NCBI GenBank assembly: GCA_017744605.1
Contig: JAGIAZ010000005.1
Location: forward strand, 82,197 to 146,196
Length of the DNA: 64,000 bases
DNA from: Sphingobium sp.
GTDB lineage: Bacteria > Pseudomonadota > Alphaproteobacteria > Sphingomonadales > Sphingomonadaceae
Reading direction: 5' to 3'
The notes beneath the pieces were generated by a model. The model made no database searches, was not told the origin of the DNA, and was given only the letters and a program-made list of their open reading frames with translations. This document shows positions 1-64,000 of this stretch, one piece after another (position 1 is the first letter of the stretch; the number at the start of each line of letters is the position of its first letter). The position numbers and the translations under genes are program-made.

Positions 1-1
1 A

Positions 2-241
2 CTCTTTGCGCGGCTAGCGCCGGCATCGTTCAATGCCGCAGTGATCGGTCTTTATTATCTCGCCTTTTTCGGCGCCAACAAGCTGGTCGGCTATTTCGGC
101 GGCTTCTACGAAACCATGGCGACGCCCACATTCTGGTTGATGCATGCCGGCTTCGCGGCGGGCGCGGGCGCAGTGTTCCTGCTGTTCAAGCTGACACTGG
201 CAAGGCGATTGATGGGCGGGCCTGCGCCGGCAATGGCCTGA
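2..241 (+). CDS. C-terminal fragment of a multi-TM transporter (POT/MFS-like)
   Basis: Frame open from window edge; hydrophobic TM segments (AAVIGLYYLAFFGANKLVGYFGGF...). Confidence 0.5.
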   Translation, partial: LFARLAPASFNAAVIGLYYLAFFGANKLVGYFGGFYETMATPTFWLMHAGFAAGAGAVFLLFKLTLARRLMGGPAPAMA

Positions 242-423
242 CGCGGAAAAGGTGGAAGCCGAACGACCCGCAGCGAATTCGTTGTGGCTGCTTCCGTCAG
301 GACCTGACCAGGTTGGCGAAGACTACGTCCGCCGACTTCCGCGGCGGCATATGGCGGCCCTCCCCCGAAAATGCAAGCGGACACGGCATTTGCGGCAAAC
401 TATGCTATGCCCGGCGGACGAGG

Positions 424-882
424 ATGGAGACTCTTGCCATGCTGCGCCTGCTGGCTTTTACTCTCTTGATGACGGCCGTTCCCGCTTCCGCTGCCGACGA
501 ACTGCCCAAAGGCCGGATTACCGGCATTGGCGGCATATTCTTCAAGGCCAAGGATCCCAAGGCGCTCGCTGCCTGGTATCGGGACGTCCTCGGTCTCAAG
601 CTGGAAGATTGGGGCGGCGCGGCGCTCGTACCCGACGCGCCGGGTCATCCGCCGGCGCTGATCTGGAGCACCTTCCCCGCCGACACCCAATATTTCGATC
701 CGTCCAGAAGCGATCACATGATCAACTATGCCGTCGACGACCTCGACGTCTTCCTGAAGCGGATCGAAGCGAAGGGCGTGAAGGTGTTGAAGCGCGACGA
801 CAGCGACCCCAGCGGCCGTTTTGCCTGGATTGTCGACCCAGAGGGCAACAAGCTCGAGCTTTGGCAGCCGCTGGCGAAATAA
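424..882 (+). CDS. Exported VOC/glyoxalase-family protein
   Basis: Signal peptide then GIFFKAKDPKALAAWYRDVLGLKL and DPEGNKLELWQP VOC motifs. Confidence 0.8.
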   Translation: METLAMLRLLAFTLLMTAVPASAADELPKGRITGIGGIFFKAKDPKALAAWYRDVLGLKLEDWGGAALVPDAPGHPPALIWSTFPADTQYFDPSRSDHMINYAVDDLDVFLKRIEAKGVKVLKRDDSDPSGRFAWIVDPEGNKLELWQPLAK

Positions 883-910
883 GTTTCAGTATTCCTGCGC
901 AAGCAAGAGT

Positions 911-1246
911 CTAGATGCCCTGCATATTGCGGCTCTCGGCCGGAATCCTGACAGTGAGCGTCTCATAGTCGCCCTTGAGCGTGATCTGGCATGAGAGCCG
1001 GCTGAAGCGCGTCGTCGAAGCGGCAAGATCGAGCATGTCCTCTTCATCCTCGCTCGCTGGGGGCAGCTTGGCAAAATCGGCAGCTTCGAGAATGACATGA
1101 CAGGTCGAACAGGCCATCTGACCCTCGCAAGTTCCTTCCAGCGGCTGGCCGGCGCCTTGCGCCACCTCCAGCAGATTGTCGCCATCCTGCGCCTCGACCT
1201 CCTGGATCTTGTCGCCATCGGCGCTGACGAACCGCACCCGGATCAT
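911..1246 (-). CDS. 2Fe-2S ferredoxin
   Basis: CEGQMACSTCHV cluster-binding motif; overlaps start region of cysteine desulfurase. Confidence 0.88.
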   Translation of the reverse strand: MIRVRFVSADGDKIQEVEAQDGDNLLEVAQGAGQPLEGTCEGQMACSTCHVILEAADFAKLPPASEDEEDMLDLAASTTRFSRLSCQITLKGDYETLTVRIPAESRNMQGI

Positions 1247-2379
1247 GCCGCCACCTTCTGCATCTGCGCCGCCTCGTCGATCGCTGCGGCGGCGCGCTGG
1301 ATTTCTTCGACCTCGGTATAGCGCCCGAAGCCGATGCGCAGGGAAGACCGTGCCTCGGCGTCGCTCAGGCCGATCGCCCGCAATACATGGCTCGGCTTAC
1401 CGGTCCCGCTGGCGCAGGCCGAACCCAGCGAGACACACACATTCCGGAGCGACGAGATCAGCCTGGCAGCATCGACGCCCTCACGCCGGATATTGAGGTT
1501 GCCATGATAGCGCGCGTCCAGCGCGCCATTGATCGTCCAGCCCGCAAAGGCCTTGAGCGCCGCCTTCCAGAGCCGCTCGACATGCGCAATGCCGGTTTCG
1601 CGCTGCGTCATGGCGACCTGCGCCGCCGCGCCGAAACCGGCGCAGAGCATAGGAGAATTGGTGCCGGGGCGGAGGCCATATTCCTGGCCGGAACCATGCA
1701 TCAAAGGCGGCAGTTCCAGCCCCTCGCGCAGCCAGAGCGCGCCGATACCCTTGGGCCCGTGCATCTTGTGGGCGGTGATCGCGATCATGTCGCTGTCCGG
1801 CATTGCCAGCTTGCCGAAGCCCTGCACCGCGTCGCACAACACCGGCACATCGCTTGCGCGGGCAATGGCAATCAGAGCGTCCATCGGCTGAATGACGCCA
1901 ATCTCGTTATTGACCTGCATGACGGCGAGCAGCGCCGCGCGCTCGTCGATCGCGGCCTCGGCGATATCCGGATCGACGAGCCCGTCGGGTCCGACGGGCA
2001 GGATCACCGGTTCGAAACCCTCGTGCCGCAGCGAACGCACCGTTTCCAGCACGGCGGCATGTTCGGTAGCGATCGTGACGACGCGCCGGCGCTCGGGCGG
2101 CGCGCTGCGTGCGGCGCCGATAATGGCGATATTGAGCGCCTCGGTCGCGCCCGACGTGAAAATGAGGTGGCCGTCGCCCTTGCCCAGCGCCGCCTTGACG
2201 CGATCGCGCGCCAATTCGACGTCGGCGGCAGCAATGCGGCCGATGCGATGGGCGCTGTTCGGATTGCCATAATGAGCCATGGCCGCCGTCATGGCCGCTT
2301 CAGCCTCCGGCGCGAGCACCGTGGTCGCCTGATAGTCCAAATAGATCATGTCCGGCTGCCAGAATATAGGGCGAGCCAT
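1243..2379 (-). CDS. Cysteine desulfurase (NifS/IscS-like)
   Basis: IYLDYQATT start, ITAHKMHGPKGIGALW PLP-lysine motif, SLGSACASGTGKPSHVL active Cys loop. Confidence 0.9.
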   Translation of the reverse strand: MARPIFWQPDMIYLDYQATTVLAPEAEAAMTAAMAHYGNPNSAHRIGRIAAADVELARDRVKAALGKGDGHLIFTSGATEALNIAIIGAARSAPPERRRVVTIATEHAAVLETVRSLRHEGFEPVILPVGPDGLVDPDIAEAAIDERAALLAVMQVNNEIGVIQPMDALIAIARASDVPVLCDAVQGFGKLAMPDSDMIAITAHKMHGPKGIGALWLREGLELPPLMHGSGQEYGLRPGTNSPMLCAGFGAAAQVAMTQRETGIAHVERLWKAALKAFAGWTINGALDARYHGNLNIRREGVDAARLISSLRNVCVSLGSACASGTGKPSHVLRAIGLSDAEARSSLRIGFGRYTEVEEIQRAAAAIDEAAQMQKVAA

Positions 2380-3395
2380 TGCGCAAGAAAGGCCTGAATA
2401 TCGCTTTCCCGCGTATTATGCCCCAGACTGACACGAATAACCTCGGCGGCGTGCTCTTCTGGCCACCCCATGGCCGTCAATACGCCGCTCGCCTTGAGCG
2501 TGCCGGAGGAACAGGCGCTACCCGCCGACACGGCGATCCCGGCCATATCGAAGCGGATAAGCTGTGCCTGTGCGCTCATGCCCGGCATACGATAACTGCC
2601 GATCGTGGCGAGACGGGACGACGCGGACGCGACGATCACGCCACCGGCCGCGGAGACGGCCGCATCGAGTTCACCACGCCAGTGCAGGGCCTCATCGAGC
2701 CATTGCGCACCTTGTTCAACCGCGGCGGCAAACCCCGCCGCAAGCGGCATGGCCTCGGTCCCGGCGCGATAGCCCTGCTCCTGACCGCCGACCGGATGCA
2801 GGAGAGCCAGATCCTGCACCAGCAACGCGCCGATGCCGACAGGGCCGCCGAGCTTATGTGCGCTGATCACGGCCATGTCCGCGCCCTGCGGCAGAGGCAG
2901 CTTGCCCGCACCCTGGCTGCAATCGGCCAGCAACTTTGCTCCGGCGGCATGGATGCGCTCGGCCAGGTCGTCCAAAGGCTGGATGACGCCGGTCTCGCTG
3001 TTGACCTGCTGGATCGCGAAAAGCGTGCCCGCCTCGATATGGTTCGGCAGCAGGACGATGCCGTCCGCATCGACCGGCAGGCGACAATCAGATCGAACGT
3101 GGCGGAGCACGGCGTCATGCTCGGTCGCGCTCGCCAGCACGGCATTTGCCTTGCTCCTGGTCAGCGCAATTGCCAACGCCTCGCTCGCACCGGCGGTGAA
3201 GAGCACGGCCCCTCCCCAGTCCAGCGCCGCTGCAAGCCGCGCGCGCGCGCCCTCGAGCAGTGCCTTGGCTGCGCGCCCTTCAGCATGCGGCGACGATGGA
3301 TTGGCCCAGGCGGAGAAGCCTTGATCCATGGCCGCGCGCGCCGCGGGCAGCAGCGGCGTTGTCGCGGCATGATCGAGATAGATGCGTCCCGTCAT
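2346..3395 (-). CDS. Second cysteine desulfurase / class V aminotransferase
   Basis: MTGRIYLDHAATTPLLP..., SAHKLGGPVGIGAL, SAGSACSSGTLKAS. Confidence 0.87.
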   Translation of the reverse strand: MTGRIYLDHAATTPLLPAARAAMDQGFSAWANPSSPHAEGRAAKALLEGARARLAAALDWGGAVLFTAGASEALAIALTRSKANAVLASATEHDAVLRHVRSDCRLPVDADGIVLLPNHIEAGTLFAIQQVNSETGVIQPLDDLAERIHAAGAKLLADCSQGAGKLPLPQGADMAVISAHKLGGPVGIGALLVQDLALLHPVGGQEQGYRAGTEAMPLAAGFAAAVEQGAQWLDEALHWRGELDAAVSAAGGVIVASASSRLATIGSYRMPGMSAQAQLIRFDMAGIAVSAGSACSSGTLKASGVLTAMGWPEEHAAEVIRVSLGHNTRESDIQAFLAQWLALYSGSRT

Positions 3396-3539
3396 CGGGC
3401 TTTCCTGCAGTTGGTCTCGATACGGGTCAAGGCACAGCACCCAAGACAATTGCGAAATGGCGTCCGCCCTCTATATAAGCGGCCATCCGGCAGCAGTAGC
3501 GCTCGCACCGTCTGCCATCAGTCCAATATCCCAGGTGCC

Positions 3540-4196
3540 ATGCCAGACGTCATTTTTCCCGGTCCCGAGGGCCGTCTCGAGGGCCGCTTCAGCCCGCCGC
3601 CCCGTCCCCGCGCGCCCGTCGCCCTGATCCTGCATCCGCATCCGCAGGGCGGCGGCACGATGAACGACCGCATCACGCAGGCGCTCTACAAAACCTTCGT
3701 GAAGCGCGGTTTTGCGACGCTTCGCTTCAATTTCCGGGGCGTGGGACGTTCGCAGGGCGTCTTCGACAATGGCATCGGTGAACTGTCCGACGCGGCAGCC
3801 GCGCTCGACTGGGTGCAGAGCTTCCATCCGGAGGCACAGACGACCTGGATCGCCGGCTTCTCCTTCGGCGCCTGGATTTCGATGCAGTTGCTCATGCGCC
3901 GGCCGGAAATCCGCGGCTTCATCTCGGTCGCCCCGCCCGCAAACATGTATGATTTCTCGTTCCTCGCGCCCTGCCCGGCCTCCGGCATCATCGTGCAAGG
4001 CATCAATGACGAGGTGGTCTCCGCCAATTCGGTGCAAAAGCTGGTCGACAAGCTGCGCACACAGAAGGGCATCACGATCCATCATGACGAGATTCGCAAC
4101 GCCAATCACTTCTTCGAGCATGAGCTCGACCAGTTGATGATGAGCGTCGACAATTATCTCGACATGCGCCTCGCGCCGGATTCGCCGATCAGGTGA
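3540..4196 (+). CDS. Alpha/beta hydrolase
   Basis: LILHPHPQGGGTMND, GFSFGAW nucleophile elbow, NANHFF. Confidence 0.85.
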   Translation: MPDVIFPGPEGRLEGRFSPPPRPRAPVALILHPHPQGGGTMNDRITQALYKTFVKRGFATLRFNFRGVGRSQGVFDNGIGELSDAAAALDWVQSFHPEAQTTWIAGFSFGAWISMQLLMRRPEIRGFISVAPPANMYDFSFLAPCPASGIIVQGINDEVVSANSVQKLVDKLRTQKGITIHHDEIRNANHFFEHELDQLMMSVDNYLDMRLAPDSPIR

Positions 4197-4209
4197 GGCT
4201 GGACGACCG

Positions 4210-4509
4210 ATGCTGATCCTCGCGGGCTCTGTCCGGCTGCCGCCCGAAAATATGGACGCGGCACGGCCTGTCATGCAGCGGATGGTCGAAGCAAGCCGGG
4301 CCGAACCGGGCTGTATCGCCTATAGCTTTTCCGAAGATGCGCTCGAGCCCGGCCTCATCCGGGTCTTCGAGATCTTCCGCGATCACGAAGCTCAGCAGTT
4401 CCATTCGACGAGCGCCCACATGGCGGAATGGCGCGCGGCTTGGCCGGCGCTCGGCATCGGCGCGCGTCAGATCACGCGCTACGAGGTGAGTTCGGCGATC
4501 GAGACCTGA
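4210..4509 (+). CDS. ABM-domain (putative quinol monooxygenase) protein
   Basis: EASRAEPGCIAYSFSEDALEPGLIRVFEIFRD.. ABM fold motif. Confidence 0.8.
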   Translation: MLILAGSVRLPPENMDAARPVMQRMVEASRAEPGCIAYSFSEDALEPGLIRVFEIFRDHEAQQFHSTSAHMAEWRAAWPALGIGARQITRYEVSSAIET

Positions 4510-4583
4510 CCTCAGTCAGGCGCGGGTGACAGAAGCACGCTTGCGCCTGGGGGAACCAACACTGCCAGCAGATGCGCGGCCCC

Positions 4584-6377
4584 TCAATTCTGGACCGAGA
4601 GCTGTTCCAGCATTTCCGCCAACTCAAGCCAGCGTTCTTCGGCCGCATCCTTCTCCGCCCGCGCCTTTTCGATGGCACCCGACAATTCGGCAAAGCGCTT
4701 GGGGTTCTTGGCATAGAGATCGGCATCGCCGAGCGCGGCTTCGTCGCGGGCGATCGCCTTCTCGATCTCCTCGATCCGACCGGGCAGCAGATCGAAGTCG
4801 CGCTGATCCTTATAGCTCAACTTGGCGGCCTTGGGCGGCAGCGGCGCGATCGGCGCATCGGCCTTGGGGCCGGCTTTCTTGGCCGATGCATTGATAGGGC
4901 GGCGCTTGGCCTCCCAGTCCGCATAGCCACCGACGATGATGTCGATACGGCCCGATCCGTCGAGGCCGAGTGTCAGCGTTACGGTGCGGTCGAGGAAATC
5001 GCGGTCGTGGCTGACGATCAGCACCGTGCCGTCATAATCGGCGATCACTTCCTGCAGGAGGTCGAGGGTTTCGAGATCGAGATCGTTGGTCGGTTCGTCG
5101 AGCACCAGCAGATTGGATTGGCGGGCAAACTCGCGCGCCAGCAGGAGCCGGGTGCGCTCGCCGCCCGAAAGCGTGCCGACCTTGGCCTCGGTCAACGAGG
5201 GCTCGAACAGGAATTCCTTGAGATAGCCCTGGATGTGCTTGCGGACGCCCCGCACGTCGATCCAGTCTCCGCCCTCGGTGAGCACGTCGCGGACCGTCTT
5301 TTCCGGCGCGAGAAGGCTGCGCTGCTGGTCGATGACGATGCTGTCGAGTGTCCTGGAACGCGTGATCATGCCGCTGTCCGGCTCGATCTCGCCGGTCAGC
5401 AATTTGAGAAGGGTCGATTTGCCCGCGCCGTTGCCGCCGACGATGCCGATCCGGTCGCCGCGCTGGATACGCAGGGTAAAATCCTTGATGATCGTCCGGC
5501 CATCGAAGCTCTTGCCGGCATGTTCGGCTGCAAAAACCGTCTTCGTCTTGCTGCCGTCCGAGGCCATGGCCAGCTTTGCGGCGCCTTGCGGCCCGATCAT
5601 CGCTGCGCGCTCGGTTCGCATTTCCCATAGCTTGGCGAGGCGACCCTGATTACGCTTACGCCGCGCGGTGACGCCGCGCTCCAGCCAATGCGCCTCGATC
5701 TTGAGCTTCGCATCCAGCTTGTCGGCGGCGCGTGCTTCCTCGGCGTAGACTTTTTCCATCCAGGCTTCGAAGCCGCCGAAACCGACCTCGTTGCGGCGCA
5801 GATTGCCGCGATCGAGCCACAATGTGGACCTGGTCAGGCGGGTGAGGAAGGTCCGGTCGTGGCTGATGACCACGAACGCGCCCGAGAAGCGATTAAGCCA
5901 ATCTTCGAGCCAGCTGATCGCGCCGATGTCGAGATGATTGGTCGGCTCGTCGAGCAGCAGGATATCGGGTTCGCTGGCCAGGGCCCGGCAGATCGCCGCG
6001 CGACGGCGCTCGCCGCCCGAGGCGGTCGCCGCATCACGGCCAAGATCTATGCCGAGCTGGTCGGCGATGGCCTCGATCTCATGCGCGGGCGGGGTCCCTG
6101 CTCCTGAAATCGTGAAATCGCGTAGCGTCGCGAAGCCGCTCACATCGGGATCCTGTTCCAGCATCACGACATTCGTGCCCGCGACGATGGACCGCTTGCC
6201 CTCGTCCGCTTCGATCTTGCCCGCAATGAGCTTCAGGAGCGTCGTCTTGCCTGCACCGTTGCGCCCGATAAGCGCAAGCCGGTCACGTGCGCCGATATGA
6301 AGGTCGAGACCGCGGAACAGCCAGCCGCTGCCCTGGATGAGCCCAAGTTGTTCGTAAGATAGAAGTGGCGCTGCCAT
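4584..6377 (-). CDS. ABC-F family ATP-binding protein
   Basis: Two Walker A (GRNGAGKTT, GGNGAGKST) and two signature motifs (SGGERRR, SGGERTR), no TM. Confidence 0.9.
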   Translation of the reverse strand: MAAPLLSYEQLGLIQGSGWLFRGLDLHIGARDRLALIGRNGAGKTTLLKLIAGKIEADEGKRSIVAGTNVVMLEQDPDVSGFATLRDFTISGAGTPPAHEIEAIADQLGIDLGRDAATASGGERRRAAICRALASEPDILLLDEPTNHLDIGAISWLEDWLNRFSGAFVVISHDRTFLTRLTRSTLWLDRGNLRRNEVGFGGFEAWMEKVYAEEARAADKLDAKLKIEAHWLERGVTARRKRNQGRLAKLWEMRTERAAMIGPQGAAKLAMASDGSKTKTVFAAEHAGKSFDGRTIIKDFTLRIQRGDRIGIVGGNGAGKSTLLKLLTGEIEPDSGMITRSRTLDSIVIDQQRSLLAPEKTVRDVLTEGGDWIDVRGVRKHIQGYLKEFLFEPSLTEAKVGTLSGGERTRLLLAREFARQSNLLVLDEPTNDLDLETLDLLQEVIADYDGTVLIVSHDRDFLDRTVTLTLGLDGSGRIDIIVGGYADWEAKRRPINASAKKAGPKADAPIAPLPPKAAKLSYKDQRDFDLLPGRIEEIEKAIARDEAALGDADLYAKNPKRFAELSGAIEKARAEKDAAEERWLELAEMLEQLSVQN

Positions 6378-6510
6378 GGCGGTGGGCTAATACAGATGGT
6401 GTCCGTCGGGGCAAGTCCGGGCGCGAACCTGAACGAACGGGAACCGAAGAGGTCAGCGCCCATTCAGCCGCGAGCGGCCATTTGTGATCCAACGTCATCT
6501 CCACACAAGG

Positions 6511-7251
6511 ATGTTTGAAATGTCTCGATCGCCTCTGATGATTGCCGCCCTCCTCCTCGCCACGCCGGCCGCCGTGCTCGCCCAGACGACCACCGCACCG
6601 CTCGAGTTGGCGGGACCGGTGGTCACGCTGTCGGTCACGGAATCGGTCGATGCGGCGCCGGACAAGGCGACGGTCAATACGGGTGTCGAGACCCGGGCGC
6701 CCACGGCCAAGGCCGCGATGGCGCAGAATGCGACGCAGATCGACGCGCTGATCGCGGCGCTCCTCAAGAGCGGCATCGAGCGCAAGGACATCCAGACCAG
6801 CGGGATCAATCTCAATCCGCAATATGACTATGCCAATCGCAAGGCCGGCGAAGGGCCGCGCTTCCTCGGTTATCAGGCCAACAACAATCTGACGGTCACG
6901 ATCCGCAAGCTCGACAAGGCCGGCGACATCATCGACGCCATGGTCGGCGCCGGCGCAACCAACATCAACGGCCCTGCCTTCGGCATCACGGACGCGAGCA
7001 AGCTCGAGGAACAGGCCCGCAACAAGGCTGTGAAGACCGCGCAAACCCGCGCCAATTTCTATGCCGTGGCAGCCGGTTACCGAAGTGCGAAGCTGCTTTC
7101 CATTTCCGAGACGGGCGAGTTCAGCCGGCCTCCGGTCGTCTTCGAGGCCCGCATGATGGCGGCGGCACCGGCCGACGCGAAAACCAGTGTCGAGCCCGGA
7201 CAGCTTTCCACTTCGGTCACGCTGAATTTCCGTTATATGCTGGAGAAATAG
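6511..7251 (+). CDS. SIMPL-domain (DUF541) periplasmic protein
   Basis: Signal peptide; VSVTESVDAAPDKATVNTGVETRAPTAKAA, DIQTSGINLNPQYDY. Confidence 0.82.
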   Translation: MFEMSRSPLMIAALLLATPAAVLAQTTTAPLELAGPVVTLSVTESVDAAPDKATVNTGVETRAPTAKAAMAQNATQIDALIAALLKSGIERKDIQTSGINLNPQYDYANRKAGEGPRFLGYQANNNLTVTIRKLDKAGDIIDAMVGAGATNINGPAFGITDASKLEEQARNKAVKTAQTRANFYAVAAGYRSAKLLSISETGEFSRPPVVFEARMMAAAPADAKTSVEPGQLSTSVTLNFRYMLEK

Positions 7252-7309
7252 GCCAGACCGAAACAGGGCATTCAGCGGCGGTTCAATGCGTACAGACTAT
7301 CGATTTCCC

Positions 7310-7642
7310 ATGACACGTTCCAAATTACCGACCCGGATATTGGCCCTGATTCCATTTTTGGCCACGCTGTCGCTGTCCTCTTCGGGAGTGCAGGCGCAGA
7401 GCTTTTCGCGTGAAAACGACCAGGACCGCGCGCGCGAGAACATGCTGGACCGCAAGGTCATGCCGTTTTCGATCATCAAGCGGAGGACGGAAAGCGCGAT
7501 GGAAAGTGAGGCAAGCTATGTCGGCGTCGCGCCCAGCCCTCGCGAAGGGGTCTATCGCATGCAGTTCCTGCGCAAGGATGGACGGGTGATCTGGGTTGAT
7601 GTCGACGGCAAGACCGGCAACATCGTCGGGCGAACCAAATAG
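7310..7642 (+). CDS. Exported PepSY-like protein
   Basis: Signal peptide; YRMQFLRKDGRVIWVDVDGKTGNIVG; upstream of two-component system. Confidence 0.75.
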   Translation: MTRSKLPTRILALIPFLATLSLSSSGVQAQSFSRENDQDRARENMLDRKVMPFSIIKRRTESAMESEASYVGVAPSPREGVYRMQFLRKDGRVIWVDVDGKTGNIVGRTK

Positions 7643-7684
7643 CAGCGGCTACCCGGCCTGCTGCCTTGATCGGAGAACAAAGAA

Positions 7685-8350
7685 ATGCGCCTGCTGATCG
7701 TCGAGGACGAACCGACCCTTGGCCGCCAGCTCAAGTCGACACTGGAGGGTGCCGGCTATGCTGTCGACCTCGCGACCGATGGCGAGGACGGCCATTTCAT
7801 GGGTTCGACGGAGAGCTATGACGCCGTCGTGCTCGATCTCGGCCTCCCGGAGGTCGACGGCCTCACCATTCTCGACCGCTGGCGCAAGGAAGGCCGCGCT
7901 CACCCGGTGCTTGTGCTGACCGCCCGCGACAGCTGGTCGGACAAGGTCGCCGGACTCGACGCCGGCGCCGACGACTATCTCGCCAAACCCTTCCAGAGCG
8001 AGGAATTGATCGCGCGCTTGCGTGCCCTCATCCGCCGTTCCTCGGGCCATGCGTCGAGCGAGCTTCTCGCTGGCGACGTCCGCCTCGACACGCGCTCGGG
8101 CAAGGTGACGCTGAATGGCGAGCCGGTGAAGCTCACCGCGCAGGAATATAAGCTCCTCTCATACCTCATGCATCACAAGGGCAAGGTGGTCAGCAGAACG
8201 GAGCTGATCGAGCATATCTACGATCAGGATTTCGACCGCGATTCGAACACAATCGAAGTCTTCGTGACGCGCATCCGGAAGAAGCTGGGCGCGGACGTCA
8301 TCTCCACCATTCGAGGCTTGGGCTACAGCCTTGACGAACCCGCCGGCTGA
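7685..8350 (+). CDS. OmpR-family response regulator
   Basis: Receiver (LIVEDE, VLDLGLPEVDG, VLTAR, AKPF) and winged-helix C-terminus. Confidence 0.93.
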   Translation: MRLLIVEDEPTLGRQLKSTLEGAGYAVDLATDGEDGHFMGSTESYDAVVLDLGLPEVDGLTILDRWRKEGRAHPVLVLTARDSWSDKVAGLDAGADDYLAKPFQSEELIARLRALIRRSSGHASSELLAGDVRLDTRSGKVTLNGEPVKLTAQEYKLLSYLMHHKGKVVSRTELIEHIYDQDFDRDSNTIEVFVTRIRKKLGADVISTIRGLGYSLDEPAG

Positions 8351-9731
8351 ACCGGCATTCGCCGACCCGGCCCAGGCCCCGCGCTTCACGGGTTCGCTCA
8401 GCCGCCGCGTCATCGGCATCTCGGTCTTGTGGATCGCGGTGCTGCTGATCGGCGGCGGCCTTGCGCTCGACCGGGTGCTGACCAACGCCGTCACGCGGAA
8501 TTTCGATGACGGACTCGCGTCTGTCCTGAACGCCATGATTTCCTCTGCCGAGATCGGACCGGATGGCGAAATCCTGTTCAATCGGGCTCTTGCCGACCAG
8601 CGCTTCCTGGAGCCGGCGAGCGGTCTCTATTACCAGGCCGGCATCGCGGGTCGCGAGGACTTCGACAATCTCGGCAACCGCTCACGCTCATTGTGGGACC
8701 GCGCGATCCATGTCACGCCGGAGATGCTGGCACATCCCGGCCAAGGCGCCGACACCACCCAGTTTCCCGAGGAGCCACTGCGCGTCATGGCGCGCACCGT
8801 GATCGTGCCGGGCAGCGAAGCGCGCTGGGTTCTGGTCGCGGCGCAGGCCCGCGAAACGCTGGACCTGCAGATCAAGGCGCTCCGCACCACCGTGTTTCGC
8901 AGCTTCCTGTTTCTCGGCGCGGGCCTTATCGCCCTGTCTGCGCTACAGGTGTTCATCGGCCTGCGGCCCCTCCGCCGCATCCGCGAGGAAATTGCGCGCA
9001 TGCGAGCCGGCGAGAAGTCGCGTGTCACCGAACCGCTCCCGCGCGAAGTCCAGCCGATGGTCGAGGAATTGAACGCCCTGCTCGCCCATACCGAAAGCCA
9101 GGCCGAGGAAGCGCGGCGGCATGCCGGAAACCTGGCCCATGCGCTCAAGACACCGCTCACCGTGGTGATGAACGCCGCGACGGCCAATGCGCCAGATCTG
9201 TCCCCCACGGTGATCCGCGAGGCCGCGACGATGCGCCGCCAGATCGACCACCATCTCGCCCGGGCGCGGGCCATCGGGCGCCGGGGGTCGAGCCAGAGCC
9301 GTACCAGCGTGTGGCCTAGCCTCGAGGCCGTCGAGCGCGCAGTCGAGCGCCTTTATCCCGATGTCCGCGTGGATCGCGATGGCGCACAGGATACGGTCGT
9401 GCGCATCGAGCGGCAGGATCTCGACGAAATGATCGGCAATCTGGTGGAAAACGCCGCGAAATATGGCGGGGGAAGCGTGTTCGTGACGGTCGAGCCCAAG
9501 GGCACGGCCTGGGTCGATATTGTTGTCGAGGACGATGGCAAGGGCATCCCGGCAGCCGAGCGCGAACGCATCTTCGATCGCGGCGTGCGCCTAGACAGCG
9601 GCAAGCCGGGCACGGGCCTGGGTCTCGCCATCGTTCGCGACGTTGCGGAAATCTATGGTGGCACGGTCGAACTGGGCGAAAGCGAGGATCTTGGCGGTTT
9701 GCTCGCAAGATTGCGGCTGCCATCGGCATAA
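8331..9731 (+). CDS. Sensor histidine kinase
   Basis: HALKTPLT H-box, NLVENAAKYG N-box, GTGLGLAIV G-box. Confidence 0.92.
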   Translation: MTNPPAEPAFADPAQAPRFTGSLSRRVIGISVLWIAVLLIGGGLALDRVLTNAVTRNFDDGLASVLNAMISSAEIGPDGEILFNRALADQRFLEPASGLYYQAGIAGREDFDNLGNRSRSLWDRAIHVTPEMLAHPGQGADTTQFPEEPLRVMARTVIVPGSEARWVLVAAQARETLDLQIKALRTTVFRSFLFLGAGLIALSALQVFIGLRPLRRIREEIARMRAGEKSRVTEPLPREVQPMVEELNALLAHTESQAEEARRHAGNLAHALKTPLTVVMNAATANAPDLSPTVIREAATMRRQIDHHLARARAIGRRGSSQSRTSVWPSLEAVERAVERLYPDVRVDRDGAQDTVVRIERQDLDEMIGNLVENAAKYGGGSVFVTVEPKGTAWVDIVVEDDGKGIPAAERERIFDRGVRLDSGKPGTGLGLAIVRDVAEIYGGTVELGESEDLGGLLARLRLPSA

Positions 9732-9884
9732 TGAAACGGTCGACGGAAGCCCCTGAGGCGCTCATTCACATCGGCTATACCAATTCGAAGCCACCGCTCT
9801 ATTGAGCAGCTGCCGACCGGGTAGCCGTCCGCCAGGAAGCCCGGTCAGCAATCGTTCAGCAGATCGGTGCACAGACAGCCCAGC

Positions 9885-10676
9885 ATGATCGCGGCCCCGC
9901 CTACACAACCCGCTGAAACCGCACGTTATGGTGCGGGGGAACAGCCGCGCCGCCGTGCCCTCTTGCTGGCCATCATCCTGCACATTCTGATCGGCCTGGT
10001 TGTCGTCTACCAGAAGCGCGAGCCGATCGCGAAAATGGGTGAGGAAGGCCTCAAGACCTTCAACGTCGCGCCGGAAGGGCCGAAGGGATCGCAGACCGAC
10101 AAGACCGAGCAGAAGCAGGAGAAGAAGCAGACCAAACAGGCTGCGTCCCAGGACGTGCCCGTTCCCACCGAAACGCCGCCTCCGCCACCAGACACGCCTC
10201 CGCCGGTCGTCCGCGATTTCCAGATGCCGTTCCTGCAGCTGAACAGCCAGGATTATGCCGCGAGCAATATCGGCAAACAGCCTTCGCAGCGTCCGGCAGC
10301 CGGTCCTTCCCTCGCCCAGGGCGACAGCAAGGGCACCTATGGGCCAGGTTCGGGGCCCGGAGGCGCGACGCTCTATCCGGCGGACTGGTATCGCGAGCCC
10401 ACCGACGCGGAGCTCGGCGGCTATCTGAAGCCCGACATGCCGCGCGCGGGTTGGGGCATGATCGCCTGCAAGACCATCGCCCAATATCATGTCGACGATT
10501 GCTACATCATGGGGGAATCGCCCCGTGGATCGGGTTTCGCCCGCTCGGTGCTGAATGCGTCCTGGCAATTCCTCGTCATGCCGCCGCGCATAAACGGCAA
10601 GACGCAGGTCGGCACATGGGTGAGCATCCGCATCACCTATTATGACGGCAGCATCAAATCGGCATCCGGCGGCTGA
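9885..10676 (+). CDS. TonB-like proline-rich inner-membrane protein
   Basis: Single N-terminal TM (LLLAIILHILIGLVVVY), Pro/Lys/Gln-rich linker. Confidence 0.55.
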   Translation: MIAAPPTQPAETARYGAGEQPRRRALLLAIILHILIGLVVVYQKREPIAKMGEEGLKTFNVAPEGPKGSQTDKTEQKQEKKQTKQAASQDVPVPTETPPPPPDTPPPVVRDFQMPFLQLNSQDYAASNIGKQPSQRPAAGPSLAQGDSKGTYGPGSGPGGATLYPADWYREPTDAELGGYLKPDMPRAGWGMIACKTIAQYHVDDCYIMGESPRGSGFARSVLNASWQFLVMPPRINGKTQVGTWVSIRITYYDGSIKSASGG

Positions 10677-10694
10677 GGCCGGATATCGACGCGC

Positions 10695-11477
10695 TTATTT
10701 GTCGCGCTTCTTGCGGTGCGTTTCCATGTCGAGGACCGTCGTGTCGGCACCTTCGGCGGGCAGCAGGCCGAGACGCCGCGCCACTTCCTGATAAGCCTCG
10801 ACCTCACCGCCGAGATCGCGGCGGAAGCGGTCCTTGTCGAGCTTCTCGCCGGTCGCCGCGTCCCACAGGCGGCAATTGTCGGGGCTGATCTCATCAGCAA
10901 GGATGATGCGCGAATAATCGCCATCCCAGATGCGGCCGAACTCGAGCTTGAAGTCGACCAGGCGGATGCCGATGCCCGCGAACAGGCCGGAGAGGAAGTC
11001 GTTCACGCGGATCGCCATATCGGCGATGTCGTGCATTTCCTCCGGATTGGCCCAGCCGAAGCAGGCGATATGCTCCTCGGTCACCAGCGGATCGCCGAGC
11101 GCATCGTCCTTGAGGCAATATTCGATGAGAGTCCGCGGCAGTTGCGTGCCCTCTTCGATGCCCAGACGCTTGGAGAGGCCACCGGCGGCGACATTGCGCA
11201 CGATCACCTCGAGCGGCACGATCTCGACCTGGCGGATCAGCTGCTCGCGCATGTTGAGGCGACGAATGAAGTGCGTGGGCACGCCGATATTGCCGAGCAG
11301 CGTGAAGACATGCTCGGAAATCCGGTTGTTGAGCACGCCCTTGCCGTTGATCGTGCCCTTCTTCTGCGCGTTGAACGCCGTCGCGTCGTCCTTGAAATAT
11401 TGGATCAGCGTGCCGGGTTCGGGGCCCTCGTAGAGGATCTTCGCCTTGCCTTCGTAGATTTGGCGGCGACGGGACAT
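10695..11477 (-). CDS. purC: Phosphoribosylaminoimidazolesuccinocarboxamide synthase
   Basis: [40 protein letters not shown] synthetase motifs. Confidence 0.95.
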
Positions 11478-11626
11478 GGGCTGGTACCTACTCGTGAAAG
11501 ACTGGCCGGAAAATCAACGCCCCGGCGACGCGAATCGAAAAGGATCAGCGGACGCCGGGGCTGTTGTTCGAGCCTGTAGACCAAGCAGGCGACAAGTGCA
11601 ATTTGCACCCGCCCGCCGGTCGGATG

Positions 11627-12478
11627 TCAGACAAGGTTGGTCTTGTAGAGCTTGGTAAGCTCAGCCCAGGCCTTCTCGGCGGCCTCCATATTATAGGCGG
11701 CGCTTCCCGGCACGCACCAGCCATGGTCGGCCGGATAGACCTCGACCGTCGCGGGCCGCTTCGCAGCGGCGAAGGCGGCCTTGAGCGTGTCCTTGTCGGT
11801 CGGGGCACGCGCATCGTCATTCTTGGCGATACAGCAGAGGAACGCCGCCTTGGTCTTGGGAATGAGCAGGTGCGGGCTGGCCGGCGTGGTGGTCACGAGA
11901 CCGCCGCCATGGAAGCTGCCGACGGCGCCGATGCGATTGGATACCGCCGCGGCTGTCCGGAAGGAGAGCGGGCCGCCCATGCAATAGCCCTGCACCCCGG
12001 CTTTCTTCTTCTTGTTGGTCGCGGCCTGGGCATCGAGGAAGCCGAGATAGGCAATCGCGTCGCTGTCGACGCCTTCGTCCTTGATGGCGTTCCGATAACC
12101 GAACATCTTCTGCATGTCGGGGTTCGCGCCGCCCGCGAGAATGTCCTTCGACGTCGCGCTGCGATAGAAGGGATTGGGCACCAGAACGGTGTAGCCCTGC
12201 GCGGCAAGGCGCCGGCCCATTTCGCGGAAGACCGGACGCAGGCCGAAAATGTCGGGCCACATGAGGACGGCAGGCCAGGCGCCCTTGCCGCCGGGATGGA
12301 ACAGCGCGGCATCGGCGGTGCCGTCCGGCGTCTTGACGCTGACGTCGGTCTCCACGACGCTCTCGGCGGCATAAGCGGCCGTGCCTGAGAGTGTCGCCGC
12401 GGCGCCCAGCGCCACAAACGTCCGGCGGGTCAGCGACCAATCCTCGAACAGGCCAGAATTGATTTCATTGTCGCACAT
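11627..12478 (-). CDS. Dienelactone hydrolase family protein
   Basis: PAVLMWPDIFGLRP, GYCMGGPLSF, YPADHGW. Confidence 0.87.
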   Translation of the reverse strand: MCDNEINSGLFEDWSLTRRTFVALGAAATLSGTAAYAAESVVETDVSVKTPDGTADAALFHPGGKGAWPAVLMWPDIFGLRPVFREMGRRLAAQGYTVLVPNPFYRSATSKDILAGGANPDMQKMFGYRNAIKDEGVDSDAIAYLGFLDAQAATNKKKKAGVQGYCMGGPLSFRTAAAVSNRIGAVGSFHGGGLVTTTPASPHLLIPKTKAAFLCCIAKNDDARAPTDKDTLKAAFAAAKRPATVEVYPADHGWCVPGSAAYNMEAAEKAWAELTKLYKTNLV

Positions 12479-12609
12479 TGCGTGAATCCCTCCTCATTGT
12501 CCGTCCATTGATTTTGTCCGGAGGCTCTGCCTGCGTGCCCGCACTGTCAAGGGCCGGGCGGCGGACAGTTTCATTCGCAGCCCCTGTTGCCCGGTCCTGC
12601 TGCCCCGTC

Positions 12610-13635
12610 CTACTGCAGGGTCGCGACCAGCGCCTGCACCTCATCATCGTCCGCCGCGGCGGGATGTACGACACGCCGCACCTCGATCGCCGGAATCGGA
12701 TCGACGAAGGGCAACCGCCTGAGGCCCGAACTGGCGCCGATGCGCGCCGCCGCCGCGCCAAAGAGCGGCAATATGCCCGCCCCTTCGCGCGCATTTTCGG
12801 TAAGCCGGCCATAATCGTCGCTCTCGAGCGCGACCGGCATGGCCCCAAGGCCGCCGCCCGAGAGGCAGGCATCGACCAGCGGGCGCAATCGATTGGCTGC
12901 GGCAAAGGTCAGGAGCGCATATTCGGCAATGTCGTCGCGGCTCACGAATTCCAGCGCGGCGAGCGGATGATCGCAGCCGACATAGAGCGACCAGCGCTCG
13001 CTCCAGAGATAATCGGACGGAAAGATCCGTGTCGCGCCCAGCGCATAGAAATAAGCCATGGTCACGCGGTCTTCGGAGAGCGCGAGCGCGACGCGATCCG
13101 CAACGAAGCAATTATAGTCGATCGTCACCGGCCGATGCGGAAAGGCATCCTCGAACGCGGCGACCTTGGCCTGGAAGCGCGCGAGAATCGAAGGATGGAT
13201 ACCGATGGTGATCGGTCGATCCGAGTGGGCATGCGGTGCCCAATGCGCATCGGGCGCTTCGACCGGCAAATCCGGCTGTTCTTCGACCTCTGGCGATACC
13301 GGCTTCATCGATGTCGGTGCTGCACGCCTGGCGGGCGCTGCCTGTGGCGCCGGCGGCACAACGCCGGCATGGTCACGCATCGCCTGCACCAGCGCGTCGC
13401 AATCGGCGAGAATGATCCGCGCACGGCTCAGCGCCGCCGCCCCCGCCGCAGACATGGCAGCCTTGCCGCCCCTTGCCCGCGCGAACAGCGAGACGCCCAG
13501 CCGGGTCTCCAGTTGCTTGATATGGTCGCTGATCGCCACCTGCGACACGCCCAGCGCCCGCGCGGCAGCGCGAAAACTGCCCTCGCGCGCAATCGCGTCC
13601 AGGGCCTCGAGTTGCCGTAGGGTCGGGCGGTCCAT
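12610..13635 (-). CDS. LysR-family transcriptional regulator
   Basis: N-terminal HTH LRQLEALDAIAREGSFRAAARALGVSQVAISDHIKQLE. Confidence 0.87.
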   Translation of the reverse strand: MDRPTLRQLEALDAIAREGSFRAAARALGVSQVAISDHIKQLETRLGVSLFARARGGKAAMSAAGAAALSRARIILADCDALVQAMRDHAGVVPPAPQAAPARRAAPTSMKPVSPEVEEQPDLPVEAPDAHWAPHAHSDRPITIGIHPSILARFQAKVAAFEDAFPHRPVTIDYNCFVADRVALALSEDRVTMAYFYALGATRIFPSDYLWSERWSLYVGCDHPLAALEFVSRDDIAEYALLTFAAANRLRPLVDACLSGGGLGAMPVALESDDYGRLTENAREGAGILPLFGAAAARIGASSGLRRLPFVDPIPAIEVRRVVHPAAADDDEVQALVATLQ

Positions 13636-13751
13636 AGCGATAGGTCTATGCTTGTCGCGTTACGAGTCAATGGCAGTCCGGACAAATTGGGTTCGGCAAT
13701 GCCATTGACCGCCGGCGCTTGCTTGTGGCAAGCGGCACGCCGCCTAGGAGC

Positions 13752-13825
13752 GCGGGTATAGCTCAATGGTAGAGCACTAGCCTTCCAAGCTTGTGATGCG
13801 GGTTCGATCCCCGCTACCCGCTCCA
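13752..13825 (+). tRNA. tRNA-Gly(UCC), prophage integration target, intact copy
   Basis: Acceptor GCGGGTA/TACCCGC, anticodon loop CTTCCAA, T-arm GCGGGTTCGATCCCCGC, encoded CCA. Confidence 0.93.
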
Positions 13826-13829
13826 GCCT
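13778..13829 (+). repeat. attL core (52 bp)
   Basis: TAGCCTTCCAAGCTTGTGATGCGGGTTCGATCCCCGCTACCCGCTCCAGCCT identical to 54908-54959. Confidence 0.95.
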
Positions 13830-13843
13830 TCATGCTGCAGATA

Positions 13844-15076
13844 TTAGCCATTTCTGTCGCCTCCAACAAGCTTCAGACGCGGCGCCGATGCGGTAACATT
13901 GCGGTATGCGCCAGGTGCCAGCGCTTCGATCTCGTCAATGATTTCCTCGGTCGCAGCCATCGCAAGGCCGAGATTCGCAGGGTCGATGATCGCGTAGATG
14001 TCCGACATGGCGAACGGTACGTGGCCGAGCATGATTTCGCCCTGCCGCCACTGCGCCTCACCTATCCGCTTGCGGGCAATCGTGGAGATCGACCGCCTGA
14101 TAAGCTTCGGGCCGGCCTCGCGATTTGCGGGCAGTTTCAGATGAGCGCGCAGCTTGTCCCATGATGCGCGCACGCTCGCTGCCTGTATCCAATTGCCTTC
14201 GAGTTCATCGAGCCACGGGCGCATCTGCTTGGCAATCGGCACCATGGGCAATCGCTTGTTGGTCCGCTGGCGCCGCACGGGATTCAGGTCCAACACATGG
14301 GCGGCGCTGTGCCACTGGTCGCTTCTCACCGCCAGAACGGTTTCAGGACGCGCCCAGGAGGCCACTGCGAGGCGAAGATACGCCAAGAGCGTCTGCCGCT
14401 CCTTGATGCGCAGCGCGATGAGCGCGTCCGATTTCTCCTCGGGGCGCAGGCAATAGTTGAACATCGCTGCGATCGTCTCGACGGGCACACGCAGTTTCGG
14501 GCTCTGCGTAACATTCACCTGCTGCTGCGCGGTGAACTTCGCACGCTGTCCTGGGACGGCATTGATCGCGGCGGCGAGCTGCATCACGCTGCCCTCAACA
14601 TGGGCCAGCGACCGGTCCCGCAGAACGCGGCCCTTGGGGCTGACAACGGGACGAGCAAGCGCCCATGCCCTGAATTTGACGATCCACGCTTCGTCGATCT
14701 CGGCGCAATGCGTTTCAGGCTTGGTTGCCGCAAGATAATCGATGACGTGAGACAGGCGGTGACGGCTCGCATCGTGACCGGCACTGCCCTCCCTGAGGAT
14801 GAGATAGTCGCCGATAGCTTGGCTGACCAAAGGTGAATACTCACCTTCCCATGGGCGCTGACAGGTCGGGCAAAGGCGTTCCCCCGCGTCATTCAGGTAG
14901 ATCCGGTCGAGGGCCTTGATCCCGGCTTGCAGATCGCTCGTGCCCGCGCTAGCTGATCGCTCGCGCTTAAGCTCGTCATCGTACCAGATGACTTCGAGGT
15001 TCGCACGGCCGGCGCGGCTGTGGAGGGCGTACTTGCCGCGCTGGTAGAGCGGCTTCTGGCGCTTCTTTGCAGGCAT
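13844..15076 (-). CDS. Tyrosine site-specific integrase
   Basis: Adjacent to attL; WARPETVL catalytic Arg region, IMLGHVPFAMSDIYAIIDP catalytic Tyr region. Confidence 0.9.
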   Translation of the reverse strand: MPAKKRQKPLYQRGKYALHSRAGRANLEVIWYDDELKRERSASAGTSDLQAGIKALDRIYLNDAGERLCPTCQRPWEGEYSPLVSQAIGDYLILREGSAGHDASRHRLSHVIDYLAATKPETHCAEIDEAWIVKFRAWALARPVVSPKGRVLRDRSLAHVEGSVMQLAAAINAVPGQRAKFTAQQQVNVTQSPKLRVPVETIAAMFNYCLRPEEKSDALIALRIKERQTLLAYLRLAVASWARPETVLAVRSDQWHSAAHVLDLNPVRRQRTNKRLPMVPIAKQMRPWLDELEGNWIQAASVRASWDKLRAHLKLPANREAGPKLIRRSISTIARKRIGEAQWRQGEIMLGHVPFAMSDIYAIIDPANLGLAMAATEEIIDEIEALAPGAYRNVTASAPRLKLVGGDRNG

Positions 15077-15228
15077 AGGTTCCTCTGAAATTCGGCCGCC
15101 GCTTCACGCAGGGCCCTATAGGCGCCCGTGGCGACAAGCAGGTCAAGATCGTCGGCGGAGAGCTGGATGCCCTTCCCTTGTTCGATGCGTCGGCTGAGGC
15201 GTCGGTCCAAGTCGGCCGGGTTGCTCAC
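14893..15228 (-). CDS. Small protein overlapping integrase start
   Basis: N-terminal ~50 aa looks coding; overlaps upstream stop (15225-15228). Confidence 0.4.
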   Translation of the reverse strand: MSNPADLDRRLSRRIEQGKGIQLSADDLDLLVATGAYRALREAAAEFQRNLCLQRSARSRSTSAASTPSTAAPAVRTSKSSGTMTSLSASDQLARARAICKPGSRPSTGST

Positions 15229-15587
15229 GCCGCCCTCCTCATCCGACGGGCCATCGTCGTCGCATGATCGTCCAAAATCCGCTGCGCCTCTTCACGGCTG
15301 AAACCCATGCCGCGCAGGCGCTTAATCTCCTCGCCCATCGGCGTGCGCGGGTCGCGCTTCCTCGGCTCCAGCACCAGGGCCGGAACAGCGTCGAGCAGCC
15401 GGTAGCCGCTGCAACTGCGTCCGATCTCGCTCTCGATGTTGATGCCTTTCTCGCGCAGCCGCTTGACCGCTGCCCAGATGGCATCATCCTCGACGCCGCA
15501 TATAGCCGCGAGCGATCCGGCGTTGCGCCATTGGCCATCGGCAAGCGCCGTCAGGATCTGACGTTGGAGGCGACCGAAGCGGTTCAT
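15225..15587 (-). CDS. Winged-helix/HTH phage protein
   Basis: LQRQILTALADGQWRNAGSLAAICGVEDDAIWAAVKRLREKGINIESE. Confidence 0.65.
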   Translation of the reverse strand: MNRFGRLQRQILTALADGQWRNAGSLAAICGVEDDAIWAAVKRLREKGINIESEIGRSCSGYRLLDAVPALVLEPRKRDPRTPMGEEIKRLRGMGFSREEAQRILDDHATTMARRMRRAA

Positions 15588-15712
15588 TTGCGGCGCTTCC
15601 GTTCGATCTTCGGCGTAACGAACCGCACAAACTCGCGCTTGATCGAGTCATAGACCAGATCGCCGGTCCGCTTTTCCGTTTCGCGGAAGGGGACGTACTC
15701 GCGGGCGATCAT
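15584..15712 (-). CDS. Small basic hypothetical protein
   Basis: MIAREYVPFRETEKRTGDLVYDSIKREFVRFVTPKIERKRRK; ATGA coupled to upstream ORF. Confidence 0.5.
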   Translation of the reverse strand: MIAREYVPFRETEKRTGDLVYDSIKREFVRFVTPKIERKRRK

Positions 15713-15858
15713 GACAGCCAAGCCACCACGCCAAACAGCATCACAAAACTGCCGATCAGAGCTGTCACGGCGGTTCCGGCGATCCGCAGCCATGTCGGGT
15801 GGGCTGCGATCTCGTTCCAGTGCAGGGCTTGCTCGTCGAGGGGGTGAAGGATCATCAT
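15709..15858 (-). CDS. Small single-TM protein
   Basis: Translated by eye: MMILHPLDEQALHWNEIAAHPTWLRIAGTAVTALIGSFVMLFGVVAWLS; ATGA overlap with next ORF. Confidence 0.5.
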   Translation of the reverse strand: MMILHPLDEQALHWNEIAAHPTWLRIAGTAVTALIGSFVMLFGVVAWLS

Positions 15859-15911
15859 GGCTGCTCCTGAGTTTATCCTCGCGGCGGATCGAAACCCGCC
15901 GGTTGGGAAAG

Positions 15912-16265
15912 TCAGTCGGCGACGCGACGGATCTGCGCGGCGAACGGATCGAACTCGCGGGCAATACGCATCTCATAGAGGCCGGCGGGGAGATCGTGCG
16001 CGCCGTGAGCGTCGGGCGCGTCCTGGATGAGCTGCATCGGTTCCTCGAGCAGGGCATAGAGGATACGCATCCCCTCCGGGGCGTCAGGCTTTTCGAGGAC
16101 AGCCACGGCGCCACTCAGAATGTGATGATTGCCGCTCTCGGAGTGACTGATAATCGGACGGCCGCGCTTGTCCTTCTCGTTGTGGGCAATGAGGCCGGCC
16201 GGCATGTCGCCAATGATGCGAAACACAGTGATTTCGCCTTGGGCACAGATAACTTCGCGCTTCAT
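15912..16265 (-). CDS. Conserved-looking hypothetical phage protein
   Basis: MKREVICAQGEITVFRIIGDMPAGLIAHNEKDKRGRP...; ordered domain-like sequence. Confidence 0.6.
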   Translation of the reverse strand: MKREVICAQGEITVFRIIGDMPAGLIAHNEKDKRGRPIISHSESGNHHILSGAVAVLEKPDAPEGMRILYALLEEPMQLIQDAPDAHGAHDLPAGLYEMRIAREFDPFAAQIRRVAD

Positions 16266-16276
16266 AATATGTCCTT

Positions 16277-17674
16277 TCAGGTGCGAACTGCGGGGTAGGA
16301 GAATTCGGAAGGTAACAGGCCGACCCGCCATGCCTGCGCTTCCAAAACGGACTTGATGTTGCTGGGAACACCCTCACAAATATCGCCATTCCGAGGGCAT
16401 TCGGCGAAGAGAAAGCGGCCCGGATTTGGCAGTCCGTCGAGCTTAATTTCGATGAGGCTGCCGTGCATTGGGTCAGGATCGCGATCGATGACCTTATGGG
16501 GAATGGCACCCGACTTGATGCCGCGAGCCCAACCGACACAGGCCAAGCCAGCCGCTCGCTGTTCCACATTCTCGCAACGGAGAATCTCGGCGGGATCGAT
16601 TTCGTCGCGATTGACGACCCAATTTGCCGGTAGGCGCGTACCGTGCCACGCGAACAGGGCAGACCCATCTCGCCATGCGCAGAATGGCCCATCTTCGCCG
16701 TGCGGCCGATTGCCCGCATCGACTGTTAAAATCGATGGACGATCCGAGATCATGCAAAAATCTGGATGCATTATCCGCGGGCCAGAATGCTCAGCCAGCG
16801 CGCGCCAGTGGTTCCATTTCGAATAATCTAGAGGTAGCTGAGCCACGTCCTGAAAGAAGCTCAAATAAGCATCCTCACCGGCCCATTGATTGCCGCCTGA
16901 CCACATCTGATAAGCATTTGCCGCGCAGCGAAGGCCGAAATCGCCGACCCCGATCTCGTGCGCAAGCTGGCGCATGTCAGCAGGCACATAATACCAGTTT
17001 GAGAGATCATCCCCGGTCGCATCCCTGGTCGCATCCCTGGTCGCAGCCCTGGTCGCATCCCAGGTCGCAGCCCTGGTCGCAGCCCCGGTCGCAGCCCTGG
17101 TCGCAGCCCCGGTCGCATCCCCGGTCGCATCCCCGGTCGCATCCCCGGTCGCAGCCCTGGTCGCAGCCCAGGTCGCAGCCCAGGTCGCATCCCCGGTCGC
17201 ATCCCTGGTCGCAGCCCCGGTCGCAGCCCAGGTCGCATCCCAGGTCGCATCCCTGGTCGCAGCCCCGGTCGCAGCCCAGGTCGCAGCCCAGGTCGCAGCC
17301 CAGGTCGCATCCCCGGTCGCATCCCTGGTCGCAGCCCCGGTCGCAGCCCAGGTCGCAGCCCTGGTCGCAGCCCTGGTCGCATCCCCGGTCGCAGCCCCGG
17401 TCGCAGCCCTGGTCGCAGCCCCTTTGCTGTGCCGGTGCCAAATGGAAGCGGCGAAACCGCCTGCAAAGGCCAGCACGAACGGAGATGGCACGAATACGAT
17501 ATGTTTCGGCGCCGGAAGATTGGCAGCGGCATAGAGACCAAGAACCGCCGAGCGGCAAATTTCACGATCCAGATCCGTCATGGCAGCCGTGGACATCGCG
17601 TTGGCGATCCAGCGATCACGCCATTCGGGGAAACGAGCGCGATGCTCGGGTATGAGTTCGTATTTCTTGCTCAT
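16277..17674 (-). CDS. Tetrapeptide-repeat protein with DUF6745-like C-terminus (recollected family)
   Basis: 34 (G/R/W)(A/D)AT tetrapeptides between two unique domains; C-term FAWHGTRLPANWVVNRDEIDPAEILRCENVEQR. Confidence 0.7.
   Translation of the reverse strand: MSKKYELIPEHRARFPEWRDRWIANAMSTAAMTDLDREICRSAVLGLYAAANLPAPKHIVFVPSPFVLAFAGGFAASIWHRHSKGAATRAATGAATGDATRAATRAATWAATGAATRDATGDATWAATWAATWAATGAATRDATWDATWAATGAATRDATGDATWAATWAATRAATGDATGDATGDATGAATRAATGAATRAATWDATRAATRDATRDATGDDLSNWYYVPADMRQLAHEIGVGDFGLRCAANAYQMWSGGNQWAGEDAYLSFFQDVAQLPLDYSKWNHWRALAEHSGPRIMHPDFCMISDRPSILTVDAGNRPHGEDGPFCAWRDGSALFAWHGTRLPANWVVNRDEIDPAEILRCENVEQRAAGLACVGWARGIKSGAIPHKVIDRDPDPMHGSLIEIKLDGLPNPGRFLFAECPRNGDICEGVPSNIKSVLEAQAWRVGLLPSEFSYPAVRT
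17011..17430 (-). repeat. 12-bp tandem array, + strand unit GGTCGCA[G/T]CCC[C/T/A]
   Basis: 34 consecutive in-frame units plus partial ends read directly. Confidence 0.97.
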
Positions 17675-18000
17675 GCACTTCCTCCTATAATCCCGTTGAT
17701 CTCCGCCTCACGGAGCCCGGCGCCGCGCAGCAATTCGGTGTCGCGGTTGCGGCGGCGCTCCACGGCCTTGCGATCGGCAAACGCCTCAATATCGGCGGTC
17801 CAGCGCTCATAGAGGAACGGCGCGCGGGTCCGGGCGATGTCGCGCTGGAATTGCGCGGCGGTGTCGGCGGCGTTGTGCAACCCCATCGCGCGCATCTTGC
17901 TCTCGGCCTCGATGAGCCGGGTCATGATGGTGTCGCCTACCGTCGGCTCTGAGCCGGGCAGGTTCATGGCGGCGAGGATGTTAGGGGTGCGAGCGTTCAT
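17671..18000 (-). CDS. Hypothetical phage protein
   Basis: Helical sequence; stop overlaps downstream start. Confidence 0.55.
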   Translation of the reverse strand: MNARTPNILAAMNLPGSEPTVGDTIMTRLIEAESKMRAMGLHNAADTAAQFQRDIARTRAPFLYERWTADIEAFADRKAVERRRNRDTELLRGAGLREAEINGIIGGSA

Positions 18001-18254
18001 GCCGCCACCCCGATCACAACCTGCACGCCATTGGCGGCAGCGCGGGCGAACATCCTGTCAAGCGGATGACGCATATCGGGAGCGCCGATCTCGGGGCAGC
18101 GGCGGTCCTTGGTGCGTGCCGTGCGATCCAGCCACATGAACAGCCGCAGCGCGCTATCGTCGCTCAGTGGGTTCTCGCGACCCTCGTTCATCAGCTCCGT
18201 GACGGTGAACGTCCGGGCCGTTGCGCGGCGGGGAAGGATTGCGGTGTGCTGCAT
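17997..18254 (-). CDS. Hypothetical phage protein, first gene of leftward operon
   Basis: MQHTAILPRRATARTFTVTELMNEG...; GAGG SD; ATGA coupling to next ORF; operators immediately upstream. Confidence 0.55.
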   Translation of the reverse strand: MQHTAILPRRATARTFTVTELMNEGRENPLSDDSALRLFMWLDRTARTKDRRCPEIGAPDMRHPLDRMFARAAANGVQVVIGVAA

Positions 18255-18282
18255 GGTGTCCTCGCGGTTGATGCGGGGACGT

Positions 18283-18304
18283 AAAGCACATCTAAATGTG
18301 CCAT
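18283..18304. promoter_or_regulatory. Predicted repressor operator OL1
   Basis: AAAGCACAT-CTAA-ATGTGCCAT, same inverted repeat as between cI and cro. Confidence 0.75.
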
Positions 18305-18312
18305 GCAACAGA

Positions 18313-18334
18313 AAAGAACATAGAGATGTGCTTT
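18313..18334. promoter_or_regulatory. Predicted repressor operator OL2
   Basis: AAAGAACAT-AGAG-ATGTGCTTT; 1 mismatch to consensus; centre 30 bp from OL1. Confidence 0.75.
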
Positions 18335-18354
18335 TATGGTGCGCGACGCGTCAC

Positions 18355-18477
18355 TGCAGCTCGATGGTCTCACCCGGCTTGCACATGGCGATCTCGAACC
18401 GCCGTGTCGGGCCGCGCTTGTTCGGGTAATCAGCGCCGACGATGGCGAGGGAGAGCTGGCGGGGCTGCGGCACGTGG
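18355..18477 (-). pseudogene. Possible HIRAN-domain fragment
   Basis: By-eye translation MPQPRQLSLAIVGADYPNKRGPTRRFEIAMCKPGETIELQ*, resembles HIRAN N-terminus but stops early; GTG start. Confidence 0.4.
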
Positions 18478-18486
18478 CTTGAGCAG

Positions 18487-18927
18487 CTATGCGGTCGGAA
18501 TGAACTTAACTGCTATGCCGACGATGGCGGCGATGATCGTCATCAAGATTCCCATCTTCACGAGAAAGTTGTGAAGCTTCGTATCGATCCAATCCTTCGT
18601 CGGGAGATTATCGACCTTCACCTTGATTTCGGCAACCTCGACCGGCAGCCCAATCAGCTTGTCGAGATCGGCGCGAATGTGTTTCACTTCCGCCTCCAAT
18701 ACTGCAACTCGCGCTTCCATCCCTGGCCCTCCGGGTCCGCCTCCTGTGCCGCCGGTTTGAGATGGAGGCAAGTCTCGACCTCCGCCGCCGCCCAGCAAAG
18801 CATCGGTGAATGCTACGATTGCAGGCTTTATATTTGATTGCACCGCTTTCGACGCAAGAGGCGTTTTCTGGGATAGCTGGGAGCCAGTATCCGCGACCAG
18901 CCTCAAATGCTCATTCTGCATCGCCAT
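18487..18927 (-). CDS. Coiled-coil protein with C-terminal TM anchor
   Basis: MEARVAVLEAEVKHIRADLDKL coiled coil; LVKMGILMTIIAAIVGIAVKF TM. Confidence 0.65.
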   Translation of the reverse strand: MAMQNEHLRLVADTGSQLSQKTPLASKAVQSNIKPAIVAFTDALLGGGGGRDLPPSQTGGTGGGPGGPGMEARVAVLEAEVKHIRADLDKLIGLPVEVAEIKVKVDNLPTKDWIDTKLHNFLVKMGILMTIIAAIVGIAVKFIPTA

Positions 18928-19243
18928 CGCTGTCTATATCCTCGCCCTGCTGTGCCTGTAGGTCGTCGAATGCCTTCTGAAATGACGTGACAATCGACGG
19001 CAGCATAACATGAGGGATGGCTATCGTGATATTCGGTCGAAGCGCGGGACTTTTGGCGCCCGGGGCCGGATTAAACACAATCTCTGCAAGCACAAATCGA
19101 TGAATTGCGCCTGCCGAAGCGTGCCCAACGACCTGTTCCACAATGAGAGTCGGCGTGTCACGCCACGCAACTTGCGGCCCATTGTCTTCATTCGAGGGCG
19201 GCAAGCTTTCATCCGAAGCTTTGGCATCTTCGTCTTTGCTCAT
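18911..19243 (-). CDS. Hypothetical protein
   Basis: MSKDEDAKASDESLPP...; overlaps next ORF start. Confidence 0.5.
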   Translation of the reverse strand: MSKDEDAKASDESLPPSNEDNGPQVAWRDTPTLIVEQVVGHASAGAIHRFVLAEIVFNPAPGAKSPALRPNITIAIPHVMLPSIVTSFQKAFDDLQAQQGEDIDSDGDAE

Positions 19244-19335
19244 CCAATCCCCCGTCGATTCGCTATTGCCACGCCACCTAATCACTAAGTCGATGCCGCG
19301 CAAATACGCTATCATCTATAAGCTCGCGAGCCTCA

Positions 19336-19734
19336 TCAACACCACGGATGCCGCGCCCCATCCCACTTCCGAGCAAGGCCGCGCGAGATCAATTCCGAAC
19401 CAACCGATTCCCCATCGCGCACAAGCACCCGAAGTTGCCGCCCATAGCGGTCGACCTGGCGGCCGTTCACACGCAGCTCGAACGCGCCGGCATTGACCCA
19501 TGCGAGCAGCACCTGCGTGGCACGATCGCCGAGCGCCTTTTCGGCCGGGCATTTGGGCTGATGCGTCTCCGGCGCGTCGATGTCGCTGATCCTGATTTTG
19601 ACGCGGTCGATCCATAGCGTGTCGCCATCGACAACGCAGTTCATGCCGCCGCCGGTGTGGCAGAAGGTGAAGGTGCGCGGTGGGATTGGGGTGCAGTTGG
19701 TTGCGCAGGATGCGGCCAAGACTAGAAAAATCAT
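19336..19734 (-). CDS. Exported thermonuclease (SNase-like)
   Basis: VVDGDTLWIDRVKIRISDIDAPET, GRQVDRYGRQLRVL; short hydrophobic N-terminus MIFLVLAASC; ATG overlaps upstream TGA. Confidence 0.82.
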   Translation of the reverse strand: MIFLVLAASCATNCTPIPPRTFTFCHTGGGMNCVVDGDTLWIDRVKIRISDIDAPETHQPKCPAEKALGDRATQVLLAWVNAGAFELRVNGRQVDRYGRQLRVLVRDGESVGSELISRGLARKWDGARHPWC

Positions 19735-20153
19735 TTGGTCTTTGGGGCCGAGAAGACCGCGCCGCCGGTCGCTGGATCAAAAGTTATCACTCGCCCATCG
19801 GGACACGGCCAAGCATGACTATAGGCGATTAACGCTAGAACTTCCCAACGAGCATGGCGACGCTCTGGATGGTCTCGAAGTTCGGCCAGAAAAATATCGC
19901 GCGTTTGACTGTTTGCAGTCACATCGGGCCGGCAAATCACCTTCGTAGCGCCTAATACCGCCTCCTGACCAGAGAGATACCCATCCAGACGACCTAGGCA
20001 CAATCCAAGGAAAAAACTGTCAGTTGCTTGGCAAAAGCCCAGCATAGCATTGCCAGAATGCATATCTGACTGTGCGATCACTTCCTGAGGAGCGACGGTA
20101 AGAAGCCAACCTGTCGCCGCAACAATTAGAGGAATGTCCCGCCAAAACCTCAT
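19731..20153 (-). CDS. Exported Rap1a/Tai-like protein
   Basis: Signal peptide; FCQATDSFFLGLCLGRLDGYLSG..ICRPD..TANSQTRDIFLAELRDHPERRHARWEVLALIAYSHAWPC pattern. Confidence 0.6.
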   Translation of the reverse strand: MRFWRDIPLIVAATGWLLTVAPQEVIAQSDMHSGNAMLGFCQATDSFFLGLCLGRLDGYLSGQEAVLGATKVICRPDVTANSQTRDIFLAELRDHPERRHARWEVLALIAYSHAWPCPDGRVITFDPATGGAVFSAPKTK

Positions 20154-20223
20154 TTCCCCCTCCGAATTTTAGAGATCCCGTCAACGCCAGACATCCGCCA
20201 AGAATTTGCACATTTTCCACCTG

Positions 20224-20889
20224 TCAAACCACGCGCGGGCGATAGTCTCCAACTACGAGACCCTTAATTTCGATAGTGTTGACGCCGGCTGGCGGATTGC
20301 GTGGATCAATCGGAGCTTGATGTTCAGGGTCATTGCTCTGCGGCCATAGCCAAGGCTTGCCATCGATCTCGCGCAGAAGCTTCACCGTAGCCTCGATCAG
20401 GCCGTCATCGGCATGGCTATAGACGATCACATGGTCACCATCGCGCGGCGGCCTGGCGTCGAGAACATCAACCCAAATTACGATAGCGCCCTCGCGGTAC
20501 TCCCGGTCCATGGACGAACCGCGGACCTCGAGCGCCTTAGCGTGGCGTTTAAACCGATTCGGAACCGGCACGTCAACCGGATACCAGTCCTCTCTGTCCC
20601 ACTCCACGGCCTCTCTGAAATCCCCTGCCTGGACATGTCCTGCGACAATTATCTCGACCGGCTTTGTGATCTCCGGCTTTTCGCCGCTCAGTTCCCAAGA
20701 GGGAACGCCCGCAACGCGCGCCAACTTCGCATAGGTGCGGAGATCGAGTCCATCCGAATGGCCATTAAGGAAATTGTAGAGCGAGTTTTTCCCCACGCCC
20801 GCTTCCTTGGCCCAAGTGCCAGGACGCAGACGCCGATCCAGCATGAATTTCCGCAGAAGGTCGCGTTTTTGGTCGGGTGACAGGGCCAT
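20224..20889 (-). CDS. CI-like repressor (HTH plus S24 peptidase)
   Basis: N-terminal HTH WAKEAGVGKNSLYNFLNG; IVAGHVQAGDF cleavage site; EVRGSSMD Ser; Lys at ATVKLL. Confidence 0.88.
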   Translation of the reverse strand: MALSPDQKRDLLRKFMLDRRLRPGTWAKEAGVGKNSLYNFLNGHSDGLDLRTYAKLARVAGVPSWELSGEKPEITKPVEIIVAGHVQAGDFREAVEWDREDWYPVDVPVPNRFKRHAKALEVRGSSMDREYREGAIVIWVDVLDARPPRDGDHVIVYSHADDGLIEATVKLLREIDGKPWLWPQSNDPEHQAPIDPRNPPAGVNTIEIKGLVVGDYRPRVV

Positions 20890-20910
20890 GCGGCGACGGC
20901 TAACAGAATA

Positions 20911-20932
20911 GAAGCCCATCCTGATGTGTTTC
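20911..20932. promoter_or_regulatory. Predicted repressor operator OR2 (degenerate)
   Basis: GAAGCCCAT-CCTG-ATGTGTTTC, 7/9 in each arm; centre 31 bp from OR1. Confidence 0.6.
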
Positions 20933-20941
20933 TGCTCTTGA

Positions 20942-20963
20942 AAAGCACATCCATATGTGCTTT
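20942..20963. promoter_or_regulatory. Predicted repressor operator OR1
   Basis: AAAGCACAT-CCAT-ATGTGCTTT, perfect 9-bp inverted repeat between divergent cI and cro. Confidence 0.85.
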
Positions 20964-20973
20964 GTGACCCGAC

Positions 20974-21180
20974 ATGGTTCATGAGATCATCAAGCGTGTG
21001 CGCGAGACCCTAGCCCAGCCGGGGATGAGCAAGCATAAACTGGCCATCGTCGCTGGCCTGCACCGCAACACTCTGCGTGACGTAGACGATCCGGACTGGA
21101 ACCCATCGGCCGCAACGTTGGCCGCTCTTGAGCCACATATCGTTGGCAGTGAAGTCGAAGCCTCCCCGGAGGCCGCATGA
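20974..21180 (+). CDS. Cro-like regulator
   Basis: Small HTH KHKLAIVAGLHRNTLRDVDDPDWNPSAATLAAL; divergent from repressor. Confidence 0.75.
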   Translation: MVHEIIKRVRETLAQPGMSKHKLAIVAGLHRNTLRDVDDPDWNPSAATLAALEPHIVGSEVEASPEAA

Positions 21181-21213
21181 CCATGCAGGATGAAATTGAC
21201 GCTCTGCGCGCTG

Positions 21214-21456
21214 CTACGGCCGAGCGTTTGACAGCATCGTCCGCACGGTTGCCAGCAGTCCAGTCGCCTGAGCTTTCCCGTGCTCTCCGTGGAGCACGTC
21301 AACATGATGATCCATACCCTGTAAAAGGGCTTCGATCCGTTCTGGCGAAAATCCTTCCTCGCGCATGGCGTAAAGGAGGTTCGCGATGAAGATCGCGTGC
21401 ATGCTCCATAAATTGGCGATGCTGTGGGTAACGACCTCACGGTCTTCTGGTGACAT
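21214..21456 (-). CDS. Small hypothetical protein, antisense to the rightward early operon
   Basis: MSPEDREVVTHSIANLWSMHAIFIANLLYAMREEGFSPERIEALLQGMD...; GGAGG SD. Confidence 0.5.
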   Translation of the reverse strand: MSPEDREVVTHSIANLWSMHAIFIANLLYAMREEGFSPERIEALLQGMDHHVDVLHGEHGKAQATGLLATVRTMLSNARP

Positions 21457-21789
21457 GTCGATTCTCCCTCCGAAGGGAGAGCTATAGCATGAGGGACGCC
21501 CAACTCCTCGCGGACCTCGCCCGCGTGAAGGCGATCTTCCAGCTGCGCGCCGTCTGCACAGCCATTGGCATTGATCCCATCCATCGCGCCTCCGCTCCCA
21601 CTGGCGTCGCGATGGACTGGTCTACGGGTCGGGAAGCTCTCTCTCCTCGCCTCCCGACCCGTAGTGCCGACGCTGGCTCCCACCTCCATGCGTCGGCGAA
21701 CATCGGCAAGCACGAGGGGTATCAGCTCGCCGATGCTGAATGTTGTTCGTCCCATGCCGTAGCGTCTAATTCGAACGAGGATCACGATC

Positions 21790-22218
21790 ATGCGTGACGT
21801 TGATGACATCATGCGCGAACGCCAGCTGGCCGTGCGCCGTGAAATCGATCGTCGCGGCATCGCCATAAAGGCAATTGCATTCGACGCCGGCATCTCCCGC
21901 GAGACGCTGCTGAGCTATTTCCCCGGCGGCGAGAACCGCAAGCCCGCCGTTATCCCAACATCGGTCGTGTTCGCGATCATCGAGGGCAACGCACTTCCTC
22001 TTGAGCTGGTGTCCATGCTGCTACCCGATGGTGCGATGGTCGTCCGCGTACCGGAGGAAATCGATCACGATGTTCTCTGTGAAGCGATGCAGGCCTATCT
22101 CGAAGAGAAGGCCCGCGCGCACCGCCTGGACAGCCCCATGGGCCCGGCAATCGCTCCGTGTGAGCATGACAAGCTGACACGGCTTGCTGTCGTCGCAGGA
22201 ACGGCGGTGGCGGCATGA
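21790..22218 (+). CDS. Phage early regulatory protein with HTH-like N-terminus
   Basis: RGIAIKAIAFDAGISRETLLSYFPGGENRKPAVIPTSVV. Confidence 0.6.
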   Translation: MRDVDDIMRERQLAVRREIDRRGIAIKAIAFDAGISRETLLSYFPGGENRKPAVIPTSVVFAIIEGNALPLELVSMLLPDGAMVVRVPEEIDHDVLCEAMQAYLEEKARAHRLDSPMGPAIAPCEHDKLTRLAVVAGTAVAA

Positions 22219-22316
22219 CCTTCGCCCTGCTCCTCACCCTCGTCGCAGGCACCATCCTGCGTGCCCGCCATGCTGTTCCCGCTTTCCTTGAGCGCATTCC
22301 AGACGGGGAGCGGTGA
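22215..22316 (+). CDS. Tiny TM protein
   Basis: By-eye MTFALLLTLVAGTILRARHAVPAFLERIPDGER; ATGA coupled. Confidence 0.4.
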   Translation: MTFALLLTLVAGTILRARHAVPAFLERIPDGER

Positions 22317-22352
22317 GTCCCCATCCCAATACACACTGAGGAGGAAGAGAAG

Positions 22353-23156
22353 ATGAACGCTTTGGTGCCGATCGAGCAGAGTAACGTGGCAGCGTACCGC
22401 GCCTCCACGGACGCTGCCGAGCTTTGCAAGGAGATCGTGGTCGCCACGGCCACGAATATTCAGGGCCGCAAATATGTCTGTGTCGAGGGCTGGCAAGCGA
22501 TTGCTGTGGCCCATGGGTGCGCGGCTTCTGCCCACTCTGTCGAGCGTGTCGATGGCGGAATCCGTGCCATCGGACAGGTTCGCCGCATGTCGGACGGGAC
22601 CGTTCTGGCCGAGGCCGAGGGCTTTGTCGGTGAGGACGAAACCACTTGGTTCGGCGGCGAACAGACTACCAAATGGGGCACGAAAAATCTACCGAAAAGG
22701 CCGGATTACGCCATTCGTGCCATGGCGCAGACGCGTGCGATCAGTCGCGCCTGTCGCTCGGCATTCGCCCATGTCGTGGTCATGATGAACGCCAATCTTT
22801 CGACGACGCCGGCCGAGGAAGTGCCGAGCGGCGGGTTCGAGGATGCGCAAGACGCCGAGTTCGTCGAGGTCGCAACCAAGCCGGTCGCGCGCGAGAAGAT
22901 GGACGGACCATTCCCGACGAAGACGGCGCTCAAGAAGGCGGCTGACAACTTCATCGGCGATCTGCGCAAGGTGGCCGAACTCGGCGAACTGGAAGCGATC
23001 CTTTCGGCGCCCTCTACGCAGGCCCTCAAGGAACAGCTCAAGCGCTGCTGGCCCGGCTATCTCGACGGCCGCGACATGCCGGAAGAGTTCGAGCCAATCA
23101 TCGACATGGTCAACCGCCTCCGCGAAGAGATGGCCGTACCGGAGGCCGCGGAATGA
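22353..23156 (+). CDS. Phage recombination-region protein (candidate ssDNA-annealing type)
   Basis: [17 protein letters not shown]..., [29 protein letters not shown] coupled to ssb. Confidence 0.6.
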
Positions 23157-23611
23157 GCGGCTCGGTGAACAAGGTCATTCTCGTCGGCAATCTCGGCGCG
23201 GATCCCGAGATCAAGTCGTTCCAGAACGGCGGGCGCATCGCCAATCTGCGCATCGCGACCAGCGAGACCTGGACCGACCGCGCCTCCGGCGAGCGCCGCG
23301 AGCGCACCGAGTGGCACAATGTCGTCATCAACGGCGACGGCCTGGTCGGCGTGGTCGAGCGCTATCTGCGCAAGGGCAAGAAGGTCTATATCGAAGGCTC
23401 GCTGCGCACCCGCAAATGGCAGGACCAGAATGGCCAGGACAAGTATACGACCGAGGTCGTGCTCTCTGGCCCGGGCGCCGTCATGACCATGCTCGCCAGC
23501 GCGGGTGGTGAAGGCGGTGCGCGCACGCACTATCAAGGCGAAGAAGGTCATATCCCCGGCTATGACGCGCGCAACGCGCGGGAAGAGCTGGACGATGAGA
23601 TTCCATTCTGA
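23153..23611 (+). CDS. ssb: Single-stranded DNA-binding protein
   Basis: [44 protein letters not shown], acidic C-terminal DDEIPF. Confidence 0.95.
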
Positions 23612-24195
23612 TGCTCCCCCGCCGCATCCTGAAACCCGAGAAACGAGCAAGTCGCTGGCGTAGCCAGGCGCTCAATTGCCATGCTCTGCGAGGCGTTCTT
23701 CGCTATGAAGCGGGAAAGCTGTTTTGGCTTGAGCGCCCCCGCGCCATGATTGCAGATCAGCGATCATTCAAAACCTGGAACGCTCGCTTCGCTGGGCAAG
23801 AGGCTTTCACCGCCAAGCATAGCGAGGGCTACCGCTGCGGGACGATTTTTGGATGCAACTTCTTCGCCCACCAGATCATTTGGGCACTGCATTTTGGCGA
23901 TGCACCCGGCGAGATCGATCACATAAATGGGAATCGCGCGGATAACAGGCTCGAGAATCTCCGCGCTGTTTCTCGCGATGAGAACCGCCGCAATGTGAAG
24001 CGACCTTCCACCAACTCAAGCGGCGTAGTCGGCGTATACCGCATGGGTTCAGGCTGGCGCGCCAGCATTGGGATAGATGGGCGCTCGGTCCATCTCGGCA
24101 ACTTTACCGAATTTGATCAAGCGTGCACGGCTCGTAAGCTGGCCGAAGTTCAATACGGGTTTCACGAAAATCACGGGCGCTCAGATGCTGCCTAG
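23611..24195 (+). CDS. HNH endonuclease with AP2-like DNA-binding domain and an extra 20-aa N-terminus
   Basis: HQIIWALHFGDAPGEIDHINGNRADNRLENLRAVS HNH; SGVVGVYRMGSGWRASIGIDGRSVHLGNF AP2-like. Confidence 0.88.
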   Translation: MLPRRILKPEKRASRWRSQALNCHALRGVLRYEAGKLFWLERPRAMIADQRSFKTWNARFAGQEAFTAKHSEGYRCGTIFGCNFFAHQIIWALHFGDAPGEIDHINGNRADNRLENLRAVSRDENRRNVKRPSTNSSGVVGVYRMGSGWRASIGIDGRSVHLGNFTEFDQACTARKLAEVQYGFHENHGRSDAA

Positions 24196-24535
24196 GCGTA
24201 TTCCGAAAGCGCCCAAGCGCGCCTCGCGGTGGAGATCGCAGGCCCATTGTTCGTTCGTACGCTCCCATGCCTGCTGCAATTGCCACAGCATGGCTGCGAT
24301 CGAGGTCGCGCATGTTCGGATCGGGAGCGGCGCGGGCGTTGGCCAAAAACCCGATGACTGGCGGACGGTGAGCCTCTGCCGTGATTGTCACGCAACCCAA
24401 CACCGTAACGGCGAACGGTCTTTTTGGGCCGCCTACAAAGTCGCGACAGGGCAGGACGTGGAAACCCTCATTGAGGAGTTCATCACAGCCTCGCCCAAGC
24501 GTCTTGAGATCAGACAGGAAAGGGCAGCGCAATGA
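24185..24535 (+). CDS. Second HNH/zinc nuclease
   Basis: MLPRRIPKAPKRASRWRSQAHCSFVRSHACCNC...EVAHVRIG...CRDCHATQHRNG. Confidence 0.75.
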   Translation: MLPRRIPKAPKRASRWRSQAHCSFVRSHACCNCHSMAAIEVAHVRIGSGAGVGQKPDDWRTVSLCRDCHATQHRNGERSFWAAYKVATGQDVETLIEEFITASPKRLEIRQERAAQ

Positions 24536-24918
24536 GCCACCTCATCCGCCTCACCAACTGGTATCAGCGCCAGCGCGCCAAGGATCTCATCGATCGCGCG
24601 CCTGATGGCTACATCATGAAGGTCGATGAGCCTCGCCGCACTTGTGACCAGAACGCGAAGCTCTGGGCAATGCTCACCGACATCTCGCACGCCAAGCCGC
24701 TCGGTCGCCGACACACGCCCGACGACTGGAAGGCCATCTTCATGAATGCCTGTGGTTGGGAGTGTCAATTCGTTGAAGGGATCGACGGACGCCCCTTCCC
24801 CAAAGGCTTCAAATCATCCGAGCTGAGCAAGTCTCAGATGTCGAGCCTTATCGACTTCATGCGGGCCTTTGGTGACCAGCATGGTGTGCGCTGGGGCGAG
24901 GAAGCGAGGGCAGCATGA
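24532..24918 (+). CDS. NinB-like recombination protein
   Basis: PRRTCDQNAKLWAMLTDIS.., DDWKAIFMNACGW, SSELSKSQMSSLIDF. Confidence 0.82.
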   Translation: MSHLIRLTNWYQRQRAKDLIDRAPDGYIMKVDEPRRTCDQNAKLWAMLTDISHAKPLGRRHTPDDWKAIFMNACGWECQFVEGIDGRPFPKGFKSSELSKSQMSSLIDFMRAFGDQHGVRWGEEARAA

Positions 24919-25064
24919 TCCGCCGTTTCTTCGCCCGCCGTCGCTTAGCCAAGCTCGTGAGGGCAGAGAGAGCCCGTAACCACCAATGGTCCCTGAACCG
25001 ACTTGCCCAGCTCACAGGAGAGCGGCGGGAGAGGTTTGCGCGGGCGATGGAGCGCGCGCTGTGA
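24915..25064 (+). CDS. Small basic hypothetical protein
   Basis: By-eye MIRRFFARRRLAKLVRAERARNHQWSLNRLAQLTGERRERFARAMERAL; ATGA coupling. Confidence 0.45.
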   Translation: MIRRFFARRRLAKLVRAERARNHQWSLNRLAQLTGERRERFARAMERAL

Positions 25065-25414
25065 ACAGCATCACAGTCTCTTGGCCGGATCGCGTCCTCT
25101 CTCCCAATGTGTCCGCACATTGGCGCCGCAAGTCTGCCGCACGCAAGGCCCAACGGCTCGAAGCATGGACGCTTGCCATGCAGGCTAAGGTTCATTGCCC
25201 TGGCGCGCCCATAGATCCGATATCCATCCGTCTGGACGCCTATCCCAAGCACGAGCGCAAGCGGGATATCGACAACCTTCTCGCCAGCACCAAGGGCGCT
25301 CTGGATGGTCTCGCGCAGGCGATGGGCGTCGATGACAGCCTCTTTCGTCCTGAGCTTACCATTCACCCTGCAGACGGCACTGGTCGCATTGTTTTGACGG
25401 TTTTGCCGATATGA
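25061..25414 (+). CDS. RusA-like Holliday junction resolvase (GTG start)
   Basis: DAYPKHERKRDIDNLLASTKGALDGLAQAMGVDDSL. Confidence 0.85.
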   Translation: MNSITVSWPDRVLSPNVSAHWRRKSAARKAQRLEAWTLAMQAKVHCPGAPIDPISIRLDAYPKHERKRDIDNLLASTKGALDGLAQAMGVDDSLFRPELTIHPADGTGRIVLTVLPI

Positions 25415-25695
25415 CCCGTCTTCGCCTTTCCAGCTCAATCATATCGGACACAGCCAAGGCATTCAACGTGCCCATGGATCGGATGCTGAGCGAAAGCCGC
25501 GTCCGTCCTCTCGCATGCGCCCGGTTCGCGGCAATGAAGATCATCCGTGAGGAGCGCTACCTGTCCGCACAAACGATAGCCCGGCTCTTGAAGCGCAAGG
25601 ACCACACAACTGTTCTCAATGGCATTCGCCAGGCAGATAAGTTGCTCGCCACCGATCCCGCTTTCCGTGACGCATATATGAGGGCAGCGGGATGA
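25411..25695 (+). CDS. Stand-alone DnaA C-terminal (domain IV-like) DNA-binding protein
   Basis: AAMKIIREERYLSAQTIARLLKRKDHTTVLNGIRQADKLL, DnaA signature-like DHTTV. Confidence 0.8.
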   Translation: MTRLRLSSSIISDTAKAFNVPMDRMLSESRVRPLACARFAAMKIIREERYLSAQTIARLLKRKDHTTVLNGIRQADKLLATDPAFRDAYMRAAG

Positions 25696-26360
25696 GCGAC
25701 CTTCTCGCGCGCCTTTTGTCCGCAGGGACGCCTCCTGAGCTTGTCGCCGAAGTAGCTATGGAGCTGGCGCGCGCAGAAGCGGCGAAAGAGGCAATTGAAC
25801 AGCGCCGCCTCAATGATAGGACAAGGCAGGCCGAGCGCCGCGCTCGGAATAACGTGACGTCACGTGACACCGCAGACGTCACAGACGCCCCCCTTTCCCT
25901 TTCCCCCAATGAAAATAATTCTAACCCCCATACCCATACCCCCGAGAATATAACTCCCCGCGCGCGTAAGACCGATTTCCCGAAACCGGATTGGGCTGAT
26001 GGGCAGGTTTGGGCTGATTTCCTGACAAACCGAAAAGCGAAGCGCCTGCAAAACACCGCCACGGCGCATGCAAAATTCCTGAACGACACGGCGAAACTCA
26101 GTGCCGAGACAGGATGGCCGCCCGGCGAATGCCTGCGAGCCTGCGTGGCCAAGGGCTGGGGTGCAATTTTCGATCCACGGGACAAACACGATGGCAGAAG
26201 CGGTCAAAATTTCGGAAGCAATTCAGATCGACGTGACGGAGTTGCCCGCGCTCTCGACCGGCAGCTTGGCCTTGATGGCGCGCCGTCCAACAGACGCGGA
26301 ACTGGCGGAGGCGGAGATAGTGGCAGCGGCCCCGTTGCCTATCTTACCGCCGTGCGATGA
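25692..26360 (+). CDS. Replication-region protein with disordered linker
   Basis: Helical N-terminus, Ser/Asn/Pro-rich linker, C-terminal DWADGQVWADFLTNRKAKR.. domain. Confidence 0.6.
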   Translation: MSDLLARLLSAGTPPELVAEVAMELARAEAAKEAIEQRRLNDRTRQAERRARNNVTSRDTADVTDAPLSLSPNENNSNPHTHTPENITPRARKTDFPKPDWADGQVWADFLTNRKAKRLQNTATAHAKFLNDTAKLSAETGWPPGECLRACVAKGWGAIFDPRDKHDGRSGQNFGSNSDRRDGVARALDRQLGLDGAPSNRRGTGGGGDSGSGPVAYLTAVR

Positions 26361-26808
26361 AAAGCATTTCGGTCAGTGTCTCCGTGTCATGATCGCAGCG
26401 CTGCCCAAGCAGAGCGCGGATGAAGTTGGTGGCGAGTTGTTCGTTGCCGCATATCGCCGGAAGCTTGGTCACATGGCTGCTGAGCAAATCAGTTTTCTCG
26501 CAGACCAAGCCTTGGGCGAGTGCCGTTGGTTTCCGACCATCGCGCAATGCCTGGACATCGCCGCTCGCTGGGAGCGCAGTGACGAGTTCACGCGCCGACA
26601 GTCGCGGGCCAGGTCTATCGTTACCTGCGAGCGCCAGGCCCGCATGGAAGACGCGATGAAGGCTTTGGACCGCTTCGAGATGACACAGGACCAATTCGAT
26701 GCCCTGCCCGACCAATGGCAGAGGATCGCGGATGCCAGGGGCTTGGTTCGATGGACGGCTGAAGGCCTAACAGTTCGGCAACCGATTAAAGCTGAGACCG
26801 CAGCATGA
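26191..26808 (+). CDS. Phage hypothetical protein overlapping upstream gene by 170 bp
   Basis: MAEAVKISEAIQIDVTELPAL..., C-terminal region clearly coding. Confidence 0.6.
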   Translation: MAEAVKISEAIQIDVTELPALSTGSLALMARRPTDAELAEAEIVAAAPLPILPPCDEKHFGQCLRVMIAALPKQSADEVGGELFVAAYRRKLGHMAAEQISFLADQALGECRWFPTIAQCLDIAARWERSDEFTRRQSRARSIVTCERQARMEDAMKALDRFEMTQDQFDALPDQWQRIADARGLVRWTAEGLTVRQPIKAETAA

Positions 26809-26843
26809 ACACCGCCTACATCCCCCAGGACAAAGGATAGATC

Positions 26844-27005
26844 ATGGCTCTAAGGGGTAGGCCTGCAAGTGTCCGAGACGAGATACTGCGTCGAGCCAAT
26901 GGCATGCGCGCGAACGGAGAGATCGTGAACAAGTCACGCATTGCCCGCGAGCTGCATGTTTCGCTGCGCCACGTTCGCAGGGTTCTCCCACTAATTTCGA
27001 TCTGA
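26844..27005 (+). CDS. Small HTH protein
   Basis: By-eye MALRGRPASVRDEILRRANGMRANGEIVNKSRIARELHVSLRHVRRVLPLISI. Confidence 0.55.
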   Translation: MALRGRPASVRDEILRRANGMRANGEIVNKSRIARELHVSLRHVRRVLPLISI

Positions 27006-27057
27006 CGAATTATGTCCTATGCACAGGCCCTCAAAACCTGTGTAATTGAAATGCCCC

Positions 27058-27390
27058 ATGAGCGGGGCAAACCCTGTAACAAACGGCGAGAAAAAGGACA
27101 CGCGGATCAAGCCCGGCGAGGTCCGCAATCCGCATGGCCGCCCGAAGGGTTCGCGGCATAAGCTCGGCGAAGATTTCCTCAAGGCTCTACAGGCCGATTT
27201 TGCGCAGCACGGCAAGCGGGTGATCGAGGATGTCCGAGAGGAAAAGCCAGATGTCTACCTCAAGGTCATCGCCTCTGTCCTCCCCAAAGAGATTGAGGTC
27301 AGCGGCGAAGTCGCTCTGACCACCAAAGAGCAGCGAGATGCAGCGCTTAGCGCATTTCAACGCACTTTGGCTGAAGAGGTCATGCAATGA
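27058..27390 (+). CDS. DUF5681-like protein, probable small terminase subunit position
   Basis: IKPGEVRNPHGRPKGSRHKLGEDFLKAL; immediately upstream of terL. Confidence 0.7.
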   Translation: MSGANPVTNGEKKDTRIKPGEVRNPHGRPKGSRHKLGEDFLKALQADFAQHGKRVIEDVREEKPDVYLKVIASVLPKEIEVSGEVALTTKEQRDAALSAFQRTLAEEVMQ

Positions 27391-28856
27391 GCGCCGCCAT
27401 CGCTCTCCAAGCTGAGGACTTCGCGTTCTCGCGCCTCATTGCTTATATCGCCTATCAATGGCCGAATTACGCCGACGCGCCGCATCACCGCTTGATTGCC
27501 CGTCACCTCGAAGCTGTCGAGCGCGGCGAGATCACTCGCCTCATGATCACCATGCCGCCTCGCCACGGCAAGAGCATGCTCGCGAGCGAGTTCTTCCCGG
27601 CTTGGTATATGGGTCGCAATCCCGACCACTATGTGGTGACGGCGACCTACGCACAGGAGCTTGCCGATGACTTCGGGCGCAAGGTCAAGAACCAGATCGA
27701 GGACCCCGCCTTTCAGTGCATCTTCCCGGGAGTTGGGCTTGCAGACGATTCCAAGTCAGCCAAGCGTTTCCATATCGACGGCTCAATCGGTGGCGTGGAG
27801 CATGCGACGACCCAGAGAGGCGCATTTTACGCTGTGGGCGTTGGGGGTCCGTTAACAGGCCGTGGCGCACACCTTCTCCTCATTGACGACCCGGTAAAGA
27901 ACCGCGAGGAAGCTGAATCCGAGGTCATCCGCAAGAAGACCAAGGATTGGTACACCAGCACCGCCTACACGCGCCTTATGCCGGGTGGCCGGATCGTCAT
28001 CATCCAGACGCGCTGGCACGAAGACGACCTGTCTGGTTGGCTTCTCTCAGAGCACCAGCACGAGGGCTGGACAGTCCTCAATCTGCCGGCGATCAACGAT
28101 AACGGCGATGCGCTTTGGCCCGAGCAGTATCCGGTTGAAGCGCTGGAACGGATCAAGCGAGCCCTCCCGCCACGCGATTGGTCAGCCCTCTACCAGCAGA
28201 TGCCGACGCCTGAATCGGGTGACTATTTCAAACGCGAGTGGATCATCCCTGTCGATGTCATTCCTCCCAAGGAGGCGATGGCGATCTACGGTGCCTCCGA
28301 TTACGCGGTCACGGCCGATGGAGGCGACTATACCGTCCATGCCGTGATCGGTGTTGCCCAGGATGGCCGCATGTATCTGCTTGATCTGTGGCGCGCTCAG
28401 GTCAGCTCCGATGTCTGGGTTGAGGCCTTCTGCGCCATGGTGCGCAAGTGGCGCCCGATTGGCTGGGCCGAAGAGACTGGCCAGATCAAGAGCGGCGTCG
28501 GCCCATTCCTTGTTCGGCGCATGATCGAGACGGATTCCATCGTTGCCCGCGAGCAATTCCCGACGCGCGGCGATAAGGCAGTGCGCGCTCAGTCAATCCG
28601 GGGTCGCATGGCGCTCCAAGGCCTCCATGTGCCCCGTGATGCACCGTGGCTTGCTGACTTCATCTCCGAGTGCATGAGCTTCCCGGTCGGCGTTCATGAC
28701 GACCAAATCGATGCGATCGGTCTTGTTGGCCAGCTCATCGACAAGTTCAGCTTGGGCAAGAGGTCGCGTGACGAGACGCCGGTGCCGCGACGCGCTCCTG
28801 TCGCTGTACAAGACGGTGTGATCGCCCCTCCCTTGAGCATGGGGAGGCGTCGATGA
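27387..28856 (+). CDS. terL: Terminase large subunit
   Basis: MITMPPRHGKSMLASEFFPAW Walker A; LLLIDDPVKNREEA Walker B; IYGASDYAVT nuclease. Confidence 0.93.
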   Translation: MSAAIALQAEDFAFSRLIAYIAYQWPNYADAPHHRLIARHLEAVERGEITRLMITMPPRHGKSMLASEFFPAWYMGRNPDHYVVTATYAQELADDFGRKVKNQIEDPAFQCIFPGVGLADDSKSAKRFHIDGSIGGVEHATTQRGAFYAVGVGGPLTGRGAHLLLIDDPVKNREEAESEVIRKKTKDWYTSTAYTRLMPGGRIVIIQTRWHEDDLSGWLLSEHQHEGWTVLNLPAINDNGDALWPEQYPVEALERIKRALPPRDWSALYQQMPTPESGDYFKREWIIPVDVIPPKEAMAIYGASDYAVTADGGDYTVHAVIGVAQDGRMYLLDLWRAQVSSDVWVEAFCAMVRKWRPIGWAEETGQIKSGVGPFLVRRMIETDSIVAREQFPTRGDKAVRAQSIRGRMALQGLHVPRDAPWLADFISECMSFPVGVHDDQIDAIGLVGQLIDKFSLGKRSRDETPVPRRAPVAVQDGVIAPPLSMGRRR

Positions 28857-31231
28857 TCCCTGTCAGCCAAGGCAACACCGGCAACGACCAGCAGTTCACG
28901 GATGAGAACGACGGTGAGACTTTCACCGGCGACACCAAGAGCAGCGCGACTGTCCTGACCGCCCTCAAGCGCGCCGAAGACACATTTCGCGATTGGCAGG
29001 CCACATGCTCGACGATTGACGAAATCTACAATCTCGACGGCGCCGGCTATGGCGGTATTCGCAGCGATCTCGATCAATATGGCTGGCGCGACACGAAGCT
29101 CGATCTGTTCTGGGCAAGCTATGAAGTCCTGAAACCCGCTGTCTATGCTCGCCCTCCACAGCCGGTCGTTGAGCCGCTGTTTAAGGACACGAAGCGCCTC
29201 CCGATCGTGACAGCGGAATTGCTGGAGCGGTGCGCTGTCTCGACGCTCAAGCGCACCGGCATCGGCGACGTGATGACAGAGGTGCGTGATGATCTCATTT
29301 TTACCTCGCGCGGCATCATCTGGATTACCTACGAAGCGGACAATGATGGGAAGCGGGTTTGCTTTGAGCATCTGGACCGCAAGGATTTCCTGCACGAGCC
29401 TGTGAGGAAATGGCAGGAATGCGGTTGGGTTGGTCGCCGTGCCTGGATGACCCGTAAGGAGATGCGCAAGCGCTTCTTCAAGACGAGTGGCGATGCATAT
29501 CAGTATGCCAATTATCTTAAGGCCAAGGATCGCGACGGCGATCTGGCCGATGAGGACCGCGCCACCACGAAAAAGGCCGGTGTCTGGGAGGTTTGGCACA
29601 AGGCTGACGGCAAGGTCTATTGGGTCACGCCTGGCGTTGATGTGCTTCTGGATAGCGGAGAGCCGCATCTCAAACTCTGCGAATTCTTCCCCTGCCCTCG
29701 CCCTGCATTTGCGACGAAGCGGCACCGCTCCATGATCCCCGTTCCCGATTGGGAGCGTTACGCAGTCCATTTCCGCAAGATCAGCGATCTCACCGGGCGC
29801 ATCTACCAGCTGCTCAACCAGGTCCGCATGATGGGCATCATTGCGGGTGGCGGTGATGTTGCGGATGCCGTCGAAGACATGCTTCGCGCGATCGACGACG
29901 ATCAGACCGTCATCCGCGTCAATAGCATTCAGCCCCTGAATGAAACCCTGTCATGGCTTCCCCTCAAGGAAATGGCCGAAGCGATCCAAGGCCTCATCAT
30001 GGCTCGCGGACAGCTCATTGAAGATTTCTACCAGCTTTCCGGCATCTCGGACATCATGCGCGGTGCTTCCGAGGAAAATGAAACGCTGGGGGCGCAGCAA
30101 CTCAAAACACAGTTCGGCTCTGTTCGAGTTCGCGAGAAGTCGGCTGAGCTCCAGCGATTGGCGGCCGATGGCGTCAAGATCGCCTGCGAGATCATCGCGG
30201 AGAAGTTCGACCAAGAGACGCTTCTTGAGATGTCTCAGATGGATCTTCCGACCAAGCGCGAGATCGAAAAGCACATCAAGGAGATAGAGGAAGCAGCAAA
30301 GGGCGAACTCAAGGCCCTAGGGGAAAAGGCGAAGCAGGCCGCTGCCCAAAGCCAGCAGCAGATCGATCCTCAGCAAGCTGAACAGGCACTCCAGCAGGCC
30401 CAGCAGCAGATCGTGGCCAAATATGCCCCTATGCTGAGCGAGGCGCAAAATCAGGTTCCCATCGAGGACGTGATCAAACTGCTCCGCGACGACCGCGCCC
30501 GGAACTTCACGTTCGAAATTGAAAGCAGCAGCACGATCCTTGTTGATGAACTCGAGGAGAAGCGCGCCCGCAATGAGTTCATGGATAGCCTGTCAAAGGG
30601 CATCCCGGCTATGCTGCAGCTGGTCGCGCTGGGAGAGCCTGCCGCGAAGTTGGCTGGAGAGGCGCTGAAGTTCCAACTCGCCCCCTATCGGGCCGGTCGT
30701 TCGCTGGATGGAGCGATTGACCAATTCATCGACGCTGCGCCCGAGATGGCGAAGGCGATGGCCGCGAAGAACGGCGCGAATGATGAGGCTGAAGGTCTCG
30801 TGGAAGCTCAGAAGCAGCTCGCCCAAGCCGAAATGGAGAAGGGGCAGGCGGCCATGGCGAATGTCCAAGCTAAGGCCGCGCTCGATAAGGCCGAACTGCA
30901 ACGCAAAATGATGCAGATGCAGCTCGACGCGCAAAATGATGCCGTCAAGGCCCAGCAGGAAGCCGAAAAGCTCCGTCTCCAGATGGCCGACATGGCCGAG
31001 AAGCATGGGCAGGCCCAACGCAAGCTAGAGGCTGATATCGACAAGGTTCGGGCAGAAACCGTCCAGATCCTTCAGAGCATCGGCCTAGCCCAGCGCCAGC
31101 AGGAGATGGCGGAATTCAAGTCCGTCGCCGATGTGAGCCTGCGGCAAGGCGACCAATCGCTTTCCGCCCAAGGACAGGCCCAAGAGGCGCAATTCCGCGA
31201 TCGACAGAGCCAGCAACAGGAGGCCCGGTAA
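28853..31231 (+). CDS. Portal protein (P22-like)
   Basis: Position and size; LSGISDIMRGASEENETLGAQQLKTQFGSVRVREKSAELQR. Confidence 0.8.
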   Translation: MIPVSQGNTGNDQQFTDENDGETFTGDTKSSATVLTALKRAEDTFRDWQATCSTIDEIYNLDGAGYGGIRSDLDQYGWRDTKLDLFWASYEVLKPAVYARPPQPVVEPLFKDTKRLPIVTAELLERCAVSTLKRTGIGDVMTEVRDDLIFTSRGIIWITYEADNDGKRVCFEHLDRKDFLHEPVRKWQECGWVGRRAWMTRKEMRKRFFKTSGDAYQYANYLKAKDRDGDLADEDRATTKKAGVWEVWHKADGKVYWVTPGVDVLLDSGEPHLKLCEFFPCPRPAFATKRHRSMIPVPDWERYAVHFRKISDLTGRIYQLLNQVRMMGIIAGGGDVADAVEDMLRAIDDDQTVIRVNSIQPLNETLSWLPLKEMAEAIQGLIMARGQLIEDFYQLSGISDIMRGASEENETLGAQQLKTQFGSVRVREKSAELQRLAADGVKIACEIIAEKFDQETLLEMSQMDLPTKREIEKHIKEIEEAAKGELKALGEKAKQAAAQSQQQIDPQQAEQALQQAQQQIVAKYAPMLSEAQNQVPIEDVIKLLRDDRARNFTFEIESSSTILVDELEEKRARNEFMDSLSKGIPAMLQLVALGEPAAKLAGEALKFQLAPYRAGRSLDGAIDQFIDAAPEMAKAMAAKNGANDEAEGLVEAQKQLAQAEMEKGQAAMANVQAKAALDKAELQRKMMQMQLDAQNDAVKAQQEAEKLRLQMADMAEKHGQAQRKLEADIDKVRAETVQILQSIGLAQRQQEMAEFKSVADVSLRQGDQSLSAQGQAQEAQFRDRQSQQQEAR

Positions 31232-31479
31232 TGGCAACAGGAAACGCACGCCGCTTCCAGGAACTCGGTGTTCCCAGCGGCACGGCGAAGGAACTCGCTG
31301 CCCAGATCACAGCCAGCACGGGCAATGTGCGGCGACTTGGCGAGATGGGCTTTACGCCGAACGCATCGAATATCATCGCGGCCTCCGTGGCAGCGCATAC
31401 GGTGAATGTGCGAGCGCTTTGCGAAGCCGGTGTGTCGAGCCGCGTCGTCGCCGAATTCAAGACGCAGATTGCCTCCTGA
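31231..31479 (+). CDS. Hypothetical virion-module protein
   Basis: ATG overlaps portal TAATG; module context. Confidence 0.5.
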   Translation: MATGNARRFQELGVPSGTAKELAAQITASTGNVRRLGEMGFTPNASNIIAASVAAHTVNVRALCEAGVSSRVVAEFKTQIAS

Positions 31480-31481
31480 CC

Positions 31482-31871
31482 ATGGCAAGCGTCGTTCGTA
31501 TCGAACCCTCCCTGTTCCGTGCCGATGAGGCATGGTTTGTGTTCGATGACGGCCGACAATTGCTTCGGAAGGTAGACCGAGAGCCGAACCCGGCGCGGTC
31601 CACCTTCCCCTGTCCTGCGATCGTCCGTGACAGCATCGAACCTATCCTCGCGATGGATGGCAAGATGACGGACAGCCTCTCGCATTATCGCCGCACGTTG
31701 CGTGCCGACGGCAATCCTCGAGGCGAAACCTATACCGAAATCGGCAATGAAAGCCTTCCTGCGTTCAAAGCGCCTGAATTCGATGCGCGCCAGCGCCGCG
31801 ACGATATTCACGCCGCCATGGCCGATTTCAAGAACGGCAACATCCCTCCCCTGACGATACTTGAGGACTGA
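31482..31871 (+). CDS. Hypothetical virion-module protein
   Basis: Open frame, module context. Confidence 0.5.
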   Translation: MASVVRIEPSLFRADEAWFVFDDGRQLLRKVDREPNPARSTFPCPAIVRDSIEPILAMDGKMTDSLSHYRRTLRADGNPRGETYTEIGNESLPAFKAPEFDARQRRDDIHAAMADFKNGNIPPLTILED

Positions 31872-31873
31872 TC

Positions 31874-33061
31874 ATGACCGATCTCGCAACCAACGCGCCG
31901 CTCTCAACCACTCTGGACGGAGATACCGGTGCCACCCAAGCCGGCGCTGGTAAGTTAGCGATCGCCGAGCCCAAGGAACCTGTCCGCGAGACAGCCCGAG
32001 AGAGCCTTGAGGCTGTGATCAAGAATGAGGATCGCCGATCCACTGATGCTGCGAAAAAGGCCGATCCGAACAAGGATGATGCCAATCCAGCAGAAGCTGC
32101 GAAGTCTGCCGAGAAAGGTGATGAGCAGGCCCAGAAAGCAGCCAGAGACAAGGAAAATGAGGAAGATAAAGGTGAATTTCAGCCTATGTCCGATTCATCG
32201 GACAGGGTCCAAAAGGACGCCGAGCAGCAGCGCCAGCACGTCGAAGCGCCCAAGCATTTCAGCGAAACCGCTCGTGAGAAATGGCGGAACACGCCGCGCG
32301 AAGTCCAGAATGAAGTCGCCCGGCATGCGCAGGAAGGCGAGGTCCACAGGGTGCGCAGCGAGCGTTATGAGCGTATCCGCGAGTTCGATGAACTTGCTCA
32401 AACGAATGGTCGCGATCTCCGCGATAGCCTGAGTAAGATCAATCACATCGAGAACCTCATGAAGGCCAATCCGCTCGCGGGACTGAATGCCATCCTTCAA
32501 GAGATTGGCCCTCGCAAGTCGGACGGCCTGCCGATCACCCTTATGGAGGTGGCGCAGTACGTAACGCAGGCCGGCCAACAGGGCTATAATCAGGCCATGC
32601 AGCAGGGACAGCAGTTCACACAAGCGCAGGAGCAGGAACAGCGCCAGAACAGCGAAAAACAGGCCCAGCAAGCTCAATTCGCGGCGTTGGTCACCAAAAT
32701 GGTGATCGAGCCCTTTGCGCAGGCGAATCCTCGCTATCATGAGCTTCAGGACAGCATTGCGTTTTTCTTGAATTCGCCTATGATTGACCAGAACTTGAGC
32801 CCGCAAGAGCGGCTGAAATTGGCATATGACATGGCTGAGCGGGCCTTTCCGCCTTCCAATGTCCAGCCTATCGCTTCAGCCCGCGCCGGCCTTGATCAAG
32901 AACCCGCTCGCCGCGCTGATCCTGACGACCTCAGCGGCTCGAAATCCATCAAATCGGCTCCTGGCTCCGTGTCTGACGAAGGCATGGAGTTCGAAGCCAA
33001 GGCCGGCGAGTCAGTTCTCGACAGTGTGAGAGAAGCGGCCCGCAGGCTCAAACGAGCTTGA
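31874..33061 (+). CDS. Probable scaffold protein
   Basis: Charged, Gln/Glu-rich, helical; directly upstream of capsid gene. Confidence 0.6.
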   Translation: MTDLATNAPLSTTLDGDTGATQAGAGKLAIAEPKEPVRETARESLEAVIKNEDRRSTDAAKKADPNKDDANPAEAAKSAEKGDEQAQKAARDKENEEDKGEFQPMSDSSDRVQKDAEQQRQHVEAPKHFSETAREKWRNTPREVQNEVARHAQEGEVHRVRSERYERIREFDELAQTNGRDLRDSLSKINHIENLMKANPLAGLNAILQEIGPRKSDGLPITLMEVAQYVTQAGQQGYNQAMQQGQQFTQAQEQEQRQNSEKQAQQAQFAALVTKMVIEPFAQANPRYHELQDSIAFFLNSPMIDQNLSPQERLKLAYDMAERAFPPSNVQPIASARAGLDQEPARRADPDDLSGSKSIKSAPGSVSDEGMEFEAKAGESVLDSVREAARRLKRA

Positions 33062-33071
33062 GGAAGTCACC

Positions 33072-34085
33072 ATGAATATTGTCACAGATCGCAATTACGG
33101 TCAGCTCCTGACCGTTGCGGCGGCGCGACGCTCCCGCACCATCCAGGACATCGTCCACAACGCAACCCCAATGACCCGAATCCTGAAGGATTCTGGTCGC
33201 ATCCGCACCAAGCGCGGCGGCGGTCCAGAGCTTCGCTTGCCGGTCCAGTTCGACAAGCTGACGGCGCAGTGGTTCACCGGCTATGATAAGATCGAGATTA
33301 CGCCGCGCGAGTTGCTGAACTCGGCCGTGTTCAACTGGTCACGCGTGGTCGCTCCCTTCTCGCTGAACGGGTCTGAAATCCTGTTCACTGGCGGCGAAGA
33401 GGAAATCATCGATCTGGTCGCCTTCTATCTCGACGAGGCCGAACGGTCGGTCAAGGAGACGTGGGAAGTCGGCCTGTTCTCCGATGGCACCGGCGACGGC
33501 GGCCGGCAGATGGCAGGTTTCGGTGCTGCTATCCCGATCGTCGCGAACACGGGCATCTACGGCGGCATTGATCGGAGCACGGTGGCCAATTGGCGCACGA
33601 GCACGTTCAATATCGTGTCGGGAGACGTTTCTGGCTTCACGGCATGGGACAGCACCACGGCGCGTCCGATCATCAACCGCATTTCGCTCAACCGTTCGCG
33701 TAACGGCCGCTATGCGGACCTGCTGGTCGCCGACGCTCTCGCCTATGAAGCGGTCGATGCGTCTTTTGTAGCGCATCAGCGCATCGTAGGCGAACGTGCC
33801 GGTCGCCTTGGTTTCACCAGCCTCACCTATATGACCCCAGCAGGCCCGGTCGATATCGTCGCAGCTGGCGGCATCGGCAATGTCATGCCAGCCAATATGG
33901 TGTTCGGCTTCGATACCGATGGGCTCGCCATCTACGAGTTTCCCAACCAGAGCTTCGTGCCCTTCCATCCCGGAAACGGTATCCGTCCGATCAATCAGGA
34001 CGCGATCGCGCAGGGCATCGTCTGGTCGGGTCAGCTCGTACTGGAGAACCCGCTCTTCACCTATCGCATCCGCACGACATCGTAA
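33072..34085 (+). CDS. Major capsid protein
   Basis: Position after scaffold; MNIVTDRNYGQLLTVAAARRSRTIQDIVHNATPMTRILKD. Confidence 0.75.
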   Translation: MNIVTDRNYGQLLTVAAARRSRTIQDIVHNATPMTRILKDSGRIRTKRGGGPELRLPVQFDKLTAQWFTGYDKIEITPRELLNSAVFNWSRVVAPFSLNGSEILFTGGEEEIIDLVAFYLDEAERSVKETWEVGLFSDGTGDGGRQMAGFGAAIPIVANTGIYGGIDRSTVANWRTSTFNIVSGDVSGFTAWDSTTARPIINRISLNRSRNGRYADLLVADALAYEAVDASFVAHQRIVGERAGRLGFTSLTYMTPAGPVDIVAAGGIGNVMPANMVFGFDTDGLAIYEFPNQSFVPFHPGNGIRPINQDAIAQGIVWSGQLVLENPLFTYRIRTTS

Positions 34086-34098
34086 GGAGGAACAGGAC

Positions 34099-34470
34099 AT
34101 GACTTCTCCCTTCCGCATGACCACCGGTCTTGGGCCGAACCTCTCCCAGGTCGTGAAGAACGATCAGGCTTGGTATGATGGTCCTGGGCGCGGCGCCTCC
34201 GGTACAAACCAGGCCATGAGCCCCCAGAAGGGCGACACGGCATTCGGTGACGACGGTCGCGAATATATGTGGGTTGAGGCAAGCGGCACAATCGCTGTTG
34301 CAGCTTCTCCCGGTACGCAGGTCACTCTGACCCCTGGTGCTCCTGGCTCCGATCCTCGCGTCACGGCCGCGACCGGCGCTGGTGGCTGGTATGCCCCGCA
34401 TACCGGCTTTTACACTGGCACGCTTGTGGCGGGCGACTGCTTCTGGGTCGCAAAGGGCACCACACCCTGA
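34099..34470 (+). CDS. Capsid decoration-like hypothetical
   Basis: Small Gly/Thr-rich protein after capsid; GGAGG SD. Confidence 0.5.
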   Translation: MTSPFRMTTGLGPNLSQVVKNDQAWYDGPGRGASGTNQAMSPQKGDTAFGDDGREYMWVEASGTIAVAASPGTQVTLTPGAPGSDPRVTAATGAGGWYAPHTGFYTGTLVAGDCFWVAKGTTP

Positions 34471-34526
34471 TGAATTGAGGTTTGGCGGGGGCATGGCGCT
34501 CCCGCCTTTCACACATAGGAGCAGTT

Positions 34527-35243
34527 ATGGACCACATGGTTGGCATTGGCGACAACAAGGATCTTGCTGTCACGCCGTTCTTCAAGTTCGTCGAAGTCGA
34601 GAACGTCCCCAAGTCGGAAAGAGCCGGCCGTGCCGTTATGGAGCGCATTGAGGTCGTGGAAGTGCGCATTGCGGGCAACCGTCATGTCTCCCCTGTGTTC
34701 CCGACCGATGCCATGTGGAAGCGCGACGGCAACCGCATTATCACTTATGCCGAGCGCTGGCCCGATGCTTATCGGCAGTTCAAGGACGGCCTTCCTCAGG
34801 AAGCTTCCGGCACGCCTTTGGAGATGCTTTTGCCGTTCGGTGTTACGCCATCCGAGGTATCCCTCCTTCGCACGCTTCGCGTCTATTCGATCGAAGCACT
34901 GCAACAGCTCGAAGGTCAGGCTCTCAAGTCACTTGGAATGGCGCAGAACAAGCTGAAGGCTGCGGCCGCATCGTTCATCGCTGACCGGTCGGACAAGACC
35001 AATATCCTTGCCGAGATGGCTGACCTCAAGGCCGAAATCGCCCGTCTCAAGGGAGAAAAAGCCCAAGTGCTCCCCGAAAACGATTCAACGGAAGAGGAAA
35101 TCGTCGAAGCGATCGATGCATTCGAGGGCATCAGCGACACTGATATCGCCGATGAAATCGAGAAGATTACCGGCGCTCGTCCCCATCACAAGACCGGCCG
35201 CATCAAGCTGATTTCGATGCTCCAACTCGCCAAGGCGGCCTGA
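34527..35243 (+). CDS. Virion hypothetical protein
   Basis: Open frame in head module; coiled-coil C-terminus. Confidence 0.5.
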   Translation: MDHMVGIGDNKDLAVTPFFKFVEVENVPKSERAGRAVMERIEVVEVRIAGNRHVSPVFPTDAMWKRDGNRIITYAERWPDAYRQFKDGLPQEASGTPLEMLLPFGVTPSEVSLLRTLRVYSIEALQQLEGQALKSLGMAQNKLKAAAASFIADRSDKTNILAEMADLKAEIARLKGEKAQVLPENDSTEEEIVEAIDAFEGISDTDIADEIEKITGARPHHKTGRIKLISMLQLAKAA

Positions 35244-35244
35244 T

Positions 35245-35955
35245 GTGTCGATCCTGTCGGCGCTTCAGTCTGCTTCCGTAAAGCTGATCGGGCGCCGGCC
35301 TCTCACGTTCTTCGGCGCGACCGAGATGTTCGAGATGGAAATCTGCGACTTCGCGAACGAGGTCGCGGAGGATATCGCCCAATATTGCGACTGGCAGAGC
35401 CTCACACAGATTCACACGATCACAGGAGACGGAACCACTGCGGTTTTTCCGCTCCCGGATGACTATGATCGCATGCTGGTCCGATCGGAGGTGCAGGACA
35501 CTGTCAATTGGGCCTTCGGGTATCGCAATTACATCGATATCAACGCGTTCCTGTTCGATGAGGCCCGCAACTTCAATCCCTTCCCCGGTGGATGGATCAT
35601 TTACGGGAATGAGATGAGGTTCAGTCCTGCGCCGGCATCTGGGGCATCGGCGACCTTCCCCTATATTTCCAAGAATTGGGCGTCGTCGGCTTCGGGCTCT
35701 GCCAAAACCGCATTCGACACGGACACCGACACCTTTAATCTCCTCGATGACAAGAAGGCCAATCGACTTCTCATGCTCGGCATCGTCTGGCGTTGGAACG
35801 AGAACAAGCGTCTGGACGCAACCGGCGATCAGGAGGCGTTCACCAAGGCGCTGGATGAATATTCCTCCAAAGATCGAGGAAGCCGCGTCATCCGGCTCTC
35901 CTCGCGCCGTTTCCTGCCGGGCACCTATCCCGCTTGGCCATGGCCATTAGGCTGA
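35245..35955 (+). CDS. Head-to-tail adaptor (P22 gp4-like position)
   Basis: FANEVAEDIAQYCDWQSLTQIHTITGDGTTAVFPLPDDYDRM. Confidence 0.65.
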   Translation: MSILSALQSASVKLIGRRPLTFFGATEMFEMEICDFANEVAEDIAQYCDWQSLTQIHTITGDGTTAVFPLPDDYDRMLVRSEVQDTVNWAFGYRNYIDINAFLFDEARNFNPFPGGWIIYGNEMRFSPAPASGASATFPYISKNWASSASGSAKTAFDTDTDTFNLLDDKKANRLLMLGIVWRWNENKRLDATGDQEAFTKALDEYSSKDRGSRVIRLSSRRFLPGTYPAWPWPLG

Positions 35956-35958
35956 GCC

Positions 35959-37536
35959 ATGTACGCACGCCGCATTCCGCGCCCCAAGCCTCTCAAGGAG
36001 TTGCTAAAGCGATTTCCTGCACCGACTGGTGGATGGGTTAGTAATCGCAACCTCGCCGACCCCTCGCAGCCCGGCGTGGCTCAGGGTGCAGCGATATTGG
36101 ATAACTTCTTCCCAAAGGCTTCGAGCGTGATCATGCGTCGCGGTCGTGTGGCTTATGATAGAGTCCCAAGCGACCCGCTTGCGATGTTCTCGTACAAAAA
36201 CGGCAACAACAAGAAGTTGTTCACCGCGACTGAAACGAACATCTACAACATCACCATACCGCCGGCTGCGAGTGTGGTTGCTGGCAAGACAAGCGGGGAT
36301 TGGAGCGTGGTCCAGTTCGCGACGACAGGCGGCGTTTTTCTGATTGGTGTGAACGGGGCTGACAGCGGTTTCCAGTACGATGGCACCACCTTCTCTGTCC
36401 CTGCCATGACGTTTCCAGGGGGCCTAACGACCGCCGATATGAGCTATGTCTGGGCGTATAAGAACCGGCTGTGGTTCGCCCAGAAAAACAGCATGAACGC
36501 CTACTATCTAGCGGTAGATAGCATCGGAGGCGCTGCAACCGTCTTTCCTCTTGCCGGCATCTTTGGAAAGGGCGGCTCTCTCATGTTTGGTCAGGCATGG
36601 AGCCTGGATAGCGGCGCGCAAGGCGGCCTTTCCGAGCAGAACATCTTCGTTTCGACGGAGGGAGAGGTCGCGGTCTATCAGGGCGCAGATCCATCGTCGG
36701 CGAGCGATTGGCAAAAGGTCGGCGTCTACCGAATTGGCACGCCTCTAGGCAAGAACGCGTTCTTCCGGGGCGGCGGCGATTTGGCAATTGCGACCAGTGT
36801 CGGCCTTGTCCCTCTTTCGAAGGCGATCTCTCTCGATATCACCAGCCTGAACGTCGCGACGGTGAGCTATAATATTGCCGACGCTTGGTCCGAGGCTGTC
36901 TTTCTGAGAGGTCTTGAAGGATGGTCATGCGAGCTGTGGCCTGAGCAGAAAATGGCATTTGTGTCGCCGCCGGACATCGTTGGGTCATCCTCTCCGGTAG
37001 CCTTTATCTCGAATACGGAAACGGGGGCATGGTGCAGATTCACCAACTGGCGCATGCTCTGCATGGAGGTCTTTGACGGCCAGCTGTATTTCGGCTCCCC
37101 CGGCGGCACGATCTACGCGGCCAATCAAAGCGGCCTTGATGGCGACATGCCATATACTGGCGTCGTGATGCCGTTGTTCGAGGATGTTGGATCGCCTGCT
37201 TCAAGCAAGGTGGGCCGCATGGGGCGAACTGTTATCCGTTCACTAGGTGTCGTCAGTTCCGCCATCGCCATGCATGTCGACTTCAACATGACCATGGGAG
37301 TCGCGCCCGATTCGAGCGGCGGCGCCTCAAGCAATCTGTGGGGTACGGGCACATGGGGAGCATCCACGTGGGGAGCGGCCGCGCCTGAATTCATCAATCA
37401 AGACTGGAAATCAATCGGCGGCCTTGGTTATGCGATCACCCTATCCTGTCAGATCACCAGTGGTTCAGAGGCGCCGCTAGATGCCGAGATTATCCGGCAG
37501 GAAATGACCTATACGCAAGGTGGTCTCGTGTCGTGA
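35959..37536 (+). CDS. Tail hub protein (P22 gp10-like position)
   Basis: Beta-rich 525 aa; LADPSQPGVAQGAAILDNFFPKASSVIMRRG. Confidence 0.6.
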   Translation: MYARRIPRPKPLKELLKRFPAPTGGWVSNRNLADPSQPGVAQGAAILDNFFPKASSVIMRRGRVAYDRVPSDPLAMFSYKNGNNKKLFTATETNIYNITIPPAASVVAGKTSGDWSVVQFATTGGVFLIGVNGADSGFQYDGTTFSVPAMTFPGGLTTADMSYVWAYKNRLWFAQKNSMNAYYLAVDSIGGAATVFPLAGIFGKGGSLMFGQAWSLDSGAQGGLSEQNIFVSTEGEVAVYQGADPSSASDWQKVGVYRIGTPLGKNAFFRGGGDLAIATSVGLVPLSKAISLDITSLNVATVSYNIADAWSEAVFLRGLEGWSCELWPEQKMAFVSPPDIVGSSSPVAFISNTETGAWCRFTNWRMLCMEVFDGQLYFGSPGGTIYAANQSGLDGDMPYTGVVMPLFEDVGSPASSKVGRMGRTVIRSLGVVSSAIAMHVDFNMTMGVAPDSSGGASSNLWGTGTWGASTWGAAAPEFINQDWKSIGGLGYAITLSCQITSGSEAPLDAEIIRQEMTYTQGGLVS

Positions 37537-37943
37537 TCGTCACTGACGAACGAGTGGCTCGGTTCGTTTCCGAAAAGCTGGGGTTTGGCCTTTGTCCACC
37601 CTATTCCGTTGTGGGCATCGAGGTCGACGGTCAGATCATTGGCGGCGTGTTGCTGAACTTCTTCGAAGGTGCCGACGTGCATATTTCTGTCGCCGGCAGG
37701 GGTTGGGGACGTGACTTTCTTCGCCGCCTTGGCGAATATGTGTTCGATCAACTGGGCTGTCTCCGGGCCACTCTCATCACTGAACAGCCGGCCGTCATCT
37801 CCTTGGGCAAGAAGCTCGGGGGTGAGGTCGAAGGGTGTTTGCGAAACCACTTTGGCACCGGTCGGGATGGCACGATCATCGGTATCTTGCGGGAGAACTA
37901 TCGCTATGGTAGATTGCCCGAAATTCCAGCGCCACTGAACTGA
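37533..37943 (+). CDS. GNAT-like acetyltransferase
   Basis: VVGIEVDGQIIGGVLLNFFEGADVHISVAGRGWGRDFLRRLGEYVFDQLGCLRATLIT. Confidence 0.6.
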   Translation: MIVTDERVARFVSEKLGFGLCPPYSVVGIEVDGQIIGGVLLNFFEGADVHISVAGRGWGRDFLRRLGEYVFDQLGCLRATLITEQPAVISLGKKLGGEVEGCLRNHFGTGRDGTIIGILRENYRYGRLPEIPAPLN

Positions 37944-38005
37944 CTTTAGGCGCTCCATGTCGATGGAGCGTTCCCATAGTCAGCTCGCCTTCTCCGCCAG
38001 ATCCG

Positions 38006-39181
38006 ATGCAGACAGCCCAGGCACAGTCCGGGCTGAACCGCGACACGGCGGTCTCACAGAATCTCATCAACATGACCAACCAAGTGAATCCTTGGGGTTC
38101 GGTCACATATAACCAGACCGGTAATACTGGTTATGTCGATAGCTCCGGGAAGTGGGTGAGTGTTCCGCAGTTTACGCAGACAACAGCCTATTCGCCCGAG
38201 CAGCAGGGGATTTTCGACCGCACAACGCAGGCGCAAACCAACATTGCCGATATCGCCGCCCAACAGTCGGGAGCGCTGAAGGATTATCTCAGCAGCCGTT
38301 TCGATTTCGGTCAAGGACAGTTCAATCCCCAAGGCGTTACGCAGCCGGACCAGTTTTCGTTCGGCGGTGATCCATTCAGCTTCAACAATCAGGATGCGGC
38401 GAACTGGGCTTTCGATCTCGGGTCGCAACGCATCATTCCGCAGCAGGAGCGTGACCGCGCATCCCTTGAGACACAATTGGTCAACAAGGGCATCCGTCCG
38501 GGATCAGATGCCTGGAATTCGGAGATGGAACGCCTCGGGCGCACTCAGGGCGACCAGCTCAACCAGCTTGCCCTGACTGGGCGCCAGCAAGCCTACAATG
38601 AGGCGCTGACAGGTCGGCAGAACAACTTCGGCGAGGCGCTTTCGACGCAGCAGCAGAATGCGGGCCAGAGCCTCGCTGCCGAACAGGCCCGTTTTGCGCA
38701 GGAGCTGGCCGCAAGGCAGCAGCAATTCCAGGAAGCCGTCACGGGGCGCAATCAGCCCCTTAACGAGATTACCGCGCTTCTCTCTGGCTCGCAGATTGCC
38801 AACCCTGGAACCGCATCGTCTCCCACGCCTCAATCGGCCGTTGGGGGAGTCGACTATTCCGGCCTCGTGCAAAGCAACTATCAAAACCAGCTGGCCCGGT
38901 CGCAGGCTGGGCTTGGTGGCCTTTTCGGGCTGGCTGGATCGCTAGGCGGTGCAATCGGCCAAGCGGGGGGCATTGGGTCTTTCTTCTCCGATGCCCGGCT
39001 CAAGACTGGCATCAGGCGCATCGGCTATCTCGACAATGGCCTGCCTGTATATGCCTATCGCTATATCTGGGGCGGCCCGGTCCAGATCGGCGTGATGGCG
39101 CAGGAGGCCGAGCAAATCTCTCCTGAGGCGGTCGGTGAAGCGATGGGCTTCAAGACGGTTGATTATGGGAGGGTCGCTTGA
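38006..39181 (+). CDS. Tail protein with S74 chaperone-like C-terminus
   Basis: SDARLKTGIRRIGYLDNGLPVYAYRYIWGGPVQIGVMAQEAEQISPEAV; start possibly further upstream. Confidence 0.7.
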   Translation: MQTAQAQSGLNRDTAVSQNLINMTNQVNPWGSVTYNQTGNTGYVDSSGKWVSVPQFTQTTAYSPEQQGIFDRTTQAQTNIADIAAQQSGALKDYLSSRFDFGQGQFNPQGVTQPDQFSFGGDPFSFNNQDAANWAFDLGSQRIIPQQERDRASLETQLVNKGIRPGSDAWNSEMERLGRTQGDQLNQLALTGRQQAYNEALTGRQNNFGEALSTQQQNAGQSLAAEQARFAQELAARQQQFQEAVTGRNQPLNEITALLSGSQIANPGTASSPTPQSAVGGVDYSGLVQSNYQNQLARSQAGLGGLFGLAGSLGGAIGQAGGIGSFFSDARLKTGIRRIGYLDNGLPVYAYRYIWGGPVQIGVMAQEAEQISPEAVGEAMGFKTVDYGRVA

Positions 39182-39954
39182 CGTTTTCCCCTTTCCGTTA
39201 CGGCGATACTGGCGGAGGTCTTGACCCTGTCGCGGCAGTGCTCGCCAGACAGCCCGATACTGGCTCCATCTCGCCATCAACGGTGCCCGTGCAGCCATTC
39301 GTCTGGGGTGCTGGCGGCCAGCAATTGTCTCCGGAACAATTGAAGTTGGATCGCCAGATTGCGGCCTCTCTTTATCAGCCCGATTATTCGCCTGTTTCCT
39401 CGCTCTGGGAAGGCGCGGGACGAGTGTTCGACAACGTTCGCGGCGGTATCGGTTTCCGCGATGCGCGCGCCGCCGATGCGCAGCAGCAGCAGGCCCTCCA
39501 AGCGGCCCTTGGCGCTTCGCTTGGCCCCGGCAACCAGGATATTGCTCGGTTGCTGATGAGCGGCAGTCCCACGGTCGCCTCAATTGCCGACAACATCTAT
39601 GCGCAGCGCACTAGGCCGGCCCAACCCCACTACTGGGAGACCAATAATGGATCGCTAGGCATGATCGGGCCGGATGGAACGCCGCAGATTGTCTATCAGG
39701 ACCCGACGCCAAAAATCGACTGGATCCAAGCCAAGGACCCGAACACTGGCCAGATCACGCTGTACCCAATGCAACAGGGAGGAGGTGGTCCTGCATCTAA
39801 TGGCATGGGGGCGGGCATCCCATCTGGCTCGCCCCTCGAAGGTTGGCCTCCGCCCGAGGCGATTTCCGAATTGATGCGCAATCCGAGCACCGCCTCGCAA
39901 TTTGACGAGGTTTTCGGTTCTGGCGCAGCCTCAAAAATCTTGGGTAAGCCATAA
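39178..39954 (+). CDS. Virion/ejection-module hypothetical protein
   Basis: Open frame, translationally coupled both sides. Confidence 0.5.
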   Translation: MTFSPFRYGDTGGGLDPVAAVLARQPDTGSISPSTVPVQPFVWGAGGQQLSPEQLKLDRQIAASLYQPDYSPVSSLWEGAGRVFDNVRGGIGFRDARAADAQQQQALQAALGASLGPGNQDIARLLMSGSPTVASIADNIYAQRTRPAQPHYWETNNGSLGMIGPDGTPQIVYQDPTPKIDWIQAKDPNTGQITLYPMQQGGGGPASNGMGAGIPSGSPLEGWPPPEAISELMRNPSTASQFDEVFGSGAASKILGKP

Positions 39955-42257
39955 TGGCGCAGGATAATCCATACGCGAAATATCGTCAGGGCCCTCAGCC
40001 GGTTACGATCGGCGCGCCTGATCTCTACCGTCCGCGAGAAGAGGAACGCAAGGACGTCGCTACGCAGCTCGATGAGGAGCGCGTAAGGATCGCTCGCGAA
40101 AACCTTGCCCGCGAGCAATCTGGCCAGACGTATCAGCAAGGTAACGCCAAGTTCGACAACGTCGCCACGCTTCGCAAGGAGTTCAACGCCCTCCCCCAAG
40201 TGCGCGAGTATACGTCTGTCATGCCGCTGCTCATGGCCGGCCTTCAGACCGCTCCAAACCCCCAAGGCGATAATGCACTGATTTATGCCTATGCAAAGAT
40301 CATGGACCCCGGCTCGGTTGTCCGTGAAAGCGAGGGCGAGAGCGCTGCCAATACGGCAGGGTTCTTTGCGGCGCAGGCCGAGAAGATCAAAAAGAACCTC
40401 GGGTGGAGTGATGCGCGCGGGCTTCCGGCGGGTGCGGCCCAAGGGCTCCGCGATGAAATGAATCGCAAGGTTGCCCAGATGGCCAAGACCTACGGCGTGG
40501 AACGTGCGCGCTATCAGGAGATGGCAAAGCGTCAGAACTTCGATCCGAACGATGTTGTAGGCCAATCTCCCGCTGCACCGTTCATCGATAAATATCTACA
40601 GCTCGTTCCCAGTGCGAATCAGTCGCGGGAAAATTCCGCTATTGGCGCTTTCAACCAAGGTGCGGCAACGCTTGATCCGAAAGCTCCATTTTCCACCGAC
40701 CAGGACAAGGAGGTCGCTGCGGTAGTAAATGCCGCATTCAAAGGGGGAGCAACGTTCGAACAGCTTGACGCTATGCACCGGGCAATGACCAAAAATCCTG
40801 CCGCTCCGGATGGCGTCCCGCTCACCGAGCAGCATCGCCAATATGTGCAAGCTCGCGACAGGGGACTCCCTGTCAGTGAGTTCCCGGCTGCGACCAGCGG
40901 ACAGCCTACGGCGATGCAAGATATCATCACCAATGCCGCAAAGAACCCTTGGGGCGCAGCGTTGTTTGGTGGCGTGAATGCTGATCTCGCCGGGATTCCG
41001 GGCCGTCTGGCAGGCCTGGACAAGATGGACGCCATGCGGGCCGAAAACCCCAAGGCCACATTTGCGGGCGAGATGGCGGGAAATATTGGAGGTACGCTTG
41101 CGACAGGTGGGAGTTTAAAGGCGCTTAGCGGTGTTGCCCGACTTACGCCGGAAGTGACAGCCATGCTGGCAAACCCCCTGACGGCCGATGCGCTCTACGG
41201 GGGTATTAGCGGCGGCATGTCCTCTGATAATCCCACGCTCGGCGCGATGGGAGGTGTTGCGGCAGCACTGATTGGCGGGTCGCTTAGCAACAAGATCACG
41301 GGTGGATTAGCAAAGAGGGCAGCGGTCAAGAATGCCGAAGCGGCCGTTCCATCGGTTGATGATCTCAAGTCTCAGGCGAAATCGCTTTACGATGCGGTTG
41401 ATAATAGTGGGGCGCTACTCGATCCGGCTCAAACCGCCAATCTCGCCAGCGATGTTCGAGCCTTTCTGTCGAAGGAAGGTGTGATCAGCCCCAAGGGCTC
41501 CCTTTCCGAAGTTCATCCGAAGGTGAAGGAGGCATTGCGCCTTGTAGACGAATATGCAGGGCAAACAATGGACCCAGCGCAGATGCAGACAGTCCGAAAG
41601 GTTGCCGCGAACGCTGCTCAGAGCGCCGACGCTTCCGAGGCGCGCGTCGGCAAGGTCGTACGTGATATCGTTGACAGCCACATCGATCCAGTGGTGCCAG
41701 ATCTTGCGAGAGCTCGCGATATTTCAAGCCGCTACCTTCAGGGGCAGGAACTTGAGCAGGCTCGGCAGTTGGCGGGAGCCAGGGCTGGACAGTTTTCCGG
41801 CTCTGGTTTTGAAAATGCGCTGCGCACCGAGTATCGCGGCCTTGATCGCGGGATCGTAAAGGGTCAGAACATGTTCGACCCGGCGGTGGTCGAAGCGATC
41901 ATGAACGTTGGACGCGGCACGCCGGCATCCAATTTTGCTCGAGGCGTCGGCAAATTGGCGCCGACTGGCGTCGTAAGTAGCGGCCTATCGGCGGGCGTGC
42001 CGTTTGGCATCGGTACTGCGGTTGGCGGTCCAGCCCTTGGCTCTGCTCTCAGTGCCGGCTCTTTGACCACTGGCGCAATCGGCCGGAAAATTGCCACTGC
42101 GATGACTGACCGCAACGCTCAGATTGCCGAGATATTGGCCAGAAATGGCGGCCCGCTCCAATTGGTAGATATACCCCCGAGCGATGTTTCCGCCCTCCTT
42201 GCGGGAGGGGCAAGCATTCCGTTTGCTCAATGGTTACAGCAGCAACAGGGCCAGTAA
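39954..42257 (+). CDS. Large ejection/internal virion protein
   Basis: 767 aa helical, Ala/Gly-rich amphipathic region; position. Confidence 0.6.
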   Translation: MAQDNPYAKYRQGPQPVTIGAPDLYRPREEERKDVATQLDEERVRIARENLAREQSGQTYQQGNAKFDNVATLRKEFNALPQVREYTSVMPLLMAGLQTAPNPQGDNALIYAYAKIMDPGSVVRESEGESAANTAGFFAAQAEKIKKNLGWSDARGLPAGAAQGLRDEMNRKVAQMAKTYGVERARYQEMAKRQNFDPNDVVGQSPAAPFIDKYLQLVPSANQSRENSAIGAFNQGAATLDPKAPFSTDQDKEVAAVVNAAFKGGATFEQLDAMHRAMTKNPAAPDGVPLTEQHRQYVQARDRGLPVSEFPAATSGQPTAMQDIITNAAKNPWGAALFGGVNADLAGIPGRLAGLDKMDAMRAENPKATFAGEMAGNIGGTLATGGSLKALSGVARLTPEVTAMLANPLTADALYGGISGGMSSDNPTLGAMGGVAAALIGGSLSNKITGGLAKRAAVKNAEAAVPSVDDLKSQAKSLYDAVDNSGALLDPAQTANLASDVRAFLSKEGVISPKGSLSEVHPKVKEALRLVDEYAGQTMDPAQMQTVRKVAANAAQSADASEARVGKVVRDIVDSHIDPVVPDLARARDISSRYLQGQELEQARQLAGARAGQFSGSGFENALRTEYRGLDRGIVKGQNMFDPAVVEAIMNVGRGTPASNFARGVGKLAPTGVVSSGLSAGVPFGIGTAVGGPALGSALSAGSLTTGAIGRKIATAMTDRNAQIAEILARNGGPLQLVDIPPSDVSALLAGGASIPFAQWLQQQQGQ

Positions 42258-42371
42258 GAGAAAGCTGGCTATGTAAATGCGCGAAAAAATCTCGTCGCTG
42301 TTGTCATGCTGGGGTAATTTGCGGCGCATTTTTGAAGGATTATCCTAAATTTCGGCGCTTTCATAGCCCCT

Positions 42372-42377
42372 TATGAT
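42372..42377 (+). promoter_or_regulatory. Possible -10 (TATGAT) with TTTCGG 16 bp upstream
   Basis: In the only long noncoding gap (42258-42449) of the late region. Confidence 0.3.
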
Positions 42378-42406
42378 GTGCTAACATTGGCCAAATCCCG
42401 CGTGGG

Positions 42407-42450
42407 CTGAACTCCTTCACCGCGCTTCCCCAAGAGGAAGCCGAGTTCAG
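42407..42450 (+). promoter_or_regulatory. Nested hairpin leader overlapping GTG start
   Basis: CTGAACTC/GAGTTCAG outer stem, GCTTCC/GGAAGC inner stem. Confidence 0.6.
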
Positions 42451-43496
42451 TGCCCAGAGACGCAAACGGAAATTATACACTCCCTGGTGGATCGATCGTC
42501 GCGACTGGCGATACGATCCTGCCTTCGCAGCACAATCCTCCTTTGCTGGACATCGCCCAGTCGATGACCAATTCGCTCAGCCGTGACGGTCTGGGTGGAA
42601 TGCGCGCCGCGTTAGACATGGGCGGCTTCAAGATTTCCAACATTCTTGCTGCGACCCTGCCGGGGGATGCTCCCCGCCTTGACCAGGTGTTTCCGACGAC
42701 TGGGGGCACGATCTCAGGGAATGTCTCAGTCACTGGTGCCGCGACCTTCGGCTCCTCTCTCACTGTCACCGGAGCAGCCGTTTTCAACGGCAATGCAACC
42801 GTTGCTTCCCAGCTGAACATCGGCCCCAATGCGATCTTTCAGCATAACGGGACAGACGGCTTTCTTCGGACACAGTCCGGCAAGCTCTATCTGGGCTCCG
42901 CCGGAACCAATCATTTCAGCATCGACGCATCGACTGGCGATCTCGCTGCGCTGGCCGATGAAAAACTTCTGCTGAACACAGGCACTCTTGGTTGGTCTAG
43001 TCTGACGAATTTCACCCTTGGTCCCAACTCAGGTGTTCCCCTGCTGGCATGGGACAGCGGCGATTATATCAGCTACGACCGCTCGATAAACACGATGTAT
43101 TTCGTGATCGGGAACTCGGTAAAGCTGTCCTTAAGTGCGTCTGGCGCTTTCGATGGTAACAATCTCGAACTTGGCAACAAGGATTTACCGCAGAACGCAC
43201 AGACGGGCGATTACACCCTAGTTCTCACTGACCGAGCCAAGCACCTCTATCTGACCAGCGGCTCGGCGATGATCACGATCCCGCCAAACAGTTCGGTCGC
43301 GTATCCGATCGGGACCGTGATCGTCCTAATCAACAACGGTTCAGCCTCCAAGACGGTAGCTCGCGGATCGGGCGTCGCTCTCCTGCTCGCGGGCTCAGCG
43401 GCAGATGCCAACAAGACGCTTGCCCAAGGCGCGGTCGCAACCATCATCAAGGTTGCCACGAACACCTGGTTCATTTCCGGGGCAGGCGTGTCGTGA
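42450..43496 (+). CDS. Tail fibre/spike N-terminal head-binding-type protein (GTG start)
   Basis: Beta-repeat sequence; MPRDANGNYTLPGGSIVATGDTILPSQHNPPLLDIAQSMTNSLSRDG. Confidence 0.65.
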   Translation: MPRDANGNYTLPGGSIVATGDTILPSQHNPPLLDIAQSMTNSLSRDGLGGMRAALDMGGFKISNILAATLPGDAPRLDQVFPTTGGTISGNVSVTGAATFGSSLTVTGAAVFNGNATVASQLNIGPNAIFQHNGTDGFLRTQSGKLYLGSAGTNHFSIDASTGDLAALADEKLLLNTGTLGWSSLTNFTLGPNSGVPLLAWDSGDYISYDRSINTMYFVIGNSVKLSLSASGAFDGNNLELGNKDLPQNAQTGDYTLVLTDRAKHLYLTSGSAMITIPPNSSVAYPIGTVIVLINNGSASKTVARGSGVALLLAGSAADANKTLAQGAVATIIKVATNTWFISGAGVS

Positions 43497-43900
43497 CGGG
43501 CGCGCTGGCAGCGATGGCTGGCATGGGGGGCTTGGGCGGCCTGATCTCGCTTTCTAATCAGTCGCCGGATTCTTCCGTTCCTGATCCCTCAATTGCGACA
43601 TCAGTCTATGAGTTGCGCTCTAGCGGCGAAGTTCAGGTCAACGGTTCAACAGTCGAAAACTTCTGTAATCCTACCAACCTCGCACCCCTCCTCGAATGCC
43701 GAATGACGATCAATTCTGGCTTCCTTAACGGAGGCACGATCAACACGTGGTTGAGCCTGGTCTCCAGCAGGCAGTGGTATGTACAGCAAGTTGGCATTGG
43801 TGTCTCGACCTGCAATTGTACGATTGAAATCCGGGAGGCCGCCAGTGGCATTGTCCGCGCGTCGGCAGCAATAACCTTCCATGCCGAGGTGTTCGGATGA
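43493..43900 (+). CDS. Hypothetical tail-associated protein
   Basis: Coupled start/stop; tail context. Confidence 0.5.
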   Translation: MTGALAAMAGMGGLGGLISLSNQSPDSSVPDPSIATSVYELRSSGEVQVNGSTVENFCNPTNLAPLLECRMTINSGFLNGGTINTWLSLVSSRQWYVQQVGIGVSTCNCTIEIREAASGIVRASAAITFHAEVFG

Positions 43901-44175
43901 TCGGGCTTGCGCATCCATTCATAGCGCTTGGAGCCCAGTTTTCGCTTTTCGGCCTATTTGGCAATTGGTGGCTTGGCGTCATTGCCTCTGCCTTCTTCTT
44001 TGGCCGCGAAATTACGCAGGCCGAATATCGCTGGATCGCAGCTTATGGTTCCGGCCTCCGCGCCAACATGCCTTGGTGGGGCGCATTCGATCCACGTGTG
44101 TGGAACCTGCATTCTCTGACCGATTGCCTGCTGCCCCTTCTCCTTACTGCTGCCATCGCCGGGATCGCGAGCTGA
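43897..44175 (+). CDS. Small membrane protein
   Basis: Several hydrophobic segments; ATGA couplings. Confidence 0.5.
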   Translation: MIGLAHPFIALGAQFSLFGLFGNWWLGVIASAFFFGREITQAEYRWIAAYGSGLRANMPWWGAFDPRVWNLHSLTDCLLPLLLTAAIAGIAS

Positions 44176-47100
44176 TGCCGGGCATCCCCGTCGTCCTTTC
44201 TCCTCGCGGAGTTCCAGTGCGACAGGTTGAGACCGGTGCGCCTGTCATGACCGTTGCGGCCAACGGTTTCGGGACGCCTGTTTTCATCTCGGACTATGGG
44301 GCGCCGTTCGTCATCGAGGGTGGCACTCCCACGCCGACGCCCGGCCCTACCGCGACCATCGCCCTTAATGGCACGAGCGACGGCTTCGAGGTGACCAATC
44401 CCCTCACCGGGTCATCGTGGCAGTGGTATAAGGCATCGGACAACACGCCCATCTCCGGCGCGAATACGACAAGCCTTGCCCTGTCCGCGATCTCCTACGG
44501 GGAAGGCGCTTATGTCGTGCCAGACGGGCAGTCAGCGCGTAAATCAGGCGCGCTGTACCGCATCCCCGCCGTCCCCGATGCGACGATCACAACGCAAGAT
44601 CCCAACGGCAAGGCGAACGGCACGACACTGACCAACCCCGCCTTTGGCTGGACCCTCATTGGCAGCAAGGACAATGTTCTCACCGTCCAGTCCAACAAAT
44701 TCGCCTTCACGAATAATTATGCAAACGAGGGCGGATGGAAGAAGTCGCTCGGTTCCAAAGACCACTTCATTGGCTTCACGCACAAGCTCGTTGATGCCAG
44801 TGAAGACTACGGAATTAATAGATTCACAATCGGTGCACGCTATACCGACGCGAATAACCGCATCCAACTTGATTGCTCTTTCAAAACCGACAACGGCGGC
44901 TCTCTCGCAGTAGTTGTTGGCGGGACTGCAACCAATCTTAACGGCATATGGGCCATCCATTTCCCGACTATCGCCGATCTCGACGATGTCGGCCTGGAGG
45001 TAATCGGCTCGACAGCCTACATCTACTTCAAGGGCGCGGTCCTTCCACCCCATCCAGACAACCCGCGCAAGACCGCTGATAACGGCTACGACTTCTCAGA
45101 CTTGGCTCTGCCCGACTCTGATTATGTCGTGATCCACGAAATCGGCGGCAACAGCTTGCACGCGCTTCCTTATGATGTCGCCACCCGTATTACGCTGAAG
45201 TCATACGCCGAGTCCGACATCTTGATTGCCAGCACGGCATTCAGCGTTCCGACCAAAACGAATAACTTCATTGGTCTTTCCACGACCGGTGCTACTCCTG
45301 GCTCATCGGTCCTGGTCGGCTGGTTCGACGAGAATGGGCAACCGATCGCGGTGTCCGGCCCCTATTCAATCACGGCCGGCTCTCTTGCGCTTTCCGACGT
45401 GCCGGTGCCCCACGTCCTTCGCGGCCGTCCCGCCTCATTGATGGTTTGGAATCCGAGCGATCCTGCAGTTTTCGGCTACGTCCACTTCAACGCGATCCCG
45501 GCTTCGCAGCTAGTGCCCGCGATCGAACACGGCATCAATCTCGGCCAGTGGAACGCCACGGGCGGCGACTATGTCCGTGACCGTGGCCAGCTCATACGCT
45601 GGGTCGACTCTTCCGGCGGCGGTGACGTGCCGCTAGCCGCAAGCGGCTGGCCATCCGATACTCCGAACGTCGGCTCCTATTACGATGCGCTGATTTATGA
45701 AAGCGACAAGACCGAGCACCGCGCCGGTCAGTTCCGCATGACGTGGCCGGCCAACGTTACCGTGTCGAATGCTATTACTACCAATGTGACTGTCGACAGC
45801 ATCGATAACACCGCGCGCGAAGCGCTCTTCACCGTTATCGATGGCACACTGAATACGCTGCTGAGATTCCGGTTTACGCCCACAGGCGCTGTTCCTGGCG
45901 GTATCGTGGTGACCGTCCGACCCGTTGGCGACGCGCATCCCGAGCGTCCGTTCACCGACCAGTTGGGGCTGGATTACGGCATCGGTGCTGGTTTCCGCAG
46001 CGCCCGTTTCATGAAGCAGATGGGCACCGAGCTTCGGGGCGGTAACGATGATCCGGTCACTATTTATCCGCGCTACTTCACGCCCGCCAATGTGGCGTGG
46101 CTGATCAAAAATCTCGGCCTCAAGCCGCATCTTAGCTGGTCAATTCTCGAAACATCCACGTTCATCGAATCGTGGATGCTGAACCTCAAGACAGAACTGA
46201 TTGCGCTCGGCGTCGATCTGGTCGCCATTCAGATTTACGTCGAATTCGGCAACGAAATCTGGAATTGGGGCACCTATCAGCAGCAGGATCATCGCGCCCG
46301 ATGGCTGGCTGCGAAAGAAGGTTTTGTGCCCGGCATTGCGTCCGGCGAACGGCCCAACGTCATCTATTATTTCAACAACGGCTCGCACACGACCGATCGG
46401 TCCTTCAGCACAGGCGATGTCGTGTACAACGGCGATTATTATGTCGTGCGTGCGAAGCGGAACACGTCCGCCGGCGCAACGATGCCCGCCAATTCCGGCG
46501 AGAACAACGCAGACTTCGAATATGTAAACCGCGTCACCGCGTCGATGGTCGGCAAGTGGCAGGGCTCGCGGCAGAAGGCGCTTGCCCAATTGCTCAAGCC
46601 GCTCTTTCCGGCTGGCGTGGTCAAGTCTGTCCTTGGCTGTTTTATTAACGACAGCGCCGCCGACATCTGGAGCCGCATGTCCGACAACGGTGTGTGGAAG
46701 TGGGTCGATAGCTATCAGCCATCGGGCTATGTTTCCAGCCTTCAGGTCTATGGCGCCAACGCATTCGATGCGGCCGGCACCACGGCCGGCTACAAGGATG
46801 GCGTCTTCGCCTTCCTTGCCCCGGAACTTGCCGACACCAAGGCCAAGCTTCTCGCCCTCAAGCATGGTGTCGAACCGTTTATCGTCACCAGCCCAGACTA
46901 CACGCCTGGTGATACGACGCCCACCCTTGGCACCTATGAGATTAACTGGCATTGGGGCTATCTACACAGCACCGTTCCCGACGACGCCGTGCTTGCGGCC
47001 CGCATAGCGGCGGTCACCCAGGACGCGCGCTGGACGGCGATGGTCGAAGACTATTGCGACTGGCTCATCGAGAACATCGGCGGCCCGCACAACTGGTTCG

Positions 47101-47252
47101 TTGATGTCGAAAGGCGCCCGACCTATTTCGGAAGCGCGGGCGACAAGCAGTTCCAGATTTTTGGGATCAAGGATAACTATGTCGGCGCCCGGCCCAGTGA
47201 GCAACTGACCTACAACGTGGTCAGCGCGAAGGCGTTGGCGGTGCTGTCATGA
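44175..47252 (+). CDS. Tailspike with glycoside-hydrolase-like barrel domain
   Basis: Start coupled at TGATG; VAIQIYVEFGNEIWNWGTY acid/base-like motif. Confidence 0.65.
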   Translation: MPGIPVVLSPRGVPVRQVETGAPVMTVAANGFGTPVFISDYGAPFVIEGGTPTPTPGPTATIALNGTSDGFEVTNPLTGSSWQWYKASDNTPISGANTTSLALSAISYGEGAYVVPDGQSARKSGALYRIPAVPDATITTQDPNGKANGTTLTNPAFGWTLIGSKDNVLTVQSNKFAFTNNYANEGGWKKSLGSKDHFIGFTHKLVDASEDYGINRFTIGARYTDANNRIQLDCSFKTDNGGSLAVVVGGTATNLNGIWAIHFPTIADLDDVGLEVIGSTAYIYFKGAVLPPHPDNPRKTADNGYDFSDLALPDSDYVVIHEIGGNSLHALPYDVATRITLKSYAESDILIASTAFSVPTKTNNFIGLSTTGATPGSSVLVGWFDENGQPIAVSGPYSITAGSLALSDVPVPHVLRGRPASLMVWNPSDPAVFGYVHFNAIPASQLVPAIEHGINLGQWNATGGDYVRDRGQLIRWVDSSGGGDVPLAASGWPSDTPNVGSYYDALIYESDKTEHRAGQFRMTWPANVTVSNAITTNVTVDSIDNTAREALFTVIDGTLNTLLRFRFTPTGAVPGGIVVTVRPVGDAHPERPFTDQLGLDYGIGAGFRSARFMKQMGTELRGGNDDPVTIYPRYFTPANVAWLIKNLGLKPHLSWSILETSTFIESWMLNLKTELIALGVDLVAIQIYVEFGNEIWNWGTYQQQDHRARWLAAKEGFVPGIASGERPNVIYYFNNGSHTTDRSFSTGDVVYNGDYYVVRAKRNTSAGATMPANSGENNADFEYVNRVTASMVGKWQGSRQKALAQLLKPLFPAGVVKSVLGCFINDSAADIWSRMSDNGVWKWVDSYQPSGYVSSLQVYGANAFDAAGTTAGYKDGVFAFLAPELADTKAKLLALKHGVEPFIVTSPDYTPGDTTPTLGTYEINWHWGYLHSTVPDDAVLAARIAAVTQDARWTAMVEDYCDWLIENIGGPHNWFVDVERRPTYFGSAGDKQFQIFGIKDNYVGARPSEQLTYNVVSAKALAVLS

Positions 47253-47503
47253 GCGGCACGACCAACACCCAGATCGCCGAAAAGCTCGACGAGGTTCTGG
47301 CCGAGCTCGCCGCGACCAAGGGCGAAATTGAGAAGCTGGCCCTGCAATCCAAGCCGGTTATCGAAGCATATGACGCGGTTGCGAAGACCGGGAAGGTCCT
47401 CAACTGGGTCGGCAAGGTGGCCGTGTGGATCGTGGCAATCGCCGCGGCGATGGCGCTGCTCTGGGGCGCGTTCAAGATCGCCGTAAAAGGAACGCTGTCA
47501 TGA
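47249..47503 (+). CDS. Holin-like protein
   Basis: Single TM VWIVAIAAAMALLWGAF after coiled coil; upstream of endolysin. Confidence 0.55.
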   Translation: MSGTTNTQIAEKLDEVLAELAATKGEIEKLALQSKPVIEAYDAVAKTGKVLNWVGKVAVWIVAIAAAMALLWGAFKIAVKGTLS

Positions 47504-48063
47504 GCATCATGACCGACAAAGAAATCTTCGCTGCGATCCGGGCGCGACGTGGGGCCCCGCTCCTGCAAGCGGACGTGGATGCCGTGAATGCGGTGCTGTA
47601 TCCAGCTGGAGAGAAAGCGCCGATGACGATCAGCCAGCGAGGCATTGACCTGATCAAGCGGTGCGAGGGCCTACGGCTGAGCGCCTATCCTGACCCTGGC
47701 ACAGGCGGGGCGCCATGGACTATCGGTTACGGGCACACCGGCCCGGAAGTACGCAAGGGCCTCACCATCACGCAGGCGCAGGCGGATACCTTTCTGGTGG
47801 CAGATATCCAGCGGTTCGAGGCGGACGTGCGGGCACTATGCCCCATCACCACGCAGGGACAGTTCGATGCACTGGTGAGCTTTGCCTACAACGTGGGCCA
47901 GTCCGCTCTCTCCGGCAGCACCATGCGCAAGAAGCATGTTGCGGGGAACTATGCGGGCGCCGCTGCGGAATTTGATCGCTGGGTCTATGCTGGCGGGCGG
48001 ACGATGGCTGGACTTGTCGCGCGCCGCGCGGAAGAGCGCGCGCTCTATGAGGGGCGGGCATGA
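47500..48063 (+). CDS. GH24 lysozyme (endolysin)
   Basis: GIDLIKRCEGLRLSAYPDPGTGGAPWTIGYGHT. Confidence 0.92.
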   Translation: MSIMTDKEIFAAIRARRGAPLLQADVDAVNAVLYPAGEKAPMTISQRGIDLIKRCEGLRLSAYPDPGTGGAPWTIGYGHTGPEVRKGLTITQAQADTFLVADIQRFEADVRALCPITTQGQFDALVSFAYNVGQSALSGSTMRKKHVAGNYAGAAAEFDRWVYAGGRTMAGLVARRAEERALYEGRA

Positions 48064-48353
48064 GCTGGACGGCGCGAGACTGGCGGCAATTTACCGCTCT
48101 CACCCTTCTCGCCCTTGCCGCGATTCCGCTAACGCTCATCAGCGCGATGTCGCGCGTCATCATCTACCTGCAGCCGCACAACAGCTTCGCCTTCTACCTC
48201 GGCTTATCGAACGACGTGCTCATCCTCGTGGACCTGGTCTGCGTGGGGACGATCCTCGGCCGGCGCACCTTCAAGATCAAGGTGGGCGACAACGAGATCA
48301 ACGCCGACGGCGGCGATGGCGAGCGTGTCCTGAACCAAGGAGATGCCGCATGA
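48060..48353 (+). CDS. Two-TM membrane protein (holin/antiholin candidate)
   Basis: LTLLALAAIPLTLISAM and LGLSNDVLILVDLVCVGTIL segments. Confidence 0.5.
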   Translation: MSWTARDWRQFTALTLLALAAIPLTLISAMSRVIIYLQPHNSFAFYLGLSNDVLILVDLVCVGTILGRRTFKIKVGDNEINADGGDGERVLNQGDAA

Positions 48354-48646
48354 TCGGCCTCGCCACCTTCCTCGCCAGGCCGCTGGTCAAGTTCGGCGTG
48401 CCGGTGCTCCTGCTCGTGGGCGCCGCTCTGTGGTTCGCCCTCTGGCTCTCAGGCGTGAAGCATGACGCCAAGCAGGAGGGCGTTACCCAAGAGCGAACTG
48501 GAGCTCTCGTCGAAACCGTCAACCGAATGGAGAATGCCAGTGACACGCGCCGTGACATTGCCAATCCCGCTACTCGCGCTCGCTATGATGAGTGCCTGCG
48601 GTCCGCAAGAACCCCCGAGAACTGTAAGCGATTTCTGCCTCAATGA
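48350..48646 (+). CDS. i-spanin-like (Rz)
   Basis: N-terminal TM, periplasmic helix; contains start of Rz1-like ORF. Confidence 0.7.
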   Translation: MIGLATFLARPLVKFGVPVLLLVGAALWFALWLSGVKHDAKQEGVTQERTGALVETVNRMENASDTRRDIANPATRARYDECLRSARTPENCKRFLPQ

Positions 48647-48779
48647 CCGAGAAGTGAAGTTCGATCCGGCGCCGTCAGCGGACGTGGACGACCGGGGCAA
48701 CAAGCTCGACACTGACCAGACGGTCAAGGACCTTATTGAGCACAATGCAGTTTATCATCGGTTGTGCGATAATAGATAA
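48534..48779 (+). CDS. o-spanin-like lipoprotein (Rz1)
   Basis: MPVTRAVTLPIPLLALAMMSACGPQEPP lipobox; overlaps Rz +1/+2 frame. Confidence 0.65.
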   Translation: MPVTRAVTLPIPLLALAMMSACGPQEPPRTVSDFCLNDREVKFDPAPSADVDDRGNKLDTDQTVKDLIEHNAVYHRLCDNR

Positions 48780-48796
48780 GCCGCCATTCGGAGCGG

Positions 48797-48988
48797 GTGG
48801 CCTTCAAATCCGATTCTCCGACCTACACGCACATCCAGTGCCCGAAATGCGGCCATGAAAAGACACTTGCCACATGGAAGCTCTACAGCCTGTATCGCGA
48901 GAAAGGCTGTCTGACCGAACCCGATTTCAGCAAGCTCGTCTGTTCACGCTGCGGGACTAAGGGCGCCACCGTCAGAGGGAGGGGTTGA
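48797..48988 (+). CDS. Zinc-ribbon protein (GTG start)
   Basis: CPKCGHEKT ... CSRCGTKG. Confidence 0.65.
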   Translation: MAFKSDSPTYTHIQCPKCGHEKTLATWKLYSLYREKGCLTEPDFSKLVCSRCGTKGATVRGRG

Positions 48989-49048
48989 TGGCGCCCCGGG
49001 CCCGATGCACACCCGGTCTAGTGCGCCATGGTTACCGAAACGTTAGCG

Positions 49049-50092
49049 TTAAGCTGCCGGCGCCTCTCGGGCCACTACATCTCGCCTCGGACGGGCTCTC
49101 AGCAGCTTGAGCAGCGGCTTCTCGGCCAGCACATGCACCGCGATGCCAAAGACCACGCAGGCGAGCGCGACGGAGACCGGGATCGCGGCAACTCCCGCTG
49201 GAACGAGCGTCACCAGCGCCAAGATCACCGCTTCGTGATTGAGGTAGAGCGCATAGCTGCTGTCGCCCAGCTTGCCGATGCGCTGCAAGAGCGGGTGCGA
49301 GCCTGCGTGCCGTTCCCAGCATACCAGGCCCAGCACAAGCAACAGGCTCGGAGCCCCGAACGAAAAGGCTTCCCGCGTCTTGTCGTAGCCTATGGCCAGC
49401 ACGAGCATGAACAGCAGGATCGCGGCCCCGGTGATCGCGGCGCCCCAACGTTCCGGCAACTTGCCACGGACAGCCAGCCAACCGATCGCTGTGCCGCCCA
49501 GGAACTCCAGCAGCAGCACGCTCGTCATCTGGTTGAGCAGCGGGCCCTGGTTGTCGATGAGCGTGCCTACAGCGACGCAGCACAAGAAGAAGGCGGCGAG
49601 GATCATAAGCCCGCGCGTCAGGCCCAGCATCATCGCCAGGCCAAAGCAGATATAGAAATAGACCTCGAACGAGAGCGTCCATGCTGCGCCGATGAACCGG
49701 GGCGCGTCCGCCGGCAGCAGCAGCAGGGCTCCAATCGAATGCGTGAAGCTCACCGCGAAAGGCTGGCCGAACGCGGCGGCGGTTGCGAGCAGCAGCAAGA
49801 CCGAGATCCAGTAGATCGGGTAGATGCGGCCGAACCGGCGCGCGATGAAGTCCTTGAAGCTGTATCGGCTCTCGTTGGTGGTCATCACCATGATGAAGCC
49901 GCTCAGCACGAAGAACATGTGAACGCCTGCCCGCCCGAACGCGAACACGTACATCTCGGCTTCGGAGGCGGTGGCCAGATGTCTTTCGATCAAGACCAAA
50001 TGCGCGTGGTAGAGCGCGACCATGAATGCGGCCACGGCTCGCATCACCTGTAATGAATGCAATGTTCCACGCACTTGGTTCATCCGCTCCAT
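49049..50092 (-). CDS. Acyltransferase-3 family O-acyltransferase
   Basis: LQVMRAVAAFMVALYHA, FGRAGVHMFFVLSGFIM, many TMs. Confidence 0.88.
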   Translation of the reverse strand: MERMNQVRGTLHSLQVMRAVAAFMVALYHAHLVLIERHLATASEAEMYVFAFGRAGVHMFFVLSGFIMVMTTNESRYSFKDFIARRFGRIYPIYWISVLLLLATAAAFGQPFAVSFTHSIGALLLLPADAPRFIGAAWTLSFEVYFYICFGLAMMLGLTRGLMILAAFFLCCVAVGTLIDNQGPLLNQMTSVLLLEFLGGTAIGWLAVRGKLPERWGAAITGAAILLFMLVLAIGYDKTREAFSFGAPSLLLVLGLVCWERHAGSHPLLQRIGKLGDSSYALYLNHEAVILALVTLVPAGVAAIPVSVALACVVFGIAVHVLAEKPLLKLLRARPRRDVVAREAPAA

Positions 50093-50159
50093 ATCCGAAT
50101 AGCCGCCCATAACAGGGAAAGTGTGAATAGTCCGCAAAGGAGGGATTTGGTGGATGATT

Positions 50160-50375
50160 TCATGATGCCTTGGCATGCTCTGCCTCCACCGCCTCGCTGG
50201 CCTTGAGGTCGGCGGGGCGAGATATCTGCTCGGCTTCGAAGCGGGCGAAGGCTTGAAAGAGCGGGTGATCGTCGAGGCGTCCAGCTCGGGCAGCTTCTCT
50301 GGAGGCTTTCGCCCAACGGTAACGCATAAAGTCAGCCGCTGCATCCCTATGTCGCTGCTCAGGGGATGAGGTCAT
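50160..50375 (-). CDS. Hypothetical phage protein
   Basis: ATGA overlap with upstream ORF. Confidence 0.5.
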   Translation of the reverse strand: MTSSPEQRHRDAAADFMRYRWAKASREAARAGRLDDHPLFQAFARFEAEQISRPADLKASEAVEAEHAKAS

Positions 50376-51040
50376 GCGGATGCCTTCCCGTGACCGAGAA
50401 AGCGCAAGATCCGATATGCCGCCTGAACACCGTTATTGGTGTTCTGCCGCTGCCAAGCCCCTTCGCGCGGCGACCAGCGGAAGGCCTCGCGCTTGAGTTC
50501 GGCAATGGTCTCAGCTTCCGGCTTCCCGTCGAACAGGAGCTGGATGCGATCGAGCGTGGTGTTTTGCACGAGACGGACGCCGGGGAATTCGATGGAGCGG
50601 TGCTCGACGGTTGCGGCCTGCGCGCTCAAGGCAGCCCTATCGGCCCGGCGGGTCTGGTGATCCAGCCATGAGGTCGGGCGATGAGCGAAGGCGTAGAATT
50701 CCTCACCTTTGCGGCGCTCGGAAGCCATAGCTTTTTGATTGCGTGCAACGGGGAAGTTGGCCGGGCCGGTGATCATGGGATTCGCCGTGCGGGCACCTGC
50801 GGCTTGATAGGCGAGCCAAAGCTGAATGGCCTTGGCAGACCACTGCTCAACCTGTTCAGTAGAGGCGCCACGCTCGACCAATGCGGCGATTCCGTCGCCG
50901 ATTTCCTGCTCAGCGCTAGTGATTGCGCTCTCCGCCCGCTGTTTCGGCGAATGGGAGCGCTCGTTCCAGTTGCGGGAGAACTGATCTAAGCCGCCGACCG
51001 CCGAGAGCAGACGCTGCTTGATATCTTCTTCGCCGCTCAT
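50372..51040 (-). CDS. Protein with polyvalent-protein-type C-terminal domain
   Basis: NTTLDRIQLLFDGKPEAETIAELKREAFRWSPREGAWQRQNTNNGVQAAYRIL. Confidence 0.6.
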   Translation of the reverse strand: MSGEEDIKQRLLSAVGGLDQFSRNWNERSHSPKQRAESAITSAEQEIGDGIAALVERGASTEQVEQWSAKAIQLWLAYQAAGARTANPMITGPANFPVARNQKAMASERRKGEEFYAFAHRPTSWLDHQTRRADRAALSAQAATVEHRSIEFPGVRLVQNTTLDRIQLLFDGKPEAETIAELKREAFRWSPREGAWQRQNTNNGVQAAYRILRFLGHGKASA

Positions 51041-51080
51041 ACGTCCCCCTTATCCTCTTCCCGACCCTGATGGCTGGCGG

Positions 51081-51275
51081 TCATGGCTTTAGTCCTTCGC
51101 GGTCGATTTGAGATTGGACGGACGAGGGCATTTCCTTGAGCGTCATTGGCTTGCCGCAGGTCCGGCAGCGCGGACGGAGCGACGAGTGAAAGATGCGCCA
51201 GCGTCTCGCCCGAACGGTCAGCTTCGGATGCTCGGGACAATGCCAGGTATCTTTGTGCGCGGCCCATCTAGCCAT
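51081..51275 (-). CDS. Zinc-binding small protein
   Basis: WHCPEHPKLTVR...RCRTCGKPM. Confidence 0.55.
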   Translation of the reverse strand: MARWAAHKDTWHCPEHPKLTVRARRWRIFHSSLRPRCRTCGKPMTLKEMPSSVQSQIDREGLKP

Positions 51276-51630
51276 TCCCCTTTCCCTTCATGGCCGAGAA
51301 GGTGGCGAGGGCTGCGTCACATTTCGACCGGGCCAGTTGCAGCGGCACAGCGTCTTCGGGCTCTCCGTCCCAATCGACATAATGCTGGTGCAGCGCTTCC
51401 CTCGCCTCGGCCAGCGCCTCCACCAGAACCTCTATGCCGGGTGCGGGGGTGGAGAGGCGATGGCGGGCGAAGGCTTGGACCCAATAATGGCTGTCATTGT
51501 CTCCGCGCCGAATTTCGGCAGACTTACATTCGATGATGCAGTTGCGGGATTTTTCGATAAGCAGGTTCGCCGCCGCCTCCCGATCCGCTTGGGTGATCTC
51601 CACCCCCTGCTGCTTGTCATGGTTGGGCAT
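51268..51630 (-). CDS. Hypothetical phage protein
   Basis: MPNHDKQQGVEITQADREAAANLLIEKSRN. Confidence 0.55.
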   Translation of the reverse strand: MPNHDKQQGVEITQADREAAANLLIEKSRNCIIECKSAEIRRGDNDSHYWVQAFARHRLSTPAPGIEVLVEALAEAREALHQHYVDWDGEPEDAVPLQLARSKCDAALATFSAMKGKGNG

Positions 51631-51859
51631 GGTGTTCGGCTCCTAATCCTATATCAGCCGCCGTCATCAGTGGCATCGGCAGGAGAATGTCGGCAGCAAT
51701 CATCTCTCGCCGCCCAGCGCGTCGATCTTCAACTTTGCGGCGAAATTCGGCCTCGTAGTCGTAGGCGACTTGAGCAAAACGCGGCCCATGCCGTTGCTCG
51801 ACGACAAATGCGGCTGTGCGCATTCCGAGCATCAGGGCGTCTTCGAATGGAACGGCCAT
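51617..51859 (-). CDS. Hypothetical phage protein
   Basis: MAVPFEDALMLGMRTAAFVVEQRHG; overlaps next start. Confidence 0.5.
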   Translation of the reverse strand: MAVPFEDALMLGMRTAAFVVEQRHGPRFAQVAYDYEAEFRRKVEDRRAGRREMIAADILLPMPLMTAADIGLGAEHHAQP

Positions 51860-51860
51860 C

Positions 51861-52334
51861 CTACCCCTCCCTCTCTTTGGACGCGCCGATCTCCTGGGTG
51901 GCGAGGGCTCTTAGGGCGGCTGCGACAGCTGCGTTCGTAGCCGTGTCGAGCCGGAAAAAACCGAGCTGGCCTTTGCACGGGATGAGCGGAAGCGGGGTCG
52001 CATCGTTCAAGACGAAGCCATAGCGTCCGAAGAACCAATCGCTCTCCATCTCGGTCACGCAATCGACGATGCGCGCAATGCCGACGACACCGCCGCGAGG
52101 CAGATCATATTCGCTCGGCGCGCACTCGCTCTTGCTGACGCCGGCATGCACGATGAACCAGCCTCTGCCCTTGGTTGGCCAGTCGCGGTTCTCAACGTCC
52201 TTGCCATCGTGGAAGATGTTGTGCGGATAGGGCTGCTTGATCGACAGAGCCTTAATCTCGCCGCGCTCAATCCTGCCCGCCAACGCCAGCAACGCCTCCC
52301 CGCGTCCTTCGGGCTGTGGGGATGGGTTAGGCAC
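51861..52334 (-). CDS. ASCH-domain protein
   Basis: ALSIKQPYPHNIFHDGKDVENRDWPTKGRGWFIVHAG. Confidence 0.8.
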   Translation of the reverse strand: MPNPSPQPEGRGEALLALAGRIERGEIKALSIKQPYPHNIFHDGKDVENRDWPTKGRGWFIVHAGVSKSECAPSEYDLPRGGVVGIARIVDCVTEMESDWFFGRYGFVLNDATPLPLIPCKGQLGFFRLDTATNAAVAAALRALATQEIGASKEREG

Positions 52335-52755
52335 TGACCCGCTCCCATTCCGCGGGATCGATGCCCGGCTGCTGATAGTCGGCGATCTTGCCAGCCCCGT
52401 CGATTTTCAGGATGATGTAGTCGCCATAACCATTGTCGCCGTGGCAGAGGAAATCGCCCGGCACGTAGTAGTCGCGATACTTGGCGATGCGCTCGCCGTT
52501 CTTATCGAGCAGCCAATATTCGCCATCGTCGCACACCTTGTAGTGGACGTTGGCCGTCATGTCTTTGGGCCAGCCCTCGATGCGACCTTCCGCGAGATTG
52601 ATCTTGACGCGCCACCGATCGTTGTCGGCGCCGAAGATGGTCGGGTTTTCGTCCGTTTCATCGACGCCGTTGACCGATGCATCCTCCCAATAGCGAACGC
52701 CGGCATCGACTTCGATGTGTGTCGCCCCCGCATTCTGGCCCATATCCTCAGTCAT
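52327..52755 (-). CDS. Hypothetical phage protein
   Basis: MTEDMGQNAGATHIEVDAGVRYWEDASVNG; coding-like, coupled ends. Confidence 0.55.
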   Translation of the reverse strand: MTEDMGQNAGATHIEVDAGVRYWEDASVNGVDETDENPTIFGADNDRWRVKINLAEGRIEGWPKDMTANVHYKVCDDGEYWLLDKNGERIAKYRDYYVPGDFLCHGDNGYGDYIILKIDGAGKIADYQQPGIDPAEWERVSA

Positions 52756-53011
52756 CGACGATCTCCGTTTCGCAAGTGCTGCTCGACAGATTGATGCCCA
52801 TATCGTTCGACGGGCCGTAGCCTTCGATGAACGACGGCAGCCAATCGACGAGGCCGCGAGCATGAAGCTGGGCAAGGTGCTGGGCGTGATCTTCGATTGT
52901 GTCGAAGGGATAGAAGCTCGCGCGGAACTCCTCCATGAAGGCGTCGTCGAACTTCTCCGCGTCCAGCTCGACCTCAATCCGCTGGGTCACATCGACCGTG
53001 AACTTGGTCAT
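52748..53011 (-). CDS. Hypothetical phage protein
   Basis: MTKFTVDVTQRIEVELDAEKFDDAFMEEFRASFY. Confidence 0.55.
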   Translation of the reverse strand: MTKFTVDVTQRIEVELDAEKFDDAFMEEFRASFYPFDTIEDHAQHLAQLHARGLVDWLPSFIEGYGPSNDMGINLSSSTCETEIVDD

Positions 53012-53258
53012 CTGCTTGTCCTTTCATGATGTGGTTGCGGAGGGAGATTCCGTCAGATGTCAGGCGATCGCGGTGGAAGGCCACTGGCTCGGATAGCCCT
53101 CGTGATCTCAGCGCGCTCTGCTCACGCATATGCATCCATGCGCGTGTCAGATAATCGCCGTTAAAGGCTTCTCTTGCCGACAAGATGTTGAACCGCATCT
53201 TCGGCGTCAGCCCCTTCTCTAGGGCCGCCATCCGCTCAAGGTCGGTGGGGGGATTCAT
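52974..53258 (-). CDS. Hypothetical phage protein
   Basis: MNPPTDLERMAALEKGLTPKMRFNILSAREAFNGDYLTRAWMH; ATGA coupled to MTase stop. Confidence 0.5.
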   Translation of the reverse strand: MNPPTDLERMAALEKGLTPKMRFNILSAREAFNGDYLTRAWMHMREQSALRSRGLSEPVAFHRDRLTSDGISLRNHIMKGQADDQVHGRCDPAD

Positions 53259-54751
53259 GCTGCGAGGCTTTCGGATTTGATCTGGTCGACGAGATGGATG
53301 CGCTCGCCGATCCAGCGCATCACCGGGACCGCCATGCTGTTGCCGAGCATCTTGTAGCGCGGGCCATCGGCCATCATGCGGCCGCGGTAAGGGATCAGCG
53401 TGAAGTCGTCGGGAAAGCCCTGAAGGCGCTCGCACTCGCGCGGGGTGAGGCGGCGGACCCCCGATCGAACGATGTAGTCGCCACCCTGGTTTCCGCCCAC
53501 AGGGCCGCCCGCCATCACGGGCTGTGCAACGTCTGTCTCGCGCGCCTTGTAATCCTTCCCGCTGTTCATCGGCATGATGGAGAAGGCGACGGCAGCTGCC
53601 TGGGGCGATTGCGAGCCCAGCGAGCCGAACACATGCTCGGACGAGCAACAATCCTCGCGACTGTTGAACGCGATCGGCGAGCATATAGCCCCAACACCGA
53701 GCCCGCCTCTTCCACCATTGGGCGTCAAGATGGCATTGGCCGTTCCGTCAGATCGCCATTCAAGGTTCGGCACACCGTTCCGGCCACGCTCCATGAGAAC
53801 GAATGTCTCGCTCTCGAAGTCCTGTCTGCCATGCGGGCCACCATGCGAATTCAACGCGGCGGAAACGTCAATTGGCCCAGCGGTATTATTTCCACCGAAG
53901 GCGATAAGATGTCCGTGTCCGTGGTTGGCGTCTTGGCCGGAACATCCCTGAAGCCGACTAAAGCTGGCATCGAGGCATGGAGCTACCTCTTGCGCAATTA
54001 GCCCTTCGTCGCAATCAAAGTCGGTCCCGAGGCCGCCACCTCCAGTGCTGCGGCTAGGGCTGGTGGGAGCGCTTTGCCCCGGGCCTCTGCGCGGCGCAGG
54101 ATGCCCCGACAGGCCGTGGCGCTCAAAAAGTACCGCTGCGGCACGTCGCCAGTCTCCAAGATATCCGACAACGAAGACGCGACGGCGGCGCTGTGGAACT
54201 CCGGCATATTGTGCGTCGAGCACTCGGTAGGCGATCCCGTACCCGAGTTCTTGTAGTCCGGCCAGGAAACATCCGAACGCATGGTCTTCGTCTGCGTCGT
54301 AGCTATCTTCGACCACGATCTCTTCCCCGTCTTCGGGTCCGTCACCGGTGTCCAAGTCGATTTGCGGTGGACAGAAATCGGGAGCGTCGTGGGAAAGCGC
54401 GCTGAAAACTCCGGGGACATTCTCCCAGACGACCCAGCGGGGGCGTGCACGACCAGCAAGCTTGAGAAATTCGAGGGCCAAGTTGCCACGGTCATCAGCC
54501 AGTCCGCCTCTGAGACCTGCGATGCTGAACGACTGGCAGGGGGTTCCTCCGACAAGAAGGTCAACTGGTCCAAATTCGTCGCCTTGTATTTGGGTGAAGT
54601 CGCCCACGAGGGGGACGTCGGGATAGTAGTGGGCCAGCACAGCGCGGGGAGCGGCCTCGATCTCGGCATAGCAGAGCGCCTGCCATCCGAGCGGCTTCCA
54701 AGCTGCCGTGGGGGCACTGATGCCGGAACAGACATCGATGTAGCGGATCAC
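53255..54751 (-). CDS. DNA (cytosine-5) methyltransferase
   Basis: IDVCSGISAPTAAWKPLGW, GGTPCQSFS, WENVPG, RRLTPRECERLQGFPDDFT. Confidence 0.93.
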   Translation of the reverse strand: MIRYIDVCSGISAPTAAWKPLGWQALCYAEIEAAPRAVLAHYYPDVPLVGDFTQIQGDEFGPVDLLVGGTPCQSFSIAGLRGGLADDRGNLALEFLKLAGRARPRWVVWENVPGVFSALSHDAPDFCPPQIDLDTGDGPEDGEEIVVEDSYDADEDHAFGCFLAGLQELGYGIAYRVLDAQYAGVPQRRRRVFVVGYLGDWRRAAAVLFERHGLSGHPAPRRGPGQSAPTSPSRSTGGGGLGTDFDCDEGLIAQEVAPCLDASFSRLQGCSGQDANHGHGHLIAFGGNNTAGPIDVSAALNSHGGPHGRQDFESETFVLMERGRNGVPNLEWRSDGTANAILTPNGGRGGLGVGAICSPIAFNSREDCCSSEHVFGSLGSQSPQAAAVAFSIMPMNSGKDYKARETDVAQPVMAGGPVGGNQGGDYIVRSGVRRLTPRECERLQGFPDDFTLIPYRGRMMADGPRYKMLGNSMAVPVMRWIGERIHLVDQIKSESLAA

Positions 54752-54907
54752 CGCCCTTCCCCCGCAATATCCTGTGAGGGGGAGAGGTGGGAGGAGGTGC
54801 GGTAAAACTGCGGTATCAGCCCGAGATGTTCCGTCTTGAATCCCGCTCTGTTCCGTGAATGTGCCTGCACATCCTTTCGGAAAAACCGCTGAAATCCGCG
54901 ACTTCCG

Positions 54908-54959
54908 TAGCCTTCCAAGCTTGTGATGCGGGTTCGATCCCCGCTACCCGCTCCAGCCT
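54908..54959 (+). repeat. attR core, duplicated 3' part of tRNA-Gly
   Basis: Identical 52 bp to attL; lacks 5' tRNA half. Confidence 0.95.
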
Positions 54960-55091
54960 CTCGCCACATCGCGCCCCATTACAATTTGACACAATCTTGC
55001 CCCGGCGCGACAAAGTCGCGTGACAAGTCTATCCTAGAAGCCTCCTCACAGCGTCGCCCCACACGGCGCTGCCCCTACAAGGAAGCTTCCG

Positions 55092-55766
55092 ATGCCCAAG
55101 ATCTCCCACATAGTTCTGGCAGCCGGCCTTCTCTCCCTCAGTGCCGGCGTCATGGCGCAACCGCCTGCTCCTCCCCCTGGCGCGCCCGACGCCGGCCCGC
55201 GCATGAAAGCGCCCGAAACGCGCCCAGAACCTCGGGCAGAGCTCAAGGCCCGGCTCGAGGCCCGTTTCGACCGCATGGACGCCAATCATGACGGCAAGAT
55301 CGACGAGAAAGACATCGAGGTGCGCCGCGCCGCGCGCATTGCGGAGCATTTTGCCGAGATCGACACCGACAAGGACGGCTCGATCAGCAAGGCGGAATTC
55401 GCCGCTGCCGAAGAGCGGCGCGGCCCGCCGCGCTTCGCACGGATGGAAAGCCCTGGCCGCGCCATGCTGTTCAGCCGTCGCGGCCGCGAAGGCATGATGA
55501 TGATGCGCGGCCGCCCGCCCTTCGCACCGCCTCCCGGCGGTTTCGAGGGCGGCGCCCCGGGCCGTCCTGGTAAAAGTGCCGTTGACCGCAAGCCGGGCGA
55601 TGCGCTCACCAAATCCGATTTCGTCAATCAGGGCCTCGCCCGCTTCGACAAGATCGACACCGATCACGACGGCAGGATTTCCCCCGCAGAGCGTAAAGCC
55701 GCCCGTCCGATGCGCGATCCCCGCAAAATGCCCCCGCCCCCTCAGACTCCACAGTCGGGGCAGTGA
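55092..55766 (+). CDS. Exported EF-hand protein
   Basis: Signal peptide; DANHDGKIDEKD, DTDKDGSISKAE, DTDHDGRISPAE. Confidence 0.87.
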   Translation: MPKISHIVLAAGLLSLSAGVMAQPPAPPPGAPDAGPRMKAPETRPEPRAELKARLEARFDRMDANHDGKIDEKDIEVRRAARIAEHFAEIDTDKDGSISKAEFAAAEERRGPPRFARMESPGRAMLFSRRGREGMMMMRGRPPFAPPPGGFEGGAPGRPGKSAVDRKPGDALTKSDFVNQGLARFDKIDTDHDGRISPAERKAARPMRDPRKMPPPPQTPQSGQ

Positions 55767-55771
55767 GGCTG

Positions 55772-55819
55772 CACGGCCGATCCGCTGCGGTTTCCCCCAC
55801 TTCCGCCGGATCGGCCGTG
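55772..55819 (+). terminator. Long hairpin (12-bp arms) between EF-hand gene and response regulator
   Basis: CACGGCCGATCC ... GGATCGGCCGTG, no clear U tract. Confidence 0.5.
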
Positions 55820-55925
55820 TCATCTCATGCGCGCCCACAAAGCTTGCCGCGCTTGCATCTTCTCGACATTGCCGCCACCGAAGCATGAACACCATGCTCC
55901 GGTCCTTTTTTCGTGAGGCACTGCC

Positions 55926-56645
55926 ATGACTGCCCGCTCCCATCTCCTCCTCGTCGATGATGAAGCGGCGATCCGCGAGCCACTCAGCGCCTATTTGCAG
56001 CGCTCCGGCTTTCGGGTGAGCGAAGCCGCGAATGCAGCCGAAGCGCGCAAGATCCTGGCCGGCAATGCGATCGAGCTTGCGATCCTCGACATCATGATGC
56101 CCGGCGAGGACGGCCTGTCGCTGTGCCGCTCGATCCGCGAACAGGGCGAACTGCCGGTCATCCTCCTGACGGCGCGCTCGGAAGAGACCGACCGCATCGT
56201 CGGCCTGGAAATGGGCGCGGACGACTATGTGCTGAAGCCCTTCTCGCCTCGCGAGCTCGTGGCGCGAATCAAGACGATCATGCGCCGCGCCGGTGGAAGC
56301 GGCGCGCGCGAGGTCGCCAATGAAGCCGCTGTCTACCGGTTCGAGGGCTGGACGTTGCGCGCCGACGACTGGACTTTGACCGGCGCCGACAATGTCGCCA
56401 TTCCGCTCTCTACCGCGGATTTCCGGTTGCTCCAGGCCTTCGTGACCCATCCCCGCCAGGTGTTGAACCGCGACCAGCTGCTCGACCTGACCGCCGGCCG
56501 CGAAGCGCATGCGTTCGACCGCTCGATCGACAACCAGATCAGCCGCCTGCGCCGCAAGCTGGAGGATGACGCGCGCGCGCCGCGCCTCATCAAGACGGTC
56601 TGGGGCGGCGGCTATATGTTCGGAGCGGACGTGACGCGGTCATGA
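55926..56645 (+). CDS. OmpR-family response regulator
   Basis: LLVDDE, AILDIMMPGEDG, LLTAR, LKPF; winged-helix C-terminus. Confidence 0.93.
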   Translation: MTARSHLLLVDDEAAIREPLSAYLQRSGFRVSEAANAAEARKILAGNAIELAILDIMMPGEDGLSLCRSIREQGELPVILLTARSEETDRIVGLEMGADDYVLKPFSPRELVARIKTIMRRAGGSGAREVANEAAVYRFEGWTLRADDWTLTGADNVAIPLSTADFRLLQAFVTHPRQVLNRDQLLDLTAGREAHAFDRSIDNQISRLRRKLEDDARAPRLIKTVWGGGYMFGADVTRS

Positions 56646-56658
56646 GCCGGAGCCATTC

Positions 56659-58035
56659 ATGAGCGGATGGATGCGATCCCTGGCTTCGAGCTTTCGGCCG
56701 CGCACGCTCGTCGGCCAGACGATCCTCTTCGTGGCCGCCTCGCTTTTCGTCGTGCAGGCGATCGGGGTCGGCCTTGTCTATCTCGCCCAGCGCAACCAGT
56801 GGCTGACCGTCGCGGCGGCACCTGGCGTGATCGTCGTGCTGGAAACGCTGGACCAGCGGACCAACGTCAGCCCGATCAACCGTCTCCGCTTGCAGCGCGG
56901 CATACAGGCCAGCCCCACCCCGCCAGTTCGGCAGGGCGAAGATGCACCGGCCATCGCCGCGCGCGCCATGGACATGTTCCACACGGCCGGCGTCAATCCG
57001 CTCCAGGTGCGGGCGGCGATCGACCGGCCTCCGTCACGGTCGCGGCTTCGGCCCATATTGTTCGGACGAGCCGACAGTCCGCCGCGCGGCGGCCGCGTCC
57101 AGGTCCAACTCAGCGTCCAGATGGCGCCGGACCGCTGGTTCACGGTCTTTTCGCGCGCCGCGCCAATCGACCAGCCGATCATTCCGCGTGCGCTGGCGCA
57201 GACGCTGTTCCTCTACCTCATGGTTCTCGTGCCGCTGGTCTGGTTCATGCACCGCCTCGCAGATCCGCTGCGCTCACTGGCCGCGGCGACGAAGCGCGTC
57301 GGCACACCGGACGGCTTCATGCACGTGCCCGTCGAAGGCTCACAGGACGTTCGCGGTCTCGCGGTCTCGTTCAACGCCATGCAGGACCGTATCCGTTCGA
57401 TGCTCGAGGAAAAGGACCATATGCTCGGCGCGATCGGCCATGATCTGCGAACGCCGCTGACGGCCCTTCGGGTTCGGGTGGAATCGGTGCCCGAAGGGCC
57501 GGATCGCGACCGCATGATCACCACCATCGACGACATGCGCCAGATGCTGGATGATATTCTCGCGCTGGCGCGTATCGGCCGCGACCGCGAGCCGGCGCAG
57601 AAGGTCGATCTTGGGGCGCTCATCGAGGCTGCGATCGACGATTTCCTCGAGACCGGCGCCAACGTGTCGCTCGACGAAGACATGCCGCGCGCCATCGTCA
57701 ATGTGCATCCGCGCGCTATTCGCCGAGCGGTCAACAATCTCGTCGACAATGCCATCAAATATGGGACCACCGCGGAAGTTTCACTGCGCGTCACGGACAA
57801 TCGCGCCATCATCGCGATCGCCGATCGCGGTCCCGGCATCGCCCCCGAGCGTGTCGAGGAAATGATGCAGCCGTTCACCCGCATGGAGAGCTCGCGCAGC
57901 CGCGACACGGGCGGCGCCGGCCTCGGCCTTGCCATCGTCCGTGCCATCGCATCTTCGGAATCGGGTCAATTCATGCTGGCCAACCGACCAGAAGGCGGCC
58001 TCGTGGCGTCCCTCAGCCTGCCGCTGGCTCTCTGA
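56659..58035 (+). CDS. Sensor histidine kinase
   Basis: AIGHDLRTPLTAL, NLVDNAIKYG, GGAGLGLAIV. Confidence 0.92.
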   Translation: MSGWMRSLASSFRPRTLVGQTILFVAASLFVVQAIGVGLVYLAQRNQWLTVAAAPGVIVVLETLDQRTNVSPINRLRLQRGIQASPTPPVRQGEDAPAIAARAMDMFHTAGVNPLQVRAAIDRPPSRSRLRPILFGRADSPPRGGRVQVQLSVQMAPDRWFTVFSRAAPIDQPIIPRALAQTLFLYLMVLVPLVWFMHRLADPLRSLAAATKRVGTPDGFMHVPVEGSQDVRGLAVSFNAMQDRIRSMLEEKDHMLGAIGHDLRTPLTALRVRVESVPEGPDRDRMITTIDDMRQMLDDILALARIGRDREPAQKVDLGALIEAAIDDFLETGANVSLDEDMPRAIVNVHPRAIRRAVNNLVDNAIKYGTTAEVSLRVTDNRAIIAIADRGPGIAPERVEEMMQPFTRMESSRSRDTGGAGLGLAIVRAIASSESGQFMLANRPEGGLVASLSLPLAL

Positions 58036-58050
58036 GCAACAATACCGAAC

Positions 58051-59193
58051 TCAGTGATGCGTGGATGGGGGAACCGGGTGCGCCATTGCCTCGGTCCGCC
58101 CCGGCGGGGTCAGCGCGTTGCGCTTCGGAATGTCCTGCTCGTTGATCACATTGGCGCCGGTCGGCAAGGCCGTCTTGCCAAGGTCGAGCTTGCGCAGCTG
58201 CACCTTCATGCCTTCCTCGCCATCGCGAACGGCGATGCGGCGACGGATTTCGTTCTGCTCGGCGAGATCGGCCTTGGGATCCTCGGCCTGTCGCCCGATC
58301 GCCTTTTCGAGGCCCTTCGACCAGGCAAGGATCACCGACATGCGCCGGTTGCGCGGATCGTAACGGTCATCCGGCACGAACGGCTCGCGGTCGGCAACAC
58401 CGTCGATGCGGATGAAGCGTGTCGCCGCAACACCGTCCCGTGAGAGCAGGGCGCGTGTCGCTTCCGCGCGAGCCGCTGACAAGGTCCAGTTGTTCGTCGT
58501 CTGGCCCGAGCTGTACGGCAGGCTGTCGGTATGGCCGCGGACGATCACATCGTTGGACACATCCTTCACGACCTCGGCCACCTGGCCGATGAGCGTGCGC
58601 GCCTCTGGCAACAGCTGATCGGTGCCCATCTTGAACATGGCGAAGTCCGCTTCGTCGATCAGGTCAATGCGCAGGCCCTCGGCCGTCTCGGTGAACTTGA
58701 TGTGGCGACGCAGCTTGCGCAGCGCCTTCTGCTGCTCGAGCTTGGCCTCGATCTGCTTCTTGAGCGCCTCGAACTTCTGACGATCCCGGTCCTTGGCCTT
58801 GTCCTTCATATCGTCGCCGCCCACGTCGCGCGTGCCGGTAGCATCGCGCGGAATGGTGATGGCGAGATTGCCCTGCCCCCCCGTCGTCGGATAATTTTCC
58901 TTGGACGTCAGGCTGTCGCCGCCGAACAGGCCGCTGGAGCCGGCACTGTCCATCTTCAGCTGAACGAGTGTCGGTGTGAAATAGTCCGCCAGCCCTTTGC
59001 GCTGTTTCTCGGTCGTCGCGCCGAGCAGCCACATCAGCAGGAAGAACGCCATCATAGCGGTCACGAAGTCGGCATAGGCCACCTTCCACGCGCCGCCATG
59101 ATGTCCGCCATGACCATCGGCGATGATTTTCTTGACGATGATCGGGCGCGGTTCGGGCTCGTTCGCGCGCTTGCCTTTGGGCGGGAGTGCCAT
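58051..59193 (-). CDS. motB: Flagellar motor protein MotB
   Basis: AYADFVTAMMAFFLLMWLLG plug/TM; OmpA-like peptidoglycan-binding domain. Confidence 0.92.
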   Translation of the reverse strand: MALPPKGKRANEPEPRPIIVKKIIADGHGGHHGGAWKVAYADFVTAMMAFFLLMWLLGATTEKQRKGLADYFTPTLVQLKMDSAGSSGLFGGDSLTSKENYPTTGGQGNLAITIPRDATGTRDVGGDDMKDKAKDRDRQKFEALKKQIEAKLEQQKALRKLRRHIKFTETAEGLRIDLIDEADFAMFKMGTDQLLPEARTLIGQVAEVVKDVSNDVIVRGHTDSLPYSSGQTTNNWTLSAARAEATRALLSRDGVAATRFIRIDGVADREPFVPDDRYDPRNRRMSVILAWSKGLEKAIGRQAEDPKADLAEQNEIRRRIAVRDGEEGMKVQLRKLDLGKTALPTGANVINEQDIPKRNALTPPGRTEAMAHPVPPSTHH

Positions 59194-59209
59194 GGTCCAG
59201 TCCTACGCC

Positions 59210-60073
59210 TCAGCGGCCCCGCATGCCGTCGAACACCTCGGCAAAGGCGGGCTGGTTGGCATGCGAAAGGTTCGAACGCGCCGCCTCGATCACCAGCGGC
59301 TGTGGATGGCCGTGGAGCGAGGCGATGATGATCTGCTTGACCACCTGGTAGATCGCGGCGTCGGCCTCGATCACCTGGCGGCAACGATTGGCGAACGGGT
59401 TGACCATGCCATAAGCGAGCAACACGCCGAGGAACGTACCGACGAGCGCGGAGCCGATCATGGCGCCGAGAATTTCCGGCGGCTTGTCGATCGAGCCCAT
59501 GGTCTTGACCACGCCGAGCACGGCCGCGACGATGCCCAGCGCCGGCAGCGCGTCGGCGAGGCCCTGGAGGTTGTCGGCCGGGCGGATCGCATGATGGTGG
59601 TGCGTCTTGAGGCTGTTGTCCATGACATCCTCGACCGCATGCGGATCGAGCGTGCCCGAGGACACGACGACCAGCCGCAGCGTATCGCAGATCAGGTGGA
59701 TCAGCGTCGAATCCTTCAGGAGCTTGGGATATTCGGCGAAGATGGACGAGGTCTTGGGATCCTCGATGTGCGGCTCAAGCGCCACCGGGCCCTCGACACG
59801 CAGCGTCTTCATGAGCTTGCTCACGAGGAAGATGCAATCCAGGAAGTCCTTCTTCTTGTAGCTCGGGCCCTTGAACACCTTGCCCAGGCCGCCGAGCAAC
59901 GCCTTGAGGTCAGCGCCGCTATTGCCGATGACAAGCGCGCCGACGGCCGCGCCGCCGATGATGATCATTTCGTGCGGCAGGGCGTGCAGCACAGGCTCGA
60001 TATCGCCGCCGGTGAAGATGAAGCCACCGAACACCATGACGATGAGAATAACGAGACCGATACCTGCGAACAT
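59210..60073 (-). CDS. motA: Flagellar motor stator protein MotA
   Basis: Four TMs, position, ALPALGIVAAVLGVVKTMGSIDKPPEILGAMIGSALVGTFLGVLLAYG. Confidence 0.93.
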   Translation of the reverse strand: MFAGIGLVILIVMVFGGFIFTGGDIEPVLHALPHEMIIIGGAAVGALVIGNSGADLKALLGGLGKVFKGPSYKKKDFLDCIFLVSKLMKTLRVEGPVALEPHIEDPKTSSIFAEYPKLLKDSTLIHLICDTLRLVVVSSGTLDPHAVEDVMDNSLKTHHHHAIRPADNLQGLADALPALGIVAAVLGVVKTMGSIDKPPEILGAMIGSALVGTFLGVLLAYGMVNPFANRCRQVIEADAAIYQVVKQIIIASLHGHPQPLVIEAARSNLSHANQPAFAEVFDGMRGR

Positions 60074-60297
60074 TATGATCCCCGCGCAGTTTGACTATTG
60101 AAGCGGACGACTGCGAACTCGTCCTGCATGCACAACCCTTAGAACGGCTGTGCTGAAACAGGGTTTAGAGCCACGGTTACTGCGACCTTTATTTTTCTGC
60201 GCCAGCCGCGGAATGACGATGATGCGGGATCGTGAACGACGCCCGCGCCCAGACAAGGGCACGGACGCCGACTGAGGCTTTCCCGCAACTGGAAGGC

Positions 60298-61134
60298 TTA
60301 GCGCAGCAGATCGAACAGCGACTGGCGCCCGATGCGGGCGAAAGCGGCCTGCGAGGCTTCGAGCGTCGTCAGCTTGCTCTGCAGCTTGGTGATCACCTCG
60401 CCGACATCGGTATCCTCGAGGCTCGAGCGGCGCTCGGTCAGATCGAGCTTCTTGTTGTTGATGCGCGTGGCGATGTCGTCGATACGCTGCTGGCGCACGC
60501 CCTGGATCGACTGCGCGACGATCACATGATCGAGCGCTGCCCTGCTGTCCGTGAGCGACTGCTTGAGCGCCGCGTCGTCTGAATTGCGCACCGCGTCGAT
60601 CGCCGCCTGAAGGATGTCGTCGAGCGACTTGGTGCCGACCACATTATCGGAGATGCTCTGCCGGGTCGCCACGGCGTCCACGGCAAGGCCGGCGCCGACC
60701 GGGATGTTGACCGTGTTGGTATCGTCGAAAATCGGCGACCCTTGGTAGTCGGTCTGATGGAGCAGGTCGTGGATCGACTGCTTGATGCCTTCGATCGACT
60801 GCGCCACCGCCTCGCGGCCTGGCGAAGCCTGCGAGGTCGACGTGGACTGCACGAGCAGCTCGGTCACCTTCGACATCAATGCGTTGATGTCTCCCAGGCT
60901 GCTGGATGCAGCAGTCGCGCGCGAATTGGCGAAGTTCGCATTCGATGCCCAGGCATCATTGATCGACTGCTGACGGCCGATCTGCGAAATCTGCACCCAG
61001 TCCTGCGGGTTGTCTGCGGGCTGGTTGATCTTCTTGCCGGTCGAGATCTTGGTCTGTTCGGTCGCGATATCGCGGGCCAGATTCTGCTGGCGCAGGATTT
61101 CGGCATTCAGAGACTGGGATGTGATGAAGACCAT
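60298..61134 (-). CDS. flgL: Flagellar hook-associated protein FlgL
   Basis: Flagellin-like N-terminus QQNLARDIATEQTKISTGKKINQPADNPQDWVQ; after flgK. Confidence 0.88.
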   Translation of the reverse strand: MVFITSQSLNAEILRQQNLARDIATEQTKISTGKKINQPADNPQDWVQISQIGRQQSINDAWASNANFANSRATAASSSLGDINALMSKVTELLVQSTSTSQASPGREAVAQSIEGIKQSIHDLLHQTDYQGSPIFDDTNTVNIPVGAGLAVDAVATRQSISDNVVGTKSLDDILQAAIDAVRNSDDAALKQSLTDSRAALDHVIVAQSIQGVRQQRIDDIATRINNKKLDLTERRSSLEDTDVGEVITKLQSKLTTLEASQAAFARIGRQSLFDLLR

Positions 61135-61152
61135 GTTCTCTTACCTTCTGCC

Positions 61153-62493
61153 TTAACGGAAGACGTCGAAGATCGTCTGCGTGATCTCACGCGCGACCTG
61201 GATGATGCGCGCGCAGCCCTGATAGGCCTGCTGCAGGCGGAGCAGATCGGCCGCCTCGCGGTCGAGATTCACCCCCGAGACGTCGCCGCGCGCCTGCTGG
61301 GCAAGCGTGTCGCGGTTCGAAGCGGCCTTTTGCTCGGCCGTCGCCGCATTGGCGATATTGCCCTGGGACGAAATGATCTGCGTCCAATTGTCTTCCATCG
61401 AACCGCTACCGCGGATCGAGGAGGCAGCGACGAGATTGCCGTTGATGACGCCTGCCGCATTTGCCGACGCGATCTCGGCAGGATCCGTAATCAGCACCTG
61501 CAGGGTCGAGGCGTCCGCGCCGATCGACAGGATCGGCTGGCCCGCCGCGCCGGCTGCAGTGAAGCCCGCGGTATGCCAGGTGTTGATATCCGTCACATAT
61601 TTCTGGGCGAGCGTATTGAGATCATCGACGCGCGTCTTCGCGACATCCGCGCTCTGCGCCAGCCCTGCCAGCGCGCCGCTCGACGGCGTCGCGACGGCGG
61701 CGCCGTCGAGCGTGAAGGCAAGCGTGCCGTCGGCATTGGCACTGACGGCGAACAGATGCGGGTCGACATTGCTGACGACCGGGGAGCCGTTGAAATCGAC
61801 ATTGGCGATACCCTTGCCGTCGAACGCCGTGGTCACATCGAGGCGCTTGCTGATTTCAAGCAAAGCCTGATCCCGCGCATCGAAGAGCTGCACCTGCGCG
61901 GGCGAACCGTCGATGGCGCGCCGCAGACCCTCATTGGCTGTCGCAAGCTGTTTGATAGCGTCATTCAGCGCCGCAACTTCGCTCGTCGCCGTCGTCGAGA
62001 TGCCGTCCTGCAGGCTCTTCATGTCGCCATAGGAGAGCTTGAACGCCGTGTTGACCTGCTCCATCGAGAACAACATGTCGGTGCGCAAGGTCCGGTCTGT
62101 GGGGTTCGCGGCCAGCCTCTCGATCGTCGAGAACATGCCGCCCATGCGCTGCCCCACGCCGAGCGGGCCGTCGTCGAGCGCCGTCTGGATGTCGGTCATC
62201 CAGCGCGAGCGCTGATCGGCGCTGCCCAGCGTATTGGCAGTGCGGCGCGTCGCCGCGTCGAGATAGGGATCGCTGGCGCGGAATACCCGGCCGATGTCGA
62301 CACCGGCAAAGGACGCACCGCCCTTTTCGAAGATGGAACTCGACGCAGAAGCACTCGATTCCCTGATTTCGAGATTGCGGCGGCTGTAGCCGGCTGTGTT
62401 GGTGTTCGCGATATTATCGGCGACGGCGCCCATCGCAGCCTGATAGGCGCGCGTGCCGGAAGCGCCGATCTGGAAGAGGTCGACCTGAGGCAT
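61153..62493 (-). CDS. flgK: Flagellar hook-associated protein FlgK
   Basis: QIGASGTRAYQAAMGAVADNIANTNTAGYSRRNLEI. Confidence 0.92.
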   Translation of the reverse strand: MPQVDLFQIGASGTRAYQAAMGAVADNIANTNTAGYSRRNLEIRESSASASSSIFEKGGASFAGVDIGRVFRASDPYLDAATRRTANTLGSADQRSRWMTDIQTALDDGPLGVGQRMGGMFSTIERLAANPTDRTLRTDMLFSMEQVNTAFKLSYGDMKSLQDGISTTATSEVAALNDAIKQLATANEGLRRAIDGSPAQVQLFDARDQALLEISKRLDVTTAFDGKGIANVDFNGSPVVSNVDPHLFAVSANADGTLAFTLDGAAVATPSSGALAGLAQSADVAKTRVDDLNTLAQKYVTDINTWHTAGFTAAGAAGQPILSIGADASTLQVLITDPAEIASANAAGVINGNLVAASSIRGSGSMEDNWTQIISSQGNIANAATAEQKAASNRDTLAQQARGDVSGVNLDREAADLLRLQQAYQGCARIIQVAREITQTIFDVFR

Positions 62494-62789
62494 CAGCGCC
62501 TATCCAGCTGTTGCAGGATGAGCTGCGCGATGCCCAGACCGCCGCTGGAGGCCAGGCCATCGGCCATGTTGGCGTCCGAAAGCTCCTGAAACTGATCGAC
62601 GGCGCTCGAGCCGTCGATGCTTTCCCCCGCGCCGGAATGGCGCATCGTGCCGACGAGCTGACGCATGAAAATCGCCTCGAAGCTCTTGGCGGCCTTCTGC
62701 AAGGCGGCGCGCTCCTGCGCCTTCGCCGCGGAGGCGGCGTCGAGGGGAGCGGCCGCGATGCTCTGACCGATATTGGCCATCTGGGTCAT
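62493..62789 (-). CDS. flgJ: Rod-binding protein (FlgJ N-terminal type, no muramidase domain)
   Basis: AAKSFEAIFMRQLVGTMRHS. Confidence 0.87.
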   Translation of the reverse strand: MTQMANIGQSIAAAPLDAASAAKAQERAALQKAAKSFEAIFMRQLVGTMRHSGAGESIDGSSAVDQFQELSDANMADGLASSGGLGIAQLILQQLDRR

Positions 62790-63904
62790 ATGATCTCGAG
62801 CTCCGCCTTCATCGCACCCGCCTGTTTCAGCGCCTCCAGGATCTCGACGAGATCCGACGAGGACGCCCCCACCGCGTTCACCGCTTTGACTATATCGGCA
62901 AGAGATGCCCCACCCTTAAACAGGAACATCGGATTTTTCTCTTCCGTGGCCTCAAGGGCGCTCGACGGTTCGACCGCGGTCTGCCCCTTCGAGAAGGGCG
63001 CGGGCTGCACGATCCGGGGTGCTTCCTTGACCGTCACGGTCAGTTTGCCATGGCTGATCGCGGCCGGCGTGATCTGCACCTGGCCATTGATGACGACCGT
63101 GCCGGTGCGGGCATTGACGATCACCTTGGCCGGCGGATCGGCGGGCCGCACCTGGATATTCTCGATAAGGCCCATCATCATGATGCGGCTTTCCTTGCCC
63201 TGCGGAGCCTCGATGCTGATCGAAACGCCGTCGAGCGCCTTGGCGCGCTTGTCGTTGAAGGCGAGATTGATCGCATCGGCCACGCGCAATGCGGTGGTGA
63301 GATCGGCATCGGCGAGATTGAAGGTCAGCACCGGCGACGTGTCGAAACCGGTCGCGACCGCACGCTCGACCGTAGCGCCGGCCGGAATGCGTCCAGCCGA
63401 CGGCACGTTGACTGACAGCTGCGAGCCGTCGGCGCCCGAAACGCCGAGACCGCCCACGGCGAGATTACCCTGGGCCATCGCATAGATTTCGCCATCGGCA
63501 CCGCGCAGCGGCGCCAGAACCAACGTGCCGCCGCGCAGCGACTTGGCCTTGCCGAGTGCCGACACCGTGATGTCGAGACGCTGCCCGGGCTTGGAGAAAG
63601 CGGGCAGTTCGGCGGTGATCATGACGGCGGCGGCGTTCTTGAGTGCCGGATTGACGCCCGGCGGCAGCGTGAGACCGAAGCGCGAGACCACCCCCTTCAT
63701 GCCCTGCGTCGCATAATCGAGGCTGTCGTCACCGGTGCCGGCAAGGCCGACCACGACGCCGTAACCCACGAGCTGGTTGGCGCGCAGGCCTTCGAAGGCA
63801 CCAAGGTCCTTGATGCGCTCGGCGTGCGCGGGCGCCGCACCGAACTGGAGTGCCATCAGCAGCGGGATGAGCGCCGCCATGAGCCGGGGCAGAAACTGGT
63901 TCAT
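62786..63904 (-). CDS. flgI: Flagellar P-ring protein FlgI
   Basis: ERIKDLGAFEGLRANQLVGYGVVVGLAGTGD. Confidence 0.95.
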   Translation of the reverse strand: MNQFLPRLMAALIPLLMALQFGAAPAHAERIKDLGAFEGLRANQLVGYGVVVGLAGTGDDSLDYATQGMKGVVSRFGLTLPPGVNPALKNAAAVMITAELPAFSKPGQRLDITVSALGKAKSLRGGTLVLAPLRGADGEIYAMAQGNLAVGGLGVSGADGSQLSVNVPSAGRIPAGATVERAVATGFDTSPVLTFNLADADLTTALRVADAINLAFNDKRAKALDGVSISIEAPQGKESRIMMMGLIENIQVRPADPPAKVIVNARTGTVVINGQVQITPAAISHGKLTVTVKEAPRIVQPAPFSKGQTAVEPSSALEATEEKNPMFLFKGGASLADIVKAVNAVGASSSDLVEILEALKQAGAMKAELEII

Positions 63905-63920
63905 TGGAACGGCCACTCCG

Positions 63921-64000
63921 TCAGAAGGGATTGATGATCGAGAAGAAGCTGCTGAGCCAGCCGGGCTTGCTCGCACGCTGAATGTCGCCCTTGCCCGTGT
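63921..64000 (-). CDS. flgH: C-terminal end of flagellar L-ring protein FlgH (runs off window)
   Basis: By-eye TGKGDIQRASKPGWLSSFFSIINPF*. Confidence 0.75.
   Translation of the reverse strand, partial: TGKGDIQRASKPGWLSSFFSIINPF

Follow-up and report, generated by a model that had tools for sequence, protein, structure and literature searches.

A Rap1a-like gene coupled to a thermonuclease gene behind the cI repressor of a Sphingobium prophage: a possible lysogenic-conversion cassette

Introduction

In phage lambda, the rexAB genes occupy the slot between the repressor gene and the leftward operator. Exclusion genes of Fc02 are also located in a repressor region (PMC9936078). DNases encoded on integrated elements can interfere with transformation: the prophage SNase YokF cuts it about tenfold, and the DNases Dns (of CJIE1) and IdeA lower it by 2-3 logs (PMC4774983). 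Rap1a proteins of known function neutralise periplasmic Tae4-type enzymes and have a disulfide-stabilised fold (PMC3852654), and Spackle of phage T4 inhibits the gp5 lysozyme in the periplasm (PMC7677548). In the literature searched, we found no work linking an exported SNase or a Rap1a protein to superinfection exclusion. Here we describe a prophage in which a Rap1a-like gene and an SNase gene overlap directly behind the repressor gene.

Results

Prophage and gene order

The window, i.e. the whole stretch of DNA analysed (64,000 nucleotides from Sphingobium sp., assembly GCA_017744605.1, contig JAGIAZ010000005.1, positions 82,197 to 146,196), contains a prophage with an integrase gene beside the first of two direct repeats, and terminase and lysozyme genes farther along (Table 1). 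The minus-strand order is cI, Rap1a-like gene, SNase gene, hypothetical gene, gene for a coiled-coil membrane protein and a 40-aa HIRAN ORF. Four of these ORFs had been described in a first-pass annotation and all are present, position and strand included; its view that the cassette ends ahead of a second operator pair is borne out by the positions of the operators. The HIRAN remnant was absent from that annotation.

Table 1. Positions (in the window) of the prophage and of the features around its repressor gene
Feature	Position	Strand	Remarks
Prophage, 41.2 kb	13778-54959		integrated in tRNA-Gly(TCC)
52-bp direct repeats (attachment sites)	13778-13829 and 54908-54959		first copy within the tRNA-Gly gene
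Second operator pair (predicted)	18286-18301 and 18316-18331		precedes leftward genes ending with the integrase gene
40-aa HIRAN-domain gene remnant	18351-18473	-	74% identity with the beginning of the intact HIRAN gene of G059
Coiled-coil protein, C-terminal membrane segment	18487-18927	-	relatives behind repressor-type genes in other prophages
Hypothetical soluble protein, 110 aa	18911-19243	-	ORF open to 19315
SNase (thermonuclease family)	19336-19734	-	PF00565, E=3.6e-9
Rap1a-family predicted exported protein	19731-20153	-	PF18602, E=1.2e-11
cI-like repressor	20224-20982	-	HTH-like and S24 peptidase; PF00717 2.7e-9, phrog_4 1.4e-16
Operator pair, cI/cro side (predicted)	20914-20929 and 20945-20960		from palindrome pattern

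Other features of the prophage lie outside this cassette. The leftward genes include a DUF6745 gene (16277-17674) in which a 12-bp repeat occurs ∼34 times (91% matches; 17011-17422), and the related prophage L199 likewise has a repeat-rich ORF (AMALAM...) among its leftward genes. An acyltransferase-3 gene (49049-50344) lies downstream of the lysis genes on the opposite strand; its product could modify O-antigen, which would possibly make it a second conversion gene. A C5 cytosine methyltransferase (53255-54751, 498 aa), matched in three separate stretches, is encoded beside the right attachment site.

Repressor, operators and predicted transcription

The predicted operators comprise two exact occurrences of GCACATNNNNATGTGC, at 18286 and 20945; a degenerate copy lies ∼30 bp from each (at 18316 and 20914, respectively). 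When two mismatches are allowed, the pattern is seen seven times in the whole window versus 3.5 expected, slightly above chance; the case for these operators therefore rests on the exact sites, on their pairing and on related prophages, as G022, G038, G018 and phage Pan3 have related palindromes at both positions, ahead of cI and ahead of the leftward genes. The cI proteins of the first three prophages are 58-61% identical to the window repressor and a protein of Pseudanabaena phage Pan3 is 59% identical; no close cI relatives were found in viral contigs. The repressor likely starts at 20889 or 20919, and the first codons of its ORF are probably untranslated, because an operator overlies the ATG at 20919.

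No terminator-like site was found on the coding strand between cI and the Rap1a-like gene, and promoter-like sites are at chance level, so co-transcription of the cassette with cI is likely. The first-pass proposal that the cassette is lysogen-side cargo in the cI operon, apart from the lytic operon, agrees with its position, with the lack of a terminator-like site and with the variable content of the corresponding slot in relatives.

A variable slot between cI and the leftward operators

The content of this slot differs among related prophages: it holds no clear gene in G022 and G038; in G018 (L201 9504-11434) it codes for an exported protein of 250 aa and for two membrane proteins, one of them with a TM2 domain; and in phage Pan3 it has one lipoprotein-like gene in the opposite direction. 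Because it is empty or filled with other envelope genes in these relatives, we read the interval between cI and the operators as a cargo slot.

The two genes at the far end of the cassette are seen together elsewhere: in G059 a different repressor gene is followed by a relative of the coiled-coil gene and then by an intact HIRAN gene. The simplest reading of this arrangement is that the coiled-coil and HIRAN genes would be the older tail of such repressor operons, with the Rap1a-like, SNase and hypothetical genes inserted ahead of them. The coiled-coil region matches uncharacterised phage families only (phrog_3556, 1.6e-7), and this protein had no close relatives in viral contigs and none by tblastn against phages. 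Its gene overlaps that of the hypothetical protein by 17 nt; neither protein has a Pfam match. The best start of the hypothetical gene is at 19243, behind a GGGGG motif, and the AlphaFold model of its product (pLDDT 51.3) is too low in confidence to interpret. The host's family provides a single clear relative of the hypothetical protein, in G176, and phage tblastn gave none. The G176 relative (L340 9611-10939) overlaps a gene for a protein with two TM segments and adjoins two lipoprotein-like genes; an SNase-like gene beside it was dropped, as Pfam gave no confirmation.

The Rap1a-like and SNase genes

The Rap1a-like protein scores 45.4 bits against PF18602 (curated cut-off 27.7), and the family profile matches the solved structures of Rap1a (9e-5) and Tai4 (4e-4). 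By inspection, its N-terminus is a hydrophobic leader; its cysteines C41, C52, C74 and C117 occupy four of the five invariant columns of our alignment of the family (A2). The gene is preceded by a GGAGG motif and has a GC3 of 0.47, a foreign composition. The single-sequence AlphaFold model (pLDDT 39.8) is too low in confidence to judge whether the fold is all-helical. Close relatives were found neither in viral contigs nor in genome contigs, and phage tblastn returned none. A T6SS Tae4-Tai4/Rap immunity system was considered and rejected: no cognate Tae4 (PF14113) is encoded next to the gene, its neighbour being an SNase gene instead, or elsewhere in the host assembly (81% complete).

The SNase gene is coupled to the Rap1a-like gene, its ATG overlapping the preceding TGA by 4 bp (ATGA). 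Its 132-aa product scores 37.5 bits against PF00565 (cut-off 21) and also matches a thermonuclease in the PDB. The catalytic residues D36, D38, R48, D53, E56 and R99 are all present and, like the cysteines C25, C33, C62 and C132, show no variation across seven relatives (alignment A4). Its family suggests that the protein may be exported: the N-terminus is hydrophobic in 65 of the 66 distinct viral relatives, and a Cys directly precedes the DGDT motif in 64 of the 66. The leader of the window SNase (MIFLVLAASC) is, however, very short and free of K and R; two viral relatives have equally short ones (MLAGLILAAAFGLC... and MLLLAALLTIC...). The suggestion in the first-pass annotation that the SNase might be a lipoprotein is weak, since a lipoprotein signal combines a positively charged n-region with a lipobox of the form [LVI][ASTVI][GAS]C, whereas neither K nor R occurs in this leader, whose lipobox position -3 is Ala. 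PADLOC gave a weak match of the SNase to C3a212 (5e-5) and none for the Rap1a-like protein; no described anti-phage system was matched.

Rap1a-SNase pairing in other genomes

We gathered 130 distinct Rap1a loci irrespective of their neighbours, and most of these Rap1a genes have no SNase neighbour. A same-strand SNase gene within ∼200 bp was seen at five of them: the window, G514, G601, G740 and G515. The pairs in G514, G601 and G740 are Pfam-confirmed and their frames overlap, with the SNase gene coming first in G514; the SNase of G515 was identified by profile and its start codon is ambiguous. A further pair in G701 was kept as a weak case only, its SNase having no Pfam match. By our own estimate, assuming 1 to 5 SNase genes per genome, 0.03-0.13 such neighbours are expected by chance, giving P∼1e-5 for four pairs at the highest density tried and ∼3e-4 for three (a hand estimate). 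On the Rap1a tree, which is built from few columns and has many unresolved forks, the pairs are scattered: six changes of the pair label are required, and well-supported branches force three or more of these. The pairing therefore arose repeatedly, or is very old and was often lost. The first-pass annotation had called for a check of co-occurrence, and the association of the two genes proves to be real.

Some of the pairs have putative defence genes nearby: an abortive-infection gene, AbiD (2.5e-54), adjoins the G514 pair, a PDC-M63A gene (9.8e-12) directly follows the G601 pair and a PDC-S59 gene (4.1e-25) is near the weak G701 pair; no defence gene was found near the G740 or G515 pair. Set against ∼3-5 of 36 controls (an approximate count taken from the family tally), the 3 of 6 loci with such a gene, which include the weak G701 pair, amount to a marginal enrichment (p 0.03-0.07). 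The G740 pair sits among metabolic genes, with no obvious mobile element.

SNase genes themselves are frequent: 159 out of 251 genomes of the host family have them, and 108 were confirmed in viral contigs. Of the viral SNase loci, 80 were sampled and not one has a Rap1a neighbour, so the nuclease does not need Rap1a. This weakens the first-pass idea that the Rap1a-like protein could be an immunity factor for the nuclease, and an obligatory role of that kind appears unlikely. Four of the 80 loci lie 350-570 bp from an S24 repressor gene, three of these with a gene for a small exported protein in between. An S24 repressor gene, a gene for a small exported protein and a convergent SNase gene adjoin each other in viral contigs L275 (4926-6498), L273 (4854-6468) and L291 (4971-6662). 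In Dinoroseobacter phage R4C (L207 4691-6351) the start of an SNase gene overlaps the stop of the integrase gene.

Discussion

Possible function of the cassette

We tentatively propose, giving it somewhat less than an even chance, that the genes form a lysogenic-conversion (moron) cassette in a rexAB-like slot, whose exported SNase would cut incoming DNA with the assistance of the Rap1a-like protein; an envelope barrier against incoming DNA is the likeliest function suggested by the genes. The cassette would be read from the cI transcript in the lysogen, and the SNase, exported via its hydrophobic N-terminus, would form disulfides while folding, be it in the periplasm or at the membrane, and would cut foreign double-stranded DNA crossing the envelope, i.e. 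transforming DNA and possibly the genomes of other phages. The Rap1a-like protein, translationally coupled and exported to the same compartment, may assist there by positioning or restraining the nuclease, or by blocking a peptidoglycan enzyme of an incoming agent. The precedent set by DNases of mobile elements is one of blocked transformation (PMC4774983), and phage DNA, the target named in the first-pass annotation, may be no more plausible than transforming DNA: SPbeta-type yokF matches the window SNase at 32-37% identity, the host assembly encodes ComEC, and transforming DNA could recombine the prophage away.

A broader proposal, which we regard as rather doubtful, is that Rap1a and SNase may constitute a small two-gene envelope defence module that was assembled repeatedly and is carried by prophages and other elements. 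A protein of the T6SS-immunity type would here have been co-opted to work with an exported nuclease, so as to destroy DNA in periplasmic transit. Should DNA entry be what the pair acts on, the prophage would supply an envelope barrier ahead of cytosolic defences such as restriction or CRISPR; prophage persistence would be tied to the control of transformation, and there would be a function for some of the many Rap1a/Tai-family genes that have no Tae4 or type VI genes nearby. The recurrent coupling of the two genes is the part of these results most deserving follow-up.

Other readings differ in which of the two proteins would matter. It might be the Rap1a-like protein that does the excluding: acting in the periplasm, it would inhibit muralytic enzymes, either T6SS amidases or the tail lysozymes of superinfecting phages, and the SNase would be an independent passenger. 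The profile matches to the Rap1a and Tai4 structures, the neutralisation of Tae4-type enzymes by Rap1a (PMC3852654) and the inhibition of gp5 lysozyme by Spackle (PMC7677548) all point that way, but this reading leaves the recurrent coupling to SNase genes unexplained and the host assembly, 81% complete, has no Tae4, and we consider it rather doubtful. The same coupling bears on whether the two genes are simply popular cargo of mobile elements, standing side by side without a joint function. SNases are indeed common in the host family and in viral contigs, Rap1a was found at none of the 80 viral loci, and most Rap1a genes have no SNase neighbour; however, the pairs are on the same strand, usually with overlapping frames, in unrelated lineages, and 3-4 of them are seen where 0.03-0.13 are expected, which makes chance cargo unlikely.

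It is quite improbable that the SNase serves nutrition, the turnover of biofilm DNA or chromosome breakdown in lytic growth. YokF has also been tied to degradation of chromosomal DNA, to judge by the title of reference 128 in PMC4774983, but the window SNase gene is behind cI and outside the lytic operons, and expression in the lysogen is therefore predicted. As the Rap1a family is named after immunity proteins and the two genes are coupled, they might also be a toxin and its antidote, with the exported SNase attacking neighbouring cells or re-entering kin. Against this, relatives of the nuclease occur without Rap1a and the 132-aa SNase has no delivery domain; to our knowledge, moreover, a Sec-exported nuclease normally needs no periplasmic antidote. 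We consider such a pair very improbable.

Comparison with known systems

The proposed conversion cassette is like lambda rexAB and repressor-linked exclusion genes in that its cargo lies between the repressor gene and the leftward operators, on the cI strand, varies among relatives and is predicted to be expressed in the lysogen; unlike rexAB, it encodes a nuclease, a Rap1a-like protein and a coiled-coil membrane protein. It shares with YokF of SPbeta, Dns of CJIE1 and IdeA a DNase-family gene on an integrated element (a prophage or ICE), YokF likewise being an SNase; it differs from them in that its SNase gene is in the cI operon of another phage type and is coupled to a Rap1a-like gene. The likeness to T4 Spackle, a small phage protein of the periplasm, is one of analogy only: T4 is lytic, and we claim no sequence relation between the two proteins. 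The T6SS Rap1a/Tai4 immunity proteins (PDB 3zfi, 4bi8 and 6ije) have the Pfam family, predicted export and conserved cysteines in common with the window protein, whereas its gene has no Tae4 partner and is instead paired with a prophage SNase gene.

Follow-up and report, generated by a model that had tools for sequence, protein, structure and literature searches.

How an endonuclease gene can come to lie at the very start of another gene, which nevertheless begins anew behind it, is the question raised by a prophage locus of Sphingobium sp. In the textbook view, phage homing endonucleases are found in introns or inteins, or as free-standing genes away from their cut site. In the window (the whole stretch of 64,000 nucleotides that was analysed), an endonuclease ORF in the replication and recombination module of the prophage is located between ssb and a DUF968/YbcO-like HNH nuclease gene, and both ORFs open with nearly the same 20 residues. 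The answer that we hold with considerable confidence is that a homing endonuclease gene was inserted into the 5' end of the DUF968 gene after codon 20, and brought with it a replacement 5' end derived from a divergent homologue.

Organization of the locus

The features of the locus are collected in Table 1. The stop codon of ssb (TGA, 23609–23611) overlaps the ATG of the endonuclease ORF at 23611, forming TGATG. At the other end, the DUF968 gene begins with the ATG at 24185 and overlaps the endonuclease stop codon (TAG, 24193–24195). The product of the DUF968 gene begins with MLPRRIPKAPKRASRWRSQAHC..., and the leader in the downstream copy is MLPRRIPKAPKRASRWRSQA. The two leaders share 17 of 20 residues and 35 of 60 nucleotides, and the same codon is used at 2 of the 15 identical residues that are degenerate. 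A preliminary description of this DNA had given the same layout of ssb, TGATG, leader and endonuclease, with 17 identical residues and 13 of 15 codons changed; sequence and coordinates bear out the layout, and the recomputed codon count agrees. Its span of 23611 to 24250 starts correctly and ends too early, since the second gene extends to 24535.

Table 1. Features of the ssb–endonuclease–DUF968 locus in the window
Feature	Coordinates	Strand	Support
ssb (prophage)	23153..23611	+	SSB PF00436, E=5e-34
Upstream leader copy, 20 codons from the 5' end of a DUF968 gene that serve as start of the endonuclease ORF (putative relic of the invaded allele)	23611..23670	+	
Endonuclease ORF, 194 aa, made up of the leader and an HNH_3 homing-type endonuclease	23611..24195	+	PF13392, E=3.7e-16
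HNH_3 catalytic region, motif EIDHINGNRADNRLENLR intact	23863..23991	+	Pfam, residues 85–127
Overlap ATGCTGCCTAG, in which the restored gene begins inside the endonuclease stop	24185..24195	+	Sequence
Downstream leader copy, the putative restored 5' end, synonymously divergent	24185..24244	+	Leader comparison
Restored DUF968/YbcO-like HNH nuclease gene, 116 aa	24185..24535	+	PF06147, E=7e-11; conserved Cys/His aligned
ninB, the usual downstream neighbour of DUF968	24532..24918	+	PF05772, E=1e-21

The endonuclease (P0001) matches HNH_3 with 58.9 bits against a curated Pfam cut-off of 24.8. It had been described as an AP2/HNH enzyme; the HNH part holds, whereas an AP2-like domain has no significant Pfam match in P0001 and gives weak sub-threshold matches in most of the relatives scanned. 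The DUF968 protein of the window possesses both the match to the DUF968 HMM and the conserved Cys/His positions. A longer duplication, in which both copies would continue with AATTGCCA past residue 20, was rejected as a chance likeness, because AATTGCCA is not shared by the homologous alleles and because the N-terminus of the endonuclease itself begins there.

Over 353 nt, the prophage ssb and the chromosomal ssb of the host, which is situated beside a feoB-like gene (L002), are 97% identical; the two differ in the C-terminal linker. By this comparison, the gene was evidently captured or exchanged between the phage and host genomes in recent times.

Source of the leader and uninterrupted alleles

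The leader peptide is conserved at the N-terminus of the DUF968 family, as seen in 10 aligned homologues. The check for the same leader on endonucleases elsewhere found no other case among 196 endonuclease loci, where the next best score is 31 compared with 103 in the window. Among the matches listed, most of the phage endonuclease relatives align to P0001 only from approximately residue 20–30. A leader that is present throughout the DUF968 family and absent from the other endonucleases of this set derives from a DUF968 gene, and is no part of the endonuclease proper.

Uninterrupted ssb–DUF968 alleles were also searched for, and they exist. In a collection of 106 DUF968 alleles, all told with the peptide conserved at the N-terminus, 15 contain a TGATG overlap with ssb identical to that of the window. 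Pseudanabaena phage Pan3 has the order ERF-ssb-DUF968-ninB and L012 the order ssb-DUF968-ninB, both without an endonuclease, and ninB follows DUF968 in Pan3, L010, L012 and L013. Judged from these alleles, the uninterrupted state is the ordinary one. In Pan3, the GenBank record has no annotation for the DUF968 gene that separates ssb from ninB (L004:2001-2330). Elsewhere, another HNH_3 endonuclease relative is located downstream of a DUF968 gene (L469:3275).

Recurrence at other phage genes

Endonuclease relatives were drawn from IMG/VR, phage and genome collections. The anchored screen compared a start-anchored upstream peptide, in frame with the endonuclease, with a downstream peptide whose start is at most 30 nt from the endonuclease stop, and 19,182 cross-locus pairings served as the null. 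The leader pair of the window scores 82 against a null maximum of 49, and this match is not due to chance. Seven of the 139 testable loci reach p ≤ 0.0024 each, with 0.33 expected. Apart from the window, six cases are distributed over five further genes, namely those for the portal, the small terminase and the fibre-tail adaptor and two unknown ones. The highest score among these six is that of the fibre-tail adaptor gene (L129, score 51, MTDRLVKVLQQ/MTDRLIKVLQQ), followed by a DUF6192-like gene with a weak, sub-threshold Pfam match (L033, score 45), L165 (score 44), the portal gene (L288, score 40), the small-terminase gene (L138, score 38) and the same gene as in L033 (L125, score 33). In several of the seven cases, the stop of the endonuclease touches or overlaps the restored start. 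Pooled over the seven, 17 of 59 codons are kept at degenerate identical residues. Because approximately 5% of the tested endonuclease loci have this arrangement, leader, endonuclease and restored start represent one of several insertion modes of such endonucleases.

Several candidates were set aside. At L147, L298, L175 and L329, MTN...LP starts both the endonuclease and the primase gene directly behind it. This match is too weak (p of about 0.04), and the MTN..LP leader is partly the normal endonuclease N-terminus, although a leader duplication of very small extent may be involved. The matches at L280 and L317 are an ordinary N-terminal motif of the endonuclease, and several matches from unanchored screens of upstream regions are false and of low complexity. 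The C-terminal matches at L043/L041 are intergenic repeats; on both viral contigs, the endonuclease gene has non-coding repeats resembling GGACCACGG..TGTTGCATAA on either side.

A mirror image of the arrangement is found at the 3' end of genes. In L266 (IMGVR_UViG_3300042861_000953, 2300-3460), a DNA polymerase gene ending with ...PPDWCADLPLEVEASIMNRYGKG is followed by the endonuclease and then by a relic, MTTPPVWAEGLPLDVEASVMGRYGK. The enzyme between the two copies of the C-terminus is a related HNH endonuclease, and the C-terminal duplication scores 96 against null maxima of 52 and 42 in two runs of the comparison. From its sequence, L266 looks like a phage counterpart of the 3' form known in fungi. 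L191 (IMGVR_UViG_3300042563_000297, 2700-3720) is a possible second 3'-end case, in which the upstream HNH gene ends with HKYLPLVEQWLRGS and the relic HKYLSLVGQWLK is situated about 150 nt 3' of the endonuclease; its score of 51 is weaker than that of L266.

Native and foreign copies at occupied alleles

The portal case provides empty and occupied alleles side by side. The leader fused to the endonuclease in L288 is identical to the empty alleles L356 and L357 at 38 of 39 nt, compared with 22 of 39 nt for the restored start. The flank of L288 aligns to L356 at 87% as far as L288:3004 (codon 13), and the alignment restarts at 3564 (L357) or 3574 (L356), so codons 1–14 are replaced and native sequence is back at about codon 15. 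Over the first 15 portal codons, natural alleles are 89–98% identical pairwise, and the restored L288 gene is 56–58% identical. Some of the 17 differences in 39 nt of the restored copy are amino-acid changes found in other natural alleles. These alignments show that the fused leader is native and the restored start foreign.

The same is seen at the DUF6192-like gene. In L033, the left flank and leader match the empty allele L205 with 88% identity as far as position 1291. Neither the endonuclease nor the adjoining stretch aligns; the alignment resumes at 2156 (89–92%), and from there the gene body is about 92% identical to L206. The restored codons 1–60 are 50–61% identical to L205/L206, and codons 21–60 are nearer to L208 (65–67%). 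Judged by these breakpoints, the left flank and the body of L033 are native and the restored codons 1 to about 67 foreign. Leader fusion and restored start are both present in L033 and L125, which come from different phages; their endonucleases are 66% identical and inserted in the same gene at points about three codons apart, as expected from site-specific insertion.

The preliminary description had proposed an insertion into the 5' end of the downstream gene with restoration of its N-terminus, and the empty sites at L288 and L033, which exhibit the same anatomy, support it. The two checks that it called for, on uninterrupted alleles and on the leader in other endonucleases, had also turned out in its favour. 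Both comparisons show that insertion of the endonuclease into the 5' end of its target brought in a divergent replacement end as well.

Direction and codon divergence in the window

A search of phages, plasmids, 94 congeneric genomes and IMG/VR for a close relative of the window prophage with an empty site found none, and a P0002 scan of genome contigs gave no confirmed relative. The leader itself is short, at 20 codons. The DUF968 body is at most 66% identical in nucleotides to any allele collected, and the similarity of both leaders and the body to other DUF968 alleles is saturated, hence silent on which copy is native. The direction in the window is taken by analogy with L288 and L033, according to which the upstream leader would be the relic of the invaded allele. 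Ordinary mosaic recombination without homing would also bring a leader relic with its endonuclease, from a phage whose DUF968 gene it had disrupted, next to the intact DUF968-ninB of another phage, and the replacement end would then never have belonged to a mobile unit. Phage genomes are mosaic, the near-identity of the prophage ssb to the host gene means that exchange has happened at this locus, and the similarity data of the window fix neither direction nor donor. However, several other genes have the same arrangement, with related endonucleases and stop/start overlaps, and in the portal case native sequence returns no more than 1–2 codons from the point of insertion, which leaves a minimal replaced tract. 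Mosaic recombination is the best of the alternatives, and still an unlikely one.

The restored N-terminus had been called recoded. The divergence itself stands, with 2 of 15 codons kept, and special recoding is not required. Because synonymous differences are also numerous between natural DUF968 alleles (median codon identity at identical residues of 42%), the downstream leader is most simply taken from a divergent natural homologue. The 13% codon identity of the window pair is within the lowest 0.6% of 2,877 natural pairs, which may reflect chance or selection for a restored end that escapes recognition by the enzyme. A local duplication of the 5' end, followed in place by synonymous drift or selection for recoding and without a foreign donor, would fit a codon identity below 99.4% of natural allele pairs, as if recoding had been selected. 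Against it, the restored end of L033 is nearer to another lineage (L208) over about 40 codons, and in L288 the change is concentrated in the restored copy (17/39), with the native copy nearly unchanged (38/39). We give this duplication a slightly smaller chance than mosaic recombination.

Tandem paralogues, two nuclease genes that kept a common ancestral N-terminal peptide and diverged after duplication, are very improbable: both products are HNH nucleases and their leaders agree at 17 of 20 residues, but the likeness ends after residue 20, the HNH types are unlike (HNH_3 and DUF968), and the leader is family-wide in DUF968 and present in no other endonuclease relative. An intron or intein as the carrier, although the usual form in which homing endonucleases interrupt conserved genes, has a negligible probability, since the 5' end is present twice and not divided, the endonuclease ORF is closed by a stop of its own (24193–24195) and the downstream gene has a separate start in another frame, leaving no continuous frame through both exteins, and no Rfam family, those of introns included, reaches the gathering threshold in L014, L288, L033, L129 and L138.

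Proposed mechanism

In the preferred reading, insertion together with a divergent replacement 5' end, the first 20 codons of the invaded allele would remain upstream, in frame with the endonuclease, and this relic would couple translation of the endonuclease to ssb and provide its start codon. The target protein would be kept, since the replacement 5' end is joined to the gene body. Neither copy would recreate an unbroken recognition site, and the element would be immune to its own enzyme. On meeting a phage that carries an empty allele, the enzyme would cut that allele near codon 20. Repair from the occupied copy, with ssb and the leader as the left arm and the gene body as the right arm, would then transfer the endonuclease and the replacement end as a single unit.

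Comparison with known systems

In the open papers, main texts only, no phage or 5'-end precedent for end replacement was found. The nearest relatives of the arrangement replace 3' ends. WHO homing elements at the yeast nuclear gene FBA1 replace the 3' end, and the replacement end confers resistance (PMC7282813). As in the window, the endonuclease is beside its target, a divergent replacement end preserves the function of the target, and the old end survives as a relic; the WHO elements differ in the 3' position, an intein-derived enzyme with a zinc finger, the nuclear genome and displaced relics that decay, whereas in the window the replacement concerns the 5' end, and the relic has become the translated start of the endonuclease. 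The mobile ORFs of Allomyces atp6 and Glomus atp6/atp9/cox2/nad3 in fungal mitochondria also replace 3' ends (PMC3630166). They combine an endonuclease ORF with a foreign, mostly synonymous replacement end, and their native end is near-identical to empty relatives (PMC3630166), the same signature as in L288 and L033 at the opposite end of the gene. Their replacement is carboxy-terminal and mitochondrial, and other endonuclease classes are involved (for example LAGLIDADG in Glomus atp6). Because the 5' end is replaced and not the 3' end, the arrangement in the window is a 5' variant rather than a member of this published type.

Free-standing phage homing endonucleases within coding sequences, such as mobE/nrdA in Aeh1 and mobA/gene 60 in T4, split their genes (PMC2988022). 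There the two pieces reassemble, whereas the gene in the window is restored whole by the replacement end. Other phage homing endonucleases stand apart from their cut site (PMC12724721). In engineered home-and-rescue drives (PMC7968924), a cutter and a recoded rescue of the target move as one unit; these are synthetic CRISPR systems in insects, and the resemblance is one of logic only.

Significance

At this locus the target itself appears to be the exact site of a free-standing gene, which mends the damage with a divergent gene end. Since the same arrangement is found at several unrelated phage genes, it appears to be a general strategy by which such parasites inhabit a conserved gene. With moderate confidence, less than for the insertion itself, we suggest that phage AP2/HNH endonucleases, in addition to their places in introns and inteins, form a natural "home-and-rescue" class at the ends of conserved genes, which uses the start of the target and in which a recoded end, selected to escape the enzyme, provides immunity and rescue. 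The arrangement can account for chimeric 5' ends and repeated N-termini of phage genes. The duplicated leader marks the likely target site, and this signature could serve to predict where many HNH endonucleases that are still uncharacterised have their targets. At the portal, an empty and an occupied allele form a pair open to direct testing, and the arrangement as a whole would be a natural counterpart to engineered rescue drives.
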